NCBI RefSeq assembly: GCF_003171675.1
Contig: NZ_QFZQ01000002.1
Coordinates: forward strand, 186,001 to 250,000
Origin: Reichenbachiella versicolor
Lineage (GTDB): Bacteria > Bacteroidota > Bacteroidia > Cytophagales > Cyclobacteriaceae
DNA: 64,000 bases
Reading direction: 5' to 3'
Shown here in pieces: positions 1-64,000 of this stretch. Each line of letters begins with the position of its first letter. Position 1 is the stretch's first letter. The notes beneath the pieces were generated by a model that worked only from the letters and a program-made list of their open reading frames with translations, ran no database searches and was not told the DNA's origin. The position numbers and the translations under genes were made by a program.

Positions 1-164
1 ACGAAATAAAGATTTTTGTCAATCTTCGTTGTGCTAGGATTTACAAAGATTCTGGAATAGTATTCGCAGGAGCTGGTGTCACAGAAGATAGCGACGCAGA
101 AAGTGAATGGAATGAAACACAAATCAAATTCCAAACCTTACTAAACATAATCGGTATAAAATGA
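1..164 (+). CDS. menF: Isochorismate synthase, C-terminal end (partial)
   Basis: The reading frame enters from outside the window (first full codon at base 3) and gives 53 residues before a TGA at 162-164. The peptide contains VNLRCARIY and then FAGAGVTEDSDAESEWNET, which matches the C-terminal chorismate-binding signature of isochorismate synthases (a GAG(I/V) segment, then S/D-rich residues and an ExEWxET stretch). These enzymes convert chorismate to isochorismate, the step before MenD in menaquinone synthesis. The stop overlaps the menD start (ATGA at 161-164), which supports translational coupling. Only the tail is visible, so the other chorismate-binding enzymes are excluded mainly by the menD context. 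Confidence 0.85.
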   Translation, partial: EIKIFVNLRCARIYKDSGIVFAGAGVTEDSDAESEWNETQIKFQTLLNIIGIK

Positions 165-1801
165 ATCTTCAACCTATCTTTGATATTCCTGAAATTTGCA
201 GTCGACTTGGTATAAAACATGCAGTTATTTCTCCTGGTTCTAGAAACGGAGCACTTACCATTGCTTTTTCAAGATATCCTGACATCAAATGTTTTAGTGT
301 ACCCGATGAACGTTCTGCTGGTTTTATAGCCTTAGGAATGAGTTTGCAAGACAATCAACCTACAGTATTAATCTGTACCTCGGGGTCAGCAGGCTTAAAT
401 TACGGACCAGCAGTAGCTGAAGCATTTTTTAACAGAATACCTCTTCTTATTCTTACAGCGGATAGACCAGCAGATTTAATAGGAATAAGAGATGGTCAGA
501 CCATTTATCAAAAAGAACTTTTTGGAAAGCATGTGAAAGCCTTCTTTGATCTACCCGTAGATAGTTTAAACATAAGCCATCAACAAATTAGTAAAGCTAT
601 CGAGATAACTAAGAACGGTGTAGCAGGGCCTGTTCATGTGAACATTCCTTTTAAAGAACCTTTCTACCCTTCTCCAAATCACCAGCATTCCATTTCTAAT
701 CAAATTCAGATAGAAAAAAACACCACTGAATCTCCAGTTGATATTTTTCCAAAAAACGAAATCTTACGATTTAAAAAGGTACTCATTGTATTTGGACAAC
801 AAAGCTTTAACCTTGATTTAATAGACTTTTTTAAGAGTAAGGTAAAAACAAAGTTTGCATGCCTCGGAGATGTTACTGCCAATTTACATGAAGTAGATGA
901 CGTCGTTAGACATCATGATTTTTACATTGAGTCAAGCAATAAAGATCTTCAGCCTGAATTAGTTATAACTTTTGGCCTCTCGGTATTGTCGAAAAAACTT
1001 AAACAATTATTAAGGTCTACTGAGGGACTTGAGCACTGGCATGTGGGAATTGAAGGAGATAGTGCAGATACTTTTGGAAAACTTACTAGAACTTTCCGAA
1101 TTGATATACTAAGTTTTCTCCGTGAGCTATGTGAACTAGACCACTTTGATAATTATTATAAAGAAAACTGGTTCAAATCAGAGTTAAAAACTAGAACTAA
1201 CTTATCAATATTTAATCAAGAATATGCCGAACCTTTAGCATATCAACAAGTCCTGTATGCCATCCCTGACTTTGTAGATGTACATTTAGCCAATAGTATG
1301 ACTGTTCGTTATGCCAGTATGCTAGGACTATCTCAAAAAAATTTAAGAGTTTACTGCAATCGTGGCACTAGTGGAATAGACGGTAGCAATAGCACAGCGA
1401 TTGGTTCAGCTATTTCCAGTAGCAAAGCAACAGTTCTTCTGACTGGAGATGTTTCATTTCTTTATGACCGAAACGCTTTCTGGCATAATCATGTTCCTAA
1501 GAATATGCTGATTATTGTATTTAACAATTCAGGTGGTGGTATATTTAGATTAATTGAAGGTCCATCTAATCAACCTGAACTTGAAGAGTTTTTCGAAACT
1601 CAACAAAATTCATCCTCTCTTCATCTTGCTAATGAGTTTGGGTTTGAATACCAACAAATTCGAAATGAAGATGAATTGTCATTAGCTTGTCATATGATTC
1701 AAAATTTCAAATCTGGAAAGCACATTATAGAAGTGTTCACCAATAAGTATACCAACGAAAAGAGTTTTAAAGAGATGGTTAAAATTATAGCTCCTAAGTA
1801 G
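161..1801 (+). CDS. menD: MenD, SEPHCHC synthase
   Basis: This 546-residue protein is 2-succinyl-5-enolpyruvyl-6-hydroxy-3-cyclohexene-1-carboxylate synthase, a thiamin-diphosphate enzyme that joins 2-oxoglutarate and isochorismate in menaquinone synthesis. The N-terminal PYR domain opens with HAVISPGSRNGALTIAF, the MenD hallmark, followed by the DERSAGFIALG and TSGSAGLNYGPAVAEA segments. The C-terminal PP domain carries the ThDP/Mg site (LLTGDVSFLYDRNAFW, then VFNNSGGGIFRLI). The length is normal for the family (about 550). Its ATG lies inside the stop of the upstream isochorismate synthase gene, so the two are probably translated together. Respiratory quinone of this lineage is therefore menaquinone. 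Confidence 0.96.
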   Translation: MNLQPIFDIPEICSRLGIKHAVISPGSRNGALTIAFSRYPDIKCFSVPDERSAGFIALGMSLQDNQPTVLICTSGSAGLNYGPAVAEAFFNRIPLLILTADRPADLIGIRDGQTIYQKELFGKHVKAFFDLPVDSLNISHQQISKAIEITKNGVAGPVHVNIPFKEPFYPSPNHQHSISNQIQIEKNTTESPVDIFPKNEILRFKKVLIVFGQQSFNLDLIDFFKSKVKTKFACLGDVTANLHEVDDVVRHHDFYIESSNKDLQPELVITFGLSVLSKKLKQLLRSTEGLEHWHVGIEGDSADTFGKLTRTFRIDILSFLRELCELDHFDNYYKENWFKSELKTRTNLSIFNQEYAEPLAYQQVLYAIPDFVDVHLANSMTVRYASMLGLSQKNLRVYCNRGTSGIDGSNSTAIGSAISSSKATVLLTGDVSFLYDRNAFWHNHVPKNMLIIVFNNSGGGIFRLIEGPSNQPELEEFFETQQNSSSLHLANEFGFEYQQIRNEDELSLACHMIQNFKSGKHIIEVFTNKYTNEKSFKEMVKIIAPK

Positions 1802-1834
1802 TATCTATTTTATTCATTCAACTGATTTAACCAT

Positions 1835-2380
1835 ATGATGAACCTATTCACTAGGCTATACATATTACCTTTCCTTATCCTTTTGGGATGTAAACCTTCT
1901 CCCAGAGTAATACACTATTTGAATAATGAATTGTCATTCGGTGAATATTCAACATATAAACTTATCGCTTTAGAAACAGAGAACCCTAACATACCAATTC
2001 AGGCATTGGTATTTTATAATCAAATAGAAAAAGGAATAATCGACAACATGGACAAAAAGGGCTTTGAAGTAATAAAGCGTCCAGATTTACTAGTTAGATA
2101 TGAATTCATAGGATCTCAGCGTACTGAGACTCAATCTGTCAATGCATATAATCCATATTCATCTTATCGACCAATGTACTATTCCAAGTTTATAAAGGAG
2201 GGAATATTAATTATTGAATTCAGAGATTGGAAAAAGAAAAAACTAGTCTGGCAAGGAAGTATAGATTTATCATTCGAAGATGATTCTCCTTCTAACCTAG
2301 CATACGATGCAGTTCAATCAATAATGGAAACGTACCCTTATCTAGCTGGATCTGATGAGCCAATAGATACTAGGAAATAG
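1835..2380 (+). CDS. DUF4136-family lipoprotein
   Basis: A 181-residue protein with a lipoprotein signal peptide: hydrophobic segment LYILPFLILLGC with the lipobox cysteine near residue 19. The mature part fits the DUF4136 pattern seen in many Bacteroidota and proteobacterial lipoproteins: a YSTYKL strand near residue 40, a middle LLVRYEF, then IEFRDWKKKKLVWQGSID and a C-terminal A-[YF]-[DEA] helix. It is probably an envelope protein, and no biochemical function is known to me. It lies 33 bp after menD on the same strand but is unlikely to be part of quinone synthesis. Its end overlaps the convergent kinase gene by 11 bp. The family call is by pattern memory, not a search. Confidence 0.75.
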   Translation: MMNLFTRLYILPFLILLGCKPSPRVIHYLNNELSFGEYSTYKLIALETENPNIPIQALVFYNQIEKGIIDNMDKKGFEVIKRPDLLVRYEFIGSQRTETQSVNAYNPYSSYRPMYYSKFIKEGILIIEFRDWKKKKLVWQGSIDLSFEDDSPSNLAYDAVQSIMETYPYLAGSDEPIDTRK

Positions 2381-4151
2381 ACTCTTTATTAGGAAGAATA
2401 ACGGTAAAACAAGTTCCTTTACCGAGTTTACTTTCAAAACTAATTTCTCCCTCAAGTCTATCTACGGCATTTTTTGTAATATACATTCCAAGACCTGAGC
2501 CCGACGACTGTTCTGTTGCTCTATAGAACATATCATAAACTTTATCTTGATACTTATCATCAATTCCCAGTCCGTTATCTTCTACTATAATAGCAACATT
2601 ATTCTCAGAGTCAACTTTAGTTTCAATGGTAACCTTAGGCTTCTTTTCCCTACTATACTTAATACTATTCTCTATTAAATTTTGAATAATAGTACGAACT
2701 AGTCTAGCATCAGAAACAAAATCTAATTTAACTACTTTGATTTGAAACATGATTTCGTGGTAGTTAGGGAAATATTCAAATGAATCCACAACATCCGATA
2801 TCATCCTTTCAAAATCAATTTTCGAATAAGATACTTCTAGTGCATTAACTTTAGATAAAGAGAGCAAATCCAACACAGTTTGATTCAAGCTTTGGATTTT
2901 CTTGTGATACATGCCAAGGTACTTCATTGCCTTTTTATCCGTCACATCTACTTTAACCACGTCATATAATCCGATTAATGAAGAAAGAGGCCCTTTTAAA
3001 TCATGCGAAACACGAGAAACAAACCTGTCTAATTCTTGATTCTTCCTTTCTGTTTGTTCGATAATATCTTTTTGAGCAACAGTCTCCTCTTCCAACCTTT
3101 GCATTTTCCAAAGAGCCTCTAAACTCTTTACTCGGCTTTTGACACCTGAAGTTATAACCTTTGACTTGTTTTTATGATATTTTTCATGATAAGCTAAAGC
3201 TGTCTCTAAATCACCTTCAACCTTTGCATTCTTATACAGCATTAAAAATGCCTTGTATTTTACCTCTCGATTTTTAATAATTTTGGCCACAGCAAGACCA
3301 TTAAGAAGATACTTTTTTGAAAGTTCATAGTCACCTCGATCAAATTCGAGACTACCGAGTTTAATCAATGAGAATGCTTCTCCTAGTCTCTCCTCTACTC
3401 TTTTGTGATGTTTATATGCTCTGAGAAGGTATTTTTCAGCATCTTCATATTCTTTTAACTTTAATAAGATCCTTCCTTTCTCATAGTATGCATAGGCCAA
3501 TCCAATTTTATCGCCAATACGCTGTTTGTATTCAATAGCTGTTTCAATTGTCTCTAAAGCGTTTTGTATATCTCCCCTTTTTAAATAAAGACTTGAGAGT
3601 GGTGTACAAGCTGTAGATTCACCATCAATATCTTGTACTAATTGACTCAATTTTCTACACTCCAAAAAAGACTCCATGGCTTTATCATCCTCTTGAAATG
3701 ACTGGTATATGACACCAATAGCCCATAGAGACCTAGACTCACCAGCGACCTCACCAGCGTCTCTATGCAGCCTGAGACTTTTATATAAAAACTCTAAAGC
3801 CCTATTGAATTTAGACTCTCTATATTGAACACTTCCGAATGTATACATGACATTGGCAATTCCAACTTGGTCTCCAACTTCTTCATAAATTGAAAGTGCC
3901 TCGGTAGAATAAAGATTTGACTCTTTACTCTTACCTATTATCATGTGAAACAGACCTAATAAATATAGACTATCTGCTTTACCTTTTGTATAGTTTAATG
4001 ATTCGCTTTCTATTTTAGCCACATGGGCTATATCTATAGAACGCCTTAAGTTTGCAGTTCTAGATTGAACAGCATAAGCTAACAACGAGTTAATTTTTTT
4101 CTCGGTGTAGTCTCCAGAGGGTATAATATCAGAATCGGGTATTGAATACAT
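2370..4151 (-). CDS. TPR-repeat sensor histidine kinase (cytoplasmic)
   Basis: This protein of 593 residues (ATG at 4151; a TTG four codons upstream is less likely) starts with about 330 residues of tetratricopeptide repeats (phrases such as GLAYAYYEKGRILLKLKEYEDA and LGSLEFDRGDYELSKKYL). A HisKA dimerisation helix follows with phospho-acceptor H383 in VSHDLKGPL, then a HATPase_c domain with N box (IIQNLIENSIKYS), G1 (VEDNGLGID) and G2 (SGSGLGMYITKNAV). There is no signal peptide and no membrane segment, unlike most TPR kinases of this phylum, so it probably senses an intracellular protein or state. No response regulator is adjacent. The gene ends 11 bp inside the convergent lipoprotein gene. 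Confidence 0.9.
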   Translation of the reverse strand: MYSIPDSDIIPSGDYTEKKINSLLAYAVQSRTANLRRSIDIAHVAKIESESLNYTKGKADSLYLLGLFHMIIGKSKESNLYSTEALSIYEEVGDQVGIANVMYTFGSVQYRESKFNRALEFLYKSLRLHRDAGEVAGESRSLWAIGVIYQSFQEDDKAMESFLECRKLSQLVQDIDGESTACTPLSSLYLKRGDIQNALETIETAIEYKQRIGDKIGLAYAYYEKGRILLKLKEYEDAEKYLLRAYKHHKRVEERLGEAFSLIKLGSLEFDRGDYELSKKYLLNGLAVAKIIKNREVKYKAFLMLYKNAKVEGDLETALAYHEKYHKNKSKVITSGVKSRVKSLEALWKMQRLEEETVAQKDIIEQTERKNQELDRFVSRVSHDLKGPLSSLIGLYDVVKVDVTDKKAMKYLGMYHKKIQSLNQTVLDLLSLSKVNALEVSYSKIDFERMISDVVDSFEYFPNYHEIMFQIKVVKLDFVSDARLVRTIIQNLIENSIKYSREKKPKVTIETKVDSENNVAIIVEDNGLGIDDKYQDKVYDMFYRATEQSSGSGLGMYITKNAVDRLEGEISFESKLGKGTCFTVILPNKESIS

Positions 4152-4425
4152 TATTTCAATCAAAGGTGTAAAAACACTTCTTATCAGTAAAATAATACAG
4201 GCGGGGACGTGGCTAAAATAGAGTTAACTTATGTTTTACCAAAAAATAACCGTCCTGCACACACATATATACGATGAATGCCTTCTATTCTTCGATTAAC
4301 AAGAGCTTTACTCTCTTTTATTATAGAAATACTAGACCTTGATTTACTGGTTAATTTGTATAATTTCAAAAACACATTCTTTAACCCTTACAATTGACAG
4401 AGTTCAAATCAAGTATTGATTAAAA

Positions 4426-6195
4426 TTACAAAAGCTCCCAAATAGCAGTAGTACGATCAGAAGAGGCCAATAAAATGTTCTTACCATTGGGCATGAATGC
4501 AACTGAATTAATGCTACCATTGTGATCATCATATACTTGTAACTTTTTTCCATTCACTGTCCAAAGCAATGCGGTATTATCTGCAGATCCACTTAATACA
4601 GAGCTACCATCTGGAGAAAATGCAACTGCTAAAACTTCTGAAGAATGACCTTTTAGCTTTTTACTTCTTCTATCTCTTAGTCTTGTAATGCGAACTGTAC
4701 GATCCTTCGATGCTGTAGCAATCAATTGCCCGTTTGGTGAAAAAGCGACTGACATGACCCAATGAATGTGGTCGTCAAAAACCATTCTAGAATTACCCGC
4801 AATATCCCATACTCTTACGGTTTTGTCAGATGAAGCTGTTGCTATTTTATCTCCTTTAGGTGAAAAGGTTACTGAATTAATCCAACCATTATGTCCGACC
4901 AACTCATTTATAAGAGAACCATTAATGCTATAAACTCTAGCTTTCTTATCGAAACTACCTGTAACCACTTTTTTGCCGTCAGGAGAGAAAGCTACTGAAC
5001 TAATATGATCATTAGCTCCTTCATATCGTGTAATTACATTGCCAGTCATATCCCATAAAATAGCCGTTTGATCCCAAGACCCTGTTAAAACTTGTTTCCC
5101 ATTAGGAGAAAAAGCGATGGATGTGATCCAATCACTATGTCCTTTTAACTCAGCAATTACTTGACCATCTACATCTCTAATCCAAGCCGTATTATTCCAT
5201 GCTCTAGAAGCAATCATTTGTCCATTAGAAGACACTGCTACACAAGCTACTTCTTTAGGTGATTCATACTTTCTAATTAGCTTAGGCTTTCGTGTCACTT
5301 TGGTTAAAACCTTTTTAGGATTTTCCAAAGCATAAATTCTCTCACCAGCCTCTTCAGCATGTATCCCTTCTGAATATACTTCTTTATATACCTTATAAGA
5401 AACCAATGAATTTTCTCTTAATGCTTTAATCCATGCTTCTTCGTCTTTCAAACTGTCAATTTTCAAAACTGCTGTTTCGGCACCGTAACCTTTAGGATAG
5501 TTATTAAGATAATTTTGATATGAAGTAATCGAGTTAATATTTCTAACACTTTTCCATTCCTTTTGATCTTTTATACTATCAAGTATCTGAATTGCCTCAA
5601 GTGTGTAATTCCCTTTTGGAAATAATGAAACAAACTCTTCTAACCCTTCAAAAGTCATATTTCTATTCAAAAGCCTCCAAGCCTTACGCTCTCGATCCAA
5701 CTTTTGATTGTGGTTGACTATAGAGGTTGCACCCCACCAAAAAAAACCTAATAGTAGAATTACTCCTGCTACTTTTAATAAGTTATTATTAATTCCTTTC
5801 TTTCGTGGTTTACCAGCTAAACCTTCAATCTGACTGAGCAGTATAAAATACTCTTTATCAAAGGAATCATTAGACCAGTTTTTAAGATTATATAAGTGTT
5901 GGGCAGAGAATGCATCCGGCACATTCACTTTTTCAAAAGAGACATTAAGTATTGATTTCTTAGTTTGCGCTTCTATTGCATCTTTAATTATTCTTTCATT
6001 GTCAATAGAGAAATCAGACCAAACAATGAGTGTACAAGGAGCATACTTTCTAGCCTCATCTTTACTTTCAACCCTACCTTTTGACATTGGCATCCCTTCA
6101 TACCACACTTTATAGCCAAGATCAGTCAATGCAACGCCAAGTTCAGTGGCTTTAGGCTTATCAAAACGATCAAAACTCAGGTAGATATCGCTCAT
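4426..6195 (-). CDS. TIR domain - transmembrane - WD40 propeller protein
   Basis: I place the start at the ATG at 6195 (MSDIYLSFDRFDKPKATEL), giving 589 residues; a GTG seven codons upstream is possible. Residues 1-125 fit a TIR_2-type fold: IYLSF strand, GYKVWYE, then TLIVWSDFSIDNERIIKDA and a final LKNW. A hydrophobic segment (VAGVILLLGFFWWGATSIV, around residues 142-160) could span the inner membrane, leaving TIR in the cytoplasm. A helical linker with repeated W/NY motifs follows, then seven WD40 repeats (VAFSPNGKQVLTGSWDQTA and similar) that make one complete propeller filling the C-terminus. Where many NAD-cleaving TIR_2 proteins show a Glu, this one reads KDA, so enzymatic activity is doubtful. 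The propeller would be periplasmic if the membrane call is right. The gene follows 6251-6766 by 55 bp on the same strand. Confidence 0.85.
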   Translation of the reverse strand: MSDIYLSFDRFDKPKATELGVALTDLGYKVWYEGMPMSKGRVESKDEARKYAPCTLIVWSDFSIDNERIIKDAIEAQTKKSILNVSFEKVNVPDAFSAQHLYNLKNWSNDSFDKEYFILLSQIEGLAGKPRKKGINNNLLKVAGVILLLGFFWWGATSIVNHNQKLDRERKAWRLLNRNMTFEGLEEFVSLFPKGNYTLEAIQILDSIKDQKEWKSVRNINSITSYQNYLNNYPKGYGAETAVLKIDSLKDEEAWIKALRENSLVSYKVYKEVYSEGIHAEEAGERIYALENPKKVLTKVTRKPKLIRKYESPKEVACVAVSSNGQMIASRAWNNTAWIRDVDGQVIAELKGHSDWITSIAFSPNGKQVLTGSWDQTAILWDMTGNVITRYEGANDHISSVAFSPDGKKVVTGSFDKKARVYSINGSLINELVGHNGWINSVTFSPKGDKIATASSDKTVRVWDIAGNSRMVFDDHIHWVMSVAFSPNGQLIATASKDRTVRITRLRDRRSKKLKGHSSEVLAVAFSPDGSSVLSGSADNTALLWTVNGKKLQVYDDHNGSINSVAFMPNGKNILLASSDRTTAIWELL

Positions 6196-6250
6196 ATAAT
6201 TATATCCGTATTTCACTTAAAATGTAACCGCAATCTAATACGAAGATTCA

Positions 6251-6766
6251 TTATAAGTCAGGAATATGATGCGCATGTTCGTCGATTAGATCAATCTGTG
6301 CGGTAACCTGGCTTACGTACCTTACCAATTCTTTTTCCATCTTGATAATATCTTTTTCGACAGACTTGTTCTTAGCACTTTTGAGCTTTTTTTCAATATT
6401 ATTTACTGTAGTACATTCTTTGTGGAGAAAATCAAGAAACCCTGTGGTGGTGTACTCTACCTCCAACCTCTCAATATCTTTTAATGCAGCAAAAGCTTCC
6501 ATATCCTTATTCTCTTCATATTTCTCTTTCACTGATAAGTATAGAAGCAAATGGTAGTGATGAATATCATTGACCAACGAGATAGTATTAGATCTCATTT
6601 CCCTAGATCGACAGTATTCACGCATGCCGGAGTAAGTTTGTAGTTTTTGTACTTGCTGATCCCAATTCATAGTAAGATCATCAATCACTTTGATTATCTC
6701 TTTAGATGATTGAGCTAAAGAATTTAGTGATATCAACCCTATTAAAATTACTAGCAAAACTCTCAT
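6251..6766 (-). CDS. Small secreted helical protein, unknown function
   Basis: A 171-residue protein with a clear Sec signal peptide (MRVLLVILIGLISLNSLAQS, cleavage after LAQ). The mature part is rich in K, E and long heptad-like helices (EKELVRYVSQVTAQIDLIDEHAH at the end) with two cysteines that could form a disulfide. I do not recognise a family. It lies 55 bp upstream of the TIR-WD40 gene on the same strand, so the two may share a transcript. A periplasmic helical protein next to a membrane protein with a probable periplasmic propeller may be a partner, but that is inference from position only. Confidence 0.75.
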   Translation of the reverse strand: MRVLLVILIGLISLNSLAQSSKEIIKVIDDLTMNWDQQVQKLQTYSGMREYCRSREMRSNTISLVNDIHHYHLLLYLSVKEKYEENKDMEAFAALKDIERLEVEYTTTGFLDFLHKECTTVNNIEKKLKSAKNKSVEKDIIKMEKELVRYVSQVTAQIDLIDEHAHHIPDL

Positions 6767-7029
6767 TTATTGACTTTCTGGTTATTACTAATCTAAAGGC
6801 ATGATTTCTCAGTTACAAATTTAGATCTACGAAGACATCAATATTATCGACAAACAAGAAAGTTTCCACTGAAGAAAATATATTATACAATTGCAATTGC
6901 TCAGTTAGACTTTGACTTAGAACCTTAGGGTTAATATAGCTACCTATTTACTACTCTTTAAGGATATAGAATCAAATAGCTTTAACTTTAGCTATTTTTC
7001 GAAGAAACAAAGTCTCAAAATTTTCTACT

Positions 7030-7437
7030 ATGACCAAATACGTATTTAAGGTGATTGTTATGATTCTTATATCAAACTCCATACATGCTCAAACAAAGAC
7101 TCCCCCAAGGCCAGCAGAGTTTCCTGGAGGTATAAATCAGTTCTACAAATGGGTCGACAGAAATATAATTTATCCAAAAGATGCACTTTTAACGAGTACT
7201 GAAGGACAAGTAGTAATTAGCTTTATTCTCAATGAAAGTGGTAAAGTATGGGGTGAATCTTTAACTATCAAACAAAGCGTATCTCCTACAATAGATGCTG
7301 AAGCCATTCGATTGATGAAAGAATCACCTATATGGATTCCAGCTAGAGACGCAGAACTAGGCAAAGCTGTACCGGTAAGAATGTCCGTCCCTATCAACTT
7401 TATGATTCCTGAAGCGTTGAAAGTTAAGGATAAATAA
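7030..7437 (+). CDS. TonB C-terminal domain protein (periplasmic)
   Basis: A 135-residue protein: signal peptide to IHAQ (residue 21), then one TonB_C domain. The domain shows the family pattern: FPGGINQFYKWVDRNIIYPKDAL, GQVVISFILNESGKV, then AIRLMKESPIWIPAR and PVRMSVPINF. Classic TonB proteins have an uncleaved anchor, a proline-rich spacer and this domain. Here the anchor and spacer are missing, so this is a free periplasmic TonB-C module of the kind common in Bacteroidota, where it often serves other roles than energising receptors. It stands alone between divergent and same-strand genes without an ExbBD pair. Confidence 0.85.
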   Translation: MTKYVFKVIVMILISNSIHAQTKTPPRPAEFPGGINQFYKWVDRNIIYPKDALLTSTEGQVVISFILNESGKVWGESLTIKQSVSPTIDAEAIRLMKESPIWIPARDAELGKAVPVRMSVPINFMIPEALKVKDK

Positions 7438-7523
7438 TACCATCTATGCTCTAAACATACAAATTACTACAATTATTAGTTTTTAAACTAAAACATTTAA
7501 CAATAGACTATCTTCGCTCTTAG

Positions 7524-8879
7524 ATGTATGCTATAGTAGACATAGAAACTACGGGAAGAAGTGCTCAAGGACAAAAGATTACAGAAATAGCAGTGATCTT
7601 ACATGATGGTGTAAAAATTGTAGATGAATATCAAACATTAGTAAACCCTGAAACATCCATTCCATATTCAATTACTCAATTAACAGGGATTTTTGACGAA
7701 ATGGTCGTAAATGCTCCTAAGTTTTACGAGATAGCTAAAAAAATCTATGAAATGACGGAGGGGCATACTTTTGTTGCTCATAATGTGAGTTTTGATCATG
7801 GTATACTCTCTTCAGAATTTGCTTCCCTTGGAGGTGAATTTAGCAGAGAAAAAATTTGTACAGTCAAATTATCGCGTCAACTCCTTCCTGGTCATAAGTC
7901 ATATAGTCTTGGAAATATCTGCAGTGATCTCAATATTAAAATTAATGGAAGACACCGTGCATACGGTGATGCTCTTGCCACTACCCAGTTATTAGAAATA
8001 CTACTCGAGAAATCAAAAGATTTAGGAGAAATAGAACTCAAGGAAGGCACTCAAGTAAGAATACCTAAAATGCCTCCTTTACTAAATCCTATTCTATATA
8101 AATCTCTACCTACAACCTTCGGTATTTACTATTTCTATGATGCTCAGGGCGAAATTATTTATGTAGGAAAAGCAAATAACATTCGGCAACGAGTCCTATC
8201 CCACTTTAATGATAAAAGCCTTAAGGAGAGAACTATGTTTGAATATATAGCTGATATAAAATATGAATTAACTGGTAATGAATTAGTCGCTCTCCTTTTC
8301 GAATCTGCAGAAATCAAACGGCTTATGCCTAAATACAATAGAGCACAAAAAAGAAAAACAGAAACTCATGGTTTGTATGTCTATGAAAACCAAAACGGAT
8401 TATTACAACTGGCCTTTGGAAAGCTGAGAGCTTCTTCACTTCCGGTACAAACATTTTATTCTCTGGGGCAAGCTCGTAGATATGTCGAAAATATTGTCTC
8501 TCAAAATCAACTGTGTAATCGATATTCTGGACTAGAAAATACAAAAGGAAGTTGTTTTGGATATATGATCAAGAAATGTAGGGGAGTGTGTTGTGGTGTA
8601 GAATCGGTTGATGACTACAACTCTAGAGTGAACGAATTGTTACGAGATTTAATAATCAAGAATGAAGATTTCTTTATTGAAGAAAAAGGTAGGACAGATG
8701 ATGAAAAAGCAATTATTGAAATAAAAGGTGGGAACTATGTAGGGTTTGGTTTTATACCTAAGTCTGACACAAATAATTCATATGATAATTATAGAATACA
8801 CATCCAAAACTTTGAACATAACTCAGATACGCAACGAATCATTCGAACGTATCTGAGTCAGAATTCTTTACCCACTTAA
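7524..8879 (+). CDS. DEDDh exonuclease fused to UvrC-like GIY-YIG nuclease
   Basis: This 451-residue protein joins two nuclease modules. Residues 1-165 are a DnaQ-like 3'-5' exonuclease with all DEDDh residues in place: VDIETTG (Asp/Glu), HNVSFDHGIL (Asp) and HRAYGDALAT (His/Asp). Residues 195-280 are a GIY-YIG domain: TFGIYYFYDAQGEIIYVGKA, the conserved RQRV arginine, and the metal-binding Glu in LLFESAEIK. The tail has a UvrC-like cysteine cluster (GSCFGYMIKKCRGVCCG). It resembles the Cho/UvrC-like alternative excision nucleases described in several phyla and probably acts in DNA repair. A near-consensus -7 box (TATCTTCG, 7509-7516) lies so close to the ATG that the leader must be very short. 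The stop overlaps the next convergent gene by 4 bp. Confidence 0.9.
   Translation: MYAIVDIETTGRSAQGQKITEIAVILHDGVKIVDEYQTLVNPETSIPYSITQLTGIFDEMVVNAPKFYEIAKKIYEMTEGHTFVAHNVSFDHGILSSEFASLGGEFSREKICTVKLSRQLLPGHKSYSLGNICSDLNIKINGRHRAYGDALATTQLLEILLEKSKDLGEIELKEGTQVRIPKMPPLLNPILYKSLPTTFGIYYFYDAQGEIIYVGKANNIRQRVLSHFNDKSLKERTMFEYIADIKYELTGNELVALLFESAEIKRLMPKYNRAQKRKTETHGLYVYENQNGLLQLAFGKLRASSLPVQTFYSLGQARRYVENIVSQNQLCNRYSGLENTKGSCFGYMIKKCRGVCCGVESVDDYNSRVNELLRDLIIKNEDFFIEEKGRTDDEKAIIEIKGGNYVGFGFIPKSDTNNSYDNYRIHIQNFEHNSDTQRIIRTYLSQNSLPT
8821..8858. terminator. Long hairpin inside the 3' end of the nuclease gene
   Basis: ACTCAGATACG (8821-8831) pairs perfectly with CGTATCTGAGT (8848-8858). The 16-nt loop contains a nested CGAA/TTCG stem (8835-8845). 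It lies within the last codons of the exonuclease/GIY-YIG gene, just before the overlapping convergent stops. No U-tract follows on either strand, so it is either a weak two-way terminator or a stabilising 3' hairpin. Confidence 0.55.
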
Positions 8880-10555
8880 TCTAAAGATTCAAACCACATC
8901 TTTAAAGTTCCTTTTGTAGCTTTCTTTTCTTTTTCAACATAGTATACTAATACCTTTCCTTCGTTAGCCTTAGTCACACCACCGTTGCTAATTTTTAAAG
9001 AATTATCACTTTCTTCCGAATCTTTTGAATCCTCTTCTCCCTCACTTTCTTCATTTTCCTTCCCTGCACCAGTTGCATATTGTTGTAAGTTGTCAAATTC
9101 CAATTTCTTAGGTGTCACATCAGCACCTTTTTCGATATTGGTGATACCTATATGAGGTATCTTAGAGTTCATAGCGCTATATACTAATATTTGTTCACCA
9201 GTATCATTATTAGTTTTGGTAAAGCTATAATCAAAAAAACCTGCTGCAGCCACCATCTTAGACAACCTCAAACCTGCAGTATATCTATGAGGAGGGTAAG
9301 CATATACTTTGGTATAAGGCTTATCAATTTTCGTAACTGCCTGAAGCTCTAGCTCCTCGTCAAAGTCCAAAACCAACATATCTTGAACAGTCATAATTGT
9401 TGGAGCATGATCTACCATAGCTAAACCTATATATCTTCCAGTAGACATTGCAATAATGAAATTTTTCAAATTCACGGCAGCCCCTACAGTAGAAAGACCA
9501 TCAGCCAAAGCATCTTGTCCAGCCAAAGCTGCAACCATGGCCAATTTATTAGATTCTCCTAAAGTTATTTTTTTACTAAAAGTCTCTCCTACCAACTGAT
9601 AACCACCATCCTCGCTTCTAACCAAATCATGGAACAATACTTTATTAGTTCCCATAGTAGAGAATTTACCTCTCTTCATCTGCTTTTGGATACCTTCTTT
9701 CCACGTCATTCTGTTTTGTAGTAATTCTTCACCACTCGCGTCTATTTTACTTACAAATACACCATCAGAGTTTACATTATTAGTTCCTTTACCAGAATAA
9801 AATTCTCCTGCCGTGGTAATCACACCTTCTTCATCTATCACCATTTGAGAAGGTTTAGAAGTCATTACTTCATCAAAAAGTGGTGTGATAAATAATTCAT
9901 CACCATTCTCAGCATCAAAACAAATCAACTGAGTATCGCCTTTTTTAGAACCCTTCTTTTTCATTGTAACCGTTTGTACAACAGCTACTCTATCAAACCC
10001 AGATTCCGCTGACTCTACAGACAAATAACCTTTAGGAGGCATATATTCTTTTTCCCAAGTAGTCTCAAGGCTTTCATTCATCTTAGTTACTTTATAACCA
10101 GCAGACTTTTTTGCGCCTTTCTGAGATATAATCAAGTAAAATTCACTGTCTATCTCCGACGGAAAAATAAGAGCATCTCCTGTATGATCATACATCATTA
10201 CCTTTTCTCCTAACACTTCTCCTTCCAAGGATACTGTATAAATGTAAGCCGTACCATATGAAGTAGAAATAAAGCACAATGAACTCCCGTTATATACTGC
10301 TTCTCCTATTTCTCCTGATGCTAGCTCCAAAATTACCTCATTGGTAATTGTAAGCTCCGTATCCATAAGAGTAACTTTCATACCATCAGCACTGAAATAA
10401 TATGTATAGTATCCTATGACCTCTTGGGTCGTTTTATCTAAAATAGACTTTACTCCTTTGAACCCGTTGATATCAACTTCAGGAATATCTACTGTTTGAG
10501 CTTTTGAAAATAAGAATGCCAGCAACAGGCTAACTGTAAGTAAAAGGTTTTTCAT
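8876..10555 (-). CDS. Secreted protein of unknown function, caspase-operon partner
   Basis: A 559-residue protein with a signal peptide (MKNLLLTVSLLLAFLFSKAQ). The mature sequence is beta-rich with repeating blade-like phrases (for example DRVAVVQTVTMKKKG, MVIDEEGVITTAGEFYSGKG, DLVRSEDGGYQLVGETFS), which suggests a beta-propeller, and near residue 510 it has a very acidic low-complexity stretch (EENEESEGEEDSKDSEESD). I recognise no named family. It starts 37 bp after the WD40-caspase gene on the same strand, so the two very likely form an operon, and both products are exported. It may be a partner or a substrate of that protease-like protein. The 4-bp overlap with the convergent nuclease gene is the shared TTAA. 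Confidence 0.8.
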   Translation of the reverse strand: MKNLLLTVSLLLAFLFSKAQTVDIPEVDINGFKGVKSILDKTTQEVIGYYTYYFSADGMKVTLMDTELTITNEVILELASGEIGEAVYNGSSLCFISTSYGTAYIYTVSLEGEVLGEKVMMYDHTGDALIFPSEIDSEFYLIISQKGAKKSAGYKVTKMNESLETTWEKEYMPPKGYLSVESAESGFDRVAVVQTVTMKKKGSKKGDTQLICFDAENGDELFITPLFDEVMTSKPSQMVIDEEGVITTAGEFYSGKGTNNVNSDGVFVSKIDASGEELLQNRMTWKEGIQKQMKRGKFSTMGTNKVLFHDLVRSEDGGYQLVGETFSKKITLGESNKLAMVAALAGQDALADGLSTVGAAVNLKNFIIAMSTGRYIGLAMVDHAPTIMTVQDMLVLDFDEELELQAVTKIDKPYTKVYAYPPHRYTAGLRLSKMVAAAGFFDYSFTKTNNDTGEQILVYSAMNSKIPHIGITNIEKGADVTPKKLEFDNLQQYATGAGKENEESEGEEDSKDSEESDNSLKISNGGVTKANEGKVLVYYVEKEKKATKGTLKMWFESLD

Positions 10556-10591
10556 TGTTTGTTTGTTTAGTTCGTTTTAAGTTATGTCAGC

Positions 10592-13500
10592 CTACCAAAT
10601 GTTATAATTATTGTCAAGATTCTCTTTTCTGAATGTAGGGTTTTGCTGGCCGTTAGTGAGTTTCTTCACATTGTCTGCCACATAGTTTCTGATCTCCGTT
10701 AGATCCACGTTAGAATCTCCATCCTTATCCGCTGCTTTAGACTCTAGTCCTTCTAGAAAACTATAGGTAAATACTCCATTATTCCATTGAGCGGATTCTA
10801 GAGCAAACTCTTTTCCTCCAGCTGAAGATATCACTGTAGCTCCTGAGCCTCTCCTTAAATCATTGAACATTTCCTTCATTAATTCAAACGTACTTGCCAT
10901 TCCTAAATTCGTACCACCTACTCTTTTAAAGCCTCGAGATTTAACTGCGCCTGTAATTTCAGACGCTGAAGCTGAAGAAACAGGACTAGAATTATCTGGA
11001 ATAGGAGCTCTATATTTCTCCTCATCATCTACTTCACCTGAATGACATGCGTCAATAAGCAATAACTTTTTTCGAGCTGGAATACCATCAAGTAAGCCCT
11101 CTAAGTCATCATAAATCAACCCTCCTTCACTTGGCTTGTAAAAATTGACGTTAGTTGTAGCTAGGTAATAATCTAATTCCTCGTCCAACAAACCATGTGA
11201 AGCAATAAATACAATGACATTATCATCTATTTTTGATCCTTTCAAAAAATCTTTTACCAAGAGTATATTAGAACGCGTGGCTTGTTCATTAGTGATCAAC
11301 TTAGTATAAACATTATTGTATTTACTTTGATCCTTCTTAAAATAATCCACTACGTCTGTAGCATCCTTAGAGGCATAATCGAGATTAAAAGATGCATCAT
11401 TGAACGTTGATACTCCGATTCCTACTACATACAAATCGTTTTTCTTAGACTGTGACTGATAGTAGATAAACTTAGTTGACTTAAAGGATTCTGCACCTTT
11501 CTGATTCAATACAGAAATTTGAATTTTATTTTTCCCTACTCCCAATTTAATGGACAAATCTGTCTCCAGTATTTTCACCGATTTTGATCTTAAATCAATA
11601 CCTTCTTTACCATAAATAGGTACATCATTTATCCATACATTAATCCTATCTAAAAGGTATAATTCATCAGATGCTTTTATTTTCAAATTAACATCTCTTT
11701 GAGTTACTTGATACGGGTAATCATCAGCGTTTATAATTTTTAATTCAGGAATATGAAAATCAGCTGAAAGCATATCTTCTGTAAAATTCATTTTACGAAG
11801 TCGCTTTTTGTAGGCTTTATTGTAAGCTTTGAGCAAGTCTTTATTTACTCCAGGAAGATTTGCATAAACTATATCAGGACGATTCAATCTCAAATCAAAC
11901 TGTTCAAACAAGAACACCTGATCATCTAATACAAAATGTACATTTTTTGCTCCATTTTTTGTACAAGAATAATAATTGTTCTGATCATAGTTAATGAACT
12001 CAGAACCATTATCAAAAGTGACCGTATTAAAGACACTTTCACCTTGATCTACATTCCAATATTTGATGGTCGCATCATCACTACCTGATAGGAGGTACTG
12101 ATCTTGCTTGCTTAAAACCAAAGCTTTTACGTCTGCACTATGACCTTCTAAAGACTTTATCAAACTACCTGAAGTTACATCCCATACATAAATCATATTA
12201 TCATATCCTGAAGAGTATATTTTCGATCCATCTCTAGAGAAAATCACCTTACTTACTGAAGCGGCATGCTTTTCCAATGACTGCTTCTCTACTTTTTTAG
12301 CAGTTGCATATTCAGAAAGCTTGTCAAAATTCCATATATAAAGCCCTGAAGGGGAAGTTGTACCATATACAGCACTTGTAGTACCACAAGCAGTCACAAT
12401 TTTCATCCCATCAGGAGAAATAGCTATTGAATTGACTTGTAACCCCGTTTTTATACTGTGAATCAATGTCTTTTGCTCGATACTCCATACCCTCATTGTT
12501 TTATCTTTGCTCCCTGTATAAATAAATTTACCGTCAGGACTAACAGCAATTGCGGTCAATGTAGAGGTATGACCAGCCATTTTCATTGGAGCATTTTCTA
12601 GATTTCCTTTGTCCCACAGCAGTATTTTTTTATCTCTGCCTAAACCTGCAATTAAACTAGTATTGGGTACTGCTATAGCTTGACTCACGAATGACGTATG
12701 TTTCAAAAAAGCTACTTGTTTCTGGTTTTTCATATTCCAGATTTCAACTCCTTTATTCTGGGTTCCACAAATCAAAACTTCATGTTTATCATTAGCATTT
12801 TGAACATCTGACGGAACACTTCTCCTGCTCATTTTAGCAGGCAAAAAATCAAGCTTTGCCTTTTCCACATTCCAATATTGTAGCTTCTGAGCGTCAACTG
12901 CAGTAAATAACTGCTTGTAGTTCCAACTAAAATTCAAGTCTGAAACTTGATCTGGTTTCAAACCCGAAAAGTGAGGTATCTTAGTCAAGCTCTCTTTATC
13001 CCAAAAAAATATTTGATTATCGTTCGCTGCAGTTACGAAGTTATTTTCATCATAGGTCAAGTTAACTGCTCTAATAGAACTCGAGTGTGCATTATCTACT
13101 CTACTGATTTCGACATTATTCTTAAGATCCCATTTTATCAAATCATTTCCTTTAGAGAATATTAATTGCTGTTCATCGTCATAGATCATAGCATTAGACC
13201 CATTTATATCGATTGTCTTCTCTAATCTATAATCTCCAGCTGCATTGAACCAAACCTGAATATTTGTTCCTACAGCTACTACCATATTACCCTTCCTGCT
13301 GTAGATCAACTTGGCCACATTCGTAGAGGTACCTTTCAACTGCTGTAACAAACTACCATCCTCACTATTATATACCATTATACTTTCAGTTTTCTTCTTC
13401 TTCAGAAACTTGCCTCCAACCATTAAGTGATTATTACCAGGATGAAAACAAATAGTATTTGCATAGAAATCTGATGGTAGTTTTATATCAAATCTCTTAC

Positions 13501-13963
13501 TTGCCAAAGCTTCATCCCAAACTGATACCTTTGTTTGAAATCCAGAAAGTGACTCTAAAATAGCAATTCGATTTCCATATCTAGAGAATTCGATTTCTGT
13601 CAACTCTCCTTCAAATGAGGTAAGTTCTCCTCTTTTAGCTCCAGTCTTTGCATCCCAAAATATTACCTTTTTCTCCTTTTTATTACCTCCACTGAATATT
13701 CTACTTCCATCTCTATTAATAGCTATGGACTTGACTTGTTGCGTATGACCGGTTAAAGTTTTTAATTCTTTTCCGCTTTCAACATCCCAAATTTTAACGG
13801 TATTATCATCACTACAACTAATTAGCTGTTTACCCGATGGCGTAAAAATGATTTCATTGATTTTAGAACGATGCCCCTTTTGGAGCATGAGTTCTACATT
13901 CGACTGCGCAGAAGCGTTAAGATAAGTAAATACTAGGACCGCTAAGCAATAAAAAATTTTCAT
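10592..13963 (-). CDS. Exported WD40-repeat protein with C-terminal caspase domain
   Basis: This protein of 1123 residues begins with a signal peptide (to NASAQ, residue 19). About 650 residues of WD40 repeats follow (GHRSKINEIIFTPSGKQL, DDNTVKIWDVESG and so on), probably two propellers. A beta-sandwich linker (residues 720-830) leads to a C14-type caspase/metacaspase domain. The catalytic dyad is intact: H923 in VFIASHGLLD and C973 in LLIDACHSGEVD. A DKDGDSNVDLTEI segment near the end is the usual tail of bacterial caspase-like proteins. Such domains cleave after basic or acidic residues. Most characterised prokaryotic ones are cytoplasmic, so export is notable. It is probably the first gene of an operon with the secreted protein downstream. 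Confidence 0.92.
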   Translation of the reverse strand: MKIFYCLAVLVFTYLNASAQSNVELMLQKGHRSKINEIIFTPSGKQLISCSDDNTVKIWDVESGKELKTLTGHTQQVKSIAINRDGSRIFSGGNKKEKKVIFWDAKTGAKRGELTSFEGELTEIEFSRYGNRIAILESLSGFQTKVSVWDEALASKRFDIKLPSDFYANTICFHPGNNHLMVGGKFLKKKKTESIMVYNSEDGSLLQQLKGTSTNVAKLIYSRKGNMVVAVGTNIQVWFNAAGDYRLEKTIDINGSNAMIYDDEQQLIFSKGNDLIKWDLKNNVEISRVDNAHSSSIRAVNLTYDENNFVTAANDNQIFFWDKESLTKIPHFSGLKPDQVSDLNFSWNYKQLFTAVDAQKLQYWNVEKAKLDFLPAKMSRRSVPSDVQNANDKHEVLICGTQNKGVEIWNMKNQKQVAFLKHTSFVSQAIAVPNTSLIAGLGRDKKILLWDKGNLENAPMKMAGHTSTLTAIAVSPDGKFIYTGSKDKTMRVWSIEQKTLIHSIKTGLQVNSIAISPDGMKIVTACGTTSAVYGTTSPSGLYIWNFDKLSEYATAKKVEKQSLEKHAASVSKVIFSRDGSKIYSSGYDNMIYVWDVTSGSLIKSLEGHSADVKALVLSKQDQYLLSGSDDATIKYWNVDQGESVFNTVTFDNGSEFINYDQNNYYSCTKNGAKNVHFVLDDQVFLFEQFDLRLNRPDIVYANLPGVNKDLLKAYNKAYKKRLRKMNFTEDMLSADFHIPELKIINADDYPYQVTQRDVNLKIKASDELYLLDRINVWINDVPIYGKEGIDLRSKSVKILETDLSIKLGVGKNKIQISVLNQKGAESFKSTKFIYYQSQSKKNDLYVVGIGVSTFNDASFNLDYASKDATDVVDYFKKDQSKYNNVYTKLITNEQATRSNILLVKDFLKGSKIDDNVIVFIASHGLLDEELDYYLATTNVNFYKPSEGGLIYDDLEGLLDGIPARKKLLLIDACHSGEVDDEEKYRAPIPDNSSPVSSASASEITGAVKSRGFKRVGGTNLGMASTFELMKEMFNDLRRGSGATVISSAGGKEFALESAQWNNGVFTYSFLEGLESKAADKDGDSNVDLTEIRNYVADNVKKLTNGQQNPTFRKENLDNNYNIW

Positions 13964-14332
13964 CGATTCGATTTATAGATTAAAAATTAAATCTCGGATT
14001 TCTCTATACCATTTCAAACTTCTACCTCTGAATATCTTATGGATTTAATATTGAATCTCTAATTTAAATCGAGTTTAGACCAATTTAAATATTATGCAAT
14101 AACCAATTAATGCTTAAGATTTATTAAACTTAATATTAAAATATAATGATTTGACACTTAGATATATTGAAAAACTTCTATCCCATTTAAAGATTGGCTT
14201 TAAAGTGAAATAATTAGTTAGACATAATTAACAGTCTGTAATTGAAACTATAAGCAAACAATATCAAAAATTGTTAATCAATAATTAAAAGACACTTTAA
14301 TTGAATACCTGTAGAACGACTAACTGACCTTT
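13964..14332. other. Intergenic region between divergent genes, no gene seen
   Basis: 369 bp, very AT-rich, between the divergent caspase-like gene and the PAS kinase gene. It must hold both promoters, but I found no match to TAnnTTTG on either strand that I would trust. No ORF, repeat or stable hairpin stands out. Confidence 0.6.
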
Positions 14333-16027
14333 ATGAGATTATTAAATACTACAAAAATACCAGTTGACCGCTTTGAGTCTTATGATTCAACTGCTATTTC
14401 GAATAATGATTTTTACGTAGTATTCTGTGAGAGCGATTCTTCCCTATTTGACCTCAATGGCAGTTCAGTTCTATACCTATACATAGGCAAATCTTATTCA
14501 TTGAGAAAACAAGAAGGTAAATTGGTTTGGTTTATGTCTATAACTGATATTATGCTACCCCAAATTTATGAATTGGTAATTTCTTTTCATGATTCTGTAT
14601 ACGCTCCATATTCAGAGCTAAATAAAACCAACAAAAAGCTAATACAAGAAGCTCATTATTTTGAATTGTTTTTCAAAAACACTCCAGCAAACATCTATAT
14701 TAAAGATCTGGAAAGCAGGTTTATAAAAGTAAATAGCGAATGGCTAGGATATGTAGGTGTTGATCCAGATTTCAACCTTACAGGTAAGACAGATTTTGAT
14801 ATTTTCGACTCTGAACATGCACAGGCAGCTTATGACGATGAGCAAGAAATCATGAGAACTGGTATTCCCAAAATAGCCTACGAAGAAAAAGAAATTCTAC
14901 CTGATGGTCGAATTTCTTGGTGTCTATCTTCCAAAATGCCAATTATTGATGAGTCAGGAAAAATTGTTGGCTTGTCGGGAATATCATATGATATCTCAAA
15001 ACAAAAACTAGCTCAGGAAAAATTAAGGGAAACCAACAGTCAACTTAGAGCTGCCAACAGAAGATTAGACGAAGCTCTCGAAATTGCTCAAAAAAGCACT
15101 TCTCTGGAAAAGAAAAACAAGGAATTAATTGAAAAAGAAGTGAAGTTAAAAGAAGCGAATGAAACGATCTCTCAGAAGAAAATGCTACTCGAATTACTAA
15201 ACAAAGAATTGACAGAAAGTAACAACGAGAGTAGAAGACTTAACGAAGAACTTCAACAAAATAATAAGATACTGTCTAATCAAAACGAGGTATTAGCTCA
15301 AACGCTTGAAGAACTAAAAAGCACGCAAACGCAGCTTGTTCAATCTGAAAAATTAGCTTCAGTGGGTATTCTTACATCTGGTATTGCTCATGAAATCAAT
15401 AACCCATTAAATTTTATTTCTGGAAGTGTTAGGGCTATAGAGCAATACCTTGAACCACTTGAAACTGAAAACAAAGAGACTCTAGAAAAGCTTCTAAATG
15501 CAGCCAACATAGGTATAGAACGAGCTACTACTATAGTGAAGAGTTTAAATAGGTTCAATAGGAAAAGTGAACGAATGGACGAAGCATGCGATATTAAAAT
15601 AGTCATAGAAAACTGTCTTATCATGCTTGAAAACAAACTCAAAAACAAAATTCAAATCACAACTGAATACGACAAAATCAATACGATTCAAGGTAATGAG
15701 GGAGAATTACATCAAGTTATTCTCAATTTAATAATCAACGCAGTTCAAAGTATTCAAAATAGTGGTAATATTATTATTAAAACTAGATTGAACGAATCTA
15801 ATTTTTTCATAACTGTACAAGATGATGGTATTGGAATAAAAAAAGAGAATTTAAGTAAAGTTACTAGCCCATTCTTCACCACAAAGGCTCCAGGAGAAGG
15901 TACTGGACTGGGAATGTCCATTGCTTATAGCATTATTCAAAAGCATAAAGGACAGATAAACTACAAATCAGAATATGAAAAAGGAACAGAAGCAGTACTA
16001 ATTTTCCCTATCAAACAAGCGCTTTGA
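14333..16027 (+). CDS. PAS-domain sensor histidine kinase
   Basis: A 564-residue soluble kinase. Residues 1-100 are an unrecognised N-terminal region with no membrane segment. A PAS domain follows at about 110-225 (FELFFKNTPANIYIKDLESRF, ending in the PAC-like GLSGISYDISKQK). A long coiled coil (about 225-335) connects to a HisKA domain of the HPK4 type with H353 in SGIAHEINNPLNF. The ATPase domain has LHQVILNLIINAVQS (N box), VQDDGIGI and GEGTGLGMSIAYSII (G1/G2). HPK4 kinases include NtrB-like and AtoS-like sensors; no response regulator is adjacent. The start is the first ATG in frame; the upstream region is AT-rich and gives no better choice. Confidence 0.92.
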   Translation: MRLLNTTKIPVDRFESYDSTAISNNDFYVVFCESDSSLFDLNGSSVLYLYIGKSYSLRKQEGKLVWFMSITDIMLPQIYELVISFHDSVYAPYSELNKTNKKLIQEAHYFELFFKNTPANIYIKDLESRFIKVNSEWLGYVGVDPDFNLTGKTDFDIFDSEHAQAAYDDEQEIMRTGIPKIAYEEKEILPDGRISWCLSSKMPIIDESGKIVGLSGISYDISKQKLAQEKLRETNSQLRAANRRLDEALEIAQKSTSLEKKNKELIEKEVKLKEANETISQKKMLLELLNKELTESNNESRRLNEELQQNNKILSNQNEVLAQTLEELKSTQTQLVQSEKLASVGILTSGIAHEINNPLNFISGSVRAIEQYLEPLETENKETLEKLLNAANIGIERATTIVKSLNRFNRKSERMDEACDIKIVIENCLIMLENKLKNKIQITTEYDKINTIQGNEGELHQVILNLIINAVQSIQNSGNIIIKTRLNESNFFITVQDDGIGIKKENLSKVTSPFFTTKAPGEGTGLGMSIAYSIIQKHKGQINYKSEYEKGTEAVLIFPIKQAL

Positions 16028-16377
16028 CCATATAATTAACCATCTTTCATATTTTATTTTTACCCGAAGTTTCATGAAATTTCAGCCTTACACAGCGCTT
16101 CTTATATTGTCTTAGTGCATAAATCGTACATTTGAAACTATTATAACCTTCTGCTTTTTATACTATATTTCTTCTACACTAAAAAGTAGCTCATATTATT
16201 GACCTTTTTCTACCCTACAAAAATCAAACCTTCCTCATTCGTCATATCATATACTTTTCTGGAATTCAAAAAAGAGAAAAAAGAACGCAAAATTCTAAAA
16301 AGTAGACAAAGTAGAATACGCATACGAACATATCTAAAGATAATCTGGAACAGTTCTTGTGATTCATGGAATAATAA
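16028..16377. promoter_or_regulatory. Intergenic region with a candidate promoter
   Basis: 350 bp between same-strand genes. A good -7 box, TACATTTG (16127-16134), with TTG 17 nt upstream (16107-16109), could drive the DUF3108 gene with a leader of about 240 nt. A TTTCATGAAA palindrome lies at 16070-16079. A 60-codon open frame in the leader starts with TTG, has no family resemblance and a lysine/arginine-rich random look, so I do not call it a gene. Confidence 0.4.
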
Positions 16378-17202
16378 ATGAACATTATGGCTACTGATAT
16401 GATGGAATTAAAACTACCAATGAAAGCAATATCACTCACATTATTAATAATCAGTTCTGTTGCATTCGATACTTTGAGTGAAACAAGTTCAAAAAACAAA
16501 GTGGATGTTTATAAATACAAACTAAAGCTAGGTTGGTTTTCTCTCGGGAGCGGACGTGTATCAATATCGGAAAACGACACTTTAATTAGTGGTAAAAATA
16601 TGCATAGAGTTGATGTTCATACTACTACTCTAGGATTAGGGAATTGGCTTTCAAATCTTGACGACGATTATTTAGCTTACGTCCAAAGCTACCCATTAAA
16701 AAGCTATTCTTCCTATAAAGATGTCACTGCTGGAGATAGTCATTGGGAACAATGGAATACATTCAATTATACAGACAGCACCATCATTATTAAAGCTAAA
16801 GATTGGAGGAAAGAAAACCCTGACAGAAAATGGACGGTAGATTTAGAAGAAAATTCTTTTGACATACTGGGAACATTTGTTTATTTCAAGAAAGCTGTCG
16901 ACTGGAGTAAGAAAAGCAAGAACGATACTGTCATGATCAAAACACTCTATAAGCATGATCTATATAGAGTTGGACTTAAGTATATGGGCACTGAAAATAT
17001 TAAAATAAATGGTAAAAGTATATCTACTCATAAGCTTAGACTTTTGATGCCTGATCAAGAAAAGCTAAAAGACGATAGACCTGTATACGTATGGATGACC
17101 AACGATAAAAACCAACACCCTGTACAAATTCAATCCAAACTTTTTATTGGTTCAGCTAGATGTGAGCTAGTATCCGTAAATGGAAAAGAAACTGGGTTTT
17201 AA
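16378..17202 (+). CDS. DUF3108-domain exported protein
   Basis: A protein of 274 residues from the first ATG; the signal peptide (MKAISLTLLIISSVAF) begins at the ATG at 16420, so the true start may be that one or 16402. The rest fits DUF3108: KYKLKLGWFSLGSGRVSI, a VDVHTTTLGLGNWL segment, DRKWTVDL, then a FDILGTFVYFKKA block and YVWMTNDKNQHPVQIQSKL at the end. DUF3108 proteins are envelope proteins with a predicted lipid-binding-type beta fold related to LolA-like superfamilies; their substrate is not known. The stop overlaps the convergent pxpC stop through a shared TTAA. Confidence 0.85.
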   Translation: MNIMATDMMELKLPMKAISLTLLIISSVAFDTLSETSSKNKVDVYKYKLKLGWFSLGSGRVSISENDTLISGKNMHRVDVHTTTLGLGNWLSNLDDDYLAYVQSYPLKSYSSYKDVTAGDSHWEQWNTFNYTDSTIIIKAKDWRKENPDRKWTVDLEENSFDILGTFVYFKKAVDWSKKSKNDTVMIKTLYKHDLYRVGLKYMGTENIKINGKSISTHKLRLLMPDQEKLKDDRPVYVWMTNDKNQHPVQIQSKLFIGSARCELVSVNGKETGF

Positions 17203-18038
17203 TCCAATACTCGAAACTTGACTTTTCCACCAGGTCTTCTTTGAGCCAAACGACCTATAGATTCTTCGGTCAGTTGAAAAACCCGAGGATAACCGCCAGT
17301 TGTCTGACTATCTCTCATAAGAACATTCAACTGTCCACTTTTGGTCAATTGTACAGTACCTGGCATAACGGATGAGGTTAAAATTTCTTTAAAATCAATA
17401 TTACCTGAATTAGAATGCAATAGATATGCCTGTCTATTGCTCTTATTAGAAATCTTGAAATAATTGCTGATATCAATTAAACCTTCTTGGTAATCGGGAC
17501 CTTTATAAACTTCAATAAAACCTTCAGAAAAATAGTTTTGGTTCTTTTTTACCTTAGCTCCTAGGTTGATTATTCTATCGGACTCTTTTACCTCAAATAC
17601 ATCTCCCTTAAAAACTCTTTCTTTTTTAGTAATATGTTTAGTTTGTGAACAACTACCTAAAACCTCTTCTGTATGAATACCTCCAATTACTGCCAAGTAT
17701 GTATATACACCAACCGAAAAATAAGGGATACTAAGCGTGTCATTATCTTCAAGATGAATAACGGTAAAGCTTGAAACTTTCTTACCATTTACCCAAACAA
17801 AGTCGATGGGGCCAGTAACGGAAATTAATGTCTTACCTTGGGACCTAATTTTCAATCCTCCAAAAGCTAGCTCTATCAAAGGATCGTAGAAATTATTTCT
17901 CAAAATAAGATTAGCAATACCAGCATGAACCCTATCCATTACACCTGATTCGGGTACTCCAAGTTTTTTATAACCAAACCGACCAAAATCCTGAATGGAA
18001 CAATATACACCAGTAGATTCTACAAATAACCTACTCAT
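17199..18038 (-). CDS. pxpC: 5-oxoprolinase subunit PxpC (biotin-dependent carboxyltransferase family)
   Basis: A 279-residue protein of the KipA/AHS2 family: STGVYCSIQDFGRFGYKKLGVPESGVMDRVHAGIAN near the N-terminus, ELAFGGLKI, then the C-terminal TTGGYPRVFQLTEESIGRLAQRRPGGKVKF, all diagnostic. With PxpA and PxpB it forms the ATP-dependent 5-oxoprolinase that opens pyroglutamate to glutamate, a damage-clearing reaction. The length is near the low end (family about 280-330). Its ATG lies 8 bp inside the pxpB end, so translation is coupled. It closes the operon and meets the DUF3108 gene tail to tail. Confidence 0.93.
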   Translation of the reverse strand: MSRLFVESTGVYCSIQDFGRFGYKKLGVPESGVMDRVHAGIANLILRNNFYDPLIELAFGGLKIRSQGKTLISVTGPIDFVWVNGKKVSSFTVIHLEDNDTLSIPYFSVGVYTYLAVIGGIHTEEVLGSCSQTKHITKKERVFKGDVFEVKESDRIINLGAKVKKNQNYFSEGFIEVYKGPDYQEGLIDISNYFKISNKSNRQAYLLHSNSGNIDFKEILTSSVMPGTVQLTKSGQLNVLMRDSQTTGGYPRVFQLTEESIGRLAQRRPGGKVKFRVLD

Positions 18039-18762
18039 GCTTTATTATATATTTTCTTGAAACTACTTCTGAATGGATACAATCGTATCCTTTTTTTGAA
18101 ACTGGAATAAACTTCACCTTGTCCCCAGAAACGGCAAATGTTGGCTGACTTTGGCCAATTTCAAAAAAATTAACTGGGCTCCTTCCTATTATACTCCACC
18201 CAGCAGGTGATACATTTGGATAAATTCCAGTCTGTCGTCCACCAATAGCAATAGACCCTTTTGCTATTTTAGCACGAGGTATCGATTTCCTAGGATAGTA
18301 TAGTCTTTCATCTAACCCTCCCAAATAAAGAAAGCCTGGTAAAAAACCTATAAAGTAGACCAAATACTCTGGCATTGAATGTAATTCAACAATTTCTTCG
18401 ATTGGTATTTTTAAGCTAATAGACATTTGCTTCAAGTCAATACCAAACTCTTCATCATAACAAACAGGAACCTGCCAAACCTTAGACAACTTACTATCTA
18501 TGAAGCTTTCAGATCTCAATGCCAAAGAAGTTATTCGCTTAATCCATACATCCAAACTATGCTTATTAACATCTGGAAATACTGTTAAGCTATTGTAAGT
18601 CTCAACAGTATCAATAATTTCATCATTAAAATCTCCCTTTATTAAATGCTCTACTGTTTTGATTTCAAAAAGAGTATTCTCAGAAATCAGATCAGGCCAT
18701 TCTAAAAGAATTGCTCTTGAGCCAAATCGCTTTATTTTAATATCGAAATAATCAGATAACAA
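18031..18762 (-). CDS. pxpB: 5-oxoprolinase subunit PxpB (KipI family)
   Basis: A 243-residue AHS1/KipI-family protein. Recognisable parts are IKRFGSRAILLEWP at the start, the VCYDEEFGIDL block, then EYLVYFIGFLPGFLYLGGL and the GSIAIGGRQTGIYPNVSPAGW motif. It is the second subunit of pyroglutamate hydrolase. The start is a TTG (18760-18762) that overlaps the pxpA end by 11 bp; no upstream ATG fits and the next in-frame Met is far inside the domain. KipI in Bacillus also inhibits the sporulation kinase KinA, a secondary role not expected here. Confidence 0.93.
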   Translation of the reverse strand: MLSDYFDIKIKRFGSRAILLEWPDLISENTLFEIKTVEHLIKGDFNDEIIDTVETYNSLTVFPDVNKHSLDVWIKRITSLALRSESFIDSKLSKVWQVPVCYDEEFGIDLKQMSISLKIPIEEIVELHSMPEYLVYFIGFLPGFLYLGGLDERLYYPRKSIPRAKIAKGSIAIGGRQTGIYPNVSPAGWSIIGRSPVNFFEIGQSQPTFAVSGDKVKFIPVSKKGYDCIHSEVVSRKYIIKHE

Positions 18763-19456
18763 CCTCTTGAACTAGTTTAGCAACTTCTATTGCATGATTG
18801 CCGTCTCCATGTATACAAATAGTATCAACAGCTATAGGAACCTCAACTCCTGACACACTACGGACAACTCCTTCATCAATCATTCTTAGAACATGGCTTT
18901 TAATCTCTTCTAATGAAACTATAGCATTTAGTTCTTTCCTAGAAACTAAAGATAAATCTTCATTGTAGTTTCGATCAGCAAACACCTCATATAAAACATC
19001 TATTCCATTGTTTTGACAAGCTTCTGAAAATACTGATTCCCAAGGAGCAAACACAGGGACATGTAAATTTAAGTCTTGCAATAGCTCCACCATCACACTT
19101 GCCAACTCCTTATTTGTATTTAGATCATTATATAAAGCTCCATGAAACTTTATGTGATTGCATGACAACTTTAAATCTTCACAGCAGCTGGTAAATAAAT
19201 GTATTTGTTTTTTTATTGAATCTAAAAGTGGCGATATTTCAATGGAAATAGATTCCCTTCCAAAATTTTTCAAATCAGGATATGAGGGATGTGCGCCACA
19301 TTTTACATTGTTTTTTATAGCGAGTCGAAGACATTCCTCCACAGTCTTCTTATTTCCAAAATGTCCTCCGCATGCAATATTTACACTAGTTATATAAGGC
19401 ATAATTACCGGATCATTCCCAGTCCCCTCCCCTAAATCGCAATTAATATCTATCAC
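18752..19456 (-). CDS. pxpA: 5-oxoprolinase subunit PxpA (LamB/YcsF family)
   Basis: A 234-residue member of the LamB/YcsF family: starts MIDINCDLGEG, then SVNIACGGHFGNKKTVEECLRLAI and KCGAHPSYPDLKNFGRE, ending in VDTICIHGDGNHAIEVAKLV. These are the metal-binding-like His/Asp motifs of the family. PxpA with PxpBC cleaves 5-oxoproline in an ATP-dependent manner. It is slightly short (family about 245-255). It overlaps the upstream desaturase-like gene by 4 bp, and all four genes of this unit overlap, so one transcript and coupled translation are likely. Confidence 0.94.
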   Translation of the reverse strand: MIDINCDLGEGTGNDPVIMPYITSVNIACGGHFGNKKTVEECLRLAIKNNVKCGAHPSYPDLKNFGRESISIEISPLLDSIKKQIHLFTSCCEDLKLSCNHIKFHGALYNDLNTNKELASVMVELLQDLNLHVPVFAPWESVFSEACQNNGIDVLYEVFADRNYNEDLSLVSRKELNAIVSLEEIKSHVLRMIDEGVVRSVSGVEVPIAVDTICIHGDGNHAIEVAKLVQEVVI

Positions 19457-20331
19457 TTTTTGTTAAAACCTTGTGTCAATTGTTCCTTAAAAGTCTTGGG
19501 AAAGTATTCATCTTCGGCAAAACCTAACTCAATATCCCTACCGTCATAAGGTTCATAATTTGTTCTAAAGATGTAATCCCAAACACTCAATGTCAATCCA
19601 AAATTAACACCATTGGTTCGATCTATTGGTAAATGTTTGGCATGATGCCATATGTGCATAGAAGGATTGTTTAATAGAAATCTAAAAGGTCCAATCGGTA
19701 ATCTAAAATTAGCATGATTCCAATGTCCTATGACTATTGCAAAAGCATGTACTAAAAAGAAATCGTCCAACCCGAATCCAATAATCGCAAGGGGTACATA
19801 TTCAATTGATTTGTATAGCACGTTTTCCATCCAATGAAACCTTAAGTGTGCCGCAAACCCCATTTGCTTAGCGCTATGATGTACTTGGTGAAACTTCCAC
19901 AAAAACGGTACGGTATGGAGCATCCTATGAATCCACCATTCAATAAAGTCTTTTAAAACAAAAAGCGTCAATAACTGAATCCAATTAGGCCAATCAGACA
20001 CATTGAACATTACAATTTTTTGTACTCCTAAAAAAGAAAGAAAATCTAACCATAACATTACTCCAACCTCAGATATTCCAGCAAATACTATTACCGAGAA
20101 AGCAAAGAAGTTAAAGAACATATAAAATGTGTCCAACCAAAAATCTATTCTGATTTTTGGTTGTTTCTTTCTCCAAGGGAAAAACCACTCCAAAACAAAA
20201 AATAACAATGAGACTATTATTAGAAAGTAAAAATAGTTTCCCCATAAAGTATCCTCTTCTAATGTAATCTGTGACCATAGCCATTTAGAATACGAGACTG
20301 TAGAATCAAAAAAGACTTGGAAATACTTCAT
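19453..20331 (-). CDS. Sterol desaturase / fatty acid hydroxylase family membrane protein
   Basis: A 292-residue membrane protein of the fatty acid hydroxylase superfamily. Three histidine clusters that bind the di-iron centre are in place: HRMLH, HQVHHSAKQMGFAAHLRFH, and HIWHHAKHLP near residue 225. Four or so transmembrane segments precede and separate them. Family members hydroxylate or desaturate sterols, carotenoids, ceramides or alkyl lipids; which lipid is not visible here. It is the first gene of the four-gene overlapping unit with pxpABC. A -7-like box on the minus strand (TAGTTTTG, 20381-20374) lies about 43 bp upstream, without a clear -33 element. Confidence 0.88.
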   Translation of the reverse strand: MKYFQVFFDSTVSYSKWLWSQITLEEDTLWGNYFYFLIIVSLLFFVLEWFFPWRKKQPKIRIDFWLDTFYMFFNFFAFSVIVFAGISEVGVMLWLDFLSFLGVQKIVMFNVSDWPNWIQLLTLFVLKDFIEWWIHRMLHTVPFLWKFHQVHHSAKQMGFAAHLRFHWMENVLYKSIEYVPLAIIGFGLDDFFLVHAFAIVIGHWNHANFRLPIGPFRFLLNNPSMHIWHHAKHLPIDRTNGVNFGLTLSVWDYIFRTNYEPYDGRDIELGFAEDEYFPKTFKEQLTQGFNKK

Positions 20332-20506
20332 ATTTAATAAAGATTCGAACCAATCATTAATTTTTTACAAAACCAAAACTATACTTTACGATATTGATTT
20401 TATGAGACTTAGGATACATTAGTTCAATTCCCATCACAAACCTATGTGGATAATTAATAAATACAATAGTCAGCATTATACATCAGAATACTTATCTTGT
20501 AACCCA

Positions 20507-20539
20507 TCAAAGCCGACTCAATCACTTAATCTATCTTTG
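20507..20539 (+). promoter_or_regulatory. Candidate promoter of the TPR protein gene
   Basis: TATCTTTG (20532-20539) matches the Bacteroidota -7 consensus TAnnTTTG; TTG at 20507-20509 is 22 nt upstream, slightly beyond the usual 19-21 spacing. The ATG follows 21 bp after the -7 box, giving a short leader. Confidence 0.5.
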
Positions 20540-20560
20540 TAGCTGCAACTCAACTGTAGA

Positions 20561-21955
20561 ATGGAAGAAAATTTCAAAAAAAGAAACGAAGACAAAGAGC
20601 TCATCAAGAAATACGAGACTTTTAGAGATCAAAAAACCAACTTCTATTTTTCAGCCGACGATTTTGAAAAGATTGTTCATTACTATCTTGATCAATCCAA
20701 ATTCAGAAAAGCGCTTAAAGCTTTAAGTTATGCTATAGATCAACATCCCTATGCGGTAGAATTCTTAATTCTTAAAGCCCAAACTTACTCTAACCTTCAG
20801 GAATACAATATCGCTCTTGATTTGTTAGAACAAGCTGCTAACTTAAATCCTGGCGACAGTGATATTTTTCTTATTAAAGGAAATATACATGTACTGAATC
20901 AAGAACATGAAGAAGCGCTCAACTGCTTTGAAAGAGCGCTAGATTTTTCGTCTGAAAAAGATGAAATATACTATAGTATGGGGCTTTCCTATCAAAACCA
21001 AGGAAAATATGAGGATGCAATAACTCACTTCAAAAAATCTTTGGAAGAAAACTTAAATAATGAAGGAGCCCTATATGAATTAGCGTATTGTCTGGATGTT
21101 ACTGGCGAGTTAGAAACCAGTCTTGAATACTATCAAGAGTTCATTGACAGAGATCCGTATTCCGAATATGCTTGGTACAACCTTGGCATAATATATAATA
21201 AACTTGAAAGATACGAAGAAGCTGTAAGTGCATATGAATATTGCGTGGCTATAGATGAAAAATATAGCTCAGCATATTTCAACATGGGTAACTCACTCAT
21301 GATGCAAAAGCGTTTTGAGCAAGCTCTAGATTCATTTAAGTTTACTCTAGAACTAGAAGGTCCTACCCCCGAAATTTATTTCAGCATAGGTACAGTATAT
21401 GAAGGAATGGAAAATTATGACCTTGCCATAAGATATTATAGAAAAGCCACAAAATTGGATCAATTCTATGATGAGGCTTGGTACTGTACAGGAATTTGTC
21501 TCGGCCATCAAAATAAATGGTATGAAGCTGTACATTTCTTTAACAAAGCTCTAAAACTAAGTGTAGAAAATCCAGACTACTGGACTGCACTAGCGCACGC
21601 TGAATATAAAGTTGGAAATGTAGTTTCTAGTATCGATGCATATGATGAAGCTAGTCAACTTGATGCAACTAACCCTGAAATTTGGAAAAAATGGTCTTTG
21701 ATCTATCATGAACAGGGCGATAGTGAACAAGCTATCAATATTATACAAGATGGCATCGAGGAACTTCCGGAAGATTCGTCTTTATATTATACTGCGGTAG
21801 TGTATCTTTTACAAGATGGAAAGTATAAAGAAGCTTTCTCATTTTTAGAGAAGGCACTTTATCTAAACTATGAAGGACATACCATTTTGTACGACTATTT
21901 TCCAAATCTTGAAACTCAAAAAGCAATTTACAAGATCATACAGCAGTATAAGTAA
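20561..21955 (+). CDS. TPR-repeat protein
   Basis: A 464-residue soluble protein composed almost wholly of tetratricopeptide repeats, about eleven of them, with 34-residue spacing (for example DEIYYSMGLSYQNQGKYEDAITHFKKSL, then YAWYNLGIIYNKLERYEEAVSAYE). There is no signal peptide, so it probably acts in the cytoplasm as a scaffold for protein interactions. Homologous all-TPR proteins of this size are widespread and highly conserved in Cytophagales, but I know of no assigned function. It is monocistronic by spacing: 91 bp to comA, which has its own promoter-like element. Confidence 0.88.
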   Translation: MEENFKKRNEDKELIKKYETFRDQKTNFYFSADDFEKIVHYYLDQSKFRKALKALSYAIDQHPYAVEFLILKAQTYSNLQEYNIALDLLEQAANLNPGDSDIFLIKGNIHVLNQEHEEALNCFERALDFSSEKDEIYYSMGLSYQNQGKYEDAITHFKKSLEENLNNEGALYELAYCLDVTGELETSLEYYQEFIDRDPYSEYAWYNLGIIYNKLERYEEAVSAYEYCVAIDEKYSSAYFNMGNSLMMQKRFEQALDSFKFTLELEGPTPEIYFSIGTVYEGMENYDLAIRYYRKATKLDQFYDEAWYCTGICLGHQNKWYEAVHFFNKALKLSVENPDYWTALAHAEYKVGNVVSSIDAYDEASQLDATNPEIWKKWSLIYHEQGDSEQAINIIQDGIEELPEDSSLYYTAVVYLLQDGKYKEAFSFLEKALYLNYEGHTILYDYFPNLETQKAIYKIIQQYK

Positions 21956-21978
21956 TGATAAAAGCTTTGTTGAGATAG

Positions 21979-22009
21979 TTTGTAAATACGCCTAATATCA
22001 ATTTATTTG
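21979..22009 (+). promoter_or_regulatory. Candidate promoter of the comA operon
   Basis: TTTG (21979-21982), a 19-nt spacer, then TTTATTTG (22002-22009), one mismatch from TAnnTTTG. The ATG of the comA homologue is 37 bp downstream. Element choice and spacing fit the Bacteroidota housekeeping promoter. Confidence 0.5.
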
Positions 22010-22046
22010 CAGCGCATTTATGTATTAGAGCATTTATAATTTTTTA

Positions 22047-22814
22047 ATGAATTACGATATTAAAAATCTGCCTGAGCGCACCTCTAAGCCTAGAGAAAAA
22101 GGCTTTACAATGGTGATGGACAAGGGCTTGAGTGTAAGAGAGGCAGAGGACTTGATTGAAACGTGTGGTGATTACATTGATATCATCAAGTTAGGTTGGG
22201 CTACTTCTTACGTTACTAATAATCTTGACAAGAAACTAGACTTTTACAAAAACGCAGGGATTCCTTGTTATTTGGGAGGTACTCTTTTTGAAGCATTTGT
22301 AATCAGAGACCAGTTTGATGATTACAGAAAGGTTCTTGACAAATACAATTTAGAACATGCTGAGGTATCTGATGGATCTATCTCTCTTGATCACAATAAA
22401 AAGTGTGAGTACATCAAAGCTCTTTCTAAGCAAGTAACAGTTCTTTCTGAAGTTGGGTCTAAAGACGCTGCAGATATAATACCACCGTACATGTGGATTG
22501 AATTGATGCAGAAAGAATTGGACGCAGGCGCATGGAAAGTAATTGGAGAAGCTAGAGAAGGTGGCAATGTTGGATTGTTCAGATCGACTGGAGAAGTCAG
22601 ATCTGGATTAGTTCAAGAGATTCTTACAAAAATCCCAATGGAGAAAATCCTATGGGAAGCACCCAAAAAAGAACAACAAGTTTGGTTTATAAAATTATTG
22701 GGAGCTAATGTCAACCTCGGTAACATTGCACCCAACGAAGTTATACCTTTGGAGACAATTAGGTTAGGCTTAAGAGGTGATACATTTGATCACTTCTTAA
22801 ATCTGGATAAATAA
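22047..22814 (+). CDS. comA: Phosphosulfolactate synthase (ComA family)
   Basis: A 255-residue TIM-barrel protein of the ComA family, which adds sulfite to phosphoenolpyruvate to form phosphosulfolactate, known as the first step of coenzyme M synthesis in methanogens. Diagnostic segments are KGFTMVMDKGLSVREAEDL, YIDIIKLGWATSYV, PCYLGGTLFEAF, EVSDGSISLDHNKK, VLSEVGSKDA, VIGEAREGGNVGLF and LGANVNLGNIAPNEVIPLE. Length and motif order match the family. Coenzyme M is not expected in Bacteroidota. A plausible role is supply of sulfolactate or cysteate-type precursors for the sulfonolipids of gliding bacteria, which is inference. It opens a tight operon: the next gene begins 6 bp later. Confidence 0.9.
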   Translation: MNYDIKNLPERTSKPREKGFTMVMDKGLSVREAEDLIETCGDYIDIIKLGWATSYVTNNLDKKLDFYKNAGIPCYLGGTLFEAFVIRDQFDDYRKVLDKYNLEHAEVSDGSISLDHNKKCEYIKALSKQVTVLSEVGSKDAADIIPPYMWIELMQKELDAGAWKVIGEAREGGNVGLFRSTGEVRSGLVQEILTKIPMEKILWEAPKKEQQVWFIKLLGANVNLGNIAPNEVIPLETIRLGLRGDTFDHFLNLDK

Positions 22815-22820
22815 AATAAG

Positions 22821-23765
22821 ATGAAATCTTTCAAGGACTACGCATTCCTGTTCCTCAAAGGAATAGGAATGGGAAGTGCAGATGTAGTACCTGGAGTATC
22901 AGGTGGCACGATAGCCTTCATTACTGGAATATACGGAGAGTTGTTAAAAAGTATCAACTCTTTTGATAAATCAGCGATTAGACTATTAACCCAGCTAAAA
23001 TTCAAGAAATTATGGAGCCATGTAAATGGCTCTTTTCTTTTACCTCTAGTATCTGGCATAGGTTTAAGTGTACTTACATTAGCAAAAATAATTTCTCACC
23101 TACTTGAATCTCAACCGATTCAATTATGGTCATTCTTTTTTGGCTTGATCGTCATTTCGTCTATTTCTGTAGCTAAAGAAATATCAAAATGGAATATTGG
23201 TGTAATTATATCAGGATTAATTGGAATTGCTCTTGCATATTTAATCACAATTATAACACCAGCAAGAACACCTGATGAACTTTGGTTTGTATTTTTAAGT
23301 GGGGCTTTGGCTATATGTGCTATGATTCTACCGGGAATTTCTGGAAGCTTTATTCTTCTTATTCTAGGTAAGTACACTTATGTCATTAGTGCTGTAAAAA
23401 ATCTAGATTTTGGAGTTATTGCAGTTTTTGGAACTGGTTGTATAGCTGGTTTATTTACTTTTTCAAGGCTTATTTCATGGTTCTTAGATAAGTTCCAAAA
23501 CTATGCCATCTCTTTGTTAGCAGGTTTTATGGTAGGCTCACTAAATAAGATATGGCCTTGGAAAGTGGCTACACTATTTGAAATCAACCATAAGGGAGAG
23601 CAAATTCCAGTCTTCGAAAAGAACTTATTACCTACAAAATACCTTTCTGAAACAGGTAATGACCCTTATATTATTCAAGCTATTCTTTTCATGTCGCTAG
23701 GGTTTATGATAGTTGTAATAATGGAAAAGGTTGCTCTAATAATATCTAGCTCAAACAAGAAATAA
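22821..23765 (+). CDS. popT: DUF368 polyprenyl-phosphate transporter (PopT type)
   Basis: A 314-residue polytopic membrane protein of the DUF368 family. The two inverted-repeat signatures are present: GMGSADVVPGVSGGTIAFITG at the N-terminus and MILPGISGSFILLILGKY at about residue 170. DUF368 proteins were shown in 2022 to help recycle the carrier lipid undecaprenyl phosphate across the cytoplasmic membrane, so this one likely supports peptidoglycan and surface polysaccharide synthesis. It is 6 bp behind comA and its stop touches the aroE start, so the genes are cotranscribed. The gene symbol rests on family membership only. Confidence 0.9.
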   Translation: MKSFKDYAFLFLKGIGMGSADVVPGVSGGTIAFITGIYGELLKSINSFDKSAIRLLTQLKFKKLWSHVNGSFLLPLVSGIGLSVLTLAKIISHLLESQPIQLWSFFFGLIVISSISVAKEISKWNIGVIISGLIGIALAYLITIITPARTPDELWFVFLSGALAICAMILPGISGSFILLILGKYTYVISAVKNLDFGVIAVFGTGCIAGLFTFSRLISWFLDKFQNYAISLLAGFMVGSLNKIWPWKVATLFEINHKGEQIPVFEKNLLPTKYLSETGNDPYIIQAILFMSLGFMIVVIMEKVALIISSSNKK

Positions 23766-24509
23766 ATGAGACAATTCGGACTAATTGGTAAAACTCTTAA
23801 ACATTCATTTTCTAAAAATTATTTTAGTAACAAGTTTATCAAGGAAAATATTGAAGGATGTAATTATGAACTATTTGAGTTACCAACCATACAGTCTTTT
23901 CCTAAGTTAATAGAGGACTATAAAAACTCTCTCCTAGGACTTAATGTAACTATTCCTTACAAGTTGGATGTAATGGAATACCTCGATGAGCTTGATAGCA
24001 ATGCAAAATCAATTGGAGCTGTCAATACAATCAAAGTATTGTCAAATGGTAAACTAAAAGGATACAATACAGATTATTTAGGCTTCAAAAATTCACTTAA
24101 AGAAAACTGGGAATTAAAGAATAAAAAAGCTTTAATTCTAGGTACTGGAGGAGCCTCTAATGCTGTTAAATGTGCTTTGGGAGATTTGCAGATAGATTAT
24201 TTGATGGTATCTAGATCTGCTAAAGGAGATATAATAGATTATGAGTCTATTATGAAAAACCCTGAAATCATTGAGGATCATAAATTGATAGTAAATACAA
24301 CTCCTCTTGGAACATTTCCAAATGTGGAGGATAAACCTCAATTACCATATTCGTCCATTACCGAGAACCATTTACTTTTTGATTTGGTTTACAATCCAGA
24401 AGTTACTGCGTTTATGAAAGAAGGTCTTAAATTGAACGCTAAAGTCAAAAATGGGTATAATATGCTGGTTGGCCAAGCCGAAGCCAGTTGGAAAATCTGG
24501 AACGAGTAA
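23766..24509 (+). CDS. aroE: Shikimate 5-dehydrogenase
   Basis: A 247-residue AroE: QFGLIGKTLKHSFSKNYF (substrate Ser residues), LGLNVTIPYKLDVMEYLD with the catalytic Lys, GAVNTIKV, GYNTDYLGF with the catalytic Asp region, and the NADP-binding LILGTGGASNAVKCAL. It reduces 3-dehydroshikimate with NADPH in aromatic amino acid and folate/menaquinone precursor synthesis. The length is a little under the usual 270, as is common in Bacteroidota. ATG follows the DUF368 stop with no gap. Confidence 0.96.
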   Translation: MRQFGLIGKTLKHSFSKNYFSNKFIKENIEGCNYELFELPTIQSFPKLIEDYKNSLLGLNVTIPYKLDVMEYLDELDSNAKSIGAVNTIKVLSNGKLKGYNTDYLGFKNSLKENWELKNKKALILGTGGASNAVKCALGDLQIDYLMVSRSAKGDIIDYESIMKNPEIIEDHKLIVNTTPLGTFPNVEDKPQLPYSSITENHLLFDLVYNPEVTAFMKEGLKLNAKVKNGYNMLVGQAEASWKIWNE

Positions 24510-24517
24510 ATATTTAA

Positions 24518-25690
24518 ATGTCTACATCTCTTAAAAAAAACGTCTGGATACTCACCATCGCTCAGGCGTTGATGATGTCAGCAGCTTCATTAGTAGTTTT
24601 TGTTGGAGGAATAGTAGGAGCAAAACTCGCTCCAGAAGAAACACTATCTACTCTTCCAGTGGCTAGTATTGTTATTGGCACTGCCATCGCCACTGTACCA
24701 GTTGCTATGACCATGAAGGCTCTAGGGCGTAAAAAAACCTTCCTTCTATTTGCAATACTTGGAATTCTTGCTGCCTTTCTAGCAGCTTATAGCATTACTA
24801 ATGGCTCATTCATCTTGTTCTGTATCAGTTCTGGGTTAATTGGTGTAATGATCGCTAGTACTAATCATTTTCGATTTGCTGCTATGGAAAGTGTTGAAAT
24901 TAAAGATATGCCAAAGGCAGCCTCTACGGTTCTTCTTGGGGGTATAGCTGCAGCCTTTATTGGCCCAGAAATAGCGGTATACGGAAAGAACTTATTTAAG
25001 AGTGAATTCAGCGGATCATTTATTCTATTAGCTGTTTTGTTTACTATCGGATTCTTAATCATACTATTATTTCAAAACACTACTATAAAACAAGATAAGG
25101 GCCAGTCTAAAGGACGACCCTTATGGAAAATCATCAGTCAACCCGTTTTTTTAGTTGCTGTTGCCGGAGCTATGTTTGGATATGCTATTATGAGTTTTAT
25201 CATGACTGCCACCCCTGTCAGCATGCATACAATGGATGGCCATAGTTTACATCATACAAAATGGGTAATTCAAAGTCATATCGTTTCCATGTTTGTTCCA
25301 TCTCTAATAGTTCCGTTTATTATTGCACGAATTGGAGTACCTAAATTGATGTACGGAGGATTACTTGCTTACATATTATGTATTGCAGTAGCACTAAATG
25401 GACATGATTTATGGAACTACTGGATGTCATTGATTTTATTGGGTATCGGTTGGAACTTCCTTTTTGTAGGAGGCACATCTCTCCTACCTTTATCCTACAA
25501 GCCTGAAGAGAAGTTCAGAGTACAAGCTGTAAACGAACTGATGGTATTTAGTACTCAGGCAGCAGCAGCTCTATCTGCAGGTTACGTAGTGTATCATTTA
25601 GGTTGGGAGATCGTATTATGGATCAACCTACCTGTAATGCTTGTACCTTTGGGTGCACTTATCAACTACCAAATATCCAGTAAAGAATAA
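24518..25690 (+). CDS. MFS transporter, unknown substrate
   Basis: A 390-residue major facilitator with about twelve transmembrane segments. The loop 2-3 motif is visible as ALGRKKTFLLFAILG, and the N-terminal helix begins KKNVWILTIAQALMMSAASLVVFVGG. A histidine-rich loop (MHTMDGHSLHHTKW) sits in the middle, near residue 240, at the junction between the two halves. The substrate cannot be told from sequence. It lies 8 bp after aroE and 2 bp before uvrB, so it belongs to the same transcript. It resembles the YbjJ/YfcJ type of small MFS proteins only loosely. Confidence 0.88.
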   Translation: MSTSLKKNVWILTIAQALMMSAASLVVFVGGIVGAKLAPEETLSTLPVASIVIGTAIATVPVAMTMKALGRKKTFLLFAILGILAAFLAAYSITNGSFILFCISSGLIGVMIASTNHFRFAAMESVEIKDMPKAASTVLLGGIAAAFIGPEIAVYGKNLFKSEFSGSFILLAVLFTIGFLIILLFQNTTIKQDKGQSKGRPLWKIISQPVFLVAVAGAMFGYAIMSFIMTATPVSMHTMDGHSLHHTKWVIQSHIVSMFVPSLIVPFIIARIGVPKLMYGGLLAYILCIAVALNGHDLWNYWMSLILLGIGWNFLFVGGTSLLPLSYKPEEKFRVQAVNELMVFSTQAAAALSAGYVVYHLGWEIVLWINLPVMLVPLGALINYQISSKE

Positions 25691-25692
25691 GC

Positions 25693-27720
25693 ATGGAGTT
25701 TAAAATATCTTCCGAATTCAAACCTACAGGAGACCAACCACAAGCCATCAAACAATTATCCGAAGGAGTAGAAAATGGTGAGAAATCGCAAGTTCTTCTT
25801 GGAGTTACAGGGTCAGGTAAGACTTTCACAATGGCCAATGTCATCAAAGAAACTGCAAGACCTACGTTAATACTCTGTCATAACAAAACACTAGCTGCAC
25901 AACTATATGGTGAAATGAAACAGTTCTTTCCAGAAAATGCTGTAGAATATTTCATTAGCTATTATGACTATTATCAACCAGAAGCCTTTCTTCCTACTAC
26001 TGGACTTTATATAGAAAAAGATCTCAGCATTAATGAAGAAATTGAAAAATTAAGACTTGCTGCTACTTCTAGTCTTTTAACAGGACGTCGTGACGTAATT
26101 GTAGTAGCCTCTGTTTCTTGTATCTATGGTATTGGTAACCCTGAAGAGTTTGGTAAAAACATAGTTACACTTAAAGTCGGACAACAAGTATCACGCAACC
26201 AGTTACTTTTTCAGTTTGTTGACATTTTATACTCTAGAACTGAAAATGACTTCAAAAGAGGAACTTTCAGAGTAAAAGGAGATACTGTAGACTTATTCAT
26301 AGCCTATGGAGACTTTGCATACCGATTTTTGTTTTGGGGAGATGAAATTGAAGCTATTCAAAGAATAGATCCCATATCAGGGAAGAAAATATCTGATGAA
26401 AAAATCGTAACAGTTTTCCCTGCGAACTTATTCGTAACAGGCAAAGACTTGTTGCATCAAGCCATACGAGAGATACAGGATGATATGGTTCTTCAAATTC
26501 AATATTTTGAAGAAGAAGGTCGTCCATATGAAGCTAAGCGAATTCAAGAGCGAACGGAATTCGATATGGAAATGATGCGTGAATTAGGGTATTGCTCTGG
26601 TGTTGAAAACTACTCTAGGTATTTTGACAGGCGAACCCAAGGACAACGACCATTCTGCTTGCTTGACTATTTCCCCGATGACTTCCTTTTGATGATAGAT
26701 GAAAGCCATGTAACGCTACCTCAAATCAGAGCTATGTGGGGAGGTGATAGAGCTAGGAAAGTTAATCTGGTAGATCATGGCTATAGACTTCCTTCTGCTA
26801 TGGATAACCGTCCATTGAAATTTGAGGAGTTTGAATCCATCGTAGCACAAACTATATATGTAAGTGCTACACCAGGTGATTATGAGTTGAGAGAAACTGA
26901 TGGAGTTGTTGTAGAACAAGTTATTCGACCTACAGGACTGCTTGACCCTAAAATTGAAGTTCGTCCTAGTATAAATCAAGTGGATGATTTAATGGAGGAA
27001 ATCGACGAACGCATCAAAAAAGATGAAAGAATACTAGTAACGACCCTGACTAAACGCATGGCGGAGGAACTTTCTAAGTATCTCATAGACCTTAATATCA
27101 AAACAAGATACATTCATTCAGAAGTTGATACACTAGACAGAGTAGAAATTTTAAGGGAACTTCGTTTAGGAGTATTTGATGTTCTTGTGGGAGTTAACCT
27201 CTTACGAGAAGGTCTTGATCTACCAGAAGTCTCCTTAGTCGCCATAATCGATGCAGACAAGGAAGGTTTTCTTAGAAATGTAAGGTCACTCGTACAAACG
27301 ATAGGTCGTGCCGCTCGAAACGAAAATGGAATGGTCATTATGTATGCTGATAAAATTACAAACTCTATGCAGGTATCTATTGATGAAACTAATCGTCGTA
27401 GAGGAATTCAGATGGCATATAATGAAAAGCATGGTATCGTTCCTAAAACAGTACGTAAATCCAAAGAGAAAATACTTGAACAGACTTCTGTAGCTGACTC
27501 CAAGAAAGGATCGAAGAACTATTACATTGAAGATGAAGAAGCAAACATTGCAGCAGATCCGGTAGTACAATATATGAGTGTAGAGGCTCTTGATAAGATG
27601 ATCGGGCAAACGAAAAAACTCATGGAAAAAGCCGCTAAAGATCTTGACTTCATAGAAGCAGCTAGGTTGAGAGATGAAATGCAAGACCTAGAAAAAATCA
27701 AAAAAGAAAGAAAAAAGTAG
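25693..27720 (+). CDS. uvrB: Excinuclease ABC subunit B
   Basis: A 675-residue UvrB of normal length. Visible parts are the Walker A motif GVTGSGKT near residue 40, the beta-hairpin YYDYYQPEAFLP, the DEAD-like LLMIDESHVTLPQ, helicase motifs DVLVGVNLLREGLDLPEVS and QTIGRAARN, and the C-terminal UVR domain (EKAAKDLDFIEAARLRDEMQ) that binds UvrC. It verifies DNA damage with UvrA and positions UvrC for incision. It is the last gene of the comA operon, which couples a repair gene with lipid-carrier and shikimate genes; I see no LexA-like box. Confidence 0.97.
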   Translation: MEFKISSEFKPTGDQPQAIKQLSEGVENGEKSQVLLGVTGSGKTFTMANVIKETARPTLILCHNKTLAAQLYGEMKQFFPENAVEYFISYYDYYQPEAFLPTTGLYIEKDLSINEEIEKLRLAATSSLLTGRRDVIVVASVSCIYGIGNPEEFGKNIVTLKVGQQVSRNQLLFQFVDILYSRTENDFKRGTFRVKGDTVDLFIAYGDFAYRFLFWGDEIEAIQRIDPISGKKISDEKIVTVFPANLFVTGKDLLHQAIREIQDDMVLQIQYFEEEGRPYEAKRIQERTEFDMEMMRELGYCSGVENYSRYFDRRTQGQRPFCLLDYFPDDFLLMIDESHVTLPQIRAMWGGDRARKVNLVDHGYRLPSAMDNRPLKFEEFESIVAQTIYVSATPGDYELRETDGVVVEQVIRPTGLLDPKIEVRPSINQVDDLMEEIDERIKKDERILVTTLTKRMAEELSKYLIDLNIKTRYIHSEVDTLDRVEILRELRLGVFDVLVGVNLLREGLDLPEVSLVAIIDADKEGFLRNVRSLVQTIGRAARNENGMVIMYADKITNSMQVSIDETNRRRGIQMAYNEKHGIVPKTVRKSKEKILEQTSVADSKKGSKNYYIEDEEANIAADPVVQYMSVEALDKMIGQTKKLMEKAAKDLDFIEAARLRDEMQDLEKIKKERKK

Positions 27721-27808
27721 TTTCTAATACAGTTGTTCCAATTACAATCACAAGAACTATTCATTGTTTTGGGATGGTTCTAGATTTGCAATATCCTAAT
27801 AATACCAT

Positions 27809-28489
27809 ATGACTCCAGATATAGAGAAAAATTTAGCATCCATCCTATCTTCCATACCGGAAAACGTTCAGTTAGTCGCTGTAAGTAAGACTAAACCAAA
27901 CGAAGTTCTTAAAAAAGCGTATGATGCTGGTCAGCGAATATTTGGAGAAAATAAAGTTCAAGAACTAGTATCGAAACATGAGTCCCTTCCAAAAGATATT
28001 GAATGGCACTATATCGGCCATTTGCAACGCAATAAGGTTAAATATATAGCCCCTTTTGTTTCACTAATTCATGCAGTAGACTCTGATCGACTACTTAAAG
28101 AAATCAATAAAGAAGGTAAAAAAAACGATCGTGTTATTGATTGTCTTATTCAAGTCCATATTGCTCAAGAGGAAACTAAGTTTGGATTGACAACTGAAGA
28201 ATTGTCAACGATATTTGACATTGAAATACTTAATACATTAAGCAATGTACGCATTGTTGGTCTGATGGGCATGGCGACTAACACCTCTGATAAAGATCAG
28301 GTTGCAAAAGAGTTTTCTAGCTTAAAGGCTATATACGATCAGTATCAAAATAGCTTATCTCATTCACAATTAGACCTAAAAACCCTATCTATGGGCATGA
28401 GTGGTGATTATCAAATAGCCATTAAGAATGGTAGTAATATGATAAGAGTGGGGAGTTCTATTTTTGGAGCTAGGAACTATAAAGTATAG
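27809..28489 (+). CDS. YggS-family PLP homeostasis protein
   Basis: A 226-residue member of the YggS/PROSC (PLPBP) family. Key motifs: LVAVSKTKP with PLP-binding K27, IFGENKVQEL, WHYIGHLQRNKVKYI, then VGLMGMATN, LSMGMSGDYQIAIKNGSNMIRVGSSIFG. The protein binds pyridoxal phosphate without catalysing a reaction and keeps free PLP in balance. It lies 88 bp after uvrB and may be on its own promoter or read through from that operon. Length is typical (about 225). Confidence 0.95.
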   Translation: MTPDIEKNLASILSSIPENVQLVAVSKTKPNEVLKKAYDAGQRIFGENKVQELVSKHESLPKDIEWHYIGHLQRNKVKYIAPFVSLIHAVDSDRLLKEINKEGKKNDRVIDCLIQVHIAQEETKFGLTTEELSTIFDIEILNTLSNVRIVGLMGMATNTSDKDQVAKEFSSLKAIYDQYQNSLSHSQLDLKTLSMGMSGDYQIAIKNGSNMIRVGSSIFGARNYKV

Positions 28490-28587
28490 TCAGTTTACTT
28501 TACGATAACGACATACCTGCCAAATAGCATATTCATACTAATTCTATTTTTTATTATATTTCATTGATAATCAAATAGAAGAAACGT

Positions 28588-29304
28588 ATGGATCAATTAA
28601 ATGCTAACTGGTTGACTGAACACCTAATTGATTTTGAATATAAGAAATACACACTTCTTGCATACTTAAAGAATGTCAAAGAAAAGTTTCATCATCATCT
28701 TTTATATCCCCAACTGGGAGAACTTATCTTCCATTTTAATAACCTCAAGAAACTTAAGGAAAACAAGAGCCTCATTTTCGATAGCTTCCCCAAGCTAGCT
28801 ACTGGTATTGACCTTAAAAACTTAAATATCAACTATAAAAAACTAGTTGATGATGATGAAATTATGAAAGAAATTTCGGACATTATAGAATACGCCCTTC
28901 CGAACTTTGATCAGACTATCAACTACGGTAAAGAACTGTATGATTTCGTAGAAGAAAACTTGACAATAGACGAAGTCGGTCTGATGCCATTGTATAAACG
29001 GGAGGGCTATATTCTTTTGACTGAAGAAGACATCTCTGAAATGCAAATTTATAGATTCAAAGTGTCAATGATTGAGCATGAACATGAAACCTTTAGTATG
29101 GTTAATACGTCTTACTTGACAACTGAAATCAGATCTATAAGTAACACAGTGAGTAATGTTAAACTGAAATTAATTCAACAAATATCAGAACTTCCTAATC
29201 CTGCAACCTATCTATTTACAAGTAAATGGAAGTTTCCAGTAAATGAAACTATACTTCCTATCGCCAAAAGATGGCTTATACGTGAAGTAAATAATGCTGC
29301 TTAA
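28588..29304 (+). CDS. Conserved hypothetical protein
   Basis: A 238-residue soluble protein with no signal peptide or membrane segment, rich in K, E and I. It starts MDQLNANWLTEHLIDFEYKK, and the middle is predicted helical with a later beta-rich part (GLMPLYKREGYILLTEEDI, EMQIYRFKV). I do not recognise a family. Similar proteins of about 240 residues starting with this W-LTE-DFEYK pattern are, as I recall, conserved in Bacteroidota. It lies about 100 bp after the yggS-like gene and ends tail to tail with the hydrolase gene. Confidence 0.75.
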   Translation: MDQLNANWLTEHLIDFEYKKYTLLAYLKNVKEKFHHHLLYPQLGELIFHFNNLKKLKENKSLIFDSFPKLATGIDLKNLNINYKKLVDDDEIMKEISDIIEYALPNFDQTINYGKELYDFVEENLTIDEVGLMPLYKREGYILLTEEDISEMQIYRFKVSMIEHEHETFSMVNTSYLTTEIRSISNTVSNVKLKLIQQISELPNPATYLFTSKWKFPVNETILPIAKRWLIREVNNAA

Positions 29305-29318
29305 ATCAGAATGTAAAC

Positions 29319-29370
29319 AACCCCACCTTCATTTCATGCTGTGTTCAGGAATGATACAAACGATGGGGTT
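29319..29370. terminator. Weak terminator-like inverted repeat between convergent genes
   Basis: AACCCCA (29319-29325) can pair with TGGGGTT (29364-29370), followed on the plus strand by TTAAAAATTA. The loop is long (38 nt) with minor internal pairing, so it is only a candidate two-way terminator. Confidence 0.3.
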
Positions 29371-29376
29371 TAAAAA

Positions 29377-29988
29377 TTAGAGTACTCTAGTTTCTAACTC
29401 TACTTTGCCTTCTATTTTCCCAATTAAATGGTCACCGGATTTCAAAGTAGAAACACCATGCGCTGGTGTACCAGTAAGTATCACGTCTCCAGGCTCAAGT
29501 GTCATAAATGAAGAAACATACTCGATCACCTCAGCCAAAGTAAATATCATTAATGAAGTATTTCCGTTTTGCTTTTCCTCTCCATTGATTTCAAGAGAAA
29601 AGTTAATATTCATTACATCTTCAAAATTTGATACTGGTATAAACTCTCCCATCGGTGTAGCACCATCGAAACCTTTAGCCAACGCCCAAGGCCCTTTTTT
29701 TTCTCTACTTGCAGAAAGTACATCTTTAGCCGTTAAGTCATTGGCAAGGGCCAAAGCATCGATATATTTAAAAGCCTCAGAAGCGTTTACATCCTTGCAT
29801 TTTTCTCCAATCCTAAATGCGATTTCTATTTCGTACCACACTTCATCCGAAATTGAAGGTAATTTTAGGCCTTCATTAGTCTTAAGAAGTGTAGATTCTG
29901 GTTTAGTAAAAATGATGGGGGTTCCTTTGTCTGTTGGTTTATCAGCTAAGTCGTTAACATAGTTCTTACCTATTCCTACTATTTTCAT
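29377..29988 (-). CDS. Fumarylacetoacetate hydrolase family protein (acylpyruvase type)
   Basis: A 203-residue protein with the FAH C-terminal fold: MKIVGIGKNYVNDLAD, the metal-binding WYEIEIAFRIG (Glu-x-Glu), ALANDLTAKDV (metal Asp), KGPWALAKGFDGATPMGEF, and LEPGDVILTGTPAHGV at the end. Short single-domain members of this size act as acylpyruvate hydrolases or oxaloacetate decarboxylases; the exact substrate is not visible. It appears to be transcribed alone. Confidence 0.92.
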   Translation of the reverse strand: MKIVGIGKNYVNDLADKPTDKGTPIIFTKPESTLLKTNEGLKLPSISDEVWYEIEIAFRIGEKCKDVNASEAFKYIDALALANDLTAKDVLSASREKKGPWALAKGFDGATPMGEFIPVSNFEDVMNINFSLEINGEEKQNGNTSLMIFTLAEVIEYVSSFMTLEPGDVILTGTPAHGVSTLKSGDHLIGKIEGKVELETRVL

Positions 29989-30069
29989 TTGTTATAATTT
30001 GTTTAGTAATACCACGTGAAAATTTCAAGCAATTTATAGTAACAACAGTAAAAATGTAGCTGACTAATA

Positions 30070-30444
30070 TCAATGGTTGTACTTCACTATATCTGTAGCA
30101 ATATCCATTGCCTCTTCAAAAGACTCTACTTCTATTGCATTATAACCGATTGAATCACTATTTAAAACCATTTGTCTTTTAGAAACGGGATTACCAACTA
30201 CTCTTACTATTTGTCCCATGCCTGCATTAAATAGTAACAGTTGTATTTTTCGAATTTGATTGGCAATGTTTTGTGTGGTTTGTAACATCTTAGAAATGTC
30301 ATTGATGACTGTAAAACCTTTTTTTAGAAGTTTGATTTCCTCTTTAATAGCCCTACGCCCATTTTTAATTTGCCATTCAGTTAATTCTCCTTCCACACGT
30401 ATGATGAGAAGGTTTTGAGGAGAGTTAGATTCTATGTTATACAT
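30070..30444 (-). CDS. STAS-like small protein
   Basis: 124 residues from the ATG at 30444 (MYNIESNSPQNLLIIRVEGE); an upstream TTG at 30498 would add 18 residues but is less likely. The pattern NLLIIRVEGELTEWQIKNG, then GFTVINDISKM, and AGMGQIVRVVG suggests a STAS or SpoIIAA-like alpha/beta fold. A conserved regulatory serine or threonine is not obvious. Its role is unknown. It lies between a hydrolase and a channel gene on the same strand with gaps of about 80-100 bp. Confidence 0.6.
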   Translation of the reverse strand: MYNIESNSPQNLLIIRVEGELTEWQIKNGRRAIKEEIKLLKKGFTVINDISKMLQTTQNIANQIRKIQLLLFNAGMGQIVRVVGNPVSKRQMVLNSDSIGYNAIEVESFEEAMDIATDIVKYNH

Positions 30445-30545
30445 GAAATTTTGGGAATTTAAGTTTGCAAACTTAGACTTTACACACTCATAACTCAATC
30501 ATGTTTTCTTGGAAATTTACAATAGGAAATATTCCTATTCATATT

Positions 30546-31043
30546 TTAATCGAACCTTACAGTACTCTTTGATAGAATCACATTATTTGGTATTACTACT
30601 ACTTCTTCCTTGAGAGTAGTAATAATTATAGTAAAAAGTGTCATATCATTGATGGTCCCCTCTAACGTCTGATCACCATCCAGAATCTTTATTCTATCTC
30701 CAATTTTATAAGGAAAATAGAAAAATAAAATAACAGCAGCGGTTATATTACTAAGAATCGACCATGACGCAAACAACCCAATCCCTGCTATTGTAAAAAA
30801 TGAAGTGATATATAATGACAGGCCTTCAAGAGAAATATTCCATATCACTCCAGTAGAAACCAGTACAAGTATCAATACGAATACAATAAACACCTTGCTG
30901 ACGTGCATTATTCGTAAATGAGCGAGATTCTGACGTTTCCCAAAAGCTTTAACTGACGAACGTATCGCATATCTGATAACAAAATAAACCAACCAAACAG
31001 CAGTTGTCAGAATTATATTTTTATAGTATTCTTCCAAAATCAT
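30546..31043 (-). CDS. Short MscS-type mechanosensitive channel protein
   Basis: A 165-residue membrane protein: three hydrophobic segments, the last being the MscS pore helix region (IGLFASWSILSNITAAVILFF), followed by the beta-domain entry YFPYKIGDRIKILDG and VVIPNNVILSKS. Typical MscS proteins continue for a further 100 residues with an alpha/beta domain, and this one ends after the beta domain. The frame closes cleanly, so it looks like a natural short form and not a damaged gene. Confidence 0.85.
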   Translation of the reverse strand: MILEEYYKNIILTTAVWLVYFVIRYAIRSSVKAFGKRQNLAHLRIMHVSKVFIVFVLILVLVSTGVIWNISLEGLSLYITSFFTIAGIGLFASWSILSNITAAVILFFYFPYKIGDRIKILDGDQTLEGTINDMTLFTIIITTLKEEVVVIPNNVILSKSTVRFD

Positions 31044-31111
31044 ATGTAAGGCAAGTTAAATCAATTATCTATTCTGAGTATTAGTATTCTTTAGGTATCG
31101 ATACATTAGAC

Positions 31112-31182
31112 TACGTACAAATAAAAAATAAAATACGTATTAATACTTATATCTACGTAGTCATGTCTATATTTGCTACGTA
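31112..31182 (+). promoter_or_regulatory. Four phased TACGTA palindromes and -7 box upstream of the nitrate reductase gene
   Basis: TACGTA occurs at 31112-31117, 31134-31139, 31154-31159 and 31177-31182, spaced 22, 20 and 23 bp apart, i.e. about two helical turns each. The second is extended to ATACGTAT and the third to CTACGTAG. A perfect -7 box, TATATTTG, is at 31168-31175, but no -33 element is found at the right distance, so an activator is likely. The last palindrome falls at the expected transcription start. A separate GTATCGATAC palindrome lies at 31095-31104. Confidence 0.55.
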
Positions 31183-31205
31183 AGTGAAGCCTTAACATAT
31201 AGCGT

Positions 31206-34200
31206 ATGGAGTCGAATGCCAAAAATTTATCAGTAAATAACAAACATCAAACTACCTGCTCATATTGTGGCGTAGGCTGTGGAATAGAAATTACTGTTAA
31301 TAAAAAGGGCAAAATTGAGCTTGATAGCATCGATGGACACCCTGTGAGCAAAGGCATGCTTTGTTCTAAAGGGAGAAACTTAAACTACGTAGTTCAAGAT
31401 ACTTCAGATAGATTGCTATATCCACAAATGCGTGGAGCAAAAAATCATCCTCTTAAAAGAGTATCATGGGAGACCGCTATCAATAGAGCGGCAGCGGTAT
31501 TCAGAACTTTCATTGATCAGCATGGTCCTAACTCTGTAGGCTTCTATATTTCTGGACAATGTCTAACAGAAGAATATTACTTAATCAACAAGCTAACTAA
31601 AGGCTATATAGGTACTAACAATATTGACACTAACTCAAGGCTATGTATGAGTAGTGCAGTAATGGGATACGTTAAAACACTGGGAGAAGACAGTGTCCCA
31701 ATCGCTTATGAAGACATTGAACTAGCTGACACTTTCTTAATTGCTGGAGCCAACCCAGCGTGGGCTCACCCCATTTTGTTTCGAAGAATAGAGAAACGAA
31801 AAGAAACTCATCCAGACACCAAAATAATAGTGATTGACCCTAGAGAGACCGACTCTTGTACATTGGCGGACATCCACTTAAAACTGAGACCTGGAACTGA
31901 TATTCCTCTACTACATGCAATTGGTAGGATATTAATAGAAAACGGAAACATCGACCTTGATTTTATCAAAAATCACTCAGATGGATTCGATAGTTATAAA
32001 GAAGAAGTATTCTCAAGATCTCTTGAAGAAGTATCTAAGATTTGTGATGTTTCAGTTAATGATATCAGACGAGCTGCAGAGTATATAGGTGATGCAAAAG
32101 GTTTCCTGTCTATGTGGACTATGGGACTTAACCAATCGACACAAGGTCTTAACAATAATTTTGCCCTAATCAATCTTAATCTAATTACTGGTCATATAGG
32201 CAAACCTGGATCTGGACCTTTCTCCTTGACTGGCCAACCTAATGCCATGGGTGGTAGAGAAGTTGGTGGTATGGCTTCTCTTCTTGCCGCACATAGAGTT
32301 CAAGGTAATGCTGAACATAGGCAAGAAGTAGCGGACTTTTGGGGTGTGGACTCGGTTCCTGACAAACCTGGTTTAACGGCTACTCAAATGTTCGATGCAT
32401 TGGATAGTGGTGAGATGAAAGCTGTATGGATAGTATGCACAAACCCTTCTGTCTCTATGCCCGATGCCGAATTAGTAGACAGAGCTTTAAAGAAAGCCAA
32501 GTTTGTCATAGTGCAGGACATATCGGCAAAAGCAGATACTGTTAAATATGCTGATCTGGTACTCCCAGCTGCTGGATGGTTAGAAAAAGAAGGTACAATG
32601 ACCAACTCTGAAAGACGAGTTTCTTACCTTCCTAAAGTCATCGACGCTCCTGGAGAAGCTCTTCCTGATAATGACATAATCATTCGATTTGCTAGACAAA
32701 TGGGGTATGATGGATTCGAATTTGAATCCGCTGAAGAGGTTTATAAGGAACACTGTGAACTTACTAAAGGCACTAACATAGACATTTCAGGATTGTCGTA
32801 TGACAGATTGAAAAACGAAGGCACTATACAATGGCCGGTACCCAGCAAAGAAAGTAAGGGTACCCCTCGCCTATTTACTGACAAGAAATTTTATACCCCT
32901 AATGGTAAAGCTCAAATTTTACCTAGCGGTGCTGCTAATGAAACTGACAAGCTTTCTGAGGAATTTCCTTTGATCCTGACGACAGGGCGTATTAGAGACC
33001 AATGGCATACAATGACCCGAACTGGAAAAGTCAACAAGCTCAATAAGCACATTGATAAACCATTCTTGGAAATTCACCCTGTAGATGCTACACAAAGAAA
33101 AATATCAGACGGAGCACCTCTGGTCATAAAAAGCAGCAGAGGTGAAGTAAGAGTTAATGCCAAGGTCACAGAAAAAATTAAAGAAGGTGTAGTATTCCTT
33201 CCTATGCACTGGGGCAAAATTCTTGATAAGTCTTTTGGAAGAGCTAACAACTTAACCAACAAAACATTTGATCCTACTTCTAAACAACCAGGTTTTAAAT
33301 ATTCTGCAGTTGAGGTAGAACTATATAAGAAAAAGAAAGAGAAAATCGTAATTGTGGGAGCTGGAGCTGCTGCATACAGATTTATAAATACATACAGGGA
33401 ATTGAATCAGGAAGATGAAATTCATGTTTTCTCTAAAGAAGAATTTCCATTTTACAATAGAGTACTCCTTCCAGAGTATGTTAATGAACACAAGGAATGG
33501 GAAGATCTATTAAAATTCAAATATGGAGAGTTCGAGGAACTAAATGTCCACCTTCACACCTCTACCAGTGTTGACGAACTGGATAGAGAAAAAAAGACTG
33601 TAACGGACAGTAACGGCAAAACTCATTCATATGATAAACTTCTTCTTGCTACTGGATCTCGTGCATTTGTACCAAACAATGTACCAATGGGACAGCCAGG
33701 CTTGTTTACTATGAGAGATAGAACAAGTGCTGATGGCTTGAAGCAATATCTGAACAATCAAGGGCACGTTCTCATAGTTGGGGGCGGTCTCTTAGGGCTA
33801 GAGCTTGCGTCTGCTTTAAGAGAAATTAATATAGAAGTATCCATCGTTCAGCTGTCTACCCGTCTTATGGAGAGACAGCTGGATACGATGGCTAGCTCAC
33901 TCCTTCGTCAGCTGATGGAGGAAATGGGAGTTAATGTTTATACCAATGATGAAGTCTACAGTATTCGTACTGATAAGGACAACAAAAAAGTAAGTGCTGA
34001 CTTAAAGAGTGGTAAGACATTGGATTGCAATGCAGTCGTATTTGCTATAGGTACTAGACCGAACGATCAACTTGCCAGACAGGCAAACTTGAAATGTGGA
34101 AGAGGCATCATTGTAAATGATTATTTACAGACCAGCGATGAATCAATATATGCTATGGGTGAAATCGCTGAACATAAACAAAAAATCAATGGCACTACTG

Positions 34201-34751
34201 CAGGAGCCGAGGAGCAAGCTGATATTGCTGCAAGACATGTCGCAGGTGATATGACTACCCTTTATGGTGGAACCATTCCTATGAACATTCTAAAGTTTCC
34301 GACTCTTGACCTCTGTTCTATAGGATTGGCAGATGCTCCTACTTCGATGACTGACTATGATGAAATTATTTTTATAGATAAAGCCCATAAGTATTACAAG
34401 AAATGTATCATACACAATGATCGACTTATAGGTGCGATCTTAATGGGAGATAAATCCGAGTTCGCTGAATTCAAGGAACTAATAGAGAATGAAGTCGAAC
34501 TCTCCGAAAAAAGAATGCAGCTGCTTAGATCAGGTGAAAAAGGAGAACCCTTAGTAGGCACTTTAGTTTGCTCATGTAACAATGTCGGCACTGGCAATAT
34601 TGAAAAAGCACTAACTGAAGGTTGTAGTACACTGGCTGAGACTTGTCAAAAAACTGGTGCTGGTCTAGGCTGTGGTAGCTGTAAAGGAGAAATCTCTCAA
34701 ATGCTTAAAGCTCATTTAACCAAAACTCAAGAAGCAGAAGTAGCTGTATAA
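31206..34751 (+). CDS. Fused assimilatory-type nitrate reductase (molybdopterin - FAD/NAD - BFD)
   Basis: A protein of 1181 residues without a Tat signal, hence cytoplasmic. Part 1 (about 1-700) is a NasA/NapA-type molybdopterin oxidoreductase: a 4Fe-4S site C18, C21, C25 and C53, NSRLCMSSAVMGYVKTLG, and the C-terminal TTGRIRDQWHTMTRTGKVNKL with LEIHPVDA. Part 2 (about 710-1050) is a NirB-like FAD/NAD(P)H reductase (IVIVGAGAAAYRFINTY, LLATGSRAFVP, LIVGGGLLGLELASAL). Part 3 is a BFD-type 2Fe-2S domain starting at C1122-x-C1124 (GAGLGCGSC). The layout would let one chain move electrons from NAD(P)H to molybdenum and reduce nitrate to nitrite. No transporter or siroheme nitrite reductase is in the window. 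TACGTA palindromes precede it. Confidence 0.92.
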   Translation: MESNAKNLSVNNKHQTTCSYCGVGCGIEITVNKKGKIELDSIDGHPVSKGMLCSKGRNLNYVVQDTSDRLLYPQMRGAKNHPLKRVSWETAINRAAAVFRTFIDQHGPNSVGFYISGQCLTEEYYLINKLTKGYIGTNNIDTNSRLCMSSAVMGYVKTLGEDSVPIAYEDIELADTFLIAGANPAWAHPILFRRIEKRKETHPDTKIIVIDPRETDSCTLADIHLKLRPGTDIPLLHAIGRILIENGNIDLDFIKNHSDGFDSYKEEVFSRSLEEVSKICDVSVNDIRRAAEYIGDAKGFLSMWTMGLNQSTQGLNNNFALINLNLITGHIGKPGSGPFSLTGQPNAMGGREVGGMASLLAAHRVQGNAEHRQEVADFWGVDSVPDKPGLTATQMFDALDSGEMKAVWIVCTNPSVSMPDAELVDRALKKAKFVIVQDISAKADTVKYADLVLPAAGWLEKEGTMTNSERRVSYLPKVIDAPGEALPDNDIIIRFARQMGYDGFEFESAEEVYKEHCELTKGTNIDISGLSYDRLKNEGTIQWPVPSKESKGTPRLFTDKKFYTPNGKAQILPSGAANETDKLSEEFPLILTTGRIRDQWHTMTRTGKVNKLNKHIDKPFLEIHPVDATQRKISDGAPLVIKSSRGEVRVNAKVTEKIKEGVVFLPMHWGKILDKSFGRANNLTNKTFDPTSKQPGFKYSAVEVELYKKKKEKIVIVGAGAAAYRFINTYRELNQEDEIHVFSKEEFPFYNRVLLPEYVNEHKEWEDLLKFKYGEFEELNVHLHTSTSVDELDREKKTVTDSNGKTHSYDKLLLATGSRAFVPNNVPMGQPGLFTMRDRTSADGLKQYLNNQGHVLIVGGGLLGLELASALREINIEVSIVQLSTRLMERQLDTMASSLLRQLMEEMGVNVYTNDEVYSIRTDKDNKKVSADLKSGKTLDCNAVVFAIGTRPNDQLARQANLKCGRGIIVNDYLQTSDESIYAMGEIAEHKQKINGTTAGAEEQADIAARHVAGDMTTLYGGTIPMNILKFPTLDLCSIGLADAPTSMTDYDEIIFIDKAHKYYKKCIIHNDRLIGAILMGDKSEFAEFKELIENEVELSEKRMQLLRSGEKGEPLVGTLVCSCNNVGTGNIEKALTEGCSTLAETCQKTGAGLGCGSCKGEISQMLKAHLTKTQEAEVAV

Positions 34752-34784
34752 GAGAAAAGTTATTCAACTTTGTTTTACAAACGA

Positions 34785-34920
34785 AGCTTCCCGACTCAAG
34801 GGTAGAGGGTATCTTCGATATTTTTTAAACTACTCGACCCAAGGGTCGGGGAATTAAACTCAAGGGGCTAACGCCCAGCGATTAATTCCATAATCCATAG
34901 AAAACATTATCTATGGACTA
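34785..34920 (+). promoter_or_regulatory. Multi-hairpin spacer between the nitrate reductase and rubredoxin genes
   Basis: The 182-bp gap holds several inverted repeats: CGACCC-AA-GGGTCG (34835-34848), GGGC-TAAC-GCCC (34865-34876), and a longer hairpin TAATCCATAG / CTATGGACTA (34891-34900 with 34911-34920, one mismatch), which ends 13 bp before the rubredoxin ATG. The first two resemble dispersed REP-like sequences; the last could control translation of the downstream gene. Confidence 0.4.
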
Positions 34921-34933
34921 TTGACTAATAAAT

Positions 34934-36355
34934 ATGAAAAAACAGGATTTAGTAAGGGTATTTGTGAAAGGAGGAATCCTTTCTCCAGGAGACTTTAAGA
35001 AGATCATGCTTACTGCCAAAGAACTAGGCACGGACTATGTACACTTCGGTTCTCGTCAAGACATATTATTCCCTGTAAAAGAAAAGAATAAAGAAGTTCT
35101 CGATACCACTTTTGAATCCATCAATACTGAATACGAGGTCAACGAGTTTACTCACCAAAACATCGTGAGTAGCTATGTAGCCTTGGACGTAATGCCTAAT
35201 CGAAAATGGCTAGTACCTCATGTTTATCATTACATCATCGACAGCTTCGAATTCAAGCCTAAGTATAGAATCAACCTAGTAGATCCGATGCAGAGTATGG
35301 TTCCTCTGTTTACTGGTAATATCAATTTCATAGCATCAAAAACGGATAACTTCTGGTACTTGTATATCAGGTTCAAATCCATGGATAACAGGTCTGTTCC
35401 ATATCCTAAATTGATATATGGATATGACTTAGCAAAAGTGGCTACAGCGGTTTGTTCGTTGGACATGGAGTCTGGACTATTTGATGAAAAAGATGTGTTC
35501 AAATTGGTAGACACGCTAGACATCAATACTGTAAATCCTGAGGAAGAACTAAAGTTCCCAAGTGCTAACTTTCCATACTATGAAGGTCTAAATAGAGAGC
35601 CTGGAGGAAACTACTGGCTTGGGCTATACTGGCGTAACAATAAATTCAATATCAATTTCCTAGTGCATCTATGTGATCGATGTATGGAAACCAATGTCGG
35701 AAAGATTAGTTTGACTCCTTGGAAGTCATTTGTTGTAAAAGGTATCGATCCTAATCACTTGATTGGCTGGGAAAAGCTGATGGGGCGATTTGGTATGAAC
35801 CTAAGACACTCTTCACTAGAGTTAAACTGGCATTTACCCGTATTACATGAAAAAGCTCTTGACTTAAAGAATTACTTAGTGAGGGCTCTAGATCAGCAAG
35901 ATATTAGTACTTCTGGATTGACATTTACTATTAAACCTGATGATGATATCTACTTATTTACATCAGTGGTAATAGAAATGAACCCTAGTAAAAACGACTT
36001 GACTACTTACAATATCTTGTATTCAAAGAACTTCAACCCTAATGAAAGTGAGTATTTTACCTATGTGAAAAACGCTACAAAAGAGGTTCTTCCAGCACTA
36101 TTAATTGAGCTAAGTCAAATGTATTACGAGCAATTGGATGAAACTCCCGTAGCCCCTAAGAAAAAACAAAAAATCGAATCTCAGGTAGTATCTGAAGTAC
36201 ATCAATGTAGCAATTGCCTATCAGAATACGATGAAGAATATGGAGATGATTTAGCTGGTATTGCTCCTGGTATTTCTTTTAAGGATTTGCCTGAAGACTA
36301 TGCATGTCCTACATGTGGCTCACCCAAAGCAAGCTATAAACTTATCAAAGTGTAG
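34934..36355 (+). CDS. Sulfite/nitrite reductase-like protein with C-terminal rubredoxin domain
   Basis: A 473-residue protein. Residues 1-400 look like a degenerate ferredoxin-nitrite/sulfite reductase: two ferredoxin-like half domains (DLVRVFVKGGILSPGDFKKI, TAKELGTDYVHFGSRQDILFP; ISLTPWKSFVVKGI in the second half), but the cysteine pairs that hold the 4Fe-4S-siroheme are missing. The last 55 residues are a complete rubredoxin: CSNC ... YACPTCGSPKASY with the four Fe-binding cysteines and DLAGIAPGISFKDLP between them. It follows the nitrate reductase gene by 182 bp. A one-iron electron carrier on a dead reductase scaffold may serve electron supply for nitrate or nitrite reduction. The N-terminal family call is by pattern. 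Confidence 0.75.
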   Translation: MKKQDLVRVFVKGGILSPGDFKKIMLTAKELGTDYVHFGSRQDILFPVKEKNKEVLDTTFESINTEYEVNEFTHQNIVSSYVALDVMPNRKWLVPHVYHYIIDSFEFKPKYRINLVDPMQSMVPLFTGNINFIASKTDNFWYLYIRFKSMDNRSVPYPKLIYGYDLAKVATAVCSLDMESGLFDEKDVFKLVDTLDINTVNPEEELKFPSANFPYYEGLNREPGGNYWLGLYWRNNKFNINFLVHLCDRCMETNVGKISLTPWKSFVVKGIDPNHLIGWEKLMGRFGMNLRHSSLELNWHLPVLHEKALDLKNYLVRALDQQDISTSGLTFTIKPDDDIYLFTSVVIEMNPSKNDLTTYNILYSKNFNPNESEYFTYVKNATKEVLPALLIELSQMYYEQLDETPVAPKKKQKIESQVVSEVHQCSNCLSEYDEEYGDDLAGIAPGISFKDLPEDYACPTCGSPKASYKLIKV

Positions 36356-36409
36356 ATGAAACTTTTTTGTATTAAAGAAGCTTAGTTTAATCAACTGACT
36401 GTTATATGG

Positions 36410-36434
36410 GCCAAGAAGTTATTCTTGGCTTTTT
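36410..36434 (+). terminator. Rho-independent terminator of the nitrate locus
   Basis: GCCAAGAA-GTTA-TTCTTGGC (36410-36429) followed by TTTTT (36430-36434): an eight-pair stem with a four-base loop and a U-tract, 55 bp after the rubredoxin stop. Confidence 0.85.
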
Positions 36435-36440
36435 AATTAC

Positions 36441-36806
36441 CTATTCTTTACGTTTTCCACTAAACGACCCATGGACGCTCAAATCAAGATTAGACCAAAC
36501 ACCTTTTATCTCGTCTCCTTCGAACTTCCCATTAAAGACACCTTTATACTTTGCACTTGAATAATGGGCAATAAAGAAGCCATCTGACCCCACCTCTCCC
36601 TTTATGTCATATGTGGAGCTTGACAAAGATGATTTTGCTTTTCCAGTTATTTCACCACTTCTACTGATATTGTAATACCAAGTCCCTTTATCTCCTCCTC
36701 CTGAATATACTCCTACCCAGACTCCTTGAAATTTACTTTTTTCCGAACAAGAAGAATGTATCAAACACAAAAGAACAAATACCAAAAGTGATGTATAAAA
36801 CTTCAT
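36441..36806 (-). CDS. Small lipoprotein, unknown function
   Basis: A 121-residue lipoprotein: signal segment SLLVFVLLCLIHSSC with the lipobox Cys at about 20. The mature part is short and beta-rich (GVWVGVYSGGGDKGTWYYNI, GEITGKAKSSLSSSTYDI, GVFNGKFEGDEIKGVWSN) with the G-x-W alternation of a small beta-barrel or calycin-like fold. No named family recognised. It is convergent with the rubredoxin gene, with the terminator in between, and lies 92 bp downstream of the DUF418 gene on the same strand. Confidence 0.75.
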   Translation of the reverse strand: MKFYTSLLVFVLLCLIHSSCSEKSKFQGVWVGVYSGGGDKGTWYYNISRSGEITGKAKSSLSSSTYDIKGEVGSDGFFIAHYSSAKYKGVFNGKFEGDEIKGVWSNLDLSVHGSFSGKRKE

Positions 36807-36898
36807 ACTTCAATCTTAATTTTTATCGTGATACATTAAAGAATCATCACATCTAGTTTTCTAAATCAGAAAATTGATTGGTGTATTTTCTTTAACAA

Positions 36899-38050
36899 TC
36901 ACTTTATTTTTAGCCAAGTCATTTTTCTCCAAATAGATTCGAGAGGGCCTTGATCATGTTTTTTCAACCACCATGATGAAAACAACATTTGTATCAAGAG
37001 ACATAATATTCCTATCAATATAGAATACAATGAACCACAGTACTTATACAGCCCCAGTCCCCATCCATAATAAAGCAAACTCCCAATAATGGACATTAAC
37101 ACATAGTTAGTCAATCCCATCCTTCCAAAATCAGTGAATTTTTTCACCCATACCTTACCATCATTATGTCTCCAAAGAATTACTATAAGAGAGAGCATCA
37201 TGAACATATAGGATAGCTTGGAGTAGGAATCTACCATTGGACGAAGAAGTCGTAAAGCCTCTTTATCACCAATAATTTTTAACCAAACAGTATCTGCCCA
37301 GTTAAAGGTATAGATCACAAATATACTAGCAGCTAGTAACCGATACCAGAACTTTAGATCTGTCGAGACCAATAGTTTGGTCCTAGCTAAAACAACACCT
37401 AAATAAAATAATCCCAGTATCGTAAAAAACCTACCCACATTCCATGACCAGATTAATGTCGATTTGAATCCAGAAGTAAAATTCATCTGTAATACTTCAC
37501 CAAAACTCCCTGTGGATAAAATATCGCGAATATTAGCTTTTGGAAAGGGAACTCTAAAATCATATAGTTCCCAATCTAAGAAATAAGCAAAAAGGTTAAA
37601 AAAATACAAAGGGTTGACCAATAGAACTATTGAAACGGTTATTAAAAGCCTATTATTCATATACTTGGACACTAGGACTAGAGTTCCCAGAAATGCATAC
37701 ATGATCAAGATATCTCCTCTAAAAAACACAACATGAAAGCAACCTATAATGGCCAATAGAAGCATCCGCCAAAGGTGTCTCAAGAAGTACTTCTCTCCCC
37801 TACTAGCACAGTTCTCATGTATAATCCAAAAGCTGACTCCAAACAAAAGAGAAAATAATGCGAACGCTTTTCCTGACACCAATTTAAAAAGGTTGTTCCA
37901 AACCCACTTATCTGTTTTAACTAACCAGTCTAACTCGTAATCCGGCTTCAAATAAAAATCAAAGTGTTCTATATGGTGTAGAAGAAGAATTCCTGCTATA
38001 GCTATTCCTCGAAGCGCATCTATGAGTAATATTCTTGGTTTTCCTAACAT
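36899..38050 (-). CDS. DUF418 family membrane protein
   Basis: A 383-residue protein with about ten transmembrane segments. The start RILLIDALRGIAIAGILLLHHIEHF and SGKAFALFSLLFGVSFWI match YeiB/DUF418 proteins, and the C-terminal FTDFGRMGLTNYVLMSIIGSLLYYGWG with FSSWWLKKHDQGPLESIWRK is the DUF418 signature. Function is unknown; the family belongs to the acyltransferase-like membrane proteins. It is transcribed away from the tandem repeat array, whose nearest unit ends 128 bp upstream of its start. Confidence 0.9.
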   Translation of the reverse strand: MLGKPRILLIDALRGIAIAGILLLHHIEHFDFYLKPDYELDWLVKTDKWVWNNLFKLVSGKAFALFSLLFGVSFWIIHENCASRGEKYFLRHLWRMLLLAIIGCFHVVFFRGDILIMYAFLGTLVLVSKYMNNRLLITVSIVLLVNPLYFFNLFAYFLDWELYDFRVPFPKANIRDILSTGSFGEVLQMNFTSGFKSTLIWSWNVGRFFTILGLFYLGVVLARTKLLVSTDLKFWYRLLAASIFVIYTFNWADTVWLKIIGDKEALRLLRPMVDSYSKLSYMFMMLSLIVILWRHNDGKVWVKKFTDFGRMGLTNYVLMSIIGSLLYYGWGLGLYKYCGSLYSILIGILCLLIQMLFSSWWLKKHDQGPLESIWRKMTWLKIK

Positions 38051-38178
38051 AGGAATTAGTGTTAGCCATTGTTACAATCTGTAAAATAGAAAATTATAAG
38101 CATCTTATATCTTAGAACACTAGACATCATATATACATTCTCTATTATGGGACGTAATATTTGAGTCGTTCTAGACAT

Positions 38179-38398
38179 TTTCCCCTGTTCGGGACGATTG
38201 AGTACAGATCACAGTATGATTTCCCCTAATCGGGACAGGCTACTGCAGATTGCACGAAGGTTTCCCCTACTCGGGATTCGATCCTACAGTTTGCACAAGG
38301 ATTTCCCGCATTCGGGATTTGCTCCTGTTTAGTGCAGGAGGTTTTCCCGCATTCGGGACAAGTTCCTGCAGGTTGCAGGAAGGTTTCCCGTAAATCGG
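38179..38398. repeat. 41-bp tandem repeat array with alternating hairpins
   Basis: Five full 41-bp units begin at 38179, 38220, 38261, 38302 and 38343, plus a partial one at 38384. Every unit opens with TTTCCC(C/G) and has CGGGA ten to fourteen bases on; in the two right-hand units this makes TCCCG-CATT-CGGGA. A second stem follows: CTCCTG/CAGGAG (38322-38327 with 38335-38340) in unit 4 and TTCCTGCA/TGCAGGAA (38363-38370 with 38374-38381) in unit 5, with a matched change at the outer pair. Units decay toward low coordinates. It fills most of the 422-bp gap (38051-38472); no gene is seen there. Spacers are repeats themselves, so it is not a CRISPR. Confidence 0.9.
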
Positions 38399-38472
38399 CT
38401 TGAAATAAGTTGACTTATTCTGCTTTAATGAGTTCACAATACCACTCATTTATCTAAATTACTAATCACCAA

Positions 38473-39132
38473 CTATTTACTAGCCCAGCCCTCCAATAAT
38501 TCCTTCCCTAATCCAGAAACTATTAAGAAGAACCCAAGCATTCCAATCGCAACAATGATAAGTATCAAACATCCCCACTTACCAGACATTTTGGAACCAA
38601 CCTTATTATTAGAAGCCGTGTGATTCAATTGATCAAGCTTATCCTGAGAGATCACTCCTTCTTTGAGCAATTTGGTCTCAAAGTACACACCGAATACACG
38701 TTTCGCCTGATGTATTTCTATAAAGTCCCCTTCTTTGAAATCGTCATAGACTTCTTTGGTTACTTTTCGGGACTCATTCCCAAAATAAAAATAATAGGTA
38801 TAAGTGCTTTTTCTGTCCTTATTCGACCTTACTGTATAGGTTTTATGTGTAATTATCCCTTGCCAAATTCGTTTTTCATTCTCCTTCAGATCTAGTTTGT
38901 AAGAGCCATATATCATTGCAAAAGCTACTACGAAAAAGCCATCAACTAAGATCACAAAGAATTCAAAATCAAAAGAAAAATTGACTATCCCCAAAACTAC
39001 CATTGCAAATACTCCTATAGGAATCATCATTTTAAAACTCTTCTGTAGCTTAGCTCTTTCCGAGTCATTCAACTGATCAAATGTTACTTTAAGATATTCA
39101 GTATCTACGCGTTTTGGGGTGATGAATTGCAT
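38473..39132 (-). CDS. Membrane protein, unknown function
   Basis: I take the ATG at 39132 (MQFITPKRVDTEYLKVTFDQ, 219 residues); a GTG five codons upstream is possible. The protein has two hydrophobic segments near residues 35-75 (GVFAMVVLGIVNF, FVILVDGFFVVAFAMIYG), a soluble middle of mixed alpha/beta type with IWQGIITHKTYTVRSNKDRKSTYTYYF, and a C-terminal membrane segment (WGCLILIIVAIGMLGFFLIVS). This two-plus-one topology is seen in many small membrane proteins of the phylum; no family is recognised. It lies next to the repeat array. Confidence 0.7.
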   Translation of the reverse strand: MQFITPKRVDTEYLKVTFDQLNDSERAKLQKSFKMMIPIGVFAMVVLGIVNFSFDFEFFVILVDGFFVVAFAMIYGSYKLDLKENEKRIWQGIITHKTYTVRSNKDRKSTYTYYFYFGNESRKVTKEVYDDFKEGDFIEIHQAKRVFGVYFETKLLKEGVISQDKLDQLNHTASNNKVGSKMSGKWGCLILIIVAIGMLGFFLIVSGLGKELLEGWASK

Positions 39133-39224
39133 AGGTAATATTAGCACAAGTCTAGCAAGTCATGCAATGTTCTATCTGAATTTGATATCAAAGCTGGAGT
39201 CATCAATGTGCTATTGGTCTTTAC

Positions 39225-39935
39225 TTAGGTTCTATTCTGATTCTTTTCCCAGTATTGCTTTCCAAACCTACTCGTAGGGAGTCTAAATAAAAACCTCAAC
39301 CATAATACTGTATCGAAACAAAACACTTTCCAAAAACCATTTTCTTCAAACCGTCTAGCAGAAGTAACCATTCTAGCCTTTATTGTACCGATCCTTCCCT
39401 GTTTTTGCAGTAGCCTACAGAAATAGGCAGCTTCCATTATAGGCTCTTCTGGATACCCTCCTATTTCTTCAAACACTTTTCTACTACAGAATAACCCTTG
39501 ATCTCCGAAATACTTACTTGTAGACCAATATCGAAAACGATTAATCCACTTCAATACTTGATACTTTATTGTTTTATTATCGAAATCAAATTCAAAAGCC
39601 CCTCCTACATAACCTTTCTCTATATGTCTGACTATTAAATCATCGAACTGATAAGGAACCACACTATCTGCATCTAACCATAATAGATACTCACCTGTGG
39701 CAATAGCAGCACCCGAATTCAGTGATTTATACTTAGCTCCTGCTAAAGAACCATCCTCTATTACTTGATCTACAATATCCCTGACCAAATCAACTGTATT
39801 ATCATTACTCCCAGCATCAACTAATATCATCTCAATTGAATGACTGTCTGAAGAATTTGACTTTACCAACTGAACAGTTTGAAGAATATTAGTGGCTTCA
39901 TTGAGAGTCGGAATGATAATAGATAGAGATTTCAC
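39225..39935 (-). CDS. Family 2 glycosyltransferase (TIGR04283-like)
   Basis: A 236-residue GT-A glycosyltransferase. It starts with a GTG: SLSIIIPTLNEATNI, then MILVDAGSNDNTVDL, GEYLLWLDADSVVP with the DxD-like motif, and GDQGLFCSRKVFEEIGGYPE followed by PIMEAAYFCRLL. The last motif is that of the TIGR04283 group, which often carries PLMEDVEF; here MEAAYF, so the usual ED acid pair is changed to EA. Substrate unknown. The neighbours give no polysaccharide cluster. Confidence 0.85.
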   Translation of the reverse strand: MKSLSIIIPTLNEATNILQTVQLVKSNSSDSHSIEMILVDAGSNDNTVDLVRDIVDQVIEDGSLAGAKYKSLNSGAAIATGEYLLWLDADSVVPYQFDDLIVRHIEKGYVGGAFEFDFDNKTIKYQVLKWINRFRYWSTSKYFGDQGLFCSRKVFEEIGGYPEEPIMEAAYFCRLLQKQGRIGTIKARMVTSARRFEENGFWKVFCFDTVLWLRFLFRLPTSRFGKQYWEKNQNRT

Positions 39936-40055
39936 CAGTTTTTATATAATGATCTATTCTTAAATGGGATTAGAATAAACTCAATAATAATCAACATAAA
40001 AAACAACGGGATCGTTTCATCAGATGTGGTTATTTATTGCAAGTAATAATTCAGA

Positions 40056-42569
40056 TTAGAACTTAGCTTGCAATGTCAAATAGTAACCTCTACCATCAGA
40101 TGGGATGATTCCCGGCCCTGGATATCCAGTAGCTCTTCTGGTAAAATAACTGTTGTCTGTTAGATTATTTACTCCTGATTCTAGTTTCAAAAACTTGTAA
40201 GTATAGGACAAAGAAAGATCCATCACATAATAAGAAGGAATTGCCCCCTTAAGCCCACTACTGGCATCTCCAGATCTTAAAACAGGAGAATTAGTTGCAT
40301 CAGTGAATTGCTCGGTTAAATAGGTTAACTGAACTGAGGACTTGAAATTTTTATATCCTCCATTTAGCCCCGTTTTTAGGTTGACTGTAGGTATAAACTC
40401 AACTCGTTTACCTTCGACAGATTCATTCCCTTTTATAGCGTTAATATATTCAGAACCCGTAATAGCTAAATTGACGAATGTTGAGAATCTATACTTTGTA
40501 TTATTCAAGCCTATGGTCTCTCCAATATTCCAATCTGCAAAAAACTCAGCCCCTGTAATCAGAGCATCTCCTATATTAGTCCTCAATTGAACTACACTCT
40601 TACCATCAGCTTGAATGCGATTTTCTTGCGATGTAGTAATGATCCCAATACGGTCGTTATACAGTATTACAAAACCATTAAGCTCGTAGGAAATATTATC
40701 TTGGTACTTACCTCTCAATCCTATGTCTGCGCTTATTCCTTTTTCATCAGAAATATTCTCACTTACTGAAAACGCTGGACTGGTAGTTCTAATATCACTG
40801 AAAGTAACTGATCTATAGTTTTGAGAAACATTAGCATACAGCTCTATACTATTTGAAAACTGATTGCTGATTCCTAGCCCAAACAATACAAAAGAACGCG
40901 GCAACGACTCGCTCTCAAAAACCTTTTCTCCAATATCTTGATTTTGTATGGACCTTAGATACCATCCATTGCTTTTAGTATCTATGTATTCAAACCTAAA
41001 ACCTGGAGTAATACTAAGAGTCTCAGTTATATTAAGGATATTCTCACCAAATACAGAGACATTCAAGTTAGGAAATTCATAATTTGATTGATTTGGGTAA
41101 TTAGGACTGTTTAACAAATCAATATCAAAGTCAGCCTCTTTACTATATGAACCAGGGCCTTGAATGGCCTTGTTTTTTGCTTGATAATACTTACTCCCAA
41201 TTAAAAAGACCGATGACTTCCCTGCCAATTCATATCTAGTCAGCAACCTAGCCTCAGCTCCCCAATTATTAAACTCTCCTTTGATCAAATCTCGGGGGTA
41301 TTCATATTCTCCGTCTTCATTTAACCAATCAGGTTCTTGTACAGGAGATCTATTTATTCCGTCTTCACCAGGTATCCCTCTAAAACCTACAGCATTTCTC
41401 TCGGCATTCAGTCCAAAAAGAGTCAAGCTAAAATCTGTTTTTGAAGAGAACTTATGTTCAAGCTTAGCTGAATACAACTTCCAATTCACACTGAACCAAT
41501 TTCGTTCTCTGCTGCTAAACTTAGGATCGTCTTGAAACTTCTCATCCCAAAGACCGCCACCCTGCTGAGCCAAATAATCTAGATAGGTGAATTCGAATGA
41601 AATTTTAGTTTTCTCTGTCGGACTGTAATCTATATGACCATAGTAATTATGTGAATCAAACTCCGAATTTGGCCTAAAACCATCGCCCTGTTTATAGTTA
41701 TAATATGTATAGTAACCGAATTTACCCACTGTTCCGCTTAAACTGTTGAACGTACTAAAAAGACCAAAAGAACCCACTGTATTTCGAGTTACTCCTTCTA
41801 CCTTTTTATTCTTCACAGGCTCTTTCATCTTAAAATTGATCAAACCTCCGAATTGTGTTCCATACTGAAGTGAAGCTGCTCCACGAATCACCTCTATTTC
41901 TTCCAGTCCCTCCACTGGTGGAGTATAGTAGCTCTCAGGGTACCCCAACACATCCGCAGAAATATCATACCCGTTTTGTCTAGTATTGAAGTTAGAAGTT
42001 CTATTCGGATCCAACCCTCTTCCTCCTATGCTTAATTGAAGACCTCCATCATTGCTTTCATAAATATTAAGACCAGCTATTTGAGCATATACTTGTCGAG
42101 CATTGTTAATAGCCATATTACCAATCATATTATCAAGAAGTACAACTTCCGTTTTCTTACCAGCATAGATAGCAGTTCCTTCTACTGGGTTGAGTCTTTT
42201 TAACTTAAAAACCTCCTCTTTCTTTTGATTGATCACCACCTCGGACAACTCCGTCACTAGTTGTTCTAGTTGAAAAGACAAGCTTACGTCAGTGTCAATT
42301 GTAATTCTTTCTTTGAGTGTCTCATACTGAAAGGCGAATATGGTCAGTGTATAAAATCCATCTTTAAGATTGTTGATTTCAAACCTCCCTTTACTATCAG
42401 TGGTATAAATTCCAGAAATCTCTTGAACAAATATTTGAGCATCAGATATAGGCTGTTGAGTAGTACCATCAACTACCAAACCTGAAATCGTATTGAGCGC
42501 CTCTTCAGCTCTCAAGCCAAGGGTAAAAACTAAAAAAAATAAAGTGCTATAAACCTTTAATCTCATCAT
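40056..42569 (-). CDS. TonB-dependent outer-membrane receptor (FecA-like)
   Basis: An 837-residue outer-membrane receptor: signal peptide to LRAEE, a carboxypeptidase-regulatory-like domain (ISGLVVDGTTQQPISDAQIFV), a plug domain (VLLDNMIGNMAINNARQVYAQIAG, EEIEVIRGAASLQYGTQFGGLINF) and a 22-strand barrel ending in a final aromatic (GRGYYLTLQAKF). Layout matches siderophore or iron-citrate-type receptors. It is the last gene of the DUF4856-imelysin-HTTM-TonB unit and overlaps the HTTM gene by 23 bp, so it is translated with it. It likely imports an iron complex; the substrate is unknown. Confidence 0.93.
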   Translation of the reverse strand: MMRLKVYSTLFFLVFTLGLRAEEALNTISGLVVDGTTQQPISDAQIFVQEISGIYTTDSKGRFEINNLKDGFYTLTIFAFQYETLKERITIDTDVSLSFQLEQLVTELSEVVINQKKEEVFKLKRLNPVEGTAIYAGKKTEVVLLDNMIGNMAINNARQVYAQIAGLNIYESNDGGLQLSIGGRGLDPNRTSNFNTRQNGYDISADVLGYPESYYTPPVEGLEEIEVIRGAASLQYGTQFGGLINFKMKEPVKNKKVEGVTRNTVGSFGLFSTFNSLSGTVGKFGYYTYYNYKQGDGFRPNSEFDSHNYYGHIDYSPTEKTKISFEFTYLDYLAQQGGGLWDEKFQDDPKFSSRERNWFSVNWKLYSAKLEHKFSSKTDFSLTLFGLNAERNAVGFRGIPGEDGINRSPVQEPDWLNEDGEYEYPRDLIKGEFNNWGAEARLLTRYELAGKSSVFLIGSKYYQAKNKAIQGPGSYSKEADFDIDLLNSPNYPNQSNYEFPNLNVSVFGENILNITETLSITPGFRFEYIDTKSNGWYLRSIQNQDIGEKVFESESLPRSFVLFGLGISNQFSNSIELYANVSQNYRSVTFSDIRTTSPAFSVSENISDEKGISADIGLRGKYQDNISYELNGFVILYNDRIGIITTSQENRIQADGKSVVQLRTNIGDALITGAEFFADWNIGETIGLNNTKYRFSTFVNLAITGSEYINAIKGNESVEGKRVEFIPTVNLKTGLNGGYKNFKSSVQLTYLTEQFTDATNSPVLRSGDASSGLKGAIPSYYVMDLSLSYTYKFLKLESGVNNLTDNSYFTRRATGYPGPGIIPSDGRGYYLTLQAKF

Positions 42570-43920
42570 TAAATGGAAGTATCCAAGTCTTGTGTTTGAA
42601 TGATTCTTTTTCTTTGGTAAGGTCTACTGTAGGATCGATATATCTAGTACTTAAGCGCCCATTTAAAGTCACAAAGCTGTCAGCATATATTGCTATATCC
42701 TTCATATCAGTCGTTTGCTCGTAATATGTTTTTAGAAAATGAGCATATTCAAGAATAAAATCTGGCTGAAAAGACATTTGTTTTTCCTGAAACGGAGTGA
42801 GAAAATTCTCATTTTGGGCAAAAAACTGACGCCCAGTATTTTGATCAACTATTTTGAATGTCGTATACCCCGCCTTTTCCATCAACATTACGCGCCATGA
42901 GAATCTATATCCTTCTTCTGTCCAAAAAAGCTCACCTGAATAAAGTAAGTTCCGAAATGGAAGAAAAATTTGAAGCGCAAAGAAAACTAAAAGCAAATAC
43001 ATCACCACCCTAGATCGTAAAGATAGACATGACAAATAGCTCTTTCCATTATCGAATATCTCCTTATTGATACCTAAACACCTGAATATTACTTTAAGAA
43101 TTTGGTGATGAACATTGCTGTTAAAAAATATCAACGTACTGATGATCATGATATATGGAAACATACCAATTTGAGGTAACAACAAACCGGTCATGACATG
43201 AAAACCAATTACAGCTATATAGGCTATTAGTCTAGTTCTCCGAAAGCAAAGCATGAAAGGAACTAATAAATCGTAAAGTGCACCTGTCCAGCTCATGACT
43301 ATTGGTATCCATGACCAACTCATTAATGCACCAATCAAGGGAGTATCATATTTATTCGAAAGCCAAATAGTCAATGGCTGGGCATGAAACAACCAATCTG
43401 AATTTAGTTTAGCTAGACCTGCATAAAAGTACACTATCCCAAGCATGAGTTTAATAGCATCCACCGACCACTTAGGTATCCTTTGACTTCGCTTAGTCTC
43501 ATCCCAATATGCATCTACAGACGCATATCGTTCAGCAGGCAACCAAATCATTATAAAGGCCATCAAGCTGACGAAATAATAATGATTGAGATAAGTAGTC
43601 TTATCCATTAGCTCTATGTAAGTAAAACTAAGAAAGAACACTACAGAGGAGAATCTGTACTTCCATCCAATGCTCACAGCTAAAGCCGACAAACCACAAA
43701 TAATAAATAGCAAATATGTCCAAAGACCTATGGGCTTCACCCAATCAAACCCATAATATGAGAAGAAAAAGGTAGGTTCTATATATAGAGATTGAATCCA
43801 TCCTTTGAGCCAAAACCTAATCAGGCTCAAAACCATCATCAACCCAAATAAAATGCGAAAAGCCGCTAAAGTAGCAGCTTCTGTTTCTTTGACGATATAA
43901 GACTGATACCAGCCTTTCAC
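42547..43920 (-). CDS. HTTM domain membrane protein (vitamin K-dependent carboxylase-like)
   Basis: A 457-residue protein with the HTTM family's multi-helix N-terminal part (FRILFGLMMVLSLIRFWLKG, FIMIWLPAERYASVD, YFYAGLAKLNSDWL and so on) and a soluble C-terminal part (YRFSWRVMLMEKAGYTTFKI with FSWRVMLMEK the family motif). The eukaryotic homologue uses vitamin K to carboxylate glutamates; the role of bacterial forms is not established. A GTG directly follows the imelysin stop, so the two are coupled. It sits in an iron-related operon with imelysin and a TonB receptor, a conserved gathering in Bacteroidota. Confidence 0.88.
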   Translation of the reverse strand: MKGWYQSYIVKETEAATLAAFRILFGLMMVLSLIRFWLKGWIQSLYIEPTFFFSYYGFDWVKPIGLWTYLLFIICGLSALAVSIGWKYRFSSVVFFLSFTYIELMDKTTYLNHYYFVSLMAFIMIWLPAERYASVDAYWDETKRSQRIPKWSVDAIKLMLGIVYFYAGLAKLNSDWLFHAQPLTIWLSNKYDTPLIGALMSWSWIPIVMSWTGALYDLLVPFMLCFRRTRLIAYIAVIGFHVMTGLLLPQIGMFPYIMIISTLIFFNSNVHHQILKVIFRCLGINKEIFDNGKSYLSCLSLRSRVVMYLLLVFFALQIFLPFRNLLYSGELFWTEEGYRFSWRVMLMEKAGYTTFKIVDQNTGRQFFAQNENFLTPFQEKQMSFQPDFILEYAHFLKTYYEQTTDMKDIAIYADSFVTLNGRLSTRYIDPTVDLTKEKESFKHKTWILPFNDEIKGL

Positions 43921-44997
43921 TTAGTCACCATCTCCATCTTGATAATCGATTCCTATGTTTAAAGCTGACAACATATCAGTTTTAAAATACCTAACAAGAG
44001 TTTGACTTGCGTCATGAACCTCTAGCATTTTAGTATTATCATTCAATACTTGTTCTGAAAAGCTATCAGAAAGCATCGATGCCTTTTCATTCAGTTCTGT
44101 ATAGCCTTTTTCTATTTGATCAACCAAATCTGATCTATCTAATTCAATTAGAAGAGACCTGAGACTTTCTTTTTGATCATCTCCGTTAAACGAATTACCG
44201 AAAAAGAAATTCTTCGAAGACTCTAAAGAAACCAAATAAAGCATTCTAGAAATATCGTTTTTATAAAACGCCTCTACAGACGTTTCATCTTTTGAACCGA
44301 ATACTCCTGCGGCATTACTTACTTTATTTGCTCTAAGCATTTTCTCAAAATGGAAAATAAAATCATTAGTCGTCTTATCTAAAGATCCTCCACTAGACGA
44401 AGAAGTATTAGTTATATATTCCTCCCTGTATGCTCCTTTCCAATCATTGGCAACTTGATCAGATAAATTTCTGATCCGGCTAACTACATCAGATAGATAA
44501 GTTCTATATTCTTCTGCTTCATATTTAGCTACAATAGTTTCATCGCTATCCGCTAGACCATTTAGCAAGTAATCCATTGCTGAAAGACCTTGCTGATTTC
44601 TTCGTGATGGCAATTCTAAATTATATTCTTCCCCTTTGATAGATGCCTCTATTTTCTCTACGTCTACAGGATATAAGTTGATGTAAGTTTGAAAATTAAG
44701 CGACTCGGCTTTACCTATCTGAAAAATTTCAACTTTTTGCCAAGCAGTATATGTTTCAATCCATCGAGTTCTCAAGGTTTCAAGATTACCTACACTTCTG
44801 ACGCTATTAAAAGCTTCAAAAGCCTCTTCCATTTTGTCTAATTGAGCAAGATATTCTTCATACGCAGGAATAATAAAATTATCGGCCCAATTAGTCAATA
44901 TTACTGTACTTTGTTCTTCGGATATCGTTCGGGACTCCTCTGAGTCTCCACATCCAAAAGCAGATATTAAGATGAGTAAATAGAGTAACTTTTTCAT
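43921..44997 (-). CDS. Imelysin family lipoprotein
   Basis: A 358-residue lipoprotein (LLYLLILISAFGC, lipobox Cys16) with the imelysin peptidase-like fold: ILTNWADNFIIPAYEEYLAQL, then RTRWIETYTAWQKVEIF, NLYPVDVEKIEA, and a last FKTDMLSALNIGIDYQDGDGD. The iron-binding GxHxxE motif of imelysin is here G137-LSAM-D142, so His is replaced by Ser and Glu by Asp. Imelysins bind iron in the periplasm or outer-membrane surface and take part in uptake; this one may use other ligands. It follows the DUF4856 gene by 62 bp that contain a hairpin, and its stop touches the HTTM start. Confidence 0.9.
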   Translation of the reverse strand: MKKLLYLLILISAFGCGDSEESRTISEEQSTVILTNWADNFIIPAYEEYLAQLDKMEEAFEAFNSVRSVGNLETLRTRWIETYTAWQKVEIFQIGKAESLNFQTYINLYPVDVEKIEASIKGEEYNLELPSRRNQQGLSAMDYLLNGLADSDETIVAKYEAEEYRTYLSDVVSRIRNLSDQVANDWKGAYREEYITNTSSSSGGSLDKTTNDFIFHFEKMLRANKVSNAAGVFGSKDETSVEAFYKNDISRMLYLVSLESSKNFFFGNSFNGDDQKESLRSLLIELDRSDLVDQIEKGYTELNEKASMLSDSFSEQVLNDNTKMLEVHDASQTLVRYFKTDMLSALNIGIDYQDGDGD

Positions 44998-45014
44998 AAT
45001 TTATTTTACAGCAA

Positions 45015-45038
45015 AAGGCCAGCTAAAAAACTGGCCTT
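45015..45038 (-). terminator. Intra-operon hairpin between DUF4856 and imelysin genes
   Basis: AAGGCCAG (45015-45022) and CTGGCCTT (45031-45038) form an eight-pair stem. On the minus strand the stem is followed by TTTT-GC only, so a leaky terminator or processing site is more likely than a full stop. It would set the ratio of the first gene to the rest of the operon. Confidence 0.65.
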
Positions 45039-45059
45039 AAAAATTAAAATCTAAAAATA

Positions 45060-46250
45060 TTAGTTCATTGCTTGATCGACAGTGAAACCAAAAGCAGAAG
45101 CTATCTCTTTAGACATCGCTTCGATATCTTCTGAATTTATATTCCATAGACCATTCTCTCCTGCGAGTAATTTATCCATAAAGTCTTTAGACTGCTGAGC
45201 ACTGAAATAAGGATCACCTGTGCTCGGGTTTTGCGTAAATTGCAAGCTATATAAGAATCCTAAACCTTCAGAAAAATCATGAAATGCAGCTCCGAATTTT
45301 TCGTCTTGGTACATTTCTTTTCCTGTTTCGAGATAGAATACTGCCATCACACCTACGACCAATGATAATTTTTCGCGAAGAATATCAGCCTGCTGATTTC
45401 TTATTCCGTATTCTTTAGCCACAATAGCAGCTCGTCCTGTAATGAAAGCTTTATAGATATCATCAGCCAAACCAGTAAAAGCCGTCTTTTTATCCACGGT
45501 ATTTAAATACTTATTTAAAAGGTCGTCAGTACCTAATGTAGGCGAGGTAGGATCTGCTTCTAAACCATATAGATATCCGAATGCTTCATCCCAATTGTGC
45601 TCCATTTCGGTATAATTAGCATCTCCATCTAGTGTTCCATTATCGTTATCTTCTTGATAAGCATCCAACTTACCTGCACTAGCATAATGATTGATAATTT
45701 GATCAAGTGTAAAAGCCCCAATTAAACTTTTTGTAAACACCTGATTCCACTCAATACCATCTCCATCGACATATCTAATAGTTTCAGTTCCTTCTATTAT
45801 TTCACCTGGAGTGCCTTCTTTCGCAGCGCCAGTGATTTCATTTAACGTACTAATTTGATCATCAATATAAGTTTCAAATACACCTCCTATAGAAGCATTA
45901 ACACTTCCGCCAAAAAGATCAGTAGAAGCAGCAGTTTTAGACTTTATATTCTTTTTCTGATCATTTAAATCAGTATCTGTAAAGTTTTTTGCGCCTTGCT
46001 CATGTGCAAACATCGCCTTAATAGCGTCTGCCGACTTTGTCTCTTCTACATTGATTAATTCATCAACTATTTCAGCAGCCATTTTCAATCGAGTCGTTTG
46101 CCCTTTGTATGAAACAGTGGACTCTCCGTCTCGCTCAAAAGAATAAGTTGCAGGGGTTTCAAAACTTGTCTCCTCTTCCTCATCACACGACACTAGAGCT
46201 ATAGCCAATGCCATCAACAAAGCCATCATAGAGTTATTCAAGTAATTCAT
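45060..46250 (-). CDS. DUF4856 lipoprotein
   Basis: A 396-residue lipoprotein with signal ALAIALVSC (Cys22) and then an acidic DEEEET stretch. The pattern PATYSFERDGESTVSYKGQTTRLKMAAEIVDEL, AFTLDQIINHYASAGKLDAYQ, then MEHNWDEAFGYLYG is that of DUF4856 proteins, which regularly accompany imelysins and TonB receptors in this phylum. It is the first gene of the unit, with a consensus promoter and a palindrome next to its start. Function unknown; surface-exposed metal or haem handling is a reasonable guess from context only. Confidence 0.9.
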   Translation of the reverse strand: MNYLNNSMMALLMALAIALVSCDEEEETSFETPATYSFERDGESTVSYKGQTTRLKMAAEIVDELINVEETKSADAIKAMFAHEQGAKNFTDTDLNDQKKNIKSKTAASTDLFGGSVNASIGGVFETYIDDQISTLNEITGAAKEGTPGEIIEGTETIRYVDGDGIEWNQVFTKSLIGAFTLDQIINHYASAGKLDAYQEDNDNGTLDGDANYTEMEHNWDEAFGYLYGLEADPTSPTLGTDDLLNKYLNTVDKKTAFTGLADDIYKAFITGRAAIVAKEYGIRNQQADILREKLSLVVGVMAVFYLETGKEMYQDEKFGAAFHDFSEGLGFLYSLQFTQNPSTGDPYFSAQQSKDFMDKLLAGENGLWNINSEDIEAMSKEIASAFGFTVDQAMN

Positions 46251-46267
46251 ATTATAGTTTCGATTTA

Positions 46268-46323
46268 TTTAGACTTGTTTAAAATAATGACGCAAATCTA
46301 TGGGCTATTCTCAAACATGCAAA
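46268..46323 (-). promoter_or_regulatory. Promoter and operator of the DUF4856-imelysin operon
   Basis: On the minus strand: TTTG (46323-46320), a 19-nt spacer, and TAGATTTG (46300-46293), a perfect match to the Bacteroidota consensus. Just downstream, at 46268-46283, lies the partial palindrome TTTAGACTTGTTTAAA, near the start site and 18 bp before the ATG. It resembles the palindrome at the mntR promoter. A further half-site, TTTAGACTTAAT, is at 46329-46340, behind the -33 box. Confidence 0.65.
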
Positions 46324-46417
46324 CATTATTTAGACTTAATCCATTTTAATTTAAGAGATAAAACCAATTTTATTCATCCAAAGACACTTTATTACTATTA
46401 GATAAGACCTATCATAT

Positions 46418-46449
46418 TTTTAGATTGATCTAAAACCTCTCTATCTTTG
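46418..46449 (+). promoter_or_regulatory. DtxR/MntR-type operator and promoter of the metal importer operon
   Basis: TTTTAGATTGATCTAAAA (46418-46435) is a perfect 8+8 bp palindrome with a 2-bp centre, in the form expected of DtxR/MntR operators. It covers the -33 position of a promoter whose -7 box is TATCTTTG (46442-46449). The ATG follows about 20 bp later. The layout predicts metal-dependent autorepression. Confidence 0.7.
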
Positions 46450-46469
46450 TACAAACAAAGATTTTGAAG

Positions 46470-47126
46470 ATGCTGAGTCTCGCAGAAGAGAATTATCTCA
46501 AAACCATATATCACCTATCAGAATCTGGTCGACATGCTGTATCAACCAATGCTATTTCTGAAATGCAGAAAACAAAACCTGCATCTGTAAGTGATATGAT
46601 TAAAAAGCTGAGTGACAAGGGTGTCGTATCGTATCAAAAATACAAGGGAGTCAACCTCAGTCATAAAGGCAAAAAAGCTGCTCTTCAAATCATAAGAAAA
46701 CATAGATTATGGGAAGTATTTCTTGTTGACAAACTCAATTTTAATTGGGATGAAGTTCATGAAATAGCCGAACAACTCGAACACATCAAATCTCCACTAC
46801 TTGTAAAACGACTTGACGAGTTTCTTGGCTATCCTAAAATTGACCCTCATGGTGACCCCATTCCTGATGAAAATGGAGAGATTACTTTAGGTATTAAGGC
46901 ACCATTGACCGAAGTTAGTCAAGGAAAAGAAATGATCCTTACAGGCGTAGAAAACTCAGAATCCAACTTTCTTGCGCACTTAGACAAACTTGGAATAGCG
47001 CTAGGTTCTAAAATTACAATTATCGATATCAATGAATTCGATGGCTCCATGCAAGTCAAGATAAAAGAAGGTAAACCAATATTTATATCTCAGCAGGTTG
47101 CTGTCAACTTATTAGTCACAGAATAA
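46470..47126 (+). CDS. mntR: DtxR/MntR family metal-dependent regulator
   Basis: A 218-residue three-domain regulator. I use the ATG at 46470 (MLSLAEENYLKTIYHLSES); a TTG two codons upstream is ignored. The winged helix spans about 1-65, then the metal-binding dimerisation region (KHRLWEVFL, VHEIAEQLEHIKSPLLVKRL) with the usual His/Glu ligands, and from about 150 an SH3-like FeoA-type domain (VNLLV end). The regulator senses Mn or Fe and represses uptake genes. It leads the ABC operon: the next ATG follows its stop without a gap. The palindrome upstream suggests autoregulation. Mn versus Fe cannot be decided. Confidence 0.9.
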   Translation: MLSLAEENYLKTIYHLSESGRHAVSTNAISEMQKTKPASVSDMIKKLSDKGVVSYQKYKGVNLSHKGKKAALQIIRKHRLWEVFLVDKLNFNWDEVHEIAEQLEHIKSPLLVKRLDEFLGYPKIDPHGDPIPDENGEITLGIKAPLTEVSQGKEMILTGVENSESNFLAHLDKLGIALGSKITIIDINEFDGSMQVKIKEGKPIFISQQVAVNLLVTE

Positions 47127-48038
47127 ATGAAAAACATTTTACTATACACAGCGATAACCATTTTTGCTTTGAGTTGTCAACCTGTTCAAAAAGAAAGGCA
47201 AGGAAAACTCAAAGTAATTACTACTACTGGTATGATCTACGATGCTGTACTCAACATCGGTGGCAACTTAGTAGAAGCAGAAGCTCTAATGGGCCCAGGT
47301 GTTGACCCACACCTTTATAAAGCTACTCAAGGAGATTTAGCCAAGCTTCAAAACGCTGATTTGATTCTTTACAATGGACTTCATCTGGAAGGCAAAATGG
47401 GAGAAATATTTGAAAAGTTATCTAGGATCAAAAACGTTCATGCTATTTCTGAAGACATTGACAGGTCTAAATTAAGAGCCAGTCAAGTCTATGAGAATGC
47501 TTATGATCCTCATATCTGGTTTGATGTAAAGCTATGGAAAGAAGCAGTTGTGTTTACAACAAAAACTCTTAGCAAATCAGATAGTATAAACGCAAAAATA
47601 TATCAGGCTAACTCTTCAGCTTATCTTAAAAAACTTGACTCATTACATGGTGCCACTATCAGTGCTATTGACTCAATCCCAGAACCTCAAAGACTTCTTA
47701 TTACTGCTCATGATGCCTTTGGTTATTTTGGAGATGCTTATAAGATTAGAGTAGAAGGTCTTCAAGGTATATCGACTTTATCAGAGCCCGGCCTCAAAGA
47801 CATTACAAAACTGGTTGACTTGATTGTTGATAATAAAGTAAAAGCAGTTTTCATAGAAACATCAGTATCTAAGAAAGCTATCAATGCTGTCGTTGAAGGA
47901 TGTAAGGATCGAGGACATGATGTTATCATCGGTGGAAGTTTATACTCTGATGCTATGGGATCATTTGGACAATTCGAAGGTACTTATATTGGTATGGTCA
48001 GTAGCAACGTCAACACTATTGTAAACGCATTGAAATGA
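47127..48038 (+). CDS. troA: Metal ABC transporter substrate-binding lipoprotein (TroA-like)
   Basis: A 303-residue cluster A-I binding protein. A lipoprotein signal (TIFALSCQPV, Cys near 17) is followed by KVITTTGMIYDAV. The four TroA ligands are visible: His in GVDPHLYKAT, His in YDPHIWFDV, His in TAHDAFGYF, and Asp in GGSLYSDAMG. There is no His-rich loop, which speaks against a dedicated ZnuA and for Mn, Fe or mixed uptake. Its stop overlaps the ATPase start by 4 bp. Confidence 0.93.
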   Translation: MKNILLYTAITIFALSCQPVQKERQGKLKVITTTGMIYDAVLNIGGNLVEAEALMGPGVDPHLYKATQGDLAKLQNADLILYNGLHLEGKMGEIFEKLSRIKNVHAISEDIDRSKLRASQVYENAYDPHIWFDVKLWKEAVVFTTKTLSKSDSINAKIYQANSSAYLKKLDSLHGATISAIDSIPEPQRLLITAHDAFGYFGDAYKIRVEGLQGISTLSEPGLKDITKLVDLIVDNKVKAVFIETSVSKKAINAVVEGCKDRGHDVIIGGSLYSDAMGSFGQFEGTYIGMVSSNVNTIVNALK

Positions 48039-48826
48039 TAGTAAACGTCGAAAATCCTGTATTAGAAATTCATGATCTTACGGTCACCTACAGTCGAAAA
48101 CCAGTACTTTGGGGTGTGGATCTAACATTACCAAAAGGTTCACTAGTAGGAATCATTGGACCAAACGGAGCAGGCAAGTCTACTTTAATCAAAGCAGCTA
48201 TGGATTTGATCCCGAAGAGTAGTGGCTGGGTTGAAATATTTGGCGAAGATCTTAAAAAGGTTAGAAAGAAAATTAGCTATGTACCTCAACGGGAATCTGT
48301 AGACTGGGACTTTCCTGCATCAGTACGAGATGTAGTTGTTATGGGACGATATGCAGACATTGGACTTTTTAAGAGACCTAGAAAAGCGGACTATGAGGCT
48401 GCTGATTACGCTTTGAAACAGGTAAAACTTTCAGAGTTTTCTAATAGGCAAATTAGTCAGTTGTCAGGAGGGCAGCAACAGCGAGTCTTCTTAGCTAGAG
48501 CACTTGCACAACAGGCAGACCTTTACTTCATGGATGAACCTTTCGCTGGAGTAGATGCAGCTACTGAGAAAGCTATTATTAATATACTAAAACAGATGTC
48601 TGAACAAGGTAAGACCGTGGTGGTAGTTCACCATGATTTGCAGACTGTAACTAAATATTTCGACTGGTTAGTTCAACTCAACACTCGTTTAGTAGCTTCT
48701 GGACCTATTGAGCAAGTATTTACTCAAGAATTACTTCAAGAGACCTATGGAGGAAAGCTAACACTGCTATCTGATGTCAGTACATTGATGCACACTCAGC
48801 AATTGCCAGTAAGAGACAAAACCTGA
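48035..48826 (+). CDS. troB: Metal ABC transporter ATP-binding protein
   Basis: A 263-residue ABC ATPase of the Mn/Zn importer family: Walker A IIGPNGAGKSTLIKAAMDL, Q-loop region YVPQRESVDWDFPASVRDVV (the WDFP pattern is typical for Mn/Zn importers), signature QLSGGQQQRVFLARAL, Walker B LYFMDEPFAGVD, and the switch His in VVHHDL. It energises the two permeases that follow. Translationally coupled to the binding-protein gene. Confidence 0.96.
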   Translation: MIVNVENPVLEIHDLTVTYSRKPVLWGVDLTLPKGSLVGIIGPNGAGKSTLIKAAMDLIPKSSGWVEIFGEDLKKVRKKISYVPQRESVDWDFPASVRDVVVMGRYADIGLFKRPRKADYEAADYALKQVKLSEFSNRQISQLSGGQQQRVFLARALAQQADLYFMDEPFAGVDAATEKAIINILKQMSEQGKTVVVVHHDLQTVTKYFDWLVQLNTRLVASGPIEQVFTQELLQETYGGKLTLLSDVSTLMHTQQLPVRDKT

Positions 48827-48827
48827 T

Positions 48828-50129
48828 ATGGAAGACTTTATTACTTTTTTTAGTTTTCAAGATCCGAATATCCGATATGTAGTAGCTGGATCAATATTGA
48901 TAGCTGTTAGTTCTGCAATAGTAGGTTGCTTTACTTTTCTTAAAAAGAAGGCTTTAGTTGGTGATGCAGTTGCTCACTCTGTACTTCCTGGAATTTGCCT
49001 CTCATTCATTTTAACTGGAACCAAAAACCCTATTTACATCATCATTGGTGCGTTTGTTACTGGCTGGATTTCGCTCATTCTTATTGACTACATCACACGG
49101 TTTTCTAAGATTAAAGAAGATACTGCTATTGGGTTGATATTGTCCGTCTTCTTTGGAATCGGGGTCTTATTATTAACCATGATACAGCACAATGGTAATG
49201 CCTCTCAAACTGGACTTGATTCTTTTCTTTTTGGAAAAGCTGCTGCTTTGGTTGGATATGACCTATTGATTTTCAGCATTATCAGTATCATTCTATTGTT
49301 AGCAGTGATTCTTTTTTTCAAAGAGTTTACTCTTATTTCATTTGATGAAAATTTTGCAAAATCCATTGGATTCCCAGTGAAGCGGTTAGAATTAGTACTA
49401 ACAACATTAACTGTTTTAGCTGTAGTTACTGGCATTCAAGCTGTAGGTGTAGTTTTAATGGCAGCTATGTTAATCACTCCCTCAGCGGCAGCTAAATTCT
49501 GGACAAACAAGTTGAACATAATGCTAATATTAGCAGCAGTGTTCGCAGCATTTTCTAGTATTAGTGGTGCATTTATATCATTCACTTCTCCTTCTATGCC
49601 TACTGGACCATGGATAGTCATGGTAATTTCTATTATCGCTTTGACTTCTTTCTTTTTTGCTCCTAGACATGGCATTCTGTACAACATCATCAAACAAAGA
49701 AGTATCAAAAAGAGAATTCTTCATGAGAATATTCTTAAGCTTTTTTATCAACTCGGTGAAAGAGAAAATGATTTCAATGCGAGTAGATCTATTGACAATA
49801 TTTTAGAAAAGAGAACCATAAAACTAGGAGCCCTAAAACCTGGACTTCGCCATTTAACAAAACAAGGGTTTCTCAGTAAAAACAAGAATTTCTGGACTCT
49901 GACTACGGAAGGAAAAACTAAAGGACAGCGAATAGTGAAACTACACAGACTTTGGGAAGTCTATTTAACCAAGTATTTAAGGATAGCACCAGATCATGTT
50001 CACGAAGACGCAGACAACATAGAACATTTTCTAACTCCCGAACTTGAAAAAAGATTGGAAAATTTATTGAACTACCCAGAAAGCGACCCTCATTCCTCAG
50101 CTATACCATATGACCAAATAACTTCATAA
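48828..50129 (+). CDS. troC: Metal ABC permease fused to a DtxR-like repressor domain (YtgCR type)
   Basis: A 433-residue chimera. Residues 1-280 are an ABC-3 permease with about eight transmembrane helices (VGDAVAHSVLPGICLSFIL, TAIGLILSVFFGIGVLLL, VVLMAAMLITPSAAAKFW). From about 295 to the end comes a soluble DtxR/MntR-like part: a winged helix (LKLFYQLGERENDF, LRHLTKQGFLSKNKNFWTLT) and the metal-binding dimerisation helix (VKLHRLWEVYL, HVHEDADNIEHFLTPELEKRL), ending in YPESDPHSSAIP. It lacks the SH3-like third domain. The same fusion is known from Chlamydia YtgCR, in which the repressor is cut free. In this window a separate full-length regulator is present as well. One base overlaps the next permease gene. 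Confidence 0.92.
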   Translation: MEDFITFFSFQDPNIRYVVAGSILIAVSSAIVGCFTFLKKKALVGDAVAHSVLPGICLSFILTGTKNPIYIIIGAFVTGWISLILIDYITRFSKIKEDTAIGLILSVFFGIGVLLLTMIQHNGNASQTGLDSFLFGKAAALVGYDLLIFSIISIILLLAVILFFKEFTLISFDENFAKSIGFPVKRLELVLTTLTVLAVVTGIQAVGVVLMAAMLITPSAAAKFWTNKLNIMLILAAVFAAFSSISGAFISFTSPSMPTGPWIVMVISIIALTSFFFAPRHGILYNIIKQRSIKKRILHENILKLFYQLGERENDFNASRSIDNILEKRTIKLGALKPGLRHLTKQGFLSKNKNFWTLTTEGKTKGQRIVKLHRLWEVYLTKYLRIAPDHVHEDADNIEHFLTPELEKRLENLLNYPESDPHSSAIPYDQITS

Positions 50130-51016
50130 TGGACACATTATATATCATATCGACTGGTGCAATAGTAGCGATTACCTGTGGAGTTTTGGGTTGCTACCTA
50201 ATCCTCAAGAAAATGGCTATGGTAGGTGATGCTATTTCTCATGCTGTTTTGCCAGGTATAGTCATAGCATTTTTACTTAGCGGAAGTAGAGATTCTGTAA
50301 CTATGCTCTTAGGAGCAGGTATACTAGGTGTTCTTACGACTTTTTTAATTGAATTTTTTCATACTAAAGGAAGTCTTCAATCTGATGCTTCGATCGGAGT
50401 GACATTCACATGGCTGTTTGCTCTAGGGGTGATCTTAATTTCAATGTACGCAGGAGACGTAGACTTGGACCAAGATTGTGTCCTTCATGGCGAAATAGCT
50501 TATGTCCCACTTGACCTTTGGATTCTCCCAAATGGTTCAATCATGGGTCCTCGAACACTTTATATTAGCGGTTTTGTATTAATACTAGTTTTATTATTTG
50601 TAATTATCGGATACAAAGAACTTTACATTACTACTTTCGATCCAGCTTTTGCATCTGCAATAGGAATATCTACAGTGCTTTGGCATTACCTTCTAATGGG
50701 CGCAGTAAGTTTGACAACGGTAGCTTCATTCGAATCGGTAGGGGCTATTTTAGTAGTATCATTATTAATTGCACCTCCTGCAACAGCATACTTACTAACA
50801 GAAAACTTCAAAAAAATGTTATGGCTAACCGCTTTCACAGGGATGCTTGTATCTATCTTGGGTTATTATCTAGCTGTATGGATCGATGGATCTATTGCAG
50901 GAGCCATGTCTAGCGTTGCTGGACTTTTTTTCCTATTGGCTCTTATTTTTTCTCCAAGTGAAGGAATAATTGCAAAAAAATTGCGCCAGCAAAAACTTCA
51001 ACCTAATAATTCCTAA
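50129..51016 (+). CDS. troD: Metal ABC transporter permease, second subunit
   Basis: A 295-residue ABC-3 permease with about eight transmembrane helices: YLILKKMAMVGDAISHAVLPG, LLGAGILGVLTTFLIEF, ASIGVTFTWLFALGVILI, and VGAILVVSLLIAPPATAYLL. It pairs with the fused permease upstream to form the channel of the importer. It has no regulator tail and ends after the last helix (LIFSPSEGIIAKKLRQQK). Its ATG overlaps the last base of the upstream stop. Confidence 0.95.
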   Translation: MDTLYIISTGAIVAITCGVLGCYLILKKMAMVGDAISHAVLPGIVIAFLLSGSRDSVTMLLGAGILGVLTTFLIEFFHTKGSLQSDASIGVTFTWLFALGVILISMYAGDVDLDQDCVLHGEIAYVPLDLWILPNGSIMGPRTLYISGFVLILVLLFVIIGYKELYITTFDPAFASAIGISTVLWHYLLMGAVSLTTVASFESVGAILVVSLLIAPPATAYLLTENFKKMLWLTAFTGMLVSILGYYLAVWIDGSIAGAMSSVAGLFFLLALIFSPSEGIIAKKLRQQKLQPNNS

Positions 51017-51054
51017 AGAACCACTAAATTTGAGCAACTAACAAAATCTACTAC

Positions 51055-51858
51055 GTGAGAATATTTTTACTACTGATTATCCTTTGGTCTTTATCATTAC
51101 AGTCGACAGCCTTACATCCTCGTAAGGAATATACAGTTCTCCCAAAACATGTTGAACTTAATCCCGAGGAAATTAAAATTGAAACCAATGATGGGGCTAC
51201 ACTAAATGCCTGGTATTTCAACAATAAAGGCAACCACTTAATTATTATTAGCCATGATGGTGATGGCAATATGAGCGATTACTTTAGACACATCAAGACT
51301 TTATGTGATCAAGGCTTCGACGTAATGGCTTATGATTATCGTGGATATGGCAGTAGCAGTGATTTTGACATTAACCCTTACCAATATATTTACACTGAAT
51401 TCTATACCGATTTCGAAGCTGTTCTAAACTATTGCACCTCTAAATACAGACAAGATATTATTGTTTATGGATGGGGAATTGGGGGTGGAATTGGTCTGCT
51501 AAAAGCTTATGACAAAGATAGAGTAGCTGGAATCATAGCTGATGATCCTTTTTTCAGTTATAAAATTACACATGGCTCATTGTCTGATACCAATTCAATT
51601 ATGAGTTTTCCAATAGAAGTAGAAAAAGGGCATTATGACTTTAAACATCCCAAAGCTGGTAAAGACCTTAAGGGAGTAATATTATTTCATGGCTCAAATA
51701 ACTACATCTACTCATATGAACAACTTAAACACTTGGCAAGTTTTCATCATGGAATTCATAAAGAAAAGATTTATCCAGTTTCAAGAGGAAACTACCATGT
51801 TTCATTCACCAAGCCAATATATAACCACACCATCTATGAGTTCATCATGAACATTTAA
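51055..51858 (+). CDS. Alpha/beta-hydrolase-fold protein lacking the nucleophile serine
   Basis: A 267-residue exported protein: signal peptide to STALH from a GTG start (51055; no ATG nearby). The fold is that of the DUF676/BAAT-type hydrolases: LNAWYFNNKGNHLIIISHDGDGNMSDY, DVMAYDYRGYGSSSD, then the elbow VYGWGIGGGIGLL. There the nucleophile position of GxSxG is Gly (G139-W-G141-I-G143). The acid position is also doubtful (FHGSNNYIYS), while a late His (NYHVSF) is present. It is probably a non-catalytic, periplasmic pseudo-enzyme. It lies 38 bp after the importer operon. The stop shares TTAA with the convergent rhomboid gene. Confidence 0.85.
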   Translation: MRIFLLLIILWSLSLQSTALHPRKEYTVLPKHVELNPEEIKIETNDGATLNAWYFNNKGNHLIIISHDGDGNMSDYFRHIKTLCDQGFDVMAYDYRGYGSSSDFDINPYQYIYTEFYTDFEAVLNYCTSKYRQDIIVYGWGIGGGIGLLKAYDKDRVAGIIADDPFFSYKITHGSLSDTNSIMSFPIEVEKGHYDFKHPKAGKDLKGVILFHGSNNYIYSYEQLKHLASFHHGIHKEKIYPVSRGNYHVSFTKPIYNHTIYEFIMNI

Positions 51859-52400
51859 TACTTCTTTTTACGATACAAATAGGCCAATACAGTCCCCACT
51901 ACTGCTCCGAAAAAATGTGATTCAAATGATATTCTCGAATCTGTAGGCAATATCCCATAAAAAAGCCCTCCATAAAGTACCACTACTGTAATTGACAACA
52001 ATAGTGATTTAAAATCCTTTCTAAATAGGCCAATAAACATCAAAAAGAAAGCCAAACCATAGATTACTCCGCTCGCTCCAATATGGTAAAATGGTCTACC
52101 AAATATCCAAACCATAACTCCTGTCATAAAATAACAGGTATAAAACACCCACCTTGCTATAGTTGGATAAAAGAAGAAAACAGACAAACCCAAAAACAAA
52201 ATTGGAAATGAATTGGAAACAATGTGCTGTGGCGATCCATGTACTAACGGAGATGTAAGAATTCCTATCAAACCAGATATGGACCTTGGCAATACTCCTA
52301 AAAAACCTAAATCCAACGCAAAGAAGAATTCGATAGAATAAACCATCCACATAATGAGTAGCATTCTAACTGGGATCAAATTTTGTAACGCCTTTGCCAT
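51855..52400 (-). CDS. Rhomboid family intramembrane serine protease
   Basis: A 181-residue membrane protein with six hydrophobic segments. Catalytic residues are present: S110 in HIGASGVIYG and H162 in ESHFFGAVVG. The HxxxN motif (H59-IVS-N63) that helps the oxyanion is also there. It is compact, near the minimum for the six-helix rhomboid core. Rhomboids cleave membrane proteins within or next to the bilayer; no target is evident. It follows a hairpin terminator of the upstream gene. Confidence 0.9.
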   Translation of the reverse strand: MAKALQNLIPVRMLLIMWMVYSIEFFFALDLGFLGVLPRSISGLIGILTSPLVHGSPQHIVSNSFPILFLGLSVFFFYPTIARWVFYTCYFMTGVMVWIFGRPFYHIGASGVIYGLAFFLMFIGLFRKDFKSLLLSITVVVLYGGLFYGILPTDSRISFESHFFGAVVGTVLAYLYRKKKY

Positions 52401-52414
52401 TATTCTATAGGTAC

Positions 52415-52446
52415 AAAAAAACCCCTCTAAATAATAGAGAGGTTTA
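52415..52446 (-). terminator. Terminator of the TerB-like gene
   Basis: On the minus strand AACCTCTCT pairs with AGAGGGGTT (52446-52415, one G-U pair), followed by TTTTTT. It lies 22 bp after the stop of the upstream gene and before the rhomboid gene. Confidence 0.75.
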
Positions 52447-52467
52447 ATTTCTTAAAATACAGTGTGG

Positions 52468-52935
52468 TTAATAAGATTCAGGATTATCGATCATACTGAG
52501 TTCCATAAACTTAGCTTCATCATAACTAACAGACATGTATCCTAAAATTCCTCCAGAAGCTTCAGCTACTTTTTTAGCCATATCTTTCAATGAAGCGTAC
52601 AACTTCACAGCAAAAGCATGATCAATCTTAGGTAAAATGTGATTTAATTTTTGAAGCTCTTTCTCTATTTCTGCAGCTCTAGCTTCTTTACCACTAGGAA
52701 GTTTTTTAACATACGCTTTGAACTTCGTAGGGAAATCTTTCCCGACTTCTCTGTAATAATCGATCAGCTGTTCTCTGGCTCTAGACTGCTTACTATTGGC
52801 AATTTCTACAGCCTGATCCATCTCGTCTTCATCTATCTTATCGTCCGCACCAGCAATAAGTATAGAAACTAATACTGGAGCATCCAGTAACACTTCTATC
52901 TCATCATCCCTAAGTGTCTTAAACTCTTGTACCAT
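52468..52935 (-). CDS. TerB-like small protein
   Basis: A 155-residue all-helical protein without signal peptide. The N-terminal half (APVLVSILIAGADDKIDEDE) shows the pattern of TerB-like domains (a helix, then A-D-x-K-I-D-x-x-E, a metal-binding-like turn). The rest is charged helices. TerB folds occur in tellurite resistance and stress systems, but no ter genes are nearby. Transcribed alone and closed by its own terminator. Confidence 0.6.
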   Translation of the reverse strand: MVQEFKTLRDDEIEVLLDAPVLVSILIAGADDKIDEDEMDQAVEIANSKQSRAREQLIDYYREVGKDFPTKFKAYVKKLPSGKEARAAEIEKELQKLNHILPKIDHAFAVKLYASLKDMAKKVAEASGGILGYMSVSYDEAKFMELSMIDNPESY

Positions 52936-53033
52936 TTTTATTTTGTATTATTTTAAAATGCCGAGTCGAAAGTAAATCAATTACGTCGATATCGACAAAA
53001 AACTGATGCTAATTCTTATAAGTTAATTCCTTA

Positions 53034-54437
53034 CTAGCTCTTCTTTCTTTCTTTAAGTCTAATTTGATCATTGATAAACCCTTCTAGTTGATCCACATCG
53101 ATCTTCTTAGCTATTATCTTTTTATCTTTATCTAATACATACATCACAGGCGTACTCCTGACGTTGTATTGTACTCTAAAATTACTTCTTAAATGAGGAT
53201 CACCATAATTTAACCAGTTCAAATCTAGATCCTTAATAAACTCTTTCCACTTCGGAATGTCAGTATCTGTACAAACAGCTACGACCTCCACTCCTTTAGA
53301 CTTGATACGATCATATACTTCTTTCAAAACTGGAGTTTTCTTCTTACAATGACCACAAGTTGGACTATAAAAATATAAAACCGTATACTCGGACTGAACG
53401 TGATACAACCTCACTGGCTTGTCCAAAGTATCTACTAAAGCTATATACGGTGCTTGCATGCCCATTTGATTTTCACGATGAAACTTCATTTCACCTTTCA
53501 ACTCTGCTATCATAGCACTATCCGCCCAAGAAGCTTTACCTTTCAAATAATATTCGTCGCTTAAGTGAACAAATACTTTATCCATACCCATGATCTTGGG
53601 ATTTTGATACTTTTGAAACATTACGACCATGATGTACCTATACATTTCTTCATTTCCTTGAGACCTAAGCAGTAGTTCATCCACAGCAGATATGATAGAA
53701 TCTGGATTTTGAACCACTACCCTATCCACATACTCCAACAGTTTTTTATGAAATAGTGGAGTTCTTAAGGTCCCTTGAGATTGAAAATCAACATCATCAA
53801 AATACTCTTTTCTGAAAATATTGTACTCTTCTCTCCTCTCCTCAGCTGAAAGAGATTCACTGCTAAATTTCATTCCCGGAGACATATCCATCATGGTCAA
53901 TATTTGACCTACGAGATTATCTTTATTTACTTGCTTAAGCCTTTCCCGTTCTTCACTGTTAGCTGTATTTAATTCTTTTACTTGATCATAGACCAACGTA
54001 GAATCGGACTTAGTCGAAGAACTATCAAGACCTGCAGTCAATTCATTAACTTTCTTTTGATGTGAAATCATGAAAAGTTGAAAACTCTTGAAAGCTTCAT
54101 TACTCTGAGAACCAGTAACTGTCATACTACCATACATATCCTGTTTCTTAGTATCTAGAGAAAAATCCTTCTCATCGACCAAAAACTCCATGTATAGATT
54201 TTTACTGTACAGGAAATAAACACCTGATGGGATTTCCTTTTGTCCATCGAATCGCACCTTCCCACCGGTATTCACCATTGAAGTATCTAGTAAATACTTC
54301 TTCTCTCCAAAATGATAACCTAGATAAGCTACTGAATCCTCTAAGCCTTCTACAGTTATCTTGATATCATATTGTTCAGGCTCTGCTAAAAGTTTGGCAG
54401 ACACAAACATTAGCATAATTATAATTATTCTTTTCAT
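53034..54437 (-). CDS. Periplasmic thioredoxin-fold protein with DUF4369/DUF5106
   Basis: A 467-residue protein with a signal peptide (to KLLAEPEQ). Residues 25-125 look like DUF4369 (ITVEGLEDSVAYLGYHFGEKKY), then a helical DUF5106-type middle (EYFDDVDFQSQGTLRTPLF), and a TlpA-type thioredoxin domain with C361-GH-C364 in SPTCGHCKKKTP and cis-Pro in RSTPVMYVL. This layout is common in Bacteroidota; such proteins act in periplasmic disulfide handling or cytochrome maturation. No partner is adjacent. Confidence 0.9.
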   Translation of the reverse strand: MKRIIIIMLMFVSAKLLAEPEQYDIKITVEGLEDSVAYLGYHFGEKKYLLDTSMVNTGGKVRFDGQKEIPSGVYFLYSKNLYMEFLVDEKDFSLDTKKQDMYGSMTVTGSQSNEAFKSFQLFMISHQKKVNELTAGLDSSSTKSDSTLVYDQVKELNTANSEERERLKQVNKDNLVGQILTMMDMSPGMKFSSESLSAEERREEYNIFRKEYFDDVDFQSQGTLRTPLFHKKLLEYVDRVVVQNPDSIISAVDELLLRSQGNEEMYRYIMVVMFQKYQNPKIMGMDKVFVHLSDEYYLKGKASWADSAMIAELKGEMKFHRENQMGMQAPYIALVDTLDKPVRLYHVQSEYTVLYFYSPTCGHCKKKTPVLKEVYDRIKSKGVEVVAVCTDTDIPKWKEFIKDLDLNWLNYGDPHLRSNFRVQYNVRSTPVMYVLDKDKKIIAKKIDVDQLEGFINDQIRLKERKKS

Positions 54438-54584
54438 ATTTCTTTATTTAAAGAAGAATGCAAGTTTAAGAATAATCCTACTGATTTAAATGAGAAAAGT
54501 TTCCTACAATTTTTAACACAAAACTGTATTTTGATCACTTATGCATTAATTTCGAGTATTGAGAAAAATAAATACAAATTAATT

Positions 54585-54698
54585 ATGAAACATTTTAACG
54601 CAGCTATTGAAAAGAATAAAGGAAAAGCAAATCCAAAGCCAAAAACAAGAGGAGAAGAGCAGGAATGTGATTCTGAAGAGAACAGCTCTAAAGGCTAA
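54585..54698 (+). CDS. Small 37-residue ORF, hydrophilic
   Basis: ATG at 54585, stop TAA at 54696-54698. The peptide is lysine-rich in the middle (AIEKNKGKANPKPKTRGEE) and acidic with one Cys at the end (QECDSEENSSKG). It starts MKHFNAA, has no membrane segment, and ends 51 bp before the TTG start of the hybrid kinase gene on the same strand. Coding status is not certain: a short ORF in AT-rich spacer can arise by chance, but this composition, with polar and ordered codons, is unlike its surroundings. Confidence 0.4.
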   Translation: MKHFNAAIEKNKGKANPKPKTRGEEQECDSEENSSKG

Positions 54699-54749
54699 AG
54701 CAGTAATGACCTAACCTATATCTATTTAAAATAATTACCCTTCAAGATT

Positions 54750-57611
54750 TTGAAATTCATATCATCCGTTTTTCTTGCATTTTTATTAGCAGTCTTTAAT
54801 TCCACCGCCCAATCGACTTTAAAAATAGATACCTTCAATAACCTTTTCCTAGACTCTCTCCAAAACAGTCTATCTTGTAACGAAATAAGTAATATTATCT
54901 ACCAAATTGAGTCTAATCCTAGCTTAGACAAAAAAAGCAAGAACTTCGTAAAATTTCTTCATCTCACGACTGAACACTTTTATAACTGTAGCAATTTTCA
55001 GGAAGCAATTCATAGATATCTTGCTTTACTCAGGCATGCTGAAGGTCCAAAGTTAAATTCATTAGATAGAGCAGAGATATATGGAAGACTTGGAAACTGT
55101 TATTTTGAATTTAAAGAATTTGGCATTTCTCTAGATTACTATCTTGAGCAACGAGAAATTTTAAGTAATAAAAAAGAGAGTAGGTTGCACAGAGTTAATG
55201 AATCCAATATTGCTATGGTATATTATGCCATTGATGATTTAGATAACGCTATTCATTCTTATCAAAAAGTAATAAAAAAAGGGACTGACTCTGATGTAAA
55301 CCTTGCTCATGAATATGTTACATTAGCGATGATATATCGTGAAAAAAACGAACTCGAATTAACCAAAAAACATCTTAACAAAGCACTTGAATATGCCCTA
55401 ACTTATAAGAATTATGGGGATCTTGCTTATGTATATAGATTTTTTGCATTATACTACGTAGATAAAGGGTTATTCGAAAATGCCGTAGAGAATTTCAAAT
55501 TAAGTTTGAAATTCAACGAAAAAATAGAGGACGTTGATGAGACTCTAGAGGCATCCTTCTTATTTGCCGAATCATATTATGAAAGATCTCTCTTTGAAGA
55601 GGCTATTAAAATAGGACATCAATACTTAAATCTAGCAATTGAGAATAGCAATTATGAAAAGATAGATCGCCTCACAAGAGTCATTCGTGATTCTTACATA
55701 GGCCTAAAAGAATATAAAAGTGCAATTGAGATCATGGATAAGTATTCCTATGCTAAAGACTCTATAGAAGCACAAAGAATCAAGAATATTGCACTAATGA
55801 CTGAAGTAAGAGCTAATACTCAAAACAAAGTATTGGTTCTACAGCAACAAGATGAAATCAACACACAAACTATTCGTGCTCAAAACATATTGCTCTATTC
55901 CTCTATTGCAGGTATTGTTCTTTTAATTATAATAGCAATAATTATTTACAGAGCTTTAGTAATCAATAAGAGACTATCAAAAATAAATGCTGAACAAGCA
56001 GAAAAACTAAGGCAACTAGACGAAGCCAAATCGAGATTCTTCTCTAATATATCTCATGATCTGCGTACCCCTACTTCATTAATCATTGGAAGCATCGAAC
56101 AAGTTCTTAAAAATGAAGATATATTTCTCAATTCAAAGACAGAGCGACAACTTAAGACCGGTCTTCAAAACGGAAATCGAATCATTCACCTAACCAATGA
56201 AATTAATGAACTTATCAAACTTGAAGACGGTCGTCTAAAAATCAACAAAGAATATATCAACTTAGACGATTTATTGCACCTATTCACACTCATGTTCAGC
56301 TCAATGGCTGAAGTTAAAGGAATTAAACTCAACTATTCTAAAACAAATTTTGAAGAAGCGCCTGTTTCTTCAATAGATGTAAAGCATTTTGAAAAAGTAC
56401 TTTTCAACTTACTAACTAATGCGATAAAACATTGCAAAAAGGACGACTCGATTACTATTTCTCTTGACAAAGAGGGTAGTGAACTGATATTATCCATTGC
56501 AGATTCAGGAGCAGGTATTCCAGAAGAAAATCTTCCATATATCTTTGAAAGGTACTATCAAGCACCTAACTCCAATTTTAAAATAAAGGAAGGTTTTGGT
56601 ATTGGGTTAGCATTAGTCAAAGAAATAATAGATCAACATGGAGCCAAAATTTCTGTAAAAAGTAAGATCAACGAGGGGACCCAATTTGAGATAAGATTGA
56701 CTTTGGAACATGTTGATAACACACAATTATCTAATGAACATAATTTAGAATTCAGTCAAAATGCTCAAGATTTATTCAAGGATATTGAATTTGTAGAAAC
56801 AGAAGATAGACCTATCGTCAAATATGAAACTAAAAACGAGAAAGGTAAAATCAATGAAAAGACCGTCTTAATCGTTGAAGACCATCCTGAAGTACGACAA
56901 TATATAATTGATATTATCGAGCCATATTACAGTATTATAATGGCTGGCAATGGCAAAGACGCGTTAAAAGCTCTAGAAACAAAGCATGTAGATATTATAA
57001 TTACAGACTTAATGATGCCATGGTTTGACGGGTTTGAATTACTTGAAAAACTAAAAGAAAATAGCAATTACAGCAAGATACCAGTCTTGGTTATATCGGC
57101 TCGAACGTCTGAAGAAGATAAGCTAAGAGTCATAGCACAAGGCGTACACGACTTTCTACACAAACCATTTAGTTCTGAAGAGCTCATTGCCAGACTGAAA
57201 AATTTAGAAAAGCGTATTGGTCAATGGAACAATAAAGACACTGACGCATTAATTATTAATGATAAAAGCACCTTAAATGGAATCGAAAAATCTCTTGTAG
57301 ATCAAGTAGAAAAAATGATTATAGATAGAATTGATGACCCTACACTTACAGTAACTTTCCTCGCCAATAATCTATCTATCAGCGAAAGGAAATTCTATAG
57401 AATGATCAAGAATCTTACAGATTTCACTCCTTTCGAATACATCAAAGAAGTTAAATTTCAATTCGCTCATAGAGCAATTGTGGAAGGTAAAGTAGAATCA
57501 CCATCTGAAGCAGCTCAGTTAGTTGGGTTAACAAATGTCAGTCACTTTAGTACTCAATTCAAAAAGAGATTTGGCAAAAAACTAACAGACTTATTTGAAG
57601 CTCAAGCCTAA
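54750..57611 (+). CDS. Hybrid two-component sensor/regulator: TPR - TM - HisKA/HATPase - REC - AraC
   Basis: A 953-residue one-chain two-component system. A TTG start gives a signal peptide (SSVFLAFLLAVFNSTAQ), then TPR repeats in the periplasm (about 65-335), a transmembrane helix (LLYSSIAGIVLLIIIAIII, about 378-398), the kinase core with H436 in SNISHDLRTPTS, an ATPase domain (FNLLTNAIKHC, SGAGIPEENL), a receiver with D753 in IITDLMMPWFDG, and an AraC-type helix-turn-helix (LANNLSISERKFYRMIKNLT, VGLTNVSHFSTQFKKRFGK). Bacteroidota hybrid regulators of this kind usually have Reg_prop sensors; here TPRs replace them. A small ORF precedes it. The target genes are not evident. Confidence 0.93.
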   Translation: MKFISSVFLAFLLAVFNSTAQSTLKIDTFNNLFLDSLQNSLSCNEISNIIYQIESNPSLDKKSKNFVKFLHLTTEHFYNCSNFQEAIHRYLALLRHAEGPKLNSLDRAEIYGRLGNCYFEFKEFGISLDYYLEQREILSNKKESRLHRVNESNIAMVYYAIDDLDNAIHSYQKVIKKGTDSDVNLAHEYVTLAMIYREKNELELTKKHLNKALEYALTYKNYGDLAYVYRFFALYYVDKGLFENAVENFKLSLKFNEKIEDVDETLEASFLFAESYYERSLFEEAIKIGHQYLNLAIENSNYEKIDRLTRVIRDSYIGLKEYKSAIEIMDKYSYAKDSIEAQRIKNIALMTEVRANTQNKVLVLQQQDEINTQTIRAQNILLYSSIAGIVLLIIIAIIIYRALVINKRLSKINAEQAEKLRQLDEAKSRFFSNISHDLRTPTSLIIGSIEQVLKNEDIFLNSKTERQLKTGLQNGNRIIHLTNEINELIKLEDGRLKINKEYINLDDLLHLFTLMFSSMAEVKGIKLNYSKTNFEEAPVSSIDVKHFEKVLFNLLTNAIKHCKKDDSITISLDKEGSELILSIADSGAGIPEENLPYIFERYYQAPNSNFKIKEGFGIGLALVKEIIDQHGAKISVKSKINEGTQFEIRLTLEHVDNTQLSNEHNLEFSQNAQDLFKDIEFVETEDRPIVKYETKNEKGKINEKTVLIVEDHPEVRQYIIDIIEPYYSIIMAGNGKDALKALETKHVDIIITDLMMPWFDGFELLEKLKENSNYSKIPVLVISARTSEEDKLRVIAQGVHDFLHKPFSSEELIARLKNLEKRIGQWNNKDTDALIINDKSTLNGIEKSLVDQVEKMIIDRIDDPTLTVTFLANNLSISERKFYRMIKNLTDFTPFEYIKEVKFQFAHRAIVEGKVESPSEAAQLVGLTNVSHFSTQFKKRFGKKLTDLFEAQA

Positions 57612-57686
57612 AAACAAGATCAATTGTTCTCTTAATTGCGTTTTTTGGATATATTGAGTCAATTTTTCAATCCCAACACCTAGAAA

Positions 57687-58775
57687 TTGAGCACTTCCGA
57701 AAAGCAGAAGATATATCGGTTTATAGTCGGCTTCATTATAGTTTTAGCCATCTATTTTATTCTGATTACTTTACTGGTTCATTTCGAACGAGACAGTGAT
57801 CAATCGGCCATCATTAGTTATACAAATGCCATTTGGTACACAATAGTCACATTGACTACCGTAGGATATGGTGACGTCTATCCTGTCACCATCTATGGAA
57901 GAATAATTAGTTACGTTTTTGTTATATTAAGTATGGGTGTGTACGGTTTCATGATTGGTCAATTTGCTAGTATTATCACTACTTTTAAACAAAATAAAAT
58001 GCTTGGATACAATGGAACTTTATTCGAAAACCATGTCGTTATTATAGGGTGGAATGATTTCGGACACTTGGTCACCGAACAACTCATAGGGGCAAGTAAA
58101 CAAGTAGCCATAGTTACTAATAATAAAGACGATATTAGTATAATCCATGAGCGTTACAGTAAAAAACAAGTCTATACCTTATTCTCCGACTTTGAAAATA
58201 CTGAAATGTTGAGAAAAGCTAACATTGAAAAATGTTCGGTAGTATTTGTAAACTTAAAAGACGATACTGAAAAACTCGTTTTTGTTTTAAATATGAAGAA
58301 GATTTTCAATAATCTAGACTTCGTAGTTACTCTAGAAAATTCAAACCTAAAGAATACCTTTATTAATGCCGGAGTAACAAACGCCATATCTCCACACGAA
58401 ATCTCTTCGAAAATACTGGCAAGCTACATGTTTGAACCAGATGTGGCATCATACACTGAAGATATAATGTCTTTTGCGCACACTCCTAGTGACTATGACA
58501 TCAAACAGTTCTTAGTAACCTATGACAACCCTTATCTTAATAAAAATTATCAAGAGGCTTTTCTAGATATCAAAGAAAAGTACAATGGAATTTTGATAGG
58601 AATGGTCAAAAAAGACGAAAATGGTGATAGAAAAATTATTAAAAACCCAATTAAGGATTTTGAAATCGAATTAAGCGACTACCTAATTATAATTGTCAAT
58701 GGCAACTCATTCGAGTTGATACAGAAAGCATTCAATATTGAAGAAGGATATTTCAAAGAAAGACACCAATCATGA
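57687..58775 (+). CDS. Potassium channel with RCK (TrkA) domains
   Basis: A 362-residue channel: two transmembrane helices around a selectivity filter (TVGYGD, residues 58-63, in TIVTLTTVGYGDVYPVT), then a TrkA-N/RCK domain (HVVIIGWNDFGHLVTEQLIG near 110) and a C-terminal RCK-C part (SDYLIIIVNGNSFELI). A TTG at 57687 is the best start, since the next Met lies inside helix 2. Such channels resemble MthK and are gated by ligands or nucleotides. The stop overlaps the next lipoprotein gene by 4 bp. Confidence 0.92.
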   Translation: MSTSEKQKIYRFIVGFIIVLAIYFILITLLVHFERDSDQSAIISYTNAIWYTIVTLTTVGYGDVYPVTIYGRIISYVFVILSMGVYGFMIGQFASIITTFKQNKMLGYNGTLFENHVVIIGWNDFGHLVTEQLIGASKQVAIVTNNKDDISIIHERYSKKQVYTLFSDFENTEMLRKANIEKCSVVFVNLKDDTEKLVFVLNMKKIFNNLDFVVTLENSNLKNTFINAGVTNAISPHEISSKILASYMFEPDVASYTEDIMSFAHTPSDYDIKQFLVTYDNPYLNKNYQEAFLDIKEKYNGILIGMVKKDENGDRKIIKNPIKDFEIELSDYLIIIVNGNSFELIQKAFNIEEGYFKERHQS

Positions 58776-59185
58776 TGATCAGGTTGACCTTAGCAGTTTT
58801 TTCAAGTTTGTATTTTTTACTTACAGGGTGTGTCGAAAATAAAGATGTGAATTCATCTTATGGACCAAACTTCCGTGAAATACATGAAGACATTCATTTT
58901 CACTTTGATGAAGTAGTAGTGGATGGAAATAAGTACTTGATTTTAGAAAGAGATAGAAATAACCCTCACGAAGGGTTTGGATTCATGGCTTTAAAAGGAA
59001 ACGATATGAAGTCCAATCAAGACTCTATCAAAGCTTACCTTAAAACTATTCTTGAACTTCAAAAAAAAATACTTTCTAATCAAGGTTTAAAAGAAGTGGA
59101 ATCTTTGACTGAATCTTTATTGGAGAATAATATGATAAAATCTAAAAGTATGCGCTACACAAACAAAAATGCCGAAGAAGAATAA
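58772..59185 (+). CDS. Small lipoprotein coupled to the K+ channel gene
   Basis: A 137-residue lipoprotein with signal TLAVFSSLYFLLTGC (Cys near 20). The mature part is a hydrophilic mixed region (DIHFHFDEVVVDGNKYLILERDRNNP). No family recognised. Its ATG overlaps the channel stop (ATGA), and both may be translated as a pair; a periplasmic partner of the channel is possible but unproven. Confidence 0.75.
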   Translation: MMIRLTLAVFSSLYFLLTGCVENKDVNSSYGPNFREIHEDIHFHFDEVVVDGNKYLILERDRNNPHEGFGFMALKGNDMKSNQDSIKAYLKTILELQKKILSNQGLKEVESLTESLLENNMIKSKSMRYTNKNAEEE

Positions 59186-59203
59186 CTTCATCGGCATCTT
59201 TAT
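59170..59203 (+). terminator. Terminator after the lipoprotein gene
   Basis: GCCGAAGAAG (59170-59179) pairs with CTTCATCGGC (59185-59194), one mismatch, overlapping the stop codon, followed by ATCTTTATTT. Convergent with the GOLPH3-like gene. Confidence 0.6.
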
Positions 59204-59223
59204 TTCTTAATAACAGGTCTCTC

Positions 59224-59862
59224 TTAACCAAGAGTCGCAAAATGGTTTTTTAAATCTTCAAGTACAACTTGAGTATCAGCATCAACCGCAGGTGATTTGA
59301 TCAAATCCTTAGCCATTTTACCAGCATCTATAAGTTGATCACTATCTCTAAAAACCTCGTTCAATATTTTGCAATTATCTATCGAAGAAAGAAGCACAAC
59401 AATAGCAAGAGATGCTTTCTGACCTTTAGTCACTACATTAATTAAAGTATCTCTAATTTCTTGCTCAAATGCATAATTTGCATTATCCATTCTTTCAGAT
59501 ACTGGAATCCATAGAAGCTTGGTAGATTCAACTTTTAAAATACCCCTCTGTACTAGCAATTCGATAACGTCATCTTGAATTTTATCAAATTGTGGAGCAA
59601 TTTTCTTTATGGTACTTACAACAGAGTCTCCCCCTCCTCCAATTGCATTTAATACTCCATCTAATACTTTATTTCCAGTACCTGTAGAATCTTTAACTAC
59701 GATTTTCCCGCCAGAAAACCCTAGTCTTTTGATTAAGGCCAATTCTAAGACAGAAATAGCTAAAATACCATGATCAATAGTGTGCTCAGCTGCTGACAAG
59801 AGTCTTCCCTCTTCATCATCAAGAGCTATCAACATTAATCCTTCTGCTAAACTAAGTTTCAT
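59224..59862 (-). CDS. GOLPH3/GPP34-family protein
   Basis: A 212-residue protein with the bacterial GPP34 pattern: MKLSLAEGLMLIALDDEEGRLLSA, then a helical ISVLELALIKRLGF, the insert with a Gly/Asp-rich hairpin (VVKDSTGTGNKVLDGVLNAIGGGGD) and a helix IQDDVIELLVQRGILKVE, and VVVLLSSIDNCKIL at the end. In eukaryotes GOLPH3 binds phosphatidylinositol-4-phosphate and sorts Golgi enzymes; bacterial members are uncharacterised. It follows the antiporter gene by 32 bp, so they may be cotranscribed. Confidence 0.85.
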   Translation of the reverse strand: MKLSLAEGLMLIALDDEEGRLLSAAEHTIDHGILAISVLELALIKRLGFSGGKIVVKDSTGTGNKVLDGVLNAIGGGGDSVVSTIKKIAPQFDKIQDDVIELLVQRGILKVESTKLLWIPVSERMDNANYAFEQEIRDTLINVVTKGQKASLAIVVLLSSIDNCKILNEVFRDSDQLIDAGKMAKDLIKSPAVDADTQVVLEDLKNHFATLG

Positions 59863-59894
59863 CTAAAAGTCAGTTATGTCTTTATTAGTTATAA

Positions 59895-61172
59895 TTAATT
59901 CTTTATTAGTCTTTCAATCGTCAATCCTTGAATCAAAATAGAGAACACAACCACTGCATAAGTAGCTGCTACAATTATCTCTTTCGCAGGAATACTATCA
60001 GACAATGAAAGCGCCAAAGCTACGGAAATTCCACCTCTTAAACCGCCCCACGTCAATATTATAATACTTTTCTCTTCAAATTTTTTCCCCGTAATCTTCT
60101 CTATAGCAGTCACAGGAATGGCCACTCCTAAGAAACGAGCAAACAATACAATGCTTATAGCAATAGGTGCTACTATTAAAAATTCCATCTGAAAATCCTG
60201 TGCAATAACAATAACTTCAAGTCCAATAAGAATGAATAGAATTGCATTCAAAGCTTCATCAAGAAGGTGCCAAAATTTATACACATATTCGCCAGTTGCA
60301 TTTGCTAGTTTTTCACTTCGTCCTTCGTTTCCTATGAATAATCCCATCACAACCATGCCTAAAGGTCCTGAGACATGAGACAATTCTGCTAACCTTCCTC
60401 CTAGCATAACTAAACTTAGCGTAACTAACACTTCCAACTCAACATGGTCGTTATCAATATAATCCAAAAGCTTAAAACCAAGATACCCCAGACCTACTCC
60501 TAATGCTACACCTCCAAAGACCTCCTGACCAAATAACTTAGCTATTCCAAAAATTGAAGTATCAACATGATGCGCGGCATGCTCTCCACCTCCTCCCATC
60601 ATAGACTCAGCTATGGCAGATATAGTTAAAAAAATCACAACACCTACACCGTCATTAAACAATGATTCTCCTGCAATTTTTATTTCAAGATTCTTAGAAA
60701 CTCCGAATTTTTTAACCAATGCTAGAACGGCAATAGGATCAGTTGGTGAAATGAGTGCTCCAAATAACAAGCAGTAGATTAATTCTACTTCAACACCAAT
60801 CATCGGAAAAGCATAGTACATTAAATAGCCCACTATGAAGGTCGACATCAATGTACCTAAGGTAGCCAAAACTAATACAGGCACCCTTTCTTCTAGAAGT
60901 TTGCTAAGATCCACCGATAATGCTCCGGCAAACAGTAAGAAGTTTAGCATAACATTTAAAAGCACTTCTTTGAAATCAAACTCCTCTACAATATGGCTTG
61001 CTCCGTTAAGAATTGAAGGAAAAACCATACCTAATAGTACAATTACCACTGATGACAATAGTGCTATAGCCATCAACCCTATCGTTGAAGGAAGTTTCAG
61101 AAGAGTAATATTGAGCAGCGTAAAAACTGCTGCAAGAAAAATGAGTAGAGTTATTAAATCTAGAATACCCAT
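59895..61172 (-). CDS. Sodium/proton antiporter (CPA1/NhaP type)
   Basis: A 425-residue membrane protein with about twelve transmembrane segments. The family's ion-site motifs are visible: [40 protein letters not shown] and [18 protein letters not shown] (Asp/Glu), [22 protein letters not shown]. Such proteins exchange Na+ or K+ for H+ and keep internal pH. It is the first gene of a probable two-gene operon with the GOLPH3-like protein. Confidence 0.94.
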
Positions 61173-61482
61173 GTTTAGTCAGTTTATGGAATTGTTTTGA
61201 GCGATTAATATCGTTCGAAAGGCTAAATTAACCTCTATCCATTTAATTCAAACTAATATACGATAATTGACGCTTCTTTAAAGAGGAACCTTTGGCATTA
61301 AGCCAATTTTCTGTCTGGCTAAACATAGCTTATCTCGGCACTTATTCAATTTTCTTATATCTACCTCAGAAAACTTATAATAAAGAGGGTTTATTGGTAC
61401 AATAAAAATATTTTTGCGTTCCAAAATTAAGCACCCATAATGTACACGTTTTGAGTGCTCTTAATTATTCGATAAACTACGA
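61173..61482. promoter_or_regulatory. Divergent intergenic region with serine-gene promoter
   Basis: 310 bp between the antiporter (minus) and the fused serine gene (plus). TATTTTTG (61409-61416) is a perfect -7 box for the serine gene, but no -33 element fits. TTGGC-ATTAA-GCCAA (61292-61306) followed by TTTT forms a small terminator-like hairpin on the plus strand. Nothing else stands out; no gene is seen. Confidence 0.45.
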
Positions 61483-63381
61483 ATGACAAAGGCAGCGACT
61501 AAAAATTTTGTAATTGATTTTGATAGTACATTTACCCAAGTTGAAGCTTTGGACGTACTATGTGAGATTACGTTAAGTGATACAAAATTGAAGGAATCAA
61601 ACCTTCAACAAATTGCAGACATCACCAATCAAGCAATGGGAGGTGACCTATCTTTCAGAGAATCTTTAGAAAGAAGAATAAAGCTTTTACATGCAAAAAA
61701 GAAGCACATTCCATTACTTATAGAAGAACTAAAAAAACTTGTCTCTAAGTCATTTGTCAGAAACAGGGAGTTCATTGAGAAGCACAAGGACAATGTTTTT
61801 ATTTTATCGAATGGGTTCAAAGAATTCATTGTACCAGTTGTTACAGAGTATGGCATCAAACCAGATCATGTTCATGCCAATACTTTTGAATTTGATGATG
61901 AAGAAAACATCGTGGGGTTCGATTATGACAACATTTTGTCAGAAAGTGGCGGAAAGCCGAGATTAGTAGAATCTCTCAACTTGGAAGGAGATATCTACGT
62001 AATCGGAGACGGATACAATGACTACGAAATCAGAAAAGCTGGAAAGGCGGACAGGTTTTATGCATTTACTGAAAATGTAAAAAGAGAAAAAGTAATTGAA
62101 GTCGCTGACTACGTTGCTGAGTCACTAGACGAAATTTTATATCATAACAATATGGAAGGCAAACTATCTTATCCAAAAAACAAGATCAAAGTTTTATTAC
62201 TTGAAAACATTCACCCTAATGCTTCCAAAATAGTGGAAGAAGAAGGATACCAGCTTGAGATTCATTCGGCTGGAATGACTGAGGAGGAATTGTGTGAGAG
62301 GATTAAAGATGTTTCCATTATTGGTATCAGATCAAAAACCAATATAACTAAGAAAGTTTTAGACAGTGCCGAAAGGTTAATGGCTATTGGAGCGTTTTGT
62401 ATTGGAACAAATCAAATTGATTTAGCCGAAGCGACTAAGAAAGGTATAATTGTTTTCAACGCTCCATACAGCAATACCAGATCTGTGGTAGAACTTGCTA
62501 TCGCAGAAATGATTCTTTTGATTAGAAATCTTCCTGACAAAATCTCTTCTATGCATTCAGGAAAGTGGAAAAAATCAGCTACTAATGCATTTGAAATTAG
62601 AGGCAAAAAGCTTGGTATCATAGGATATGGCAATATTGGTAAACAACTTTCTATTCTTGCTGAATCTATGGGTATTCAAGTATACTACTATGATTTAGAT
62701 GAAAAACTTGCAATAGGTAACGCTATCAAATGTAAATCTCTTGATGACCTACTATCTACAGTTGATATTATTTCTCTGCACGTGGATGGTAGAAAAACCA
62801 ATAAAAATATCATAGGTAAAGCTGAGTTTGAAAAAATGAAAGATGGTATGATTTTCTTAAACTTATCAAGAGGTCATGTTGTAGATATTCAAGAACTAAA
62901 GAAGAACATTGAATCTGGAAAGATAATTGGTACTGGAGTAGATGTTTTTCCAGAAGAACCATTGAGTAATAATCATGAATTCATATCTGAATTAAGAGGG
63001 TTACCGAATGTGATATTAACTCCTCATATTGGTGGATCAACTTTGGAAGCGCAAGAAAATATTGCAGAATTCGTACCGAATAAGATCATAGACTATATCA
63101 ATTCTGGTTCTACTCAAACAAGTGTTAATTTCCCTAATTTGACATTGCCTAAATTGGTAGATGCCCACAGATTTATTCATGTACATCAAAATCAACCGGG
63201 AGTGTTAGCAAAAATCACGAATACTCTAGCAAGTGGAAATATTAATGTGGTAGGTCAATATTTGAAAACTAATGAAGATATTGGATATGTAATAACTGAT
63301 ATCAATAAAGATTACGACAAAGATGTAATCAAAGAACTAAAAAAGATAGAAGGAACAATAAGATTCAGAGTTCTTTACTAA
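61483..63381 (+). CDS. serA: Fused phosphoserine phosphatase - phosphoglycerate dehydrogenase
   Basis: A protein of 632 residues that joins the third and first enzymes of serine synthesis. Residues 1-215 are a HAD phosphatase of the SerB type: FVIDFDSTFTQVEALDVL (DxDST), ILSNGFKEF, GGKPRLVESL and VIGDGYNDYEIRKAG. Residues 240-545 are a 2-hydroxyacid dehydrogenase of the SerA type: IRSKTNITKKV, LGIIGYGNIGKQLSIL (NAD), NLSRGHVVDIQEL (Arg) and TPHIGGSTLEAQENI (His). The C-terminus is an ACT domain (VHQNQPGVLAKITNTLASGNI), which suggests feedback control by serine. SerC, the middle enzyme, is encoded next. Confidence 0.94.
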   Translation: MTKAATKNFVIDFDSTFTQVEALDVLCEITLSDTKLKESNLQQIADITNQAMGGDLSFRESLERRIKLLHAKKKHIPLLIEELKKLVSKSFVRNREFIEKHKDNVFILSNGFKEFIVPVVTEYGIKPDHVHANTFEFDDEENIVGFDYDNILSESGGKPRLVESLNLEGDIYVIGDGYNDYEIRKAGKADRFYAFTENVKREKVIEVADYVAESLDEILYHNNMEGKLSYPKNKIKVLLLENIHPNASKIVEEEGYQLEIHSAGMTEEELCERIKDVSIIGIRSKTNITKKVLDSAERLMAIGAFCIGTNQIDLAEATKKGIIVFNAPYSNTRSVVELAIAEMILLIRNLPDKISSMHSGKWKKSATNAFEIRGKKLGIIGYGNIGKQLSILAESMGIQVYYYDLDEKLAIGNAIKCKSLDDLLSTVDIISLHVDGRKTNKNIIGKAEFEKMKDGMIFLNLSRGHVVDIQELKKNIESGKIIGTGVDVFPEEPLSNNHEFISELRGLPNVILTPHIGGSTLEAQENIAEFVPNKIIDYINSGSTQTSVNFPNLTLPKLVDAHRFIHVHQNQPGVLAKITNTLASGNINVVGQYLKTNEDIGYVITDINKDYDKDVIKELKKIEGTIRFRVLY

Positions 63382-63390
63382 AGTAAAAAA

Positions 63391-63411
63391 TCCCGACCCA
63401 ATGGGTCGGGA
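63391..63411. terminator. Strong hairpin after the fused serine gene
   Basis: TCCCGACCC pairs with GGGTCGGGA around AAT (63391-63399 with 63403-63411). It is preceded by AAAAAA and followed by ATACTTT, so the U-tract is better on the minus strand. It resembles the hairpin in the nitrate spacer (CGACCC-AA-GGGTCG). Confidence 0.7.
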
Positions 63412-63428
63412 ATACTTTGAGACGGTTG

Positions 63429-63541
63429 TATAAACCTCTAATAGTAAAGATTTGAGCTATCCAAATGATTCGACAATCCCCGTGAGGGGCACGCTCTAGG
63501 CACCAGAGTCGCTCGTACGTTTTATAAGCATCAGGTTTATA
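63429..63541 (+). ncRNA. Candidate structured leader RNA upstream of serC
   Basis: A nine-pair outer stem TATAAACCT (63429-63437) / AGGTTTATA (63533-63541) encloses 95 nt. Inside, CGAC (63471-63474) pairs with GTCG (63508-63511), and enclosed by it are CCCC-GTGA-GGGG (63478-63489) and CTCT/AGAG (63494-63497 with 63505-63508, sharing one base with the outer pair). A nested, multi-branched fold before a biosynthesis gene fits a riboswitch or an attenuator. No known class was recognised. Confidence 0.4.
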
Positions 63542-63584
63542 ACTATTGCTCAAAGCAGTTACAAAGATATACCATTAGAGAAAC

Positions 63585-63599
63585 GGTACCATAGGTACC
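63585..63599 (+). promoter_or_regulatory. GGTACC inverted repeat in the serC leader
   Basis: GGTACC-ATA-GGTACC (63585-63599), 22 bp upstream of the serC ATG. Each half is itself palindromic. It could be a protein-binding site or, in RNA, a hairpin near the ribosome binding site. Confidence 0.35.
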
Positions 63600-63621
63600 A
63601 CGAAATATTAGAGATATTTAG

Positions 63622-64000
63622 ATGAAAAGAATTTTTTTCACTCCTGGCCCTTCAGAGTTATACTTTACCGTCGAGCAACATATTTCAAATGCGCTTAAAC
63701 AGGGTGTAGCCTCTATCAGCCATAGAAGTAAAGAATATGTAGCGATACAACAAGCTACAGAAGAAGCACTAAAAGAGCTTCTGAATATCCCTGAAGGATA
63801 TCATATTGGCTTTATGTCTTCGGCCACAGAAATATGGGCTAGATCAATTGAAAATTTAGTATCTACTAAGACATACCATTTTGTGAATGGTTCATTCTCA
63901 GAAAAATATTACAAAGCAGCAATTGCACAAGGTAAGGAAGCCATAGCTCAAAACGCTGAACTTGGTTCAAACAATGATATTACTACTGCGATCATTCCTG
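63622..64000 (+). CDS. serC: Phosphoserine aminotransferase, N-terminal part (partial)
   Basis: 126 codons from the ATG at 63622 to the window edge. The protein is a class V aminotransferase: KRIFFTPGPSELYFTVEQHI, GVASISHRSKEYVAIQQATEEAL, LLNIPEGYHIGFMSSATEIW and YHFVNGSFSEKYYKAA match SerC N-termini. It transfers an amino group from glutamate to 3-phosphohydroxypyruvate. It follows the SerB-SerA fusion by 240 bp, which completes the serine pathway. The Bacteroidota SerC differs from E. coli SerC, and related class V enzymes cannot be wholly excluded from the N-terminus. Confidence 0.85.
   Translation, partial: MKRIFFTPGPSELYFTVEQHISNALKQGVASISHRSKEYVAIQQATEEALKELLNIPEGYHIGFMSSATEIWARSIENLVSTKTYHFVNGSFSEKYYKAAIAQGKEAIAQNAELGSNNDITTAIIP

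Follow-up and report, generated by a model that had tools for sequence, protein, structure and literature searches.

The window analysed here (the whole 64,000-nucleotide stretch of Reichenbachiella versicolor DNA) encodes a metal importer in which one of the two permeases ends in a DtxR-type tail. Judging from sequence, fused tails of this kind have lost the DNA-recognition features of a DtxR-type regulator whilst keeping its metal-ligand positions. We lean slightly towards the reading that the regulator domain has been repurposed as a cytosolic metal sensor that gates the importer.

Anatomy of the fused permease

The fused protein is encoded by an intact ORF of 433 aa with zero internal stops (Table 1). 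Pfam placed an ABC-3 permease at residues 12-277 (231.5 bits) and the metal-binding/dimerisation domain Fe_dep_repr_C (PF02742) at residues 359-427 (82.4 bits against a cut-off of 27). The DtxR DNA-binding model PF01325 gave no match to the winged helix of the tail, and Pfam found no SH3/FeoA domain in the 433-aa protein. An AlphaFold model of the monomer, built from 24 sequences (mean pLDDT 85.7), and Foldseek together gave the tail a DtxR/MntR fold, a winged helix followed by the metal domain. The best-ranked Foldseek match of the tail was 8pw0, DR2539 bound to DNA, and in the Foldseek alignments the tail shared 31% identity with the Mn regulators DR2539 and SloR. The permease part paired with PsaC (7kyp) at 36% identity and a TM of 0.92 on the target. 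Pfam and AlphaFold thus bear out the anatomy claimed in the first-pass annotation, namely an ABC-3 permease followed by a winged helix and a metal domain that ends without an SH3 domain.

The same annotation had allowed for a frame or assembly error between permease and tail. This is ruled out by the intact ORF and by recurrence in relatives, as matches extending to query residue 427 or beyond were found in 33 of 59 genomes with our own included (32 of 58 relatives).

Operon, free regulator and putative operator

The genes of the operon run in the order regulator, binding protein, ATPase, fused permease, second permease. With a TroA/PsaA-like binding protein, an ABC ATPase and ABC-3 permeases carrying the GDxxxH motif, the importer is of the PsaBC/TroABC type. 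The best NCBIfam models for the ATPase were Mn and Mn/Fe importer ATPases, with scores below their cut-offs.

The stand-alone regulator heading the operon is a complete three-domain member of its family (PF01325, PF02742 and FeoA by Pfam) with a canonical recognition motif. We prefer the ATG at 46470 as its start over the TTG at 46464 because relatives align from MLSxAEENYL. PF02742 is found in both the regulator and the fused tail. The first-pass annotation was therefore right to place a three-domain regulator at the head of the operon and two metal sensors within it. The palindrome, too, is present where that annotation had put it. The core of the putative operator box, TTTAGATNNATCTAAA, has one exact match in the 5.25-Mb genome, ahead of this operon. 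In 7 same-genus loci the box, with 0-2 mismatches, begins 48-54 bases 5' of the regulator.

Table 1. Features of the importer operon in the window, in window coordinates.
Feature	Position	Strand	Basis or detail
Palindrome TTTTAGATTGATCTAAAA	46418-46435		
Putative operator box TTTAGATTGATCTAAA	46419-46434		box starts 51 bases 5' of regulator ATG
Stand-alone MntR/DtxR-type regulator: HTH, metal/dimer, FeoA/SH3-like	46470-47126	+	PF01325, PF02742, PF04023
TroA/PsaA-kind metal-binding lipoprotein	47127-48038	+	Pfam ZnuA 244 bits; best solved relative TroA, E 2e-77
Importer ABC ATPase	48035-48826	+	Pfam ABC_tran
Fused permease with DtxR-type tail (the finding)	48828-50129	+	ORF, Pfam, AlphaFold, Foldseek
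Permease domain, residues 1-277, motif GDAVAHSVLPG (D46, H50)	48828-49658	+	Pfam ABC-3, Foldseek
Continuous helix, residues 283-313: linker and winged-helix helix 1, ligand position N301	49674-49766	+	AlphaFold, constant linker length
Degenerate HTH and wing, residues 320-358	49785-49901	+	low conservation against free regulator; PF01325 0/24
Metal-binding/dimerisation domain, residues 359-427, ligand positions H373, E377, H392, D396, E399, H400	49902-50108	+	PF02742, ligand census
Second permease, tail-less	50129-51016	+	Pfam ABC-3; P clade member

Two further observations concern free regulators. A second stand-alone DtxR-type regulator in the source genome (L004, G000 contig 10) adjoins, on the opposite strand, an apparent TonB-dependent receptor, which was named by eye. 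In L134 the box variant TTTAGGCTTGCCTAAA lies 5' of a regulator whose recognition helix reads PASVTNM and not PASVSDM; to judge by this locus, a change in the one may accompany a change in the other.

The metal site is kept in the fused tails

Fused tails (53) and free regulators (47) were aligned. Winged-helix-only, tail-less and cut tails were left out of the 53, and ORFs longer than 330 aa were left out of the free set. The permease motif GDxxxHxxLPG is present in all 53 fused proteins, and so are the ligand positions H, E, H, D/E, E and H of the tail. We take these columns to be those of DtxR His79, Glu83, His98, 102 (always acidic), Glu105 and His106, and N301 to be position 10, where N was found in 44 tails, D in 6 and H in 3. 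A second set came from named-genome contigs. Its 46 tails that were the sole one aligned per locus gave H, E, H, then E (38), D (7) or H (1), then E and H. The two sets, of 53 and 62, overlap: L154 and L128, both from contigs of 902020 bases, look identical.

Identity of the metal segment among eight same-genus genomes (28 pairs) was 0.98 for fused tails against 0.96 for free regulators. Across the 37 genomes whose fetched locus encodes both the fused and the free protein it was 0.72 fused and 0.77 free. Within the genus, identity along the fused protein was 0.85 in the permease, 0.66 in the linker, 0.50 in the HTH, 0.44 in the wing and 0.87 in the metal domain. The first-pass annotation had also reckoned with a tail lacking metal-binding residues, and none of the 53 is of that kind. 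The drifting HTH, the tail-less second permease of the window and the shortened tails of other lineages would suit a vestige, or an appendage that stabilises the fold and plays no part in sensing. We consider this very improbable, however, given a metal domain as conserved within the genus as the permease itself and ligands intact in every tail of the 53.

DNA-recognition features are lost

The recognition helix of free regulators is almost fixed (PASVSDMIKKL in the window's own), whereas that of the fused tails keeps mainly its buried leucine-type positions. The buried HTH leucine L343 is present in 53/53 tails, and the fold thus seems to be kept while the DNA face drifts. In an alignment-free search the recognition motif was absent from all 53 fused proteins and present in 47 of 47 free regulators, the latter count being partly so by construction, as the free regulators had supplied the motif. 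In the second, partly overlapping set it was found in 0/62 fused and 14/19 free proteins. The motif was loosened between the first and final counts; its stricter first form matched 46/47 and 12/19 free regulators and, again, no fused protein. PF01325 at E 0.01 served as an independent test and matched 0/24 and 0/10 fused proteins but 23/23 free ones.

Conservation follows the same pattern. Over the 28 pairs from the eight same-genus genomes, recognition-helix identity was 0.52 in fused tails against 0.98 in free regulators, and at the surface positions of this helix it was 0.30 against 0.97. For the whole recognition helix the values over the wider set of 37 genomes were 0.31 and 0.70. The winged helix of the fused tails is also the more basic, with a mean net charge of 4.7 against 2.9 in free regulators (7 against 4 in the window's own pair), and may make unspecific contact with nucleic acid or lipid.

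The operator goes with the free regulator

We counted a box at no more than 2 mismatches to either of two forms in the 250 bases 5' of importer genes; the second form was added after the upstream regions had been looked at. L069, at a contig edge, was dropped from the table, and G041 was scored as positive for a free DtxR on a 48-bit match. A box was present in 34/37 genomes whose fetched locus includes the regulator (the other three carry the regulator without a box), in 6/10 with a DtxR elsewhere and in 0/5 with none. Fisher tests gave 0.0003 overall and 0.044 for DtxR elsewhere against none. Shuffled single regions contained a box in 0.8% of cases, with up to four regions per genome. In whole-genome searches the exact box was found in 6/10 of the genomes searched that have a free DtxR and in 1/5 of those without (G055, away from the fused gene). 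The promoter may have been missed in the five genomes because in their fetched loci the fused gene is separate from the rest of the importer. The operator box thus appears to go with the free regulator, in what is a small test with five genomes lacking a free DtxR. We also considered whether the fused tail takes the regulator's place in genomes for which searches gave no free DtxR. This candidate role was rejected, as the recognition motif is absent in L051, L058, L067, L142 and L144 and there is no box near.

The first-pass annotation had suggested that the tail might bind operator DNA, as a tethered repressor or a membrane-held decoy. This part of it finds no support: the recognition helix and wing of the tail drift even within the genus, whilst the operator and the recognition helix of the free regulator are conserved, and no box was found near the fused gene in the five genomes where the fused copy is the sole DtxR domain. 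The same findings count against a tail that is cut off and then, in soluble form, represses the importer operon in a metal-dependent manner. Such a repressor would follow Chlamydia YtgCR, for which parts of PMC7755916 and PMC5599777 report cleavage and DNA binding of the repressor part. As the first-pass annotation had noted, the likeness extends to gene and domain order, and this is borne out by the description of the Chlamydia trachomatis system in part of PMC5599777: binding protein, ATPase, permease with a C-terminal DtxR-like domain, permease (ytgABCD). Metal ligands are said to be conserved there (PMC7755916 and PMC5599777, in part) and are kept here, and the winged helix here is basic. 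The differences concern DNA. In our operon a canonical free regulator is already present, its gene preceding the four importer genes together with an operator, which is unlike YtgCR as described in those parts. The tail here is also without DtxR DNA-recognition features, YtgCR being likened by its description and not by YtgR sequence. A flexible cleavable tether is also made slightly less likely by the linker, which is helical and of constant length. We therefore regard release of a repressor as unlikely in this group.

A tail that has lost its DNA face could still act on transcription by using its dimerisation domain to capture the free regulator and hold it at the membrane, so that the abundance or state of the importer sets the free amount. 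That PF02742 is found in two proteins of one operon would allow such heterodimers, and the arrangement suits the coupling idea of the first-pass annotation. Yet five genomes in which searches turned up no free DtxR still have the tail, ligand positions included, which disfavours a trap as the general role, and in eight genomes both permeases are tailed, so that the tails could pair mutually. We give this explanation little credence.

A metal-gated importer as the favoured model

In the AlphaFold model residues 283-313 form a single helix that leads on from the last membrane helix and includes helix 1 of the winged helix (pLDDT 84-89 in 10-residue blocks). The E300-N301 pair starts 18 residues past a conserved Gly in 50/53 fused proteins. 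In two of the other three the spacing is the same by eye, the pattern having taken an earlier Gly, and L143 is without the Gly. The linker is basic, with a mean charge of +4.6.

On the gating model the tail would be a DtxR/MntR-type metal-sensing module moved from transcription into the importer, where, facing the cytosol, it would bind the metal that is imported. Mn2+ or Fe2+ is the most likely metal, with Zn2+ possible, because the ligand set is MntR-like and the binding protein TroA/PsaA-like. Since the long helix joins the last membrane helix to the helix of N301, metal binding would move or stiffen it and so slow the permease. The outcome would be transinhibition, a fast protein-level brake on import, inhibition being the presumed sign of the effect. 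The stand-alone regulator would provide slow transcriptional control through the box. We infer that the tail binds metal in the cell and that this changes transport. The coupling to transport raised in the first-pass annotation is thus kept as one option, in the shape of a metal-gated importer, and it is the option we narrowly favour. Points that weigh against it are the more basic winged helix of the fused tails, the lineages in which a winged helix is all that remains, the DNA binding reported for YtgR and the small size of the operator test.

The transinhibition sensors of MetNI and ModABC have other folds and sit on the ATPase. Here, unlike in those importers, the domain sits on the permease, and transinhibition is proposed by analogy. 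Transporters that carry sensor domains are well established, examples being MetNI, ModABC, CorA and YiiP in PMC10710835, the main text of which does not mention DtxR. According to the same review, cytosolic metal domains raise the activity of some CDF exporters. The tail here might instead be a metal acceptor, taking the ion at the channel exit and handing it on, which would speed release and apply no brake. The kept ligand positions and the direct helical join to the permease would serve an acceptor too, but the ligands of the tail match those of a family of sensors, and we rate an acceptor role as improbable.

Comparison with known proteins

With regulators such as MntR, SloR, ScaR and DtxR the tail shares the winged helix, the metal/dimer domain and the ligand positions. 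It differs from them in being tethered to the membrane and in having no SH3 domain, no PF01325 match and no recognition motif. With the Mn importers PsaBC and MntBC the fused protein shares the permease fold and the GDxxxH motif. In PsaBC, a homodimer, Asp46 and His50 coordinate Mn (PMC11779740, in part), and from the motif D46 and H50 here would be their equivalents. PsaC chains, by contrast, are 258-290 residues long, tail-less and homodimeric, whereas here there are two different permeases, one of them tailed.

The fusion architecture as such is already known. Permease-repressor fusions occur in 11 phyla according to Thompson et al., as stated in part of PMC5599777, and are read there, after YtgCR, as transcription regulators awaiting release. 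Our searches of the open-licence PMC literature turned up no paper describing a DNA-blind tail gated by metal. Perhaps new are the great age of the fusion, the existence of forms with two tails or with a winged helix only, the association of the operator with the free regulator, and the loss of the DNA face set against the kept metal site. If the gating model is true, metal importers of a large and ancient group directly sense what they carry, and the label 'iron-dependent repressor' misleads when applied to the tail. Protein-level switch-off of metal ABC importers also becomes a testable question.

Spread and history of the fusion

The first-pass annotation had proposed a search for the fusion across Bacteroidota. 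Of 296 genomes searched, 52 matched at E 1e-40 and 23 of these carry the full tail. In 27/52 both permease matches stop after the winged helix; of the remaining two, G274 is cut at a contig end and the match in G280 ends at the permease. Sequences of the winged-helix-only group were read for 20 of the 27 genomes, plus two other loci. Because these 27 genomes keep the winged helix only, it must do something without the DtxR metal site, which the gating model leaves unexplained. In L107-L126, L064 and L065 both importer permeases end in a winged helix without a DtxR metal domain. Many F tails of the winged-helix-only importers have an HPH motif and many P tails HLxxHLxW-like histidines, which are perhaps other metal sites, to go by the motifs.

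Beyond Bacteroidota and its groups, the best 80 of 588 confirmed stretches in a named-genome scan held tailed permeases in Planctomycetota, Poribacteria, Latescibacterota, Sumerlaeota, Verrucomicrobiales/Limisphaerales and Omnitrophota. The Firmicutes, Chloroflexi and actinobacterial (L212) matches among those 80 have untailed permeases, L212 with a separate, adjoining DtxR gene, and no Chlamydiota record was among them. Among the 12 plasmid records listed out of 70, one, from Halomonas, had a long partial match (query 3-379). A Planctomycetota-centred survey matched in 49/119 genomes. Of the 30 loci sampled from it, in which L250 is the L196 locus again, 22 had a second permease ORF in the stretch, each with at least 81 residues past the permease.

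In a midpoint-rooted tree of 235 permease domains, made by a quick method, the operon's two permeases split into an F clade (94 rows) and a P clade (79 rows), each with support of 99. Both clades hold tailed proteins, and from the same phyla; the fusion is thus most simply older than the permease duplication, and the window's second permease would have lost its tail. The tailed L130 and L147 were placed beside untailed rows, and the tail may have had a second origin there.

Both permeases can be tailed. In 8/15 searched genomes, from Poribacteria, Planctomycetota, Latescibacterota and Omnitrophota, two permease-length ORFs scored above the PF02742 cut-off, and two tails could consequently pair inside one transporter. 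The two tails differ. In 6/8 of the dual-tailed genomes the first matches only about the first 56-58 of the 70 PF02742 profile positions, and in 6/8 aligned dual-tailed loci Asp replaces the His98 ligand in the first tail. L182 and L224 are outside these eight aligned loci, their first tails having been dropped from the 62 set by the length rule. Tentatively, and as a history we hold with some doubt, an ancestral permease may have captured a regulator domain before the duplication. The domain would then have lost DNA recognition and become a built-in metal gate across Bacteroidota, Planctomycetota, Verrucomicrobiota, Latescibacterota, Omnitrophota, Poribacteria and Sumerlaeota. Dual-tailed pairs would form an asymmetric DtxR-like sensor, and the released-repressor reading of YtgCR would be either an exception or due a second look.

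Other arrangements were seen in related loci. Many Saprospiraceae-type permease tails (L127-L129, L148-L171) are long enough for all three DtxR domains, with 24 rows full by length, and Pfam confirmed FeoA in 2/10 members of set A2. L127-L129 have no further importer gene in the fetched locus. In L066 (4427-6214) the binding protein and ATPase are seemingly fused in one 596-aa ORF that adjoins a tailed permease.

A further protein type, found in 8/146 genomes of the order, joins a DtxR-like metal domain to FeoA directly beside FeoB (L070, 3651-4679; L071, 2488-3507; L264-L270). The FeoB motif was found in 10/11 of the loci checked, L266-L270 fail the metal-ligand expression, and L070 and L071 have an N-terminal membrane helix by eye. 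Like the fused tail, the proteins of L070, L071, L264 and L265 have the ligand motif and no canonical recognition helix, and are encoded next to a metal importer. They differ from it as separate proteins with FeoA that stand beside a transporter of another family.
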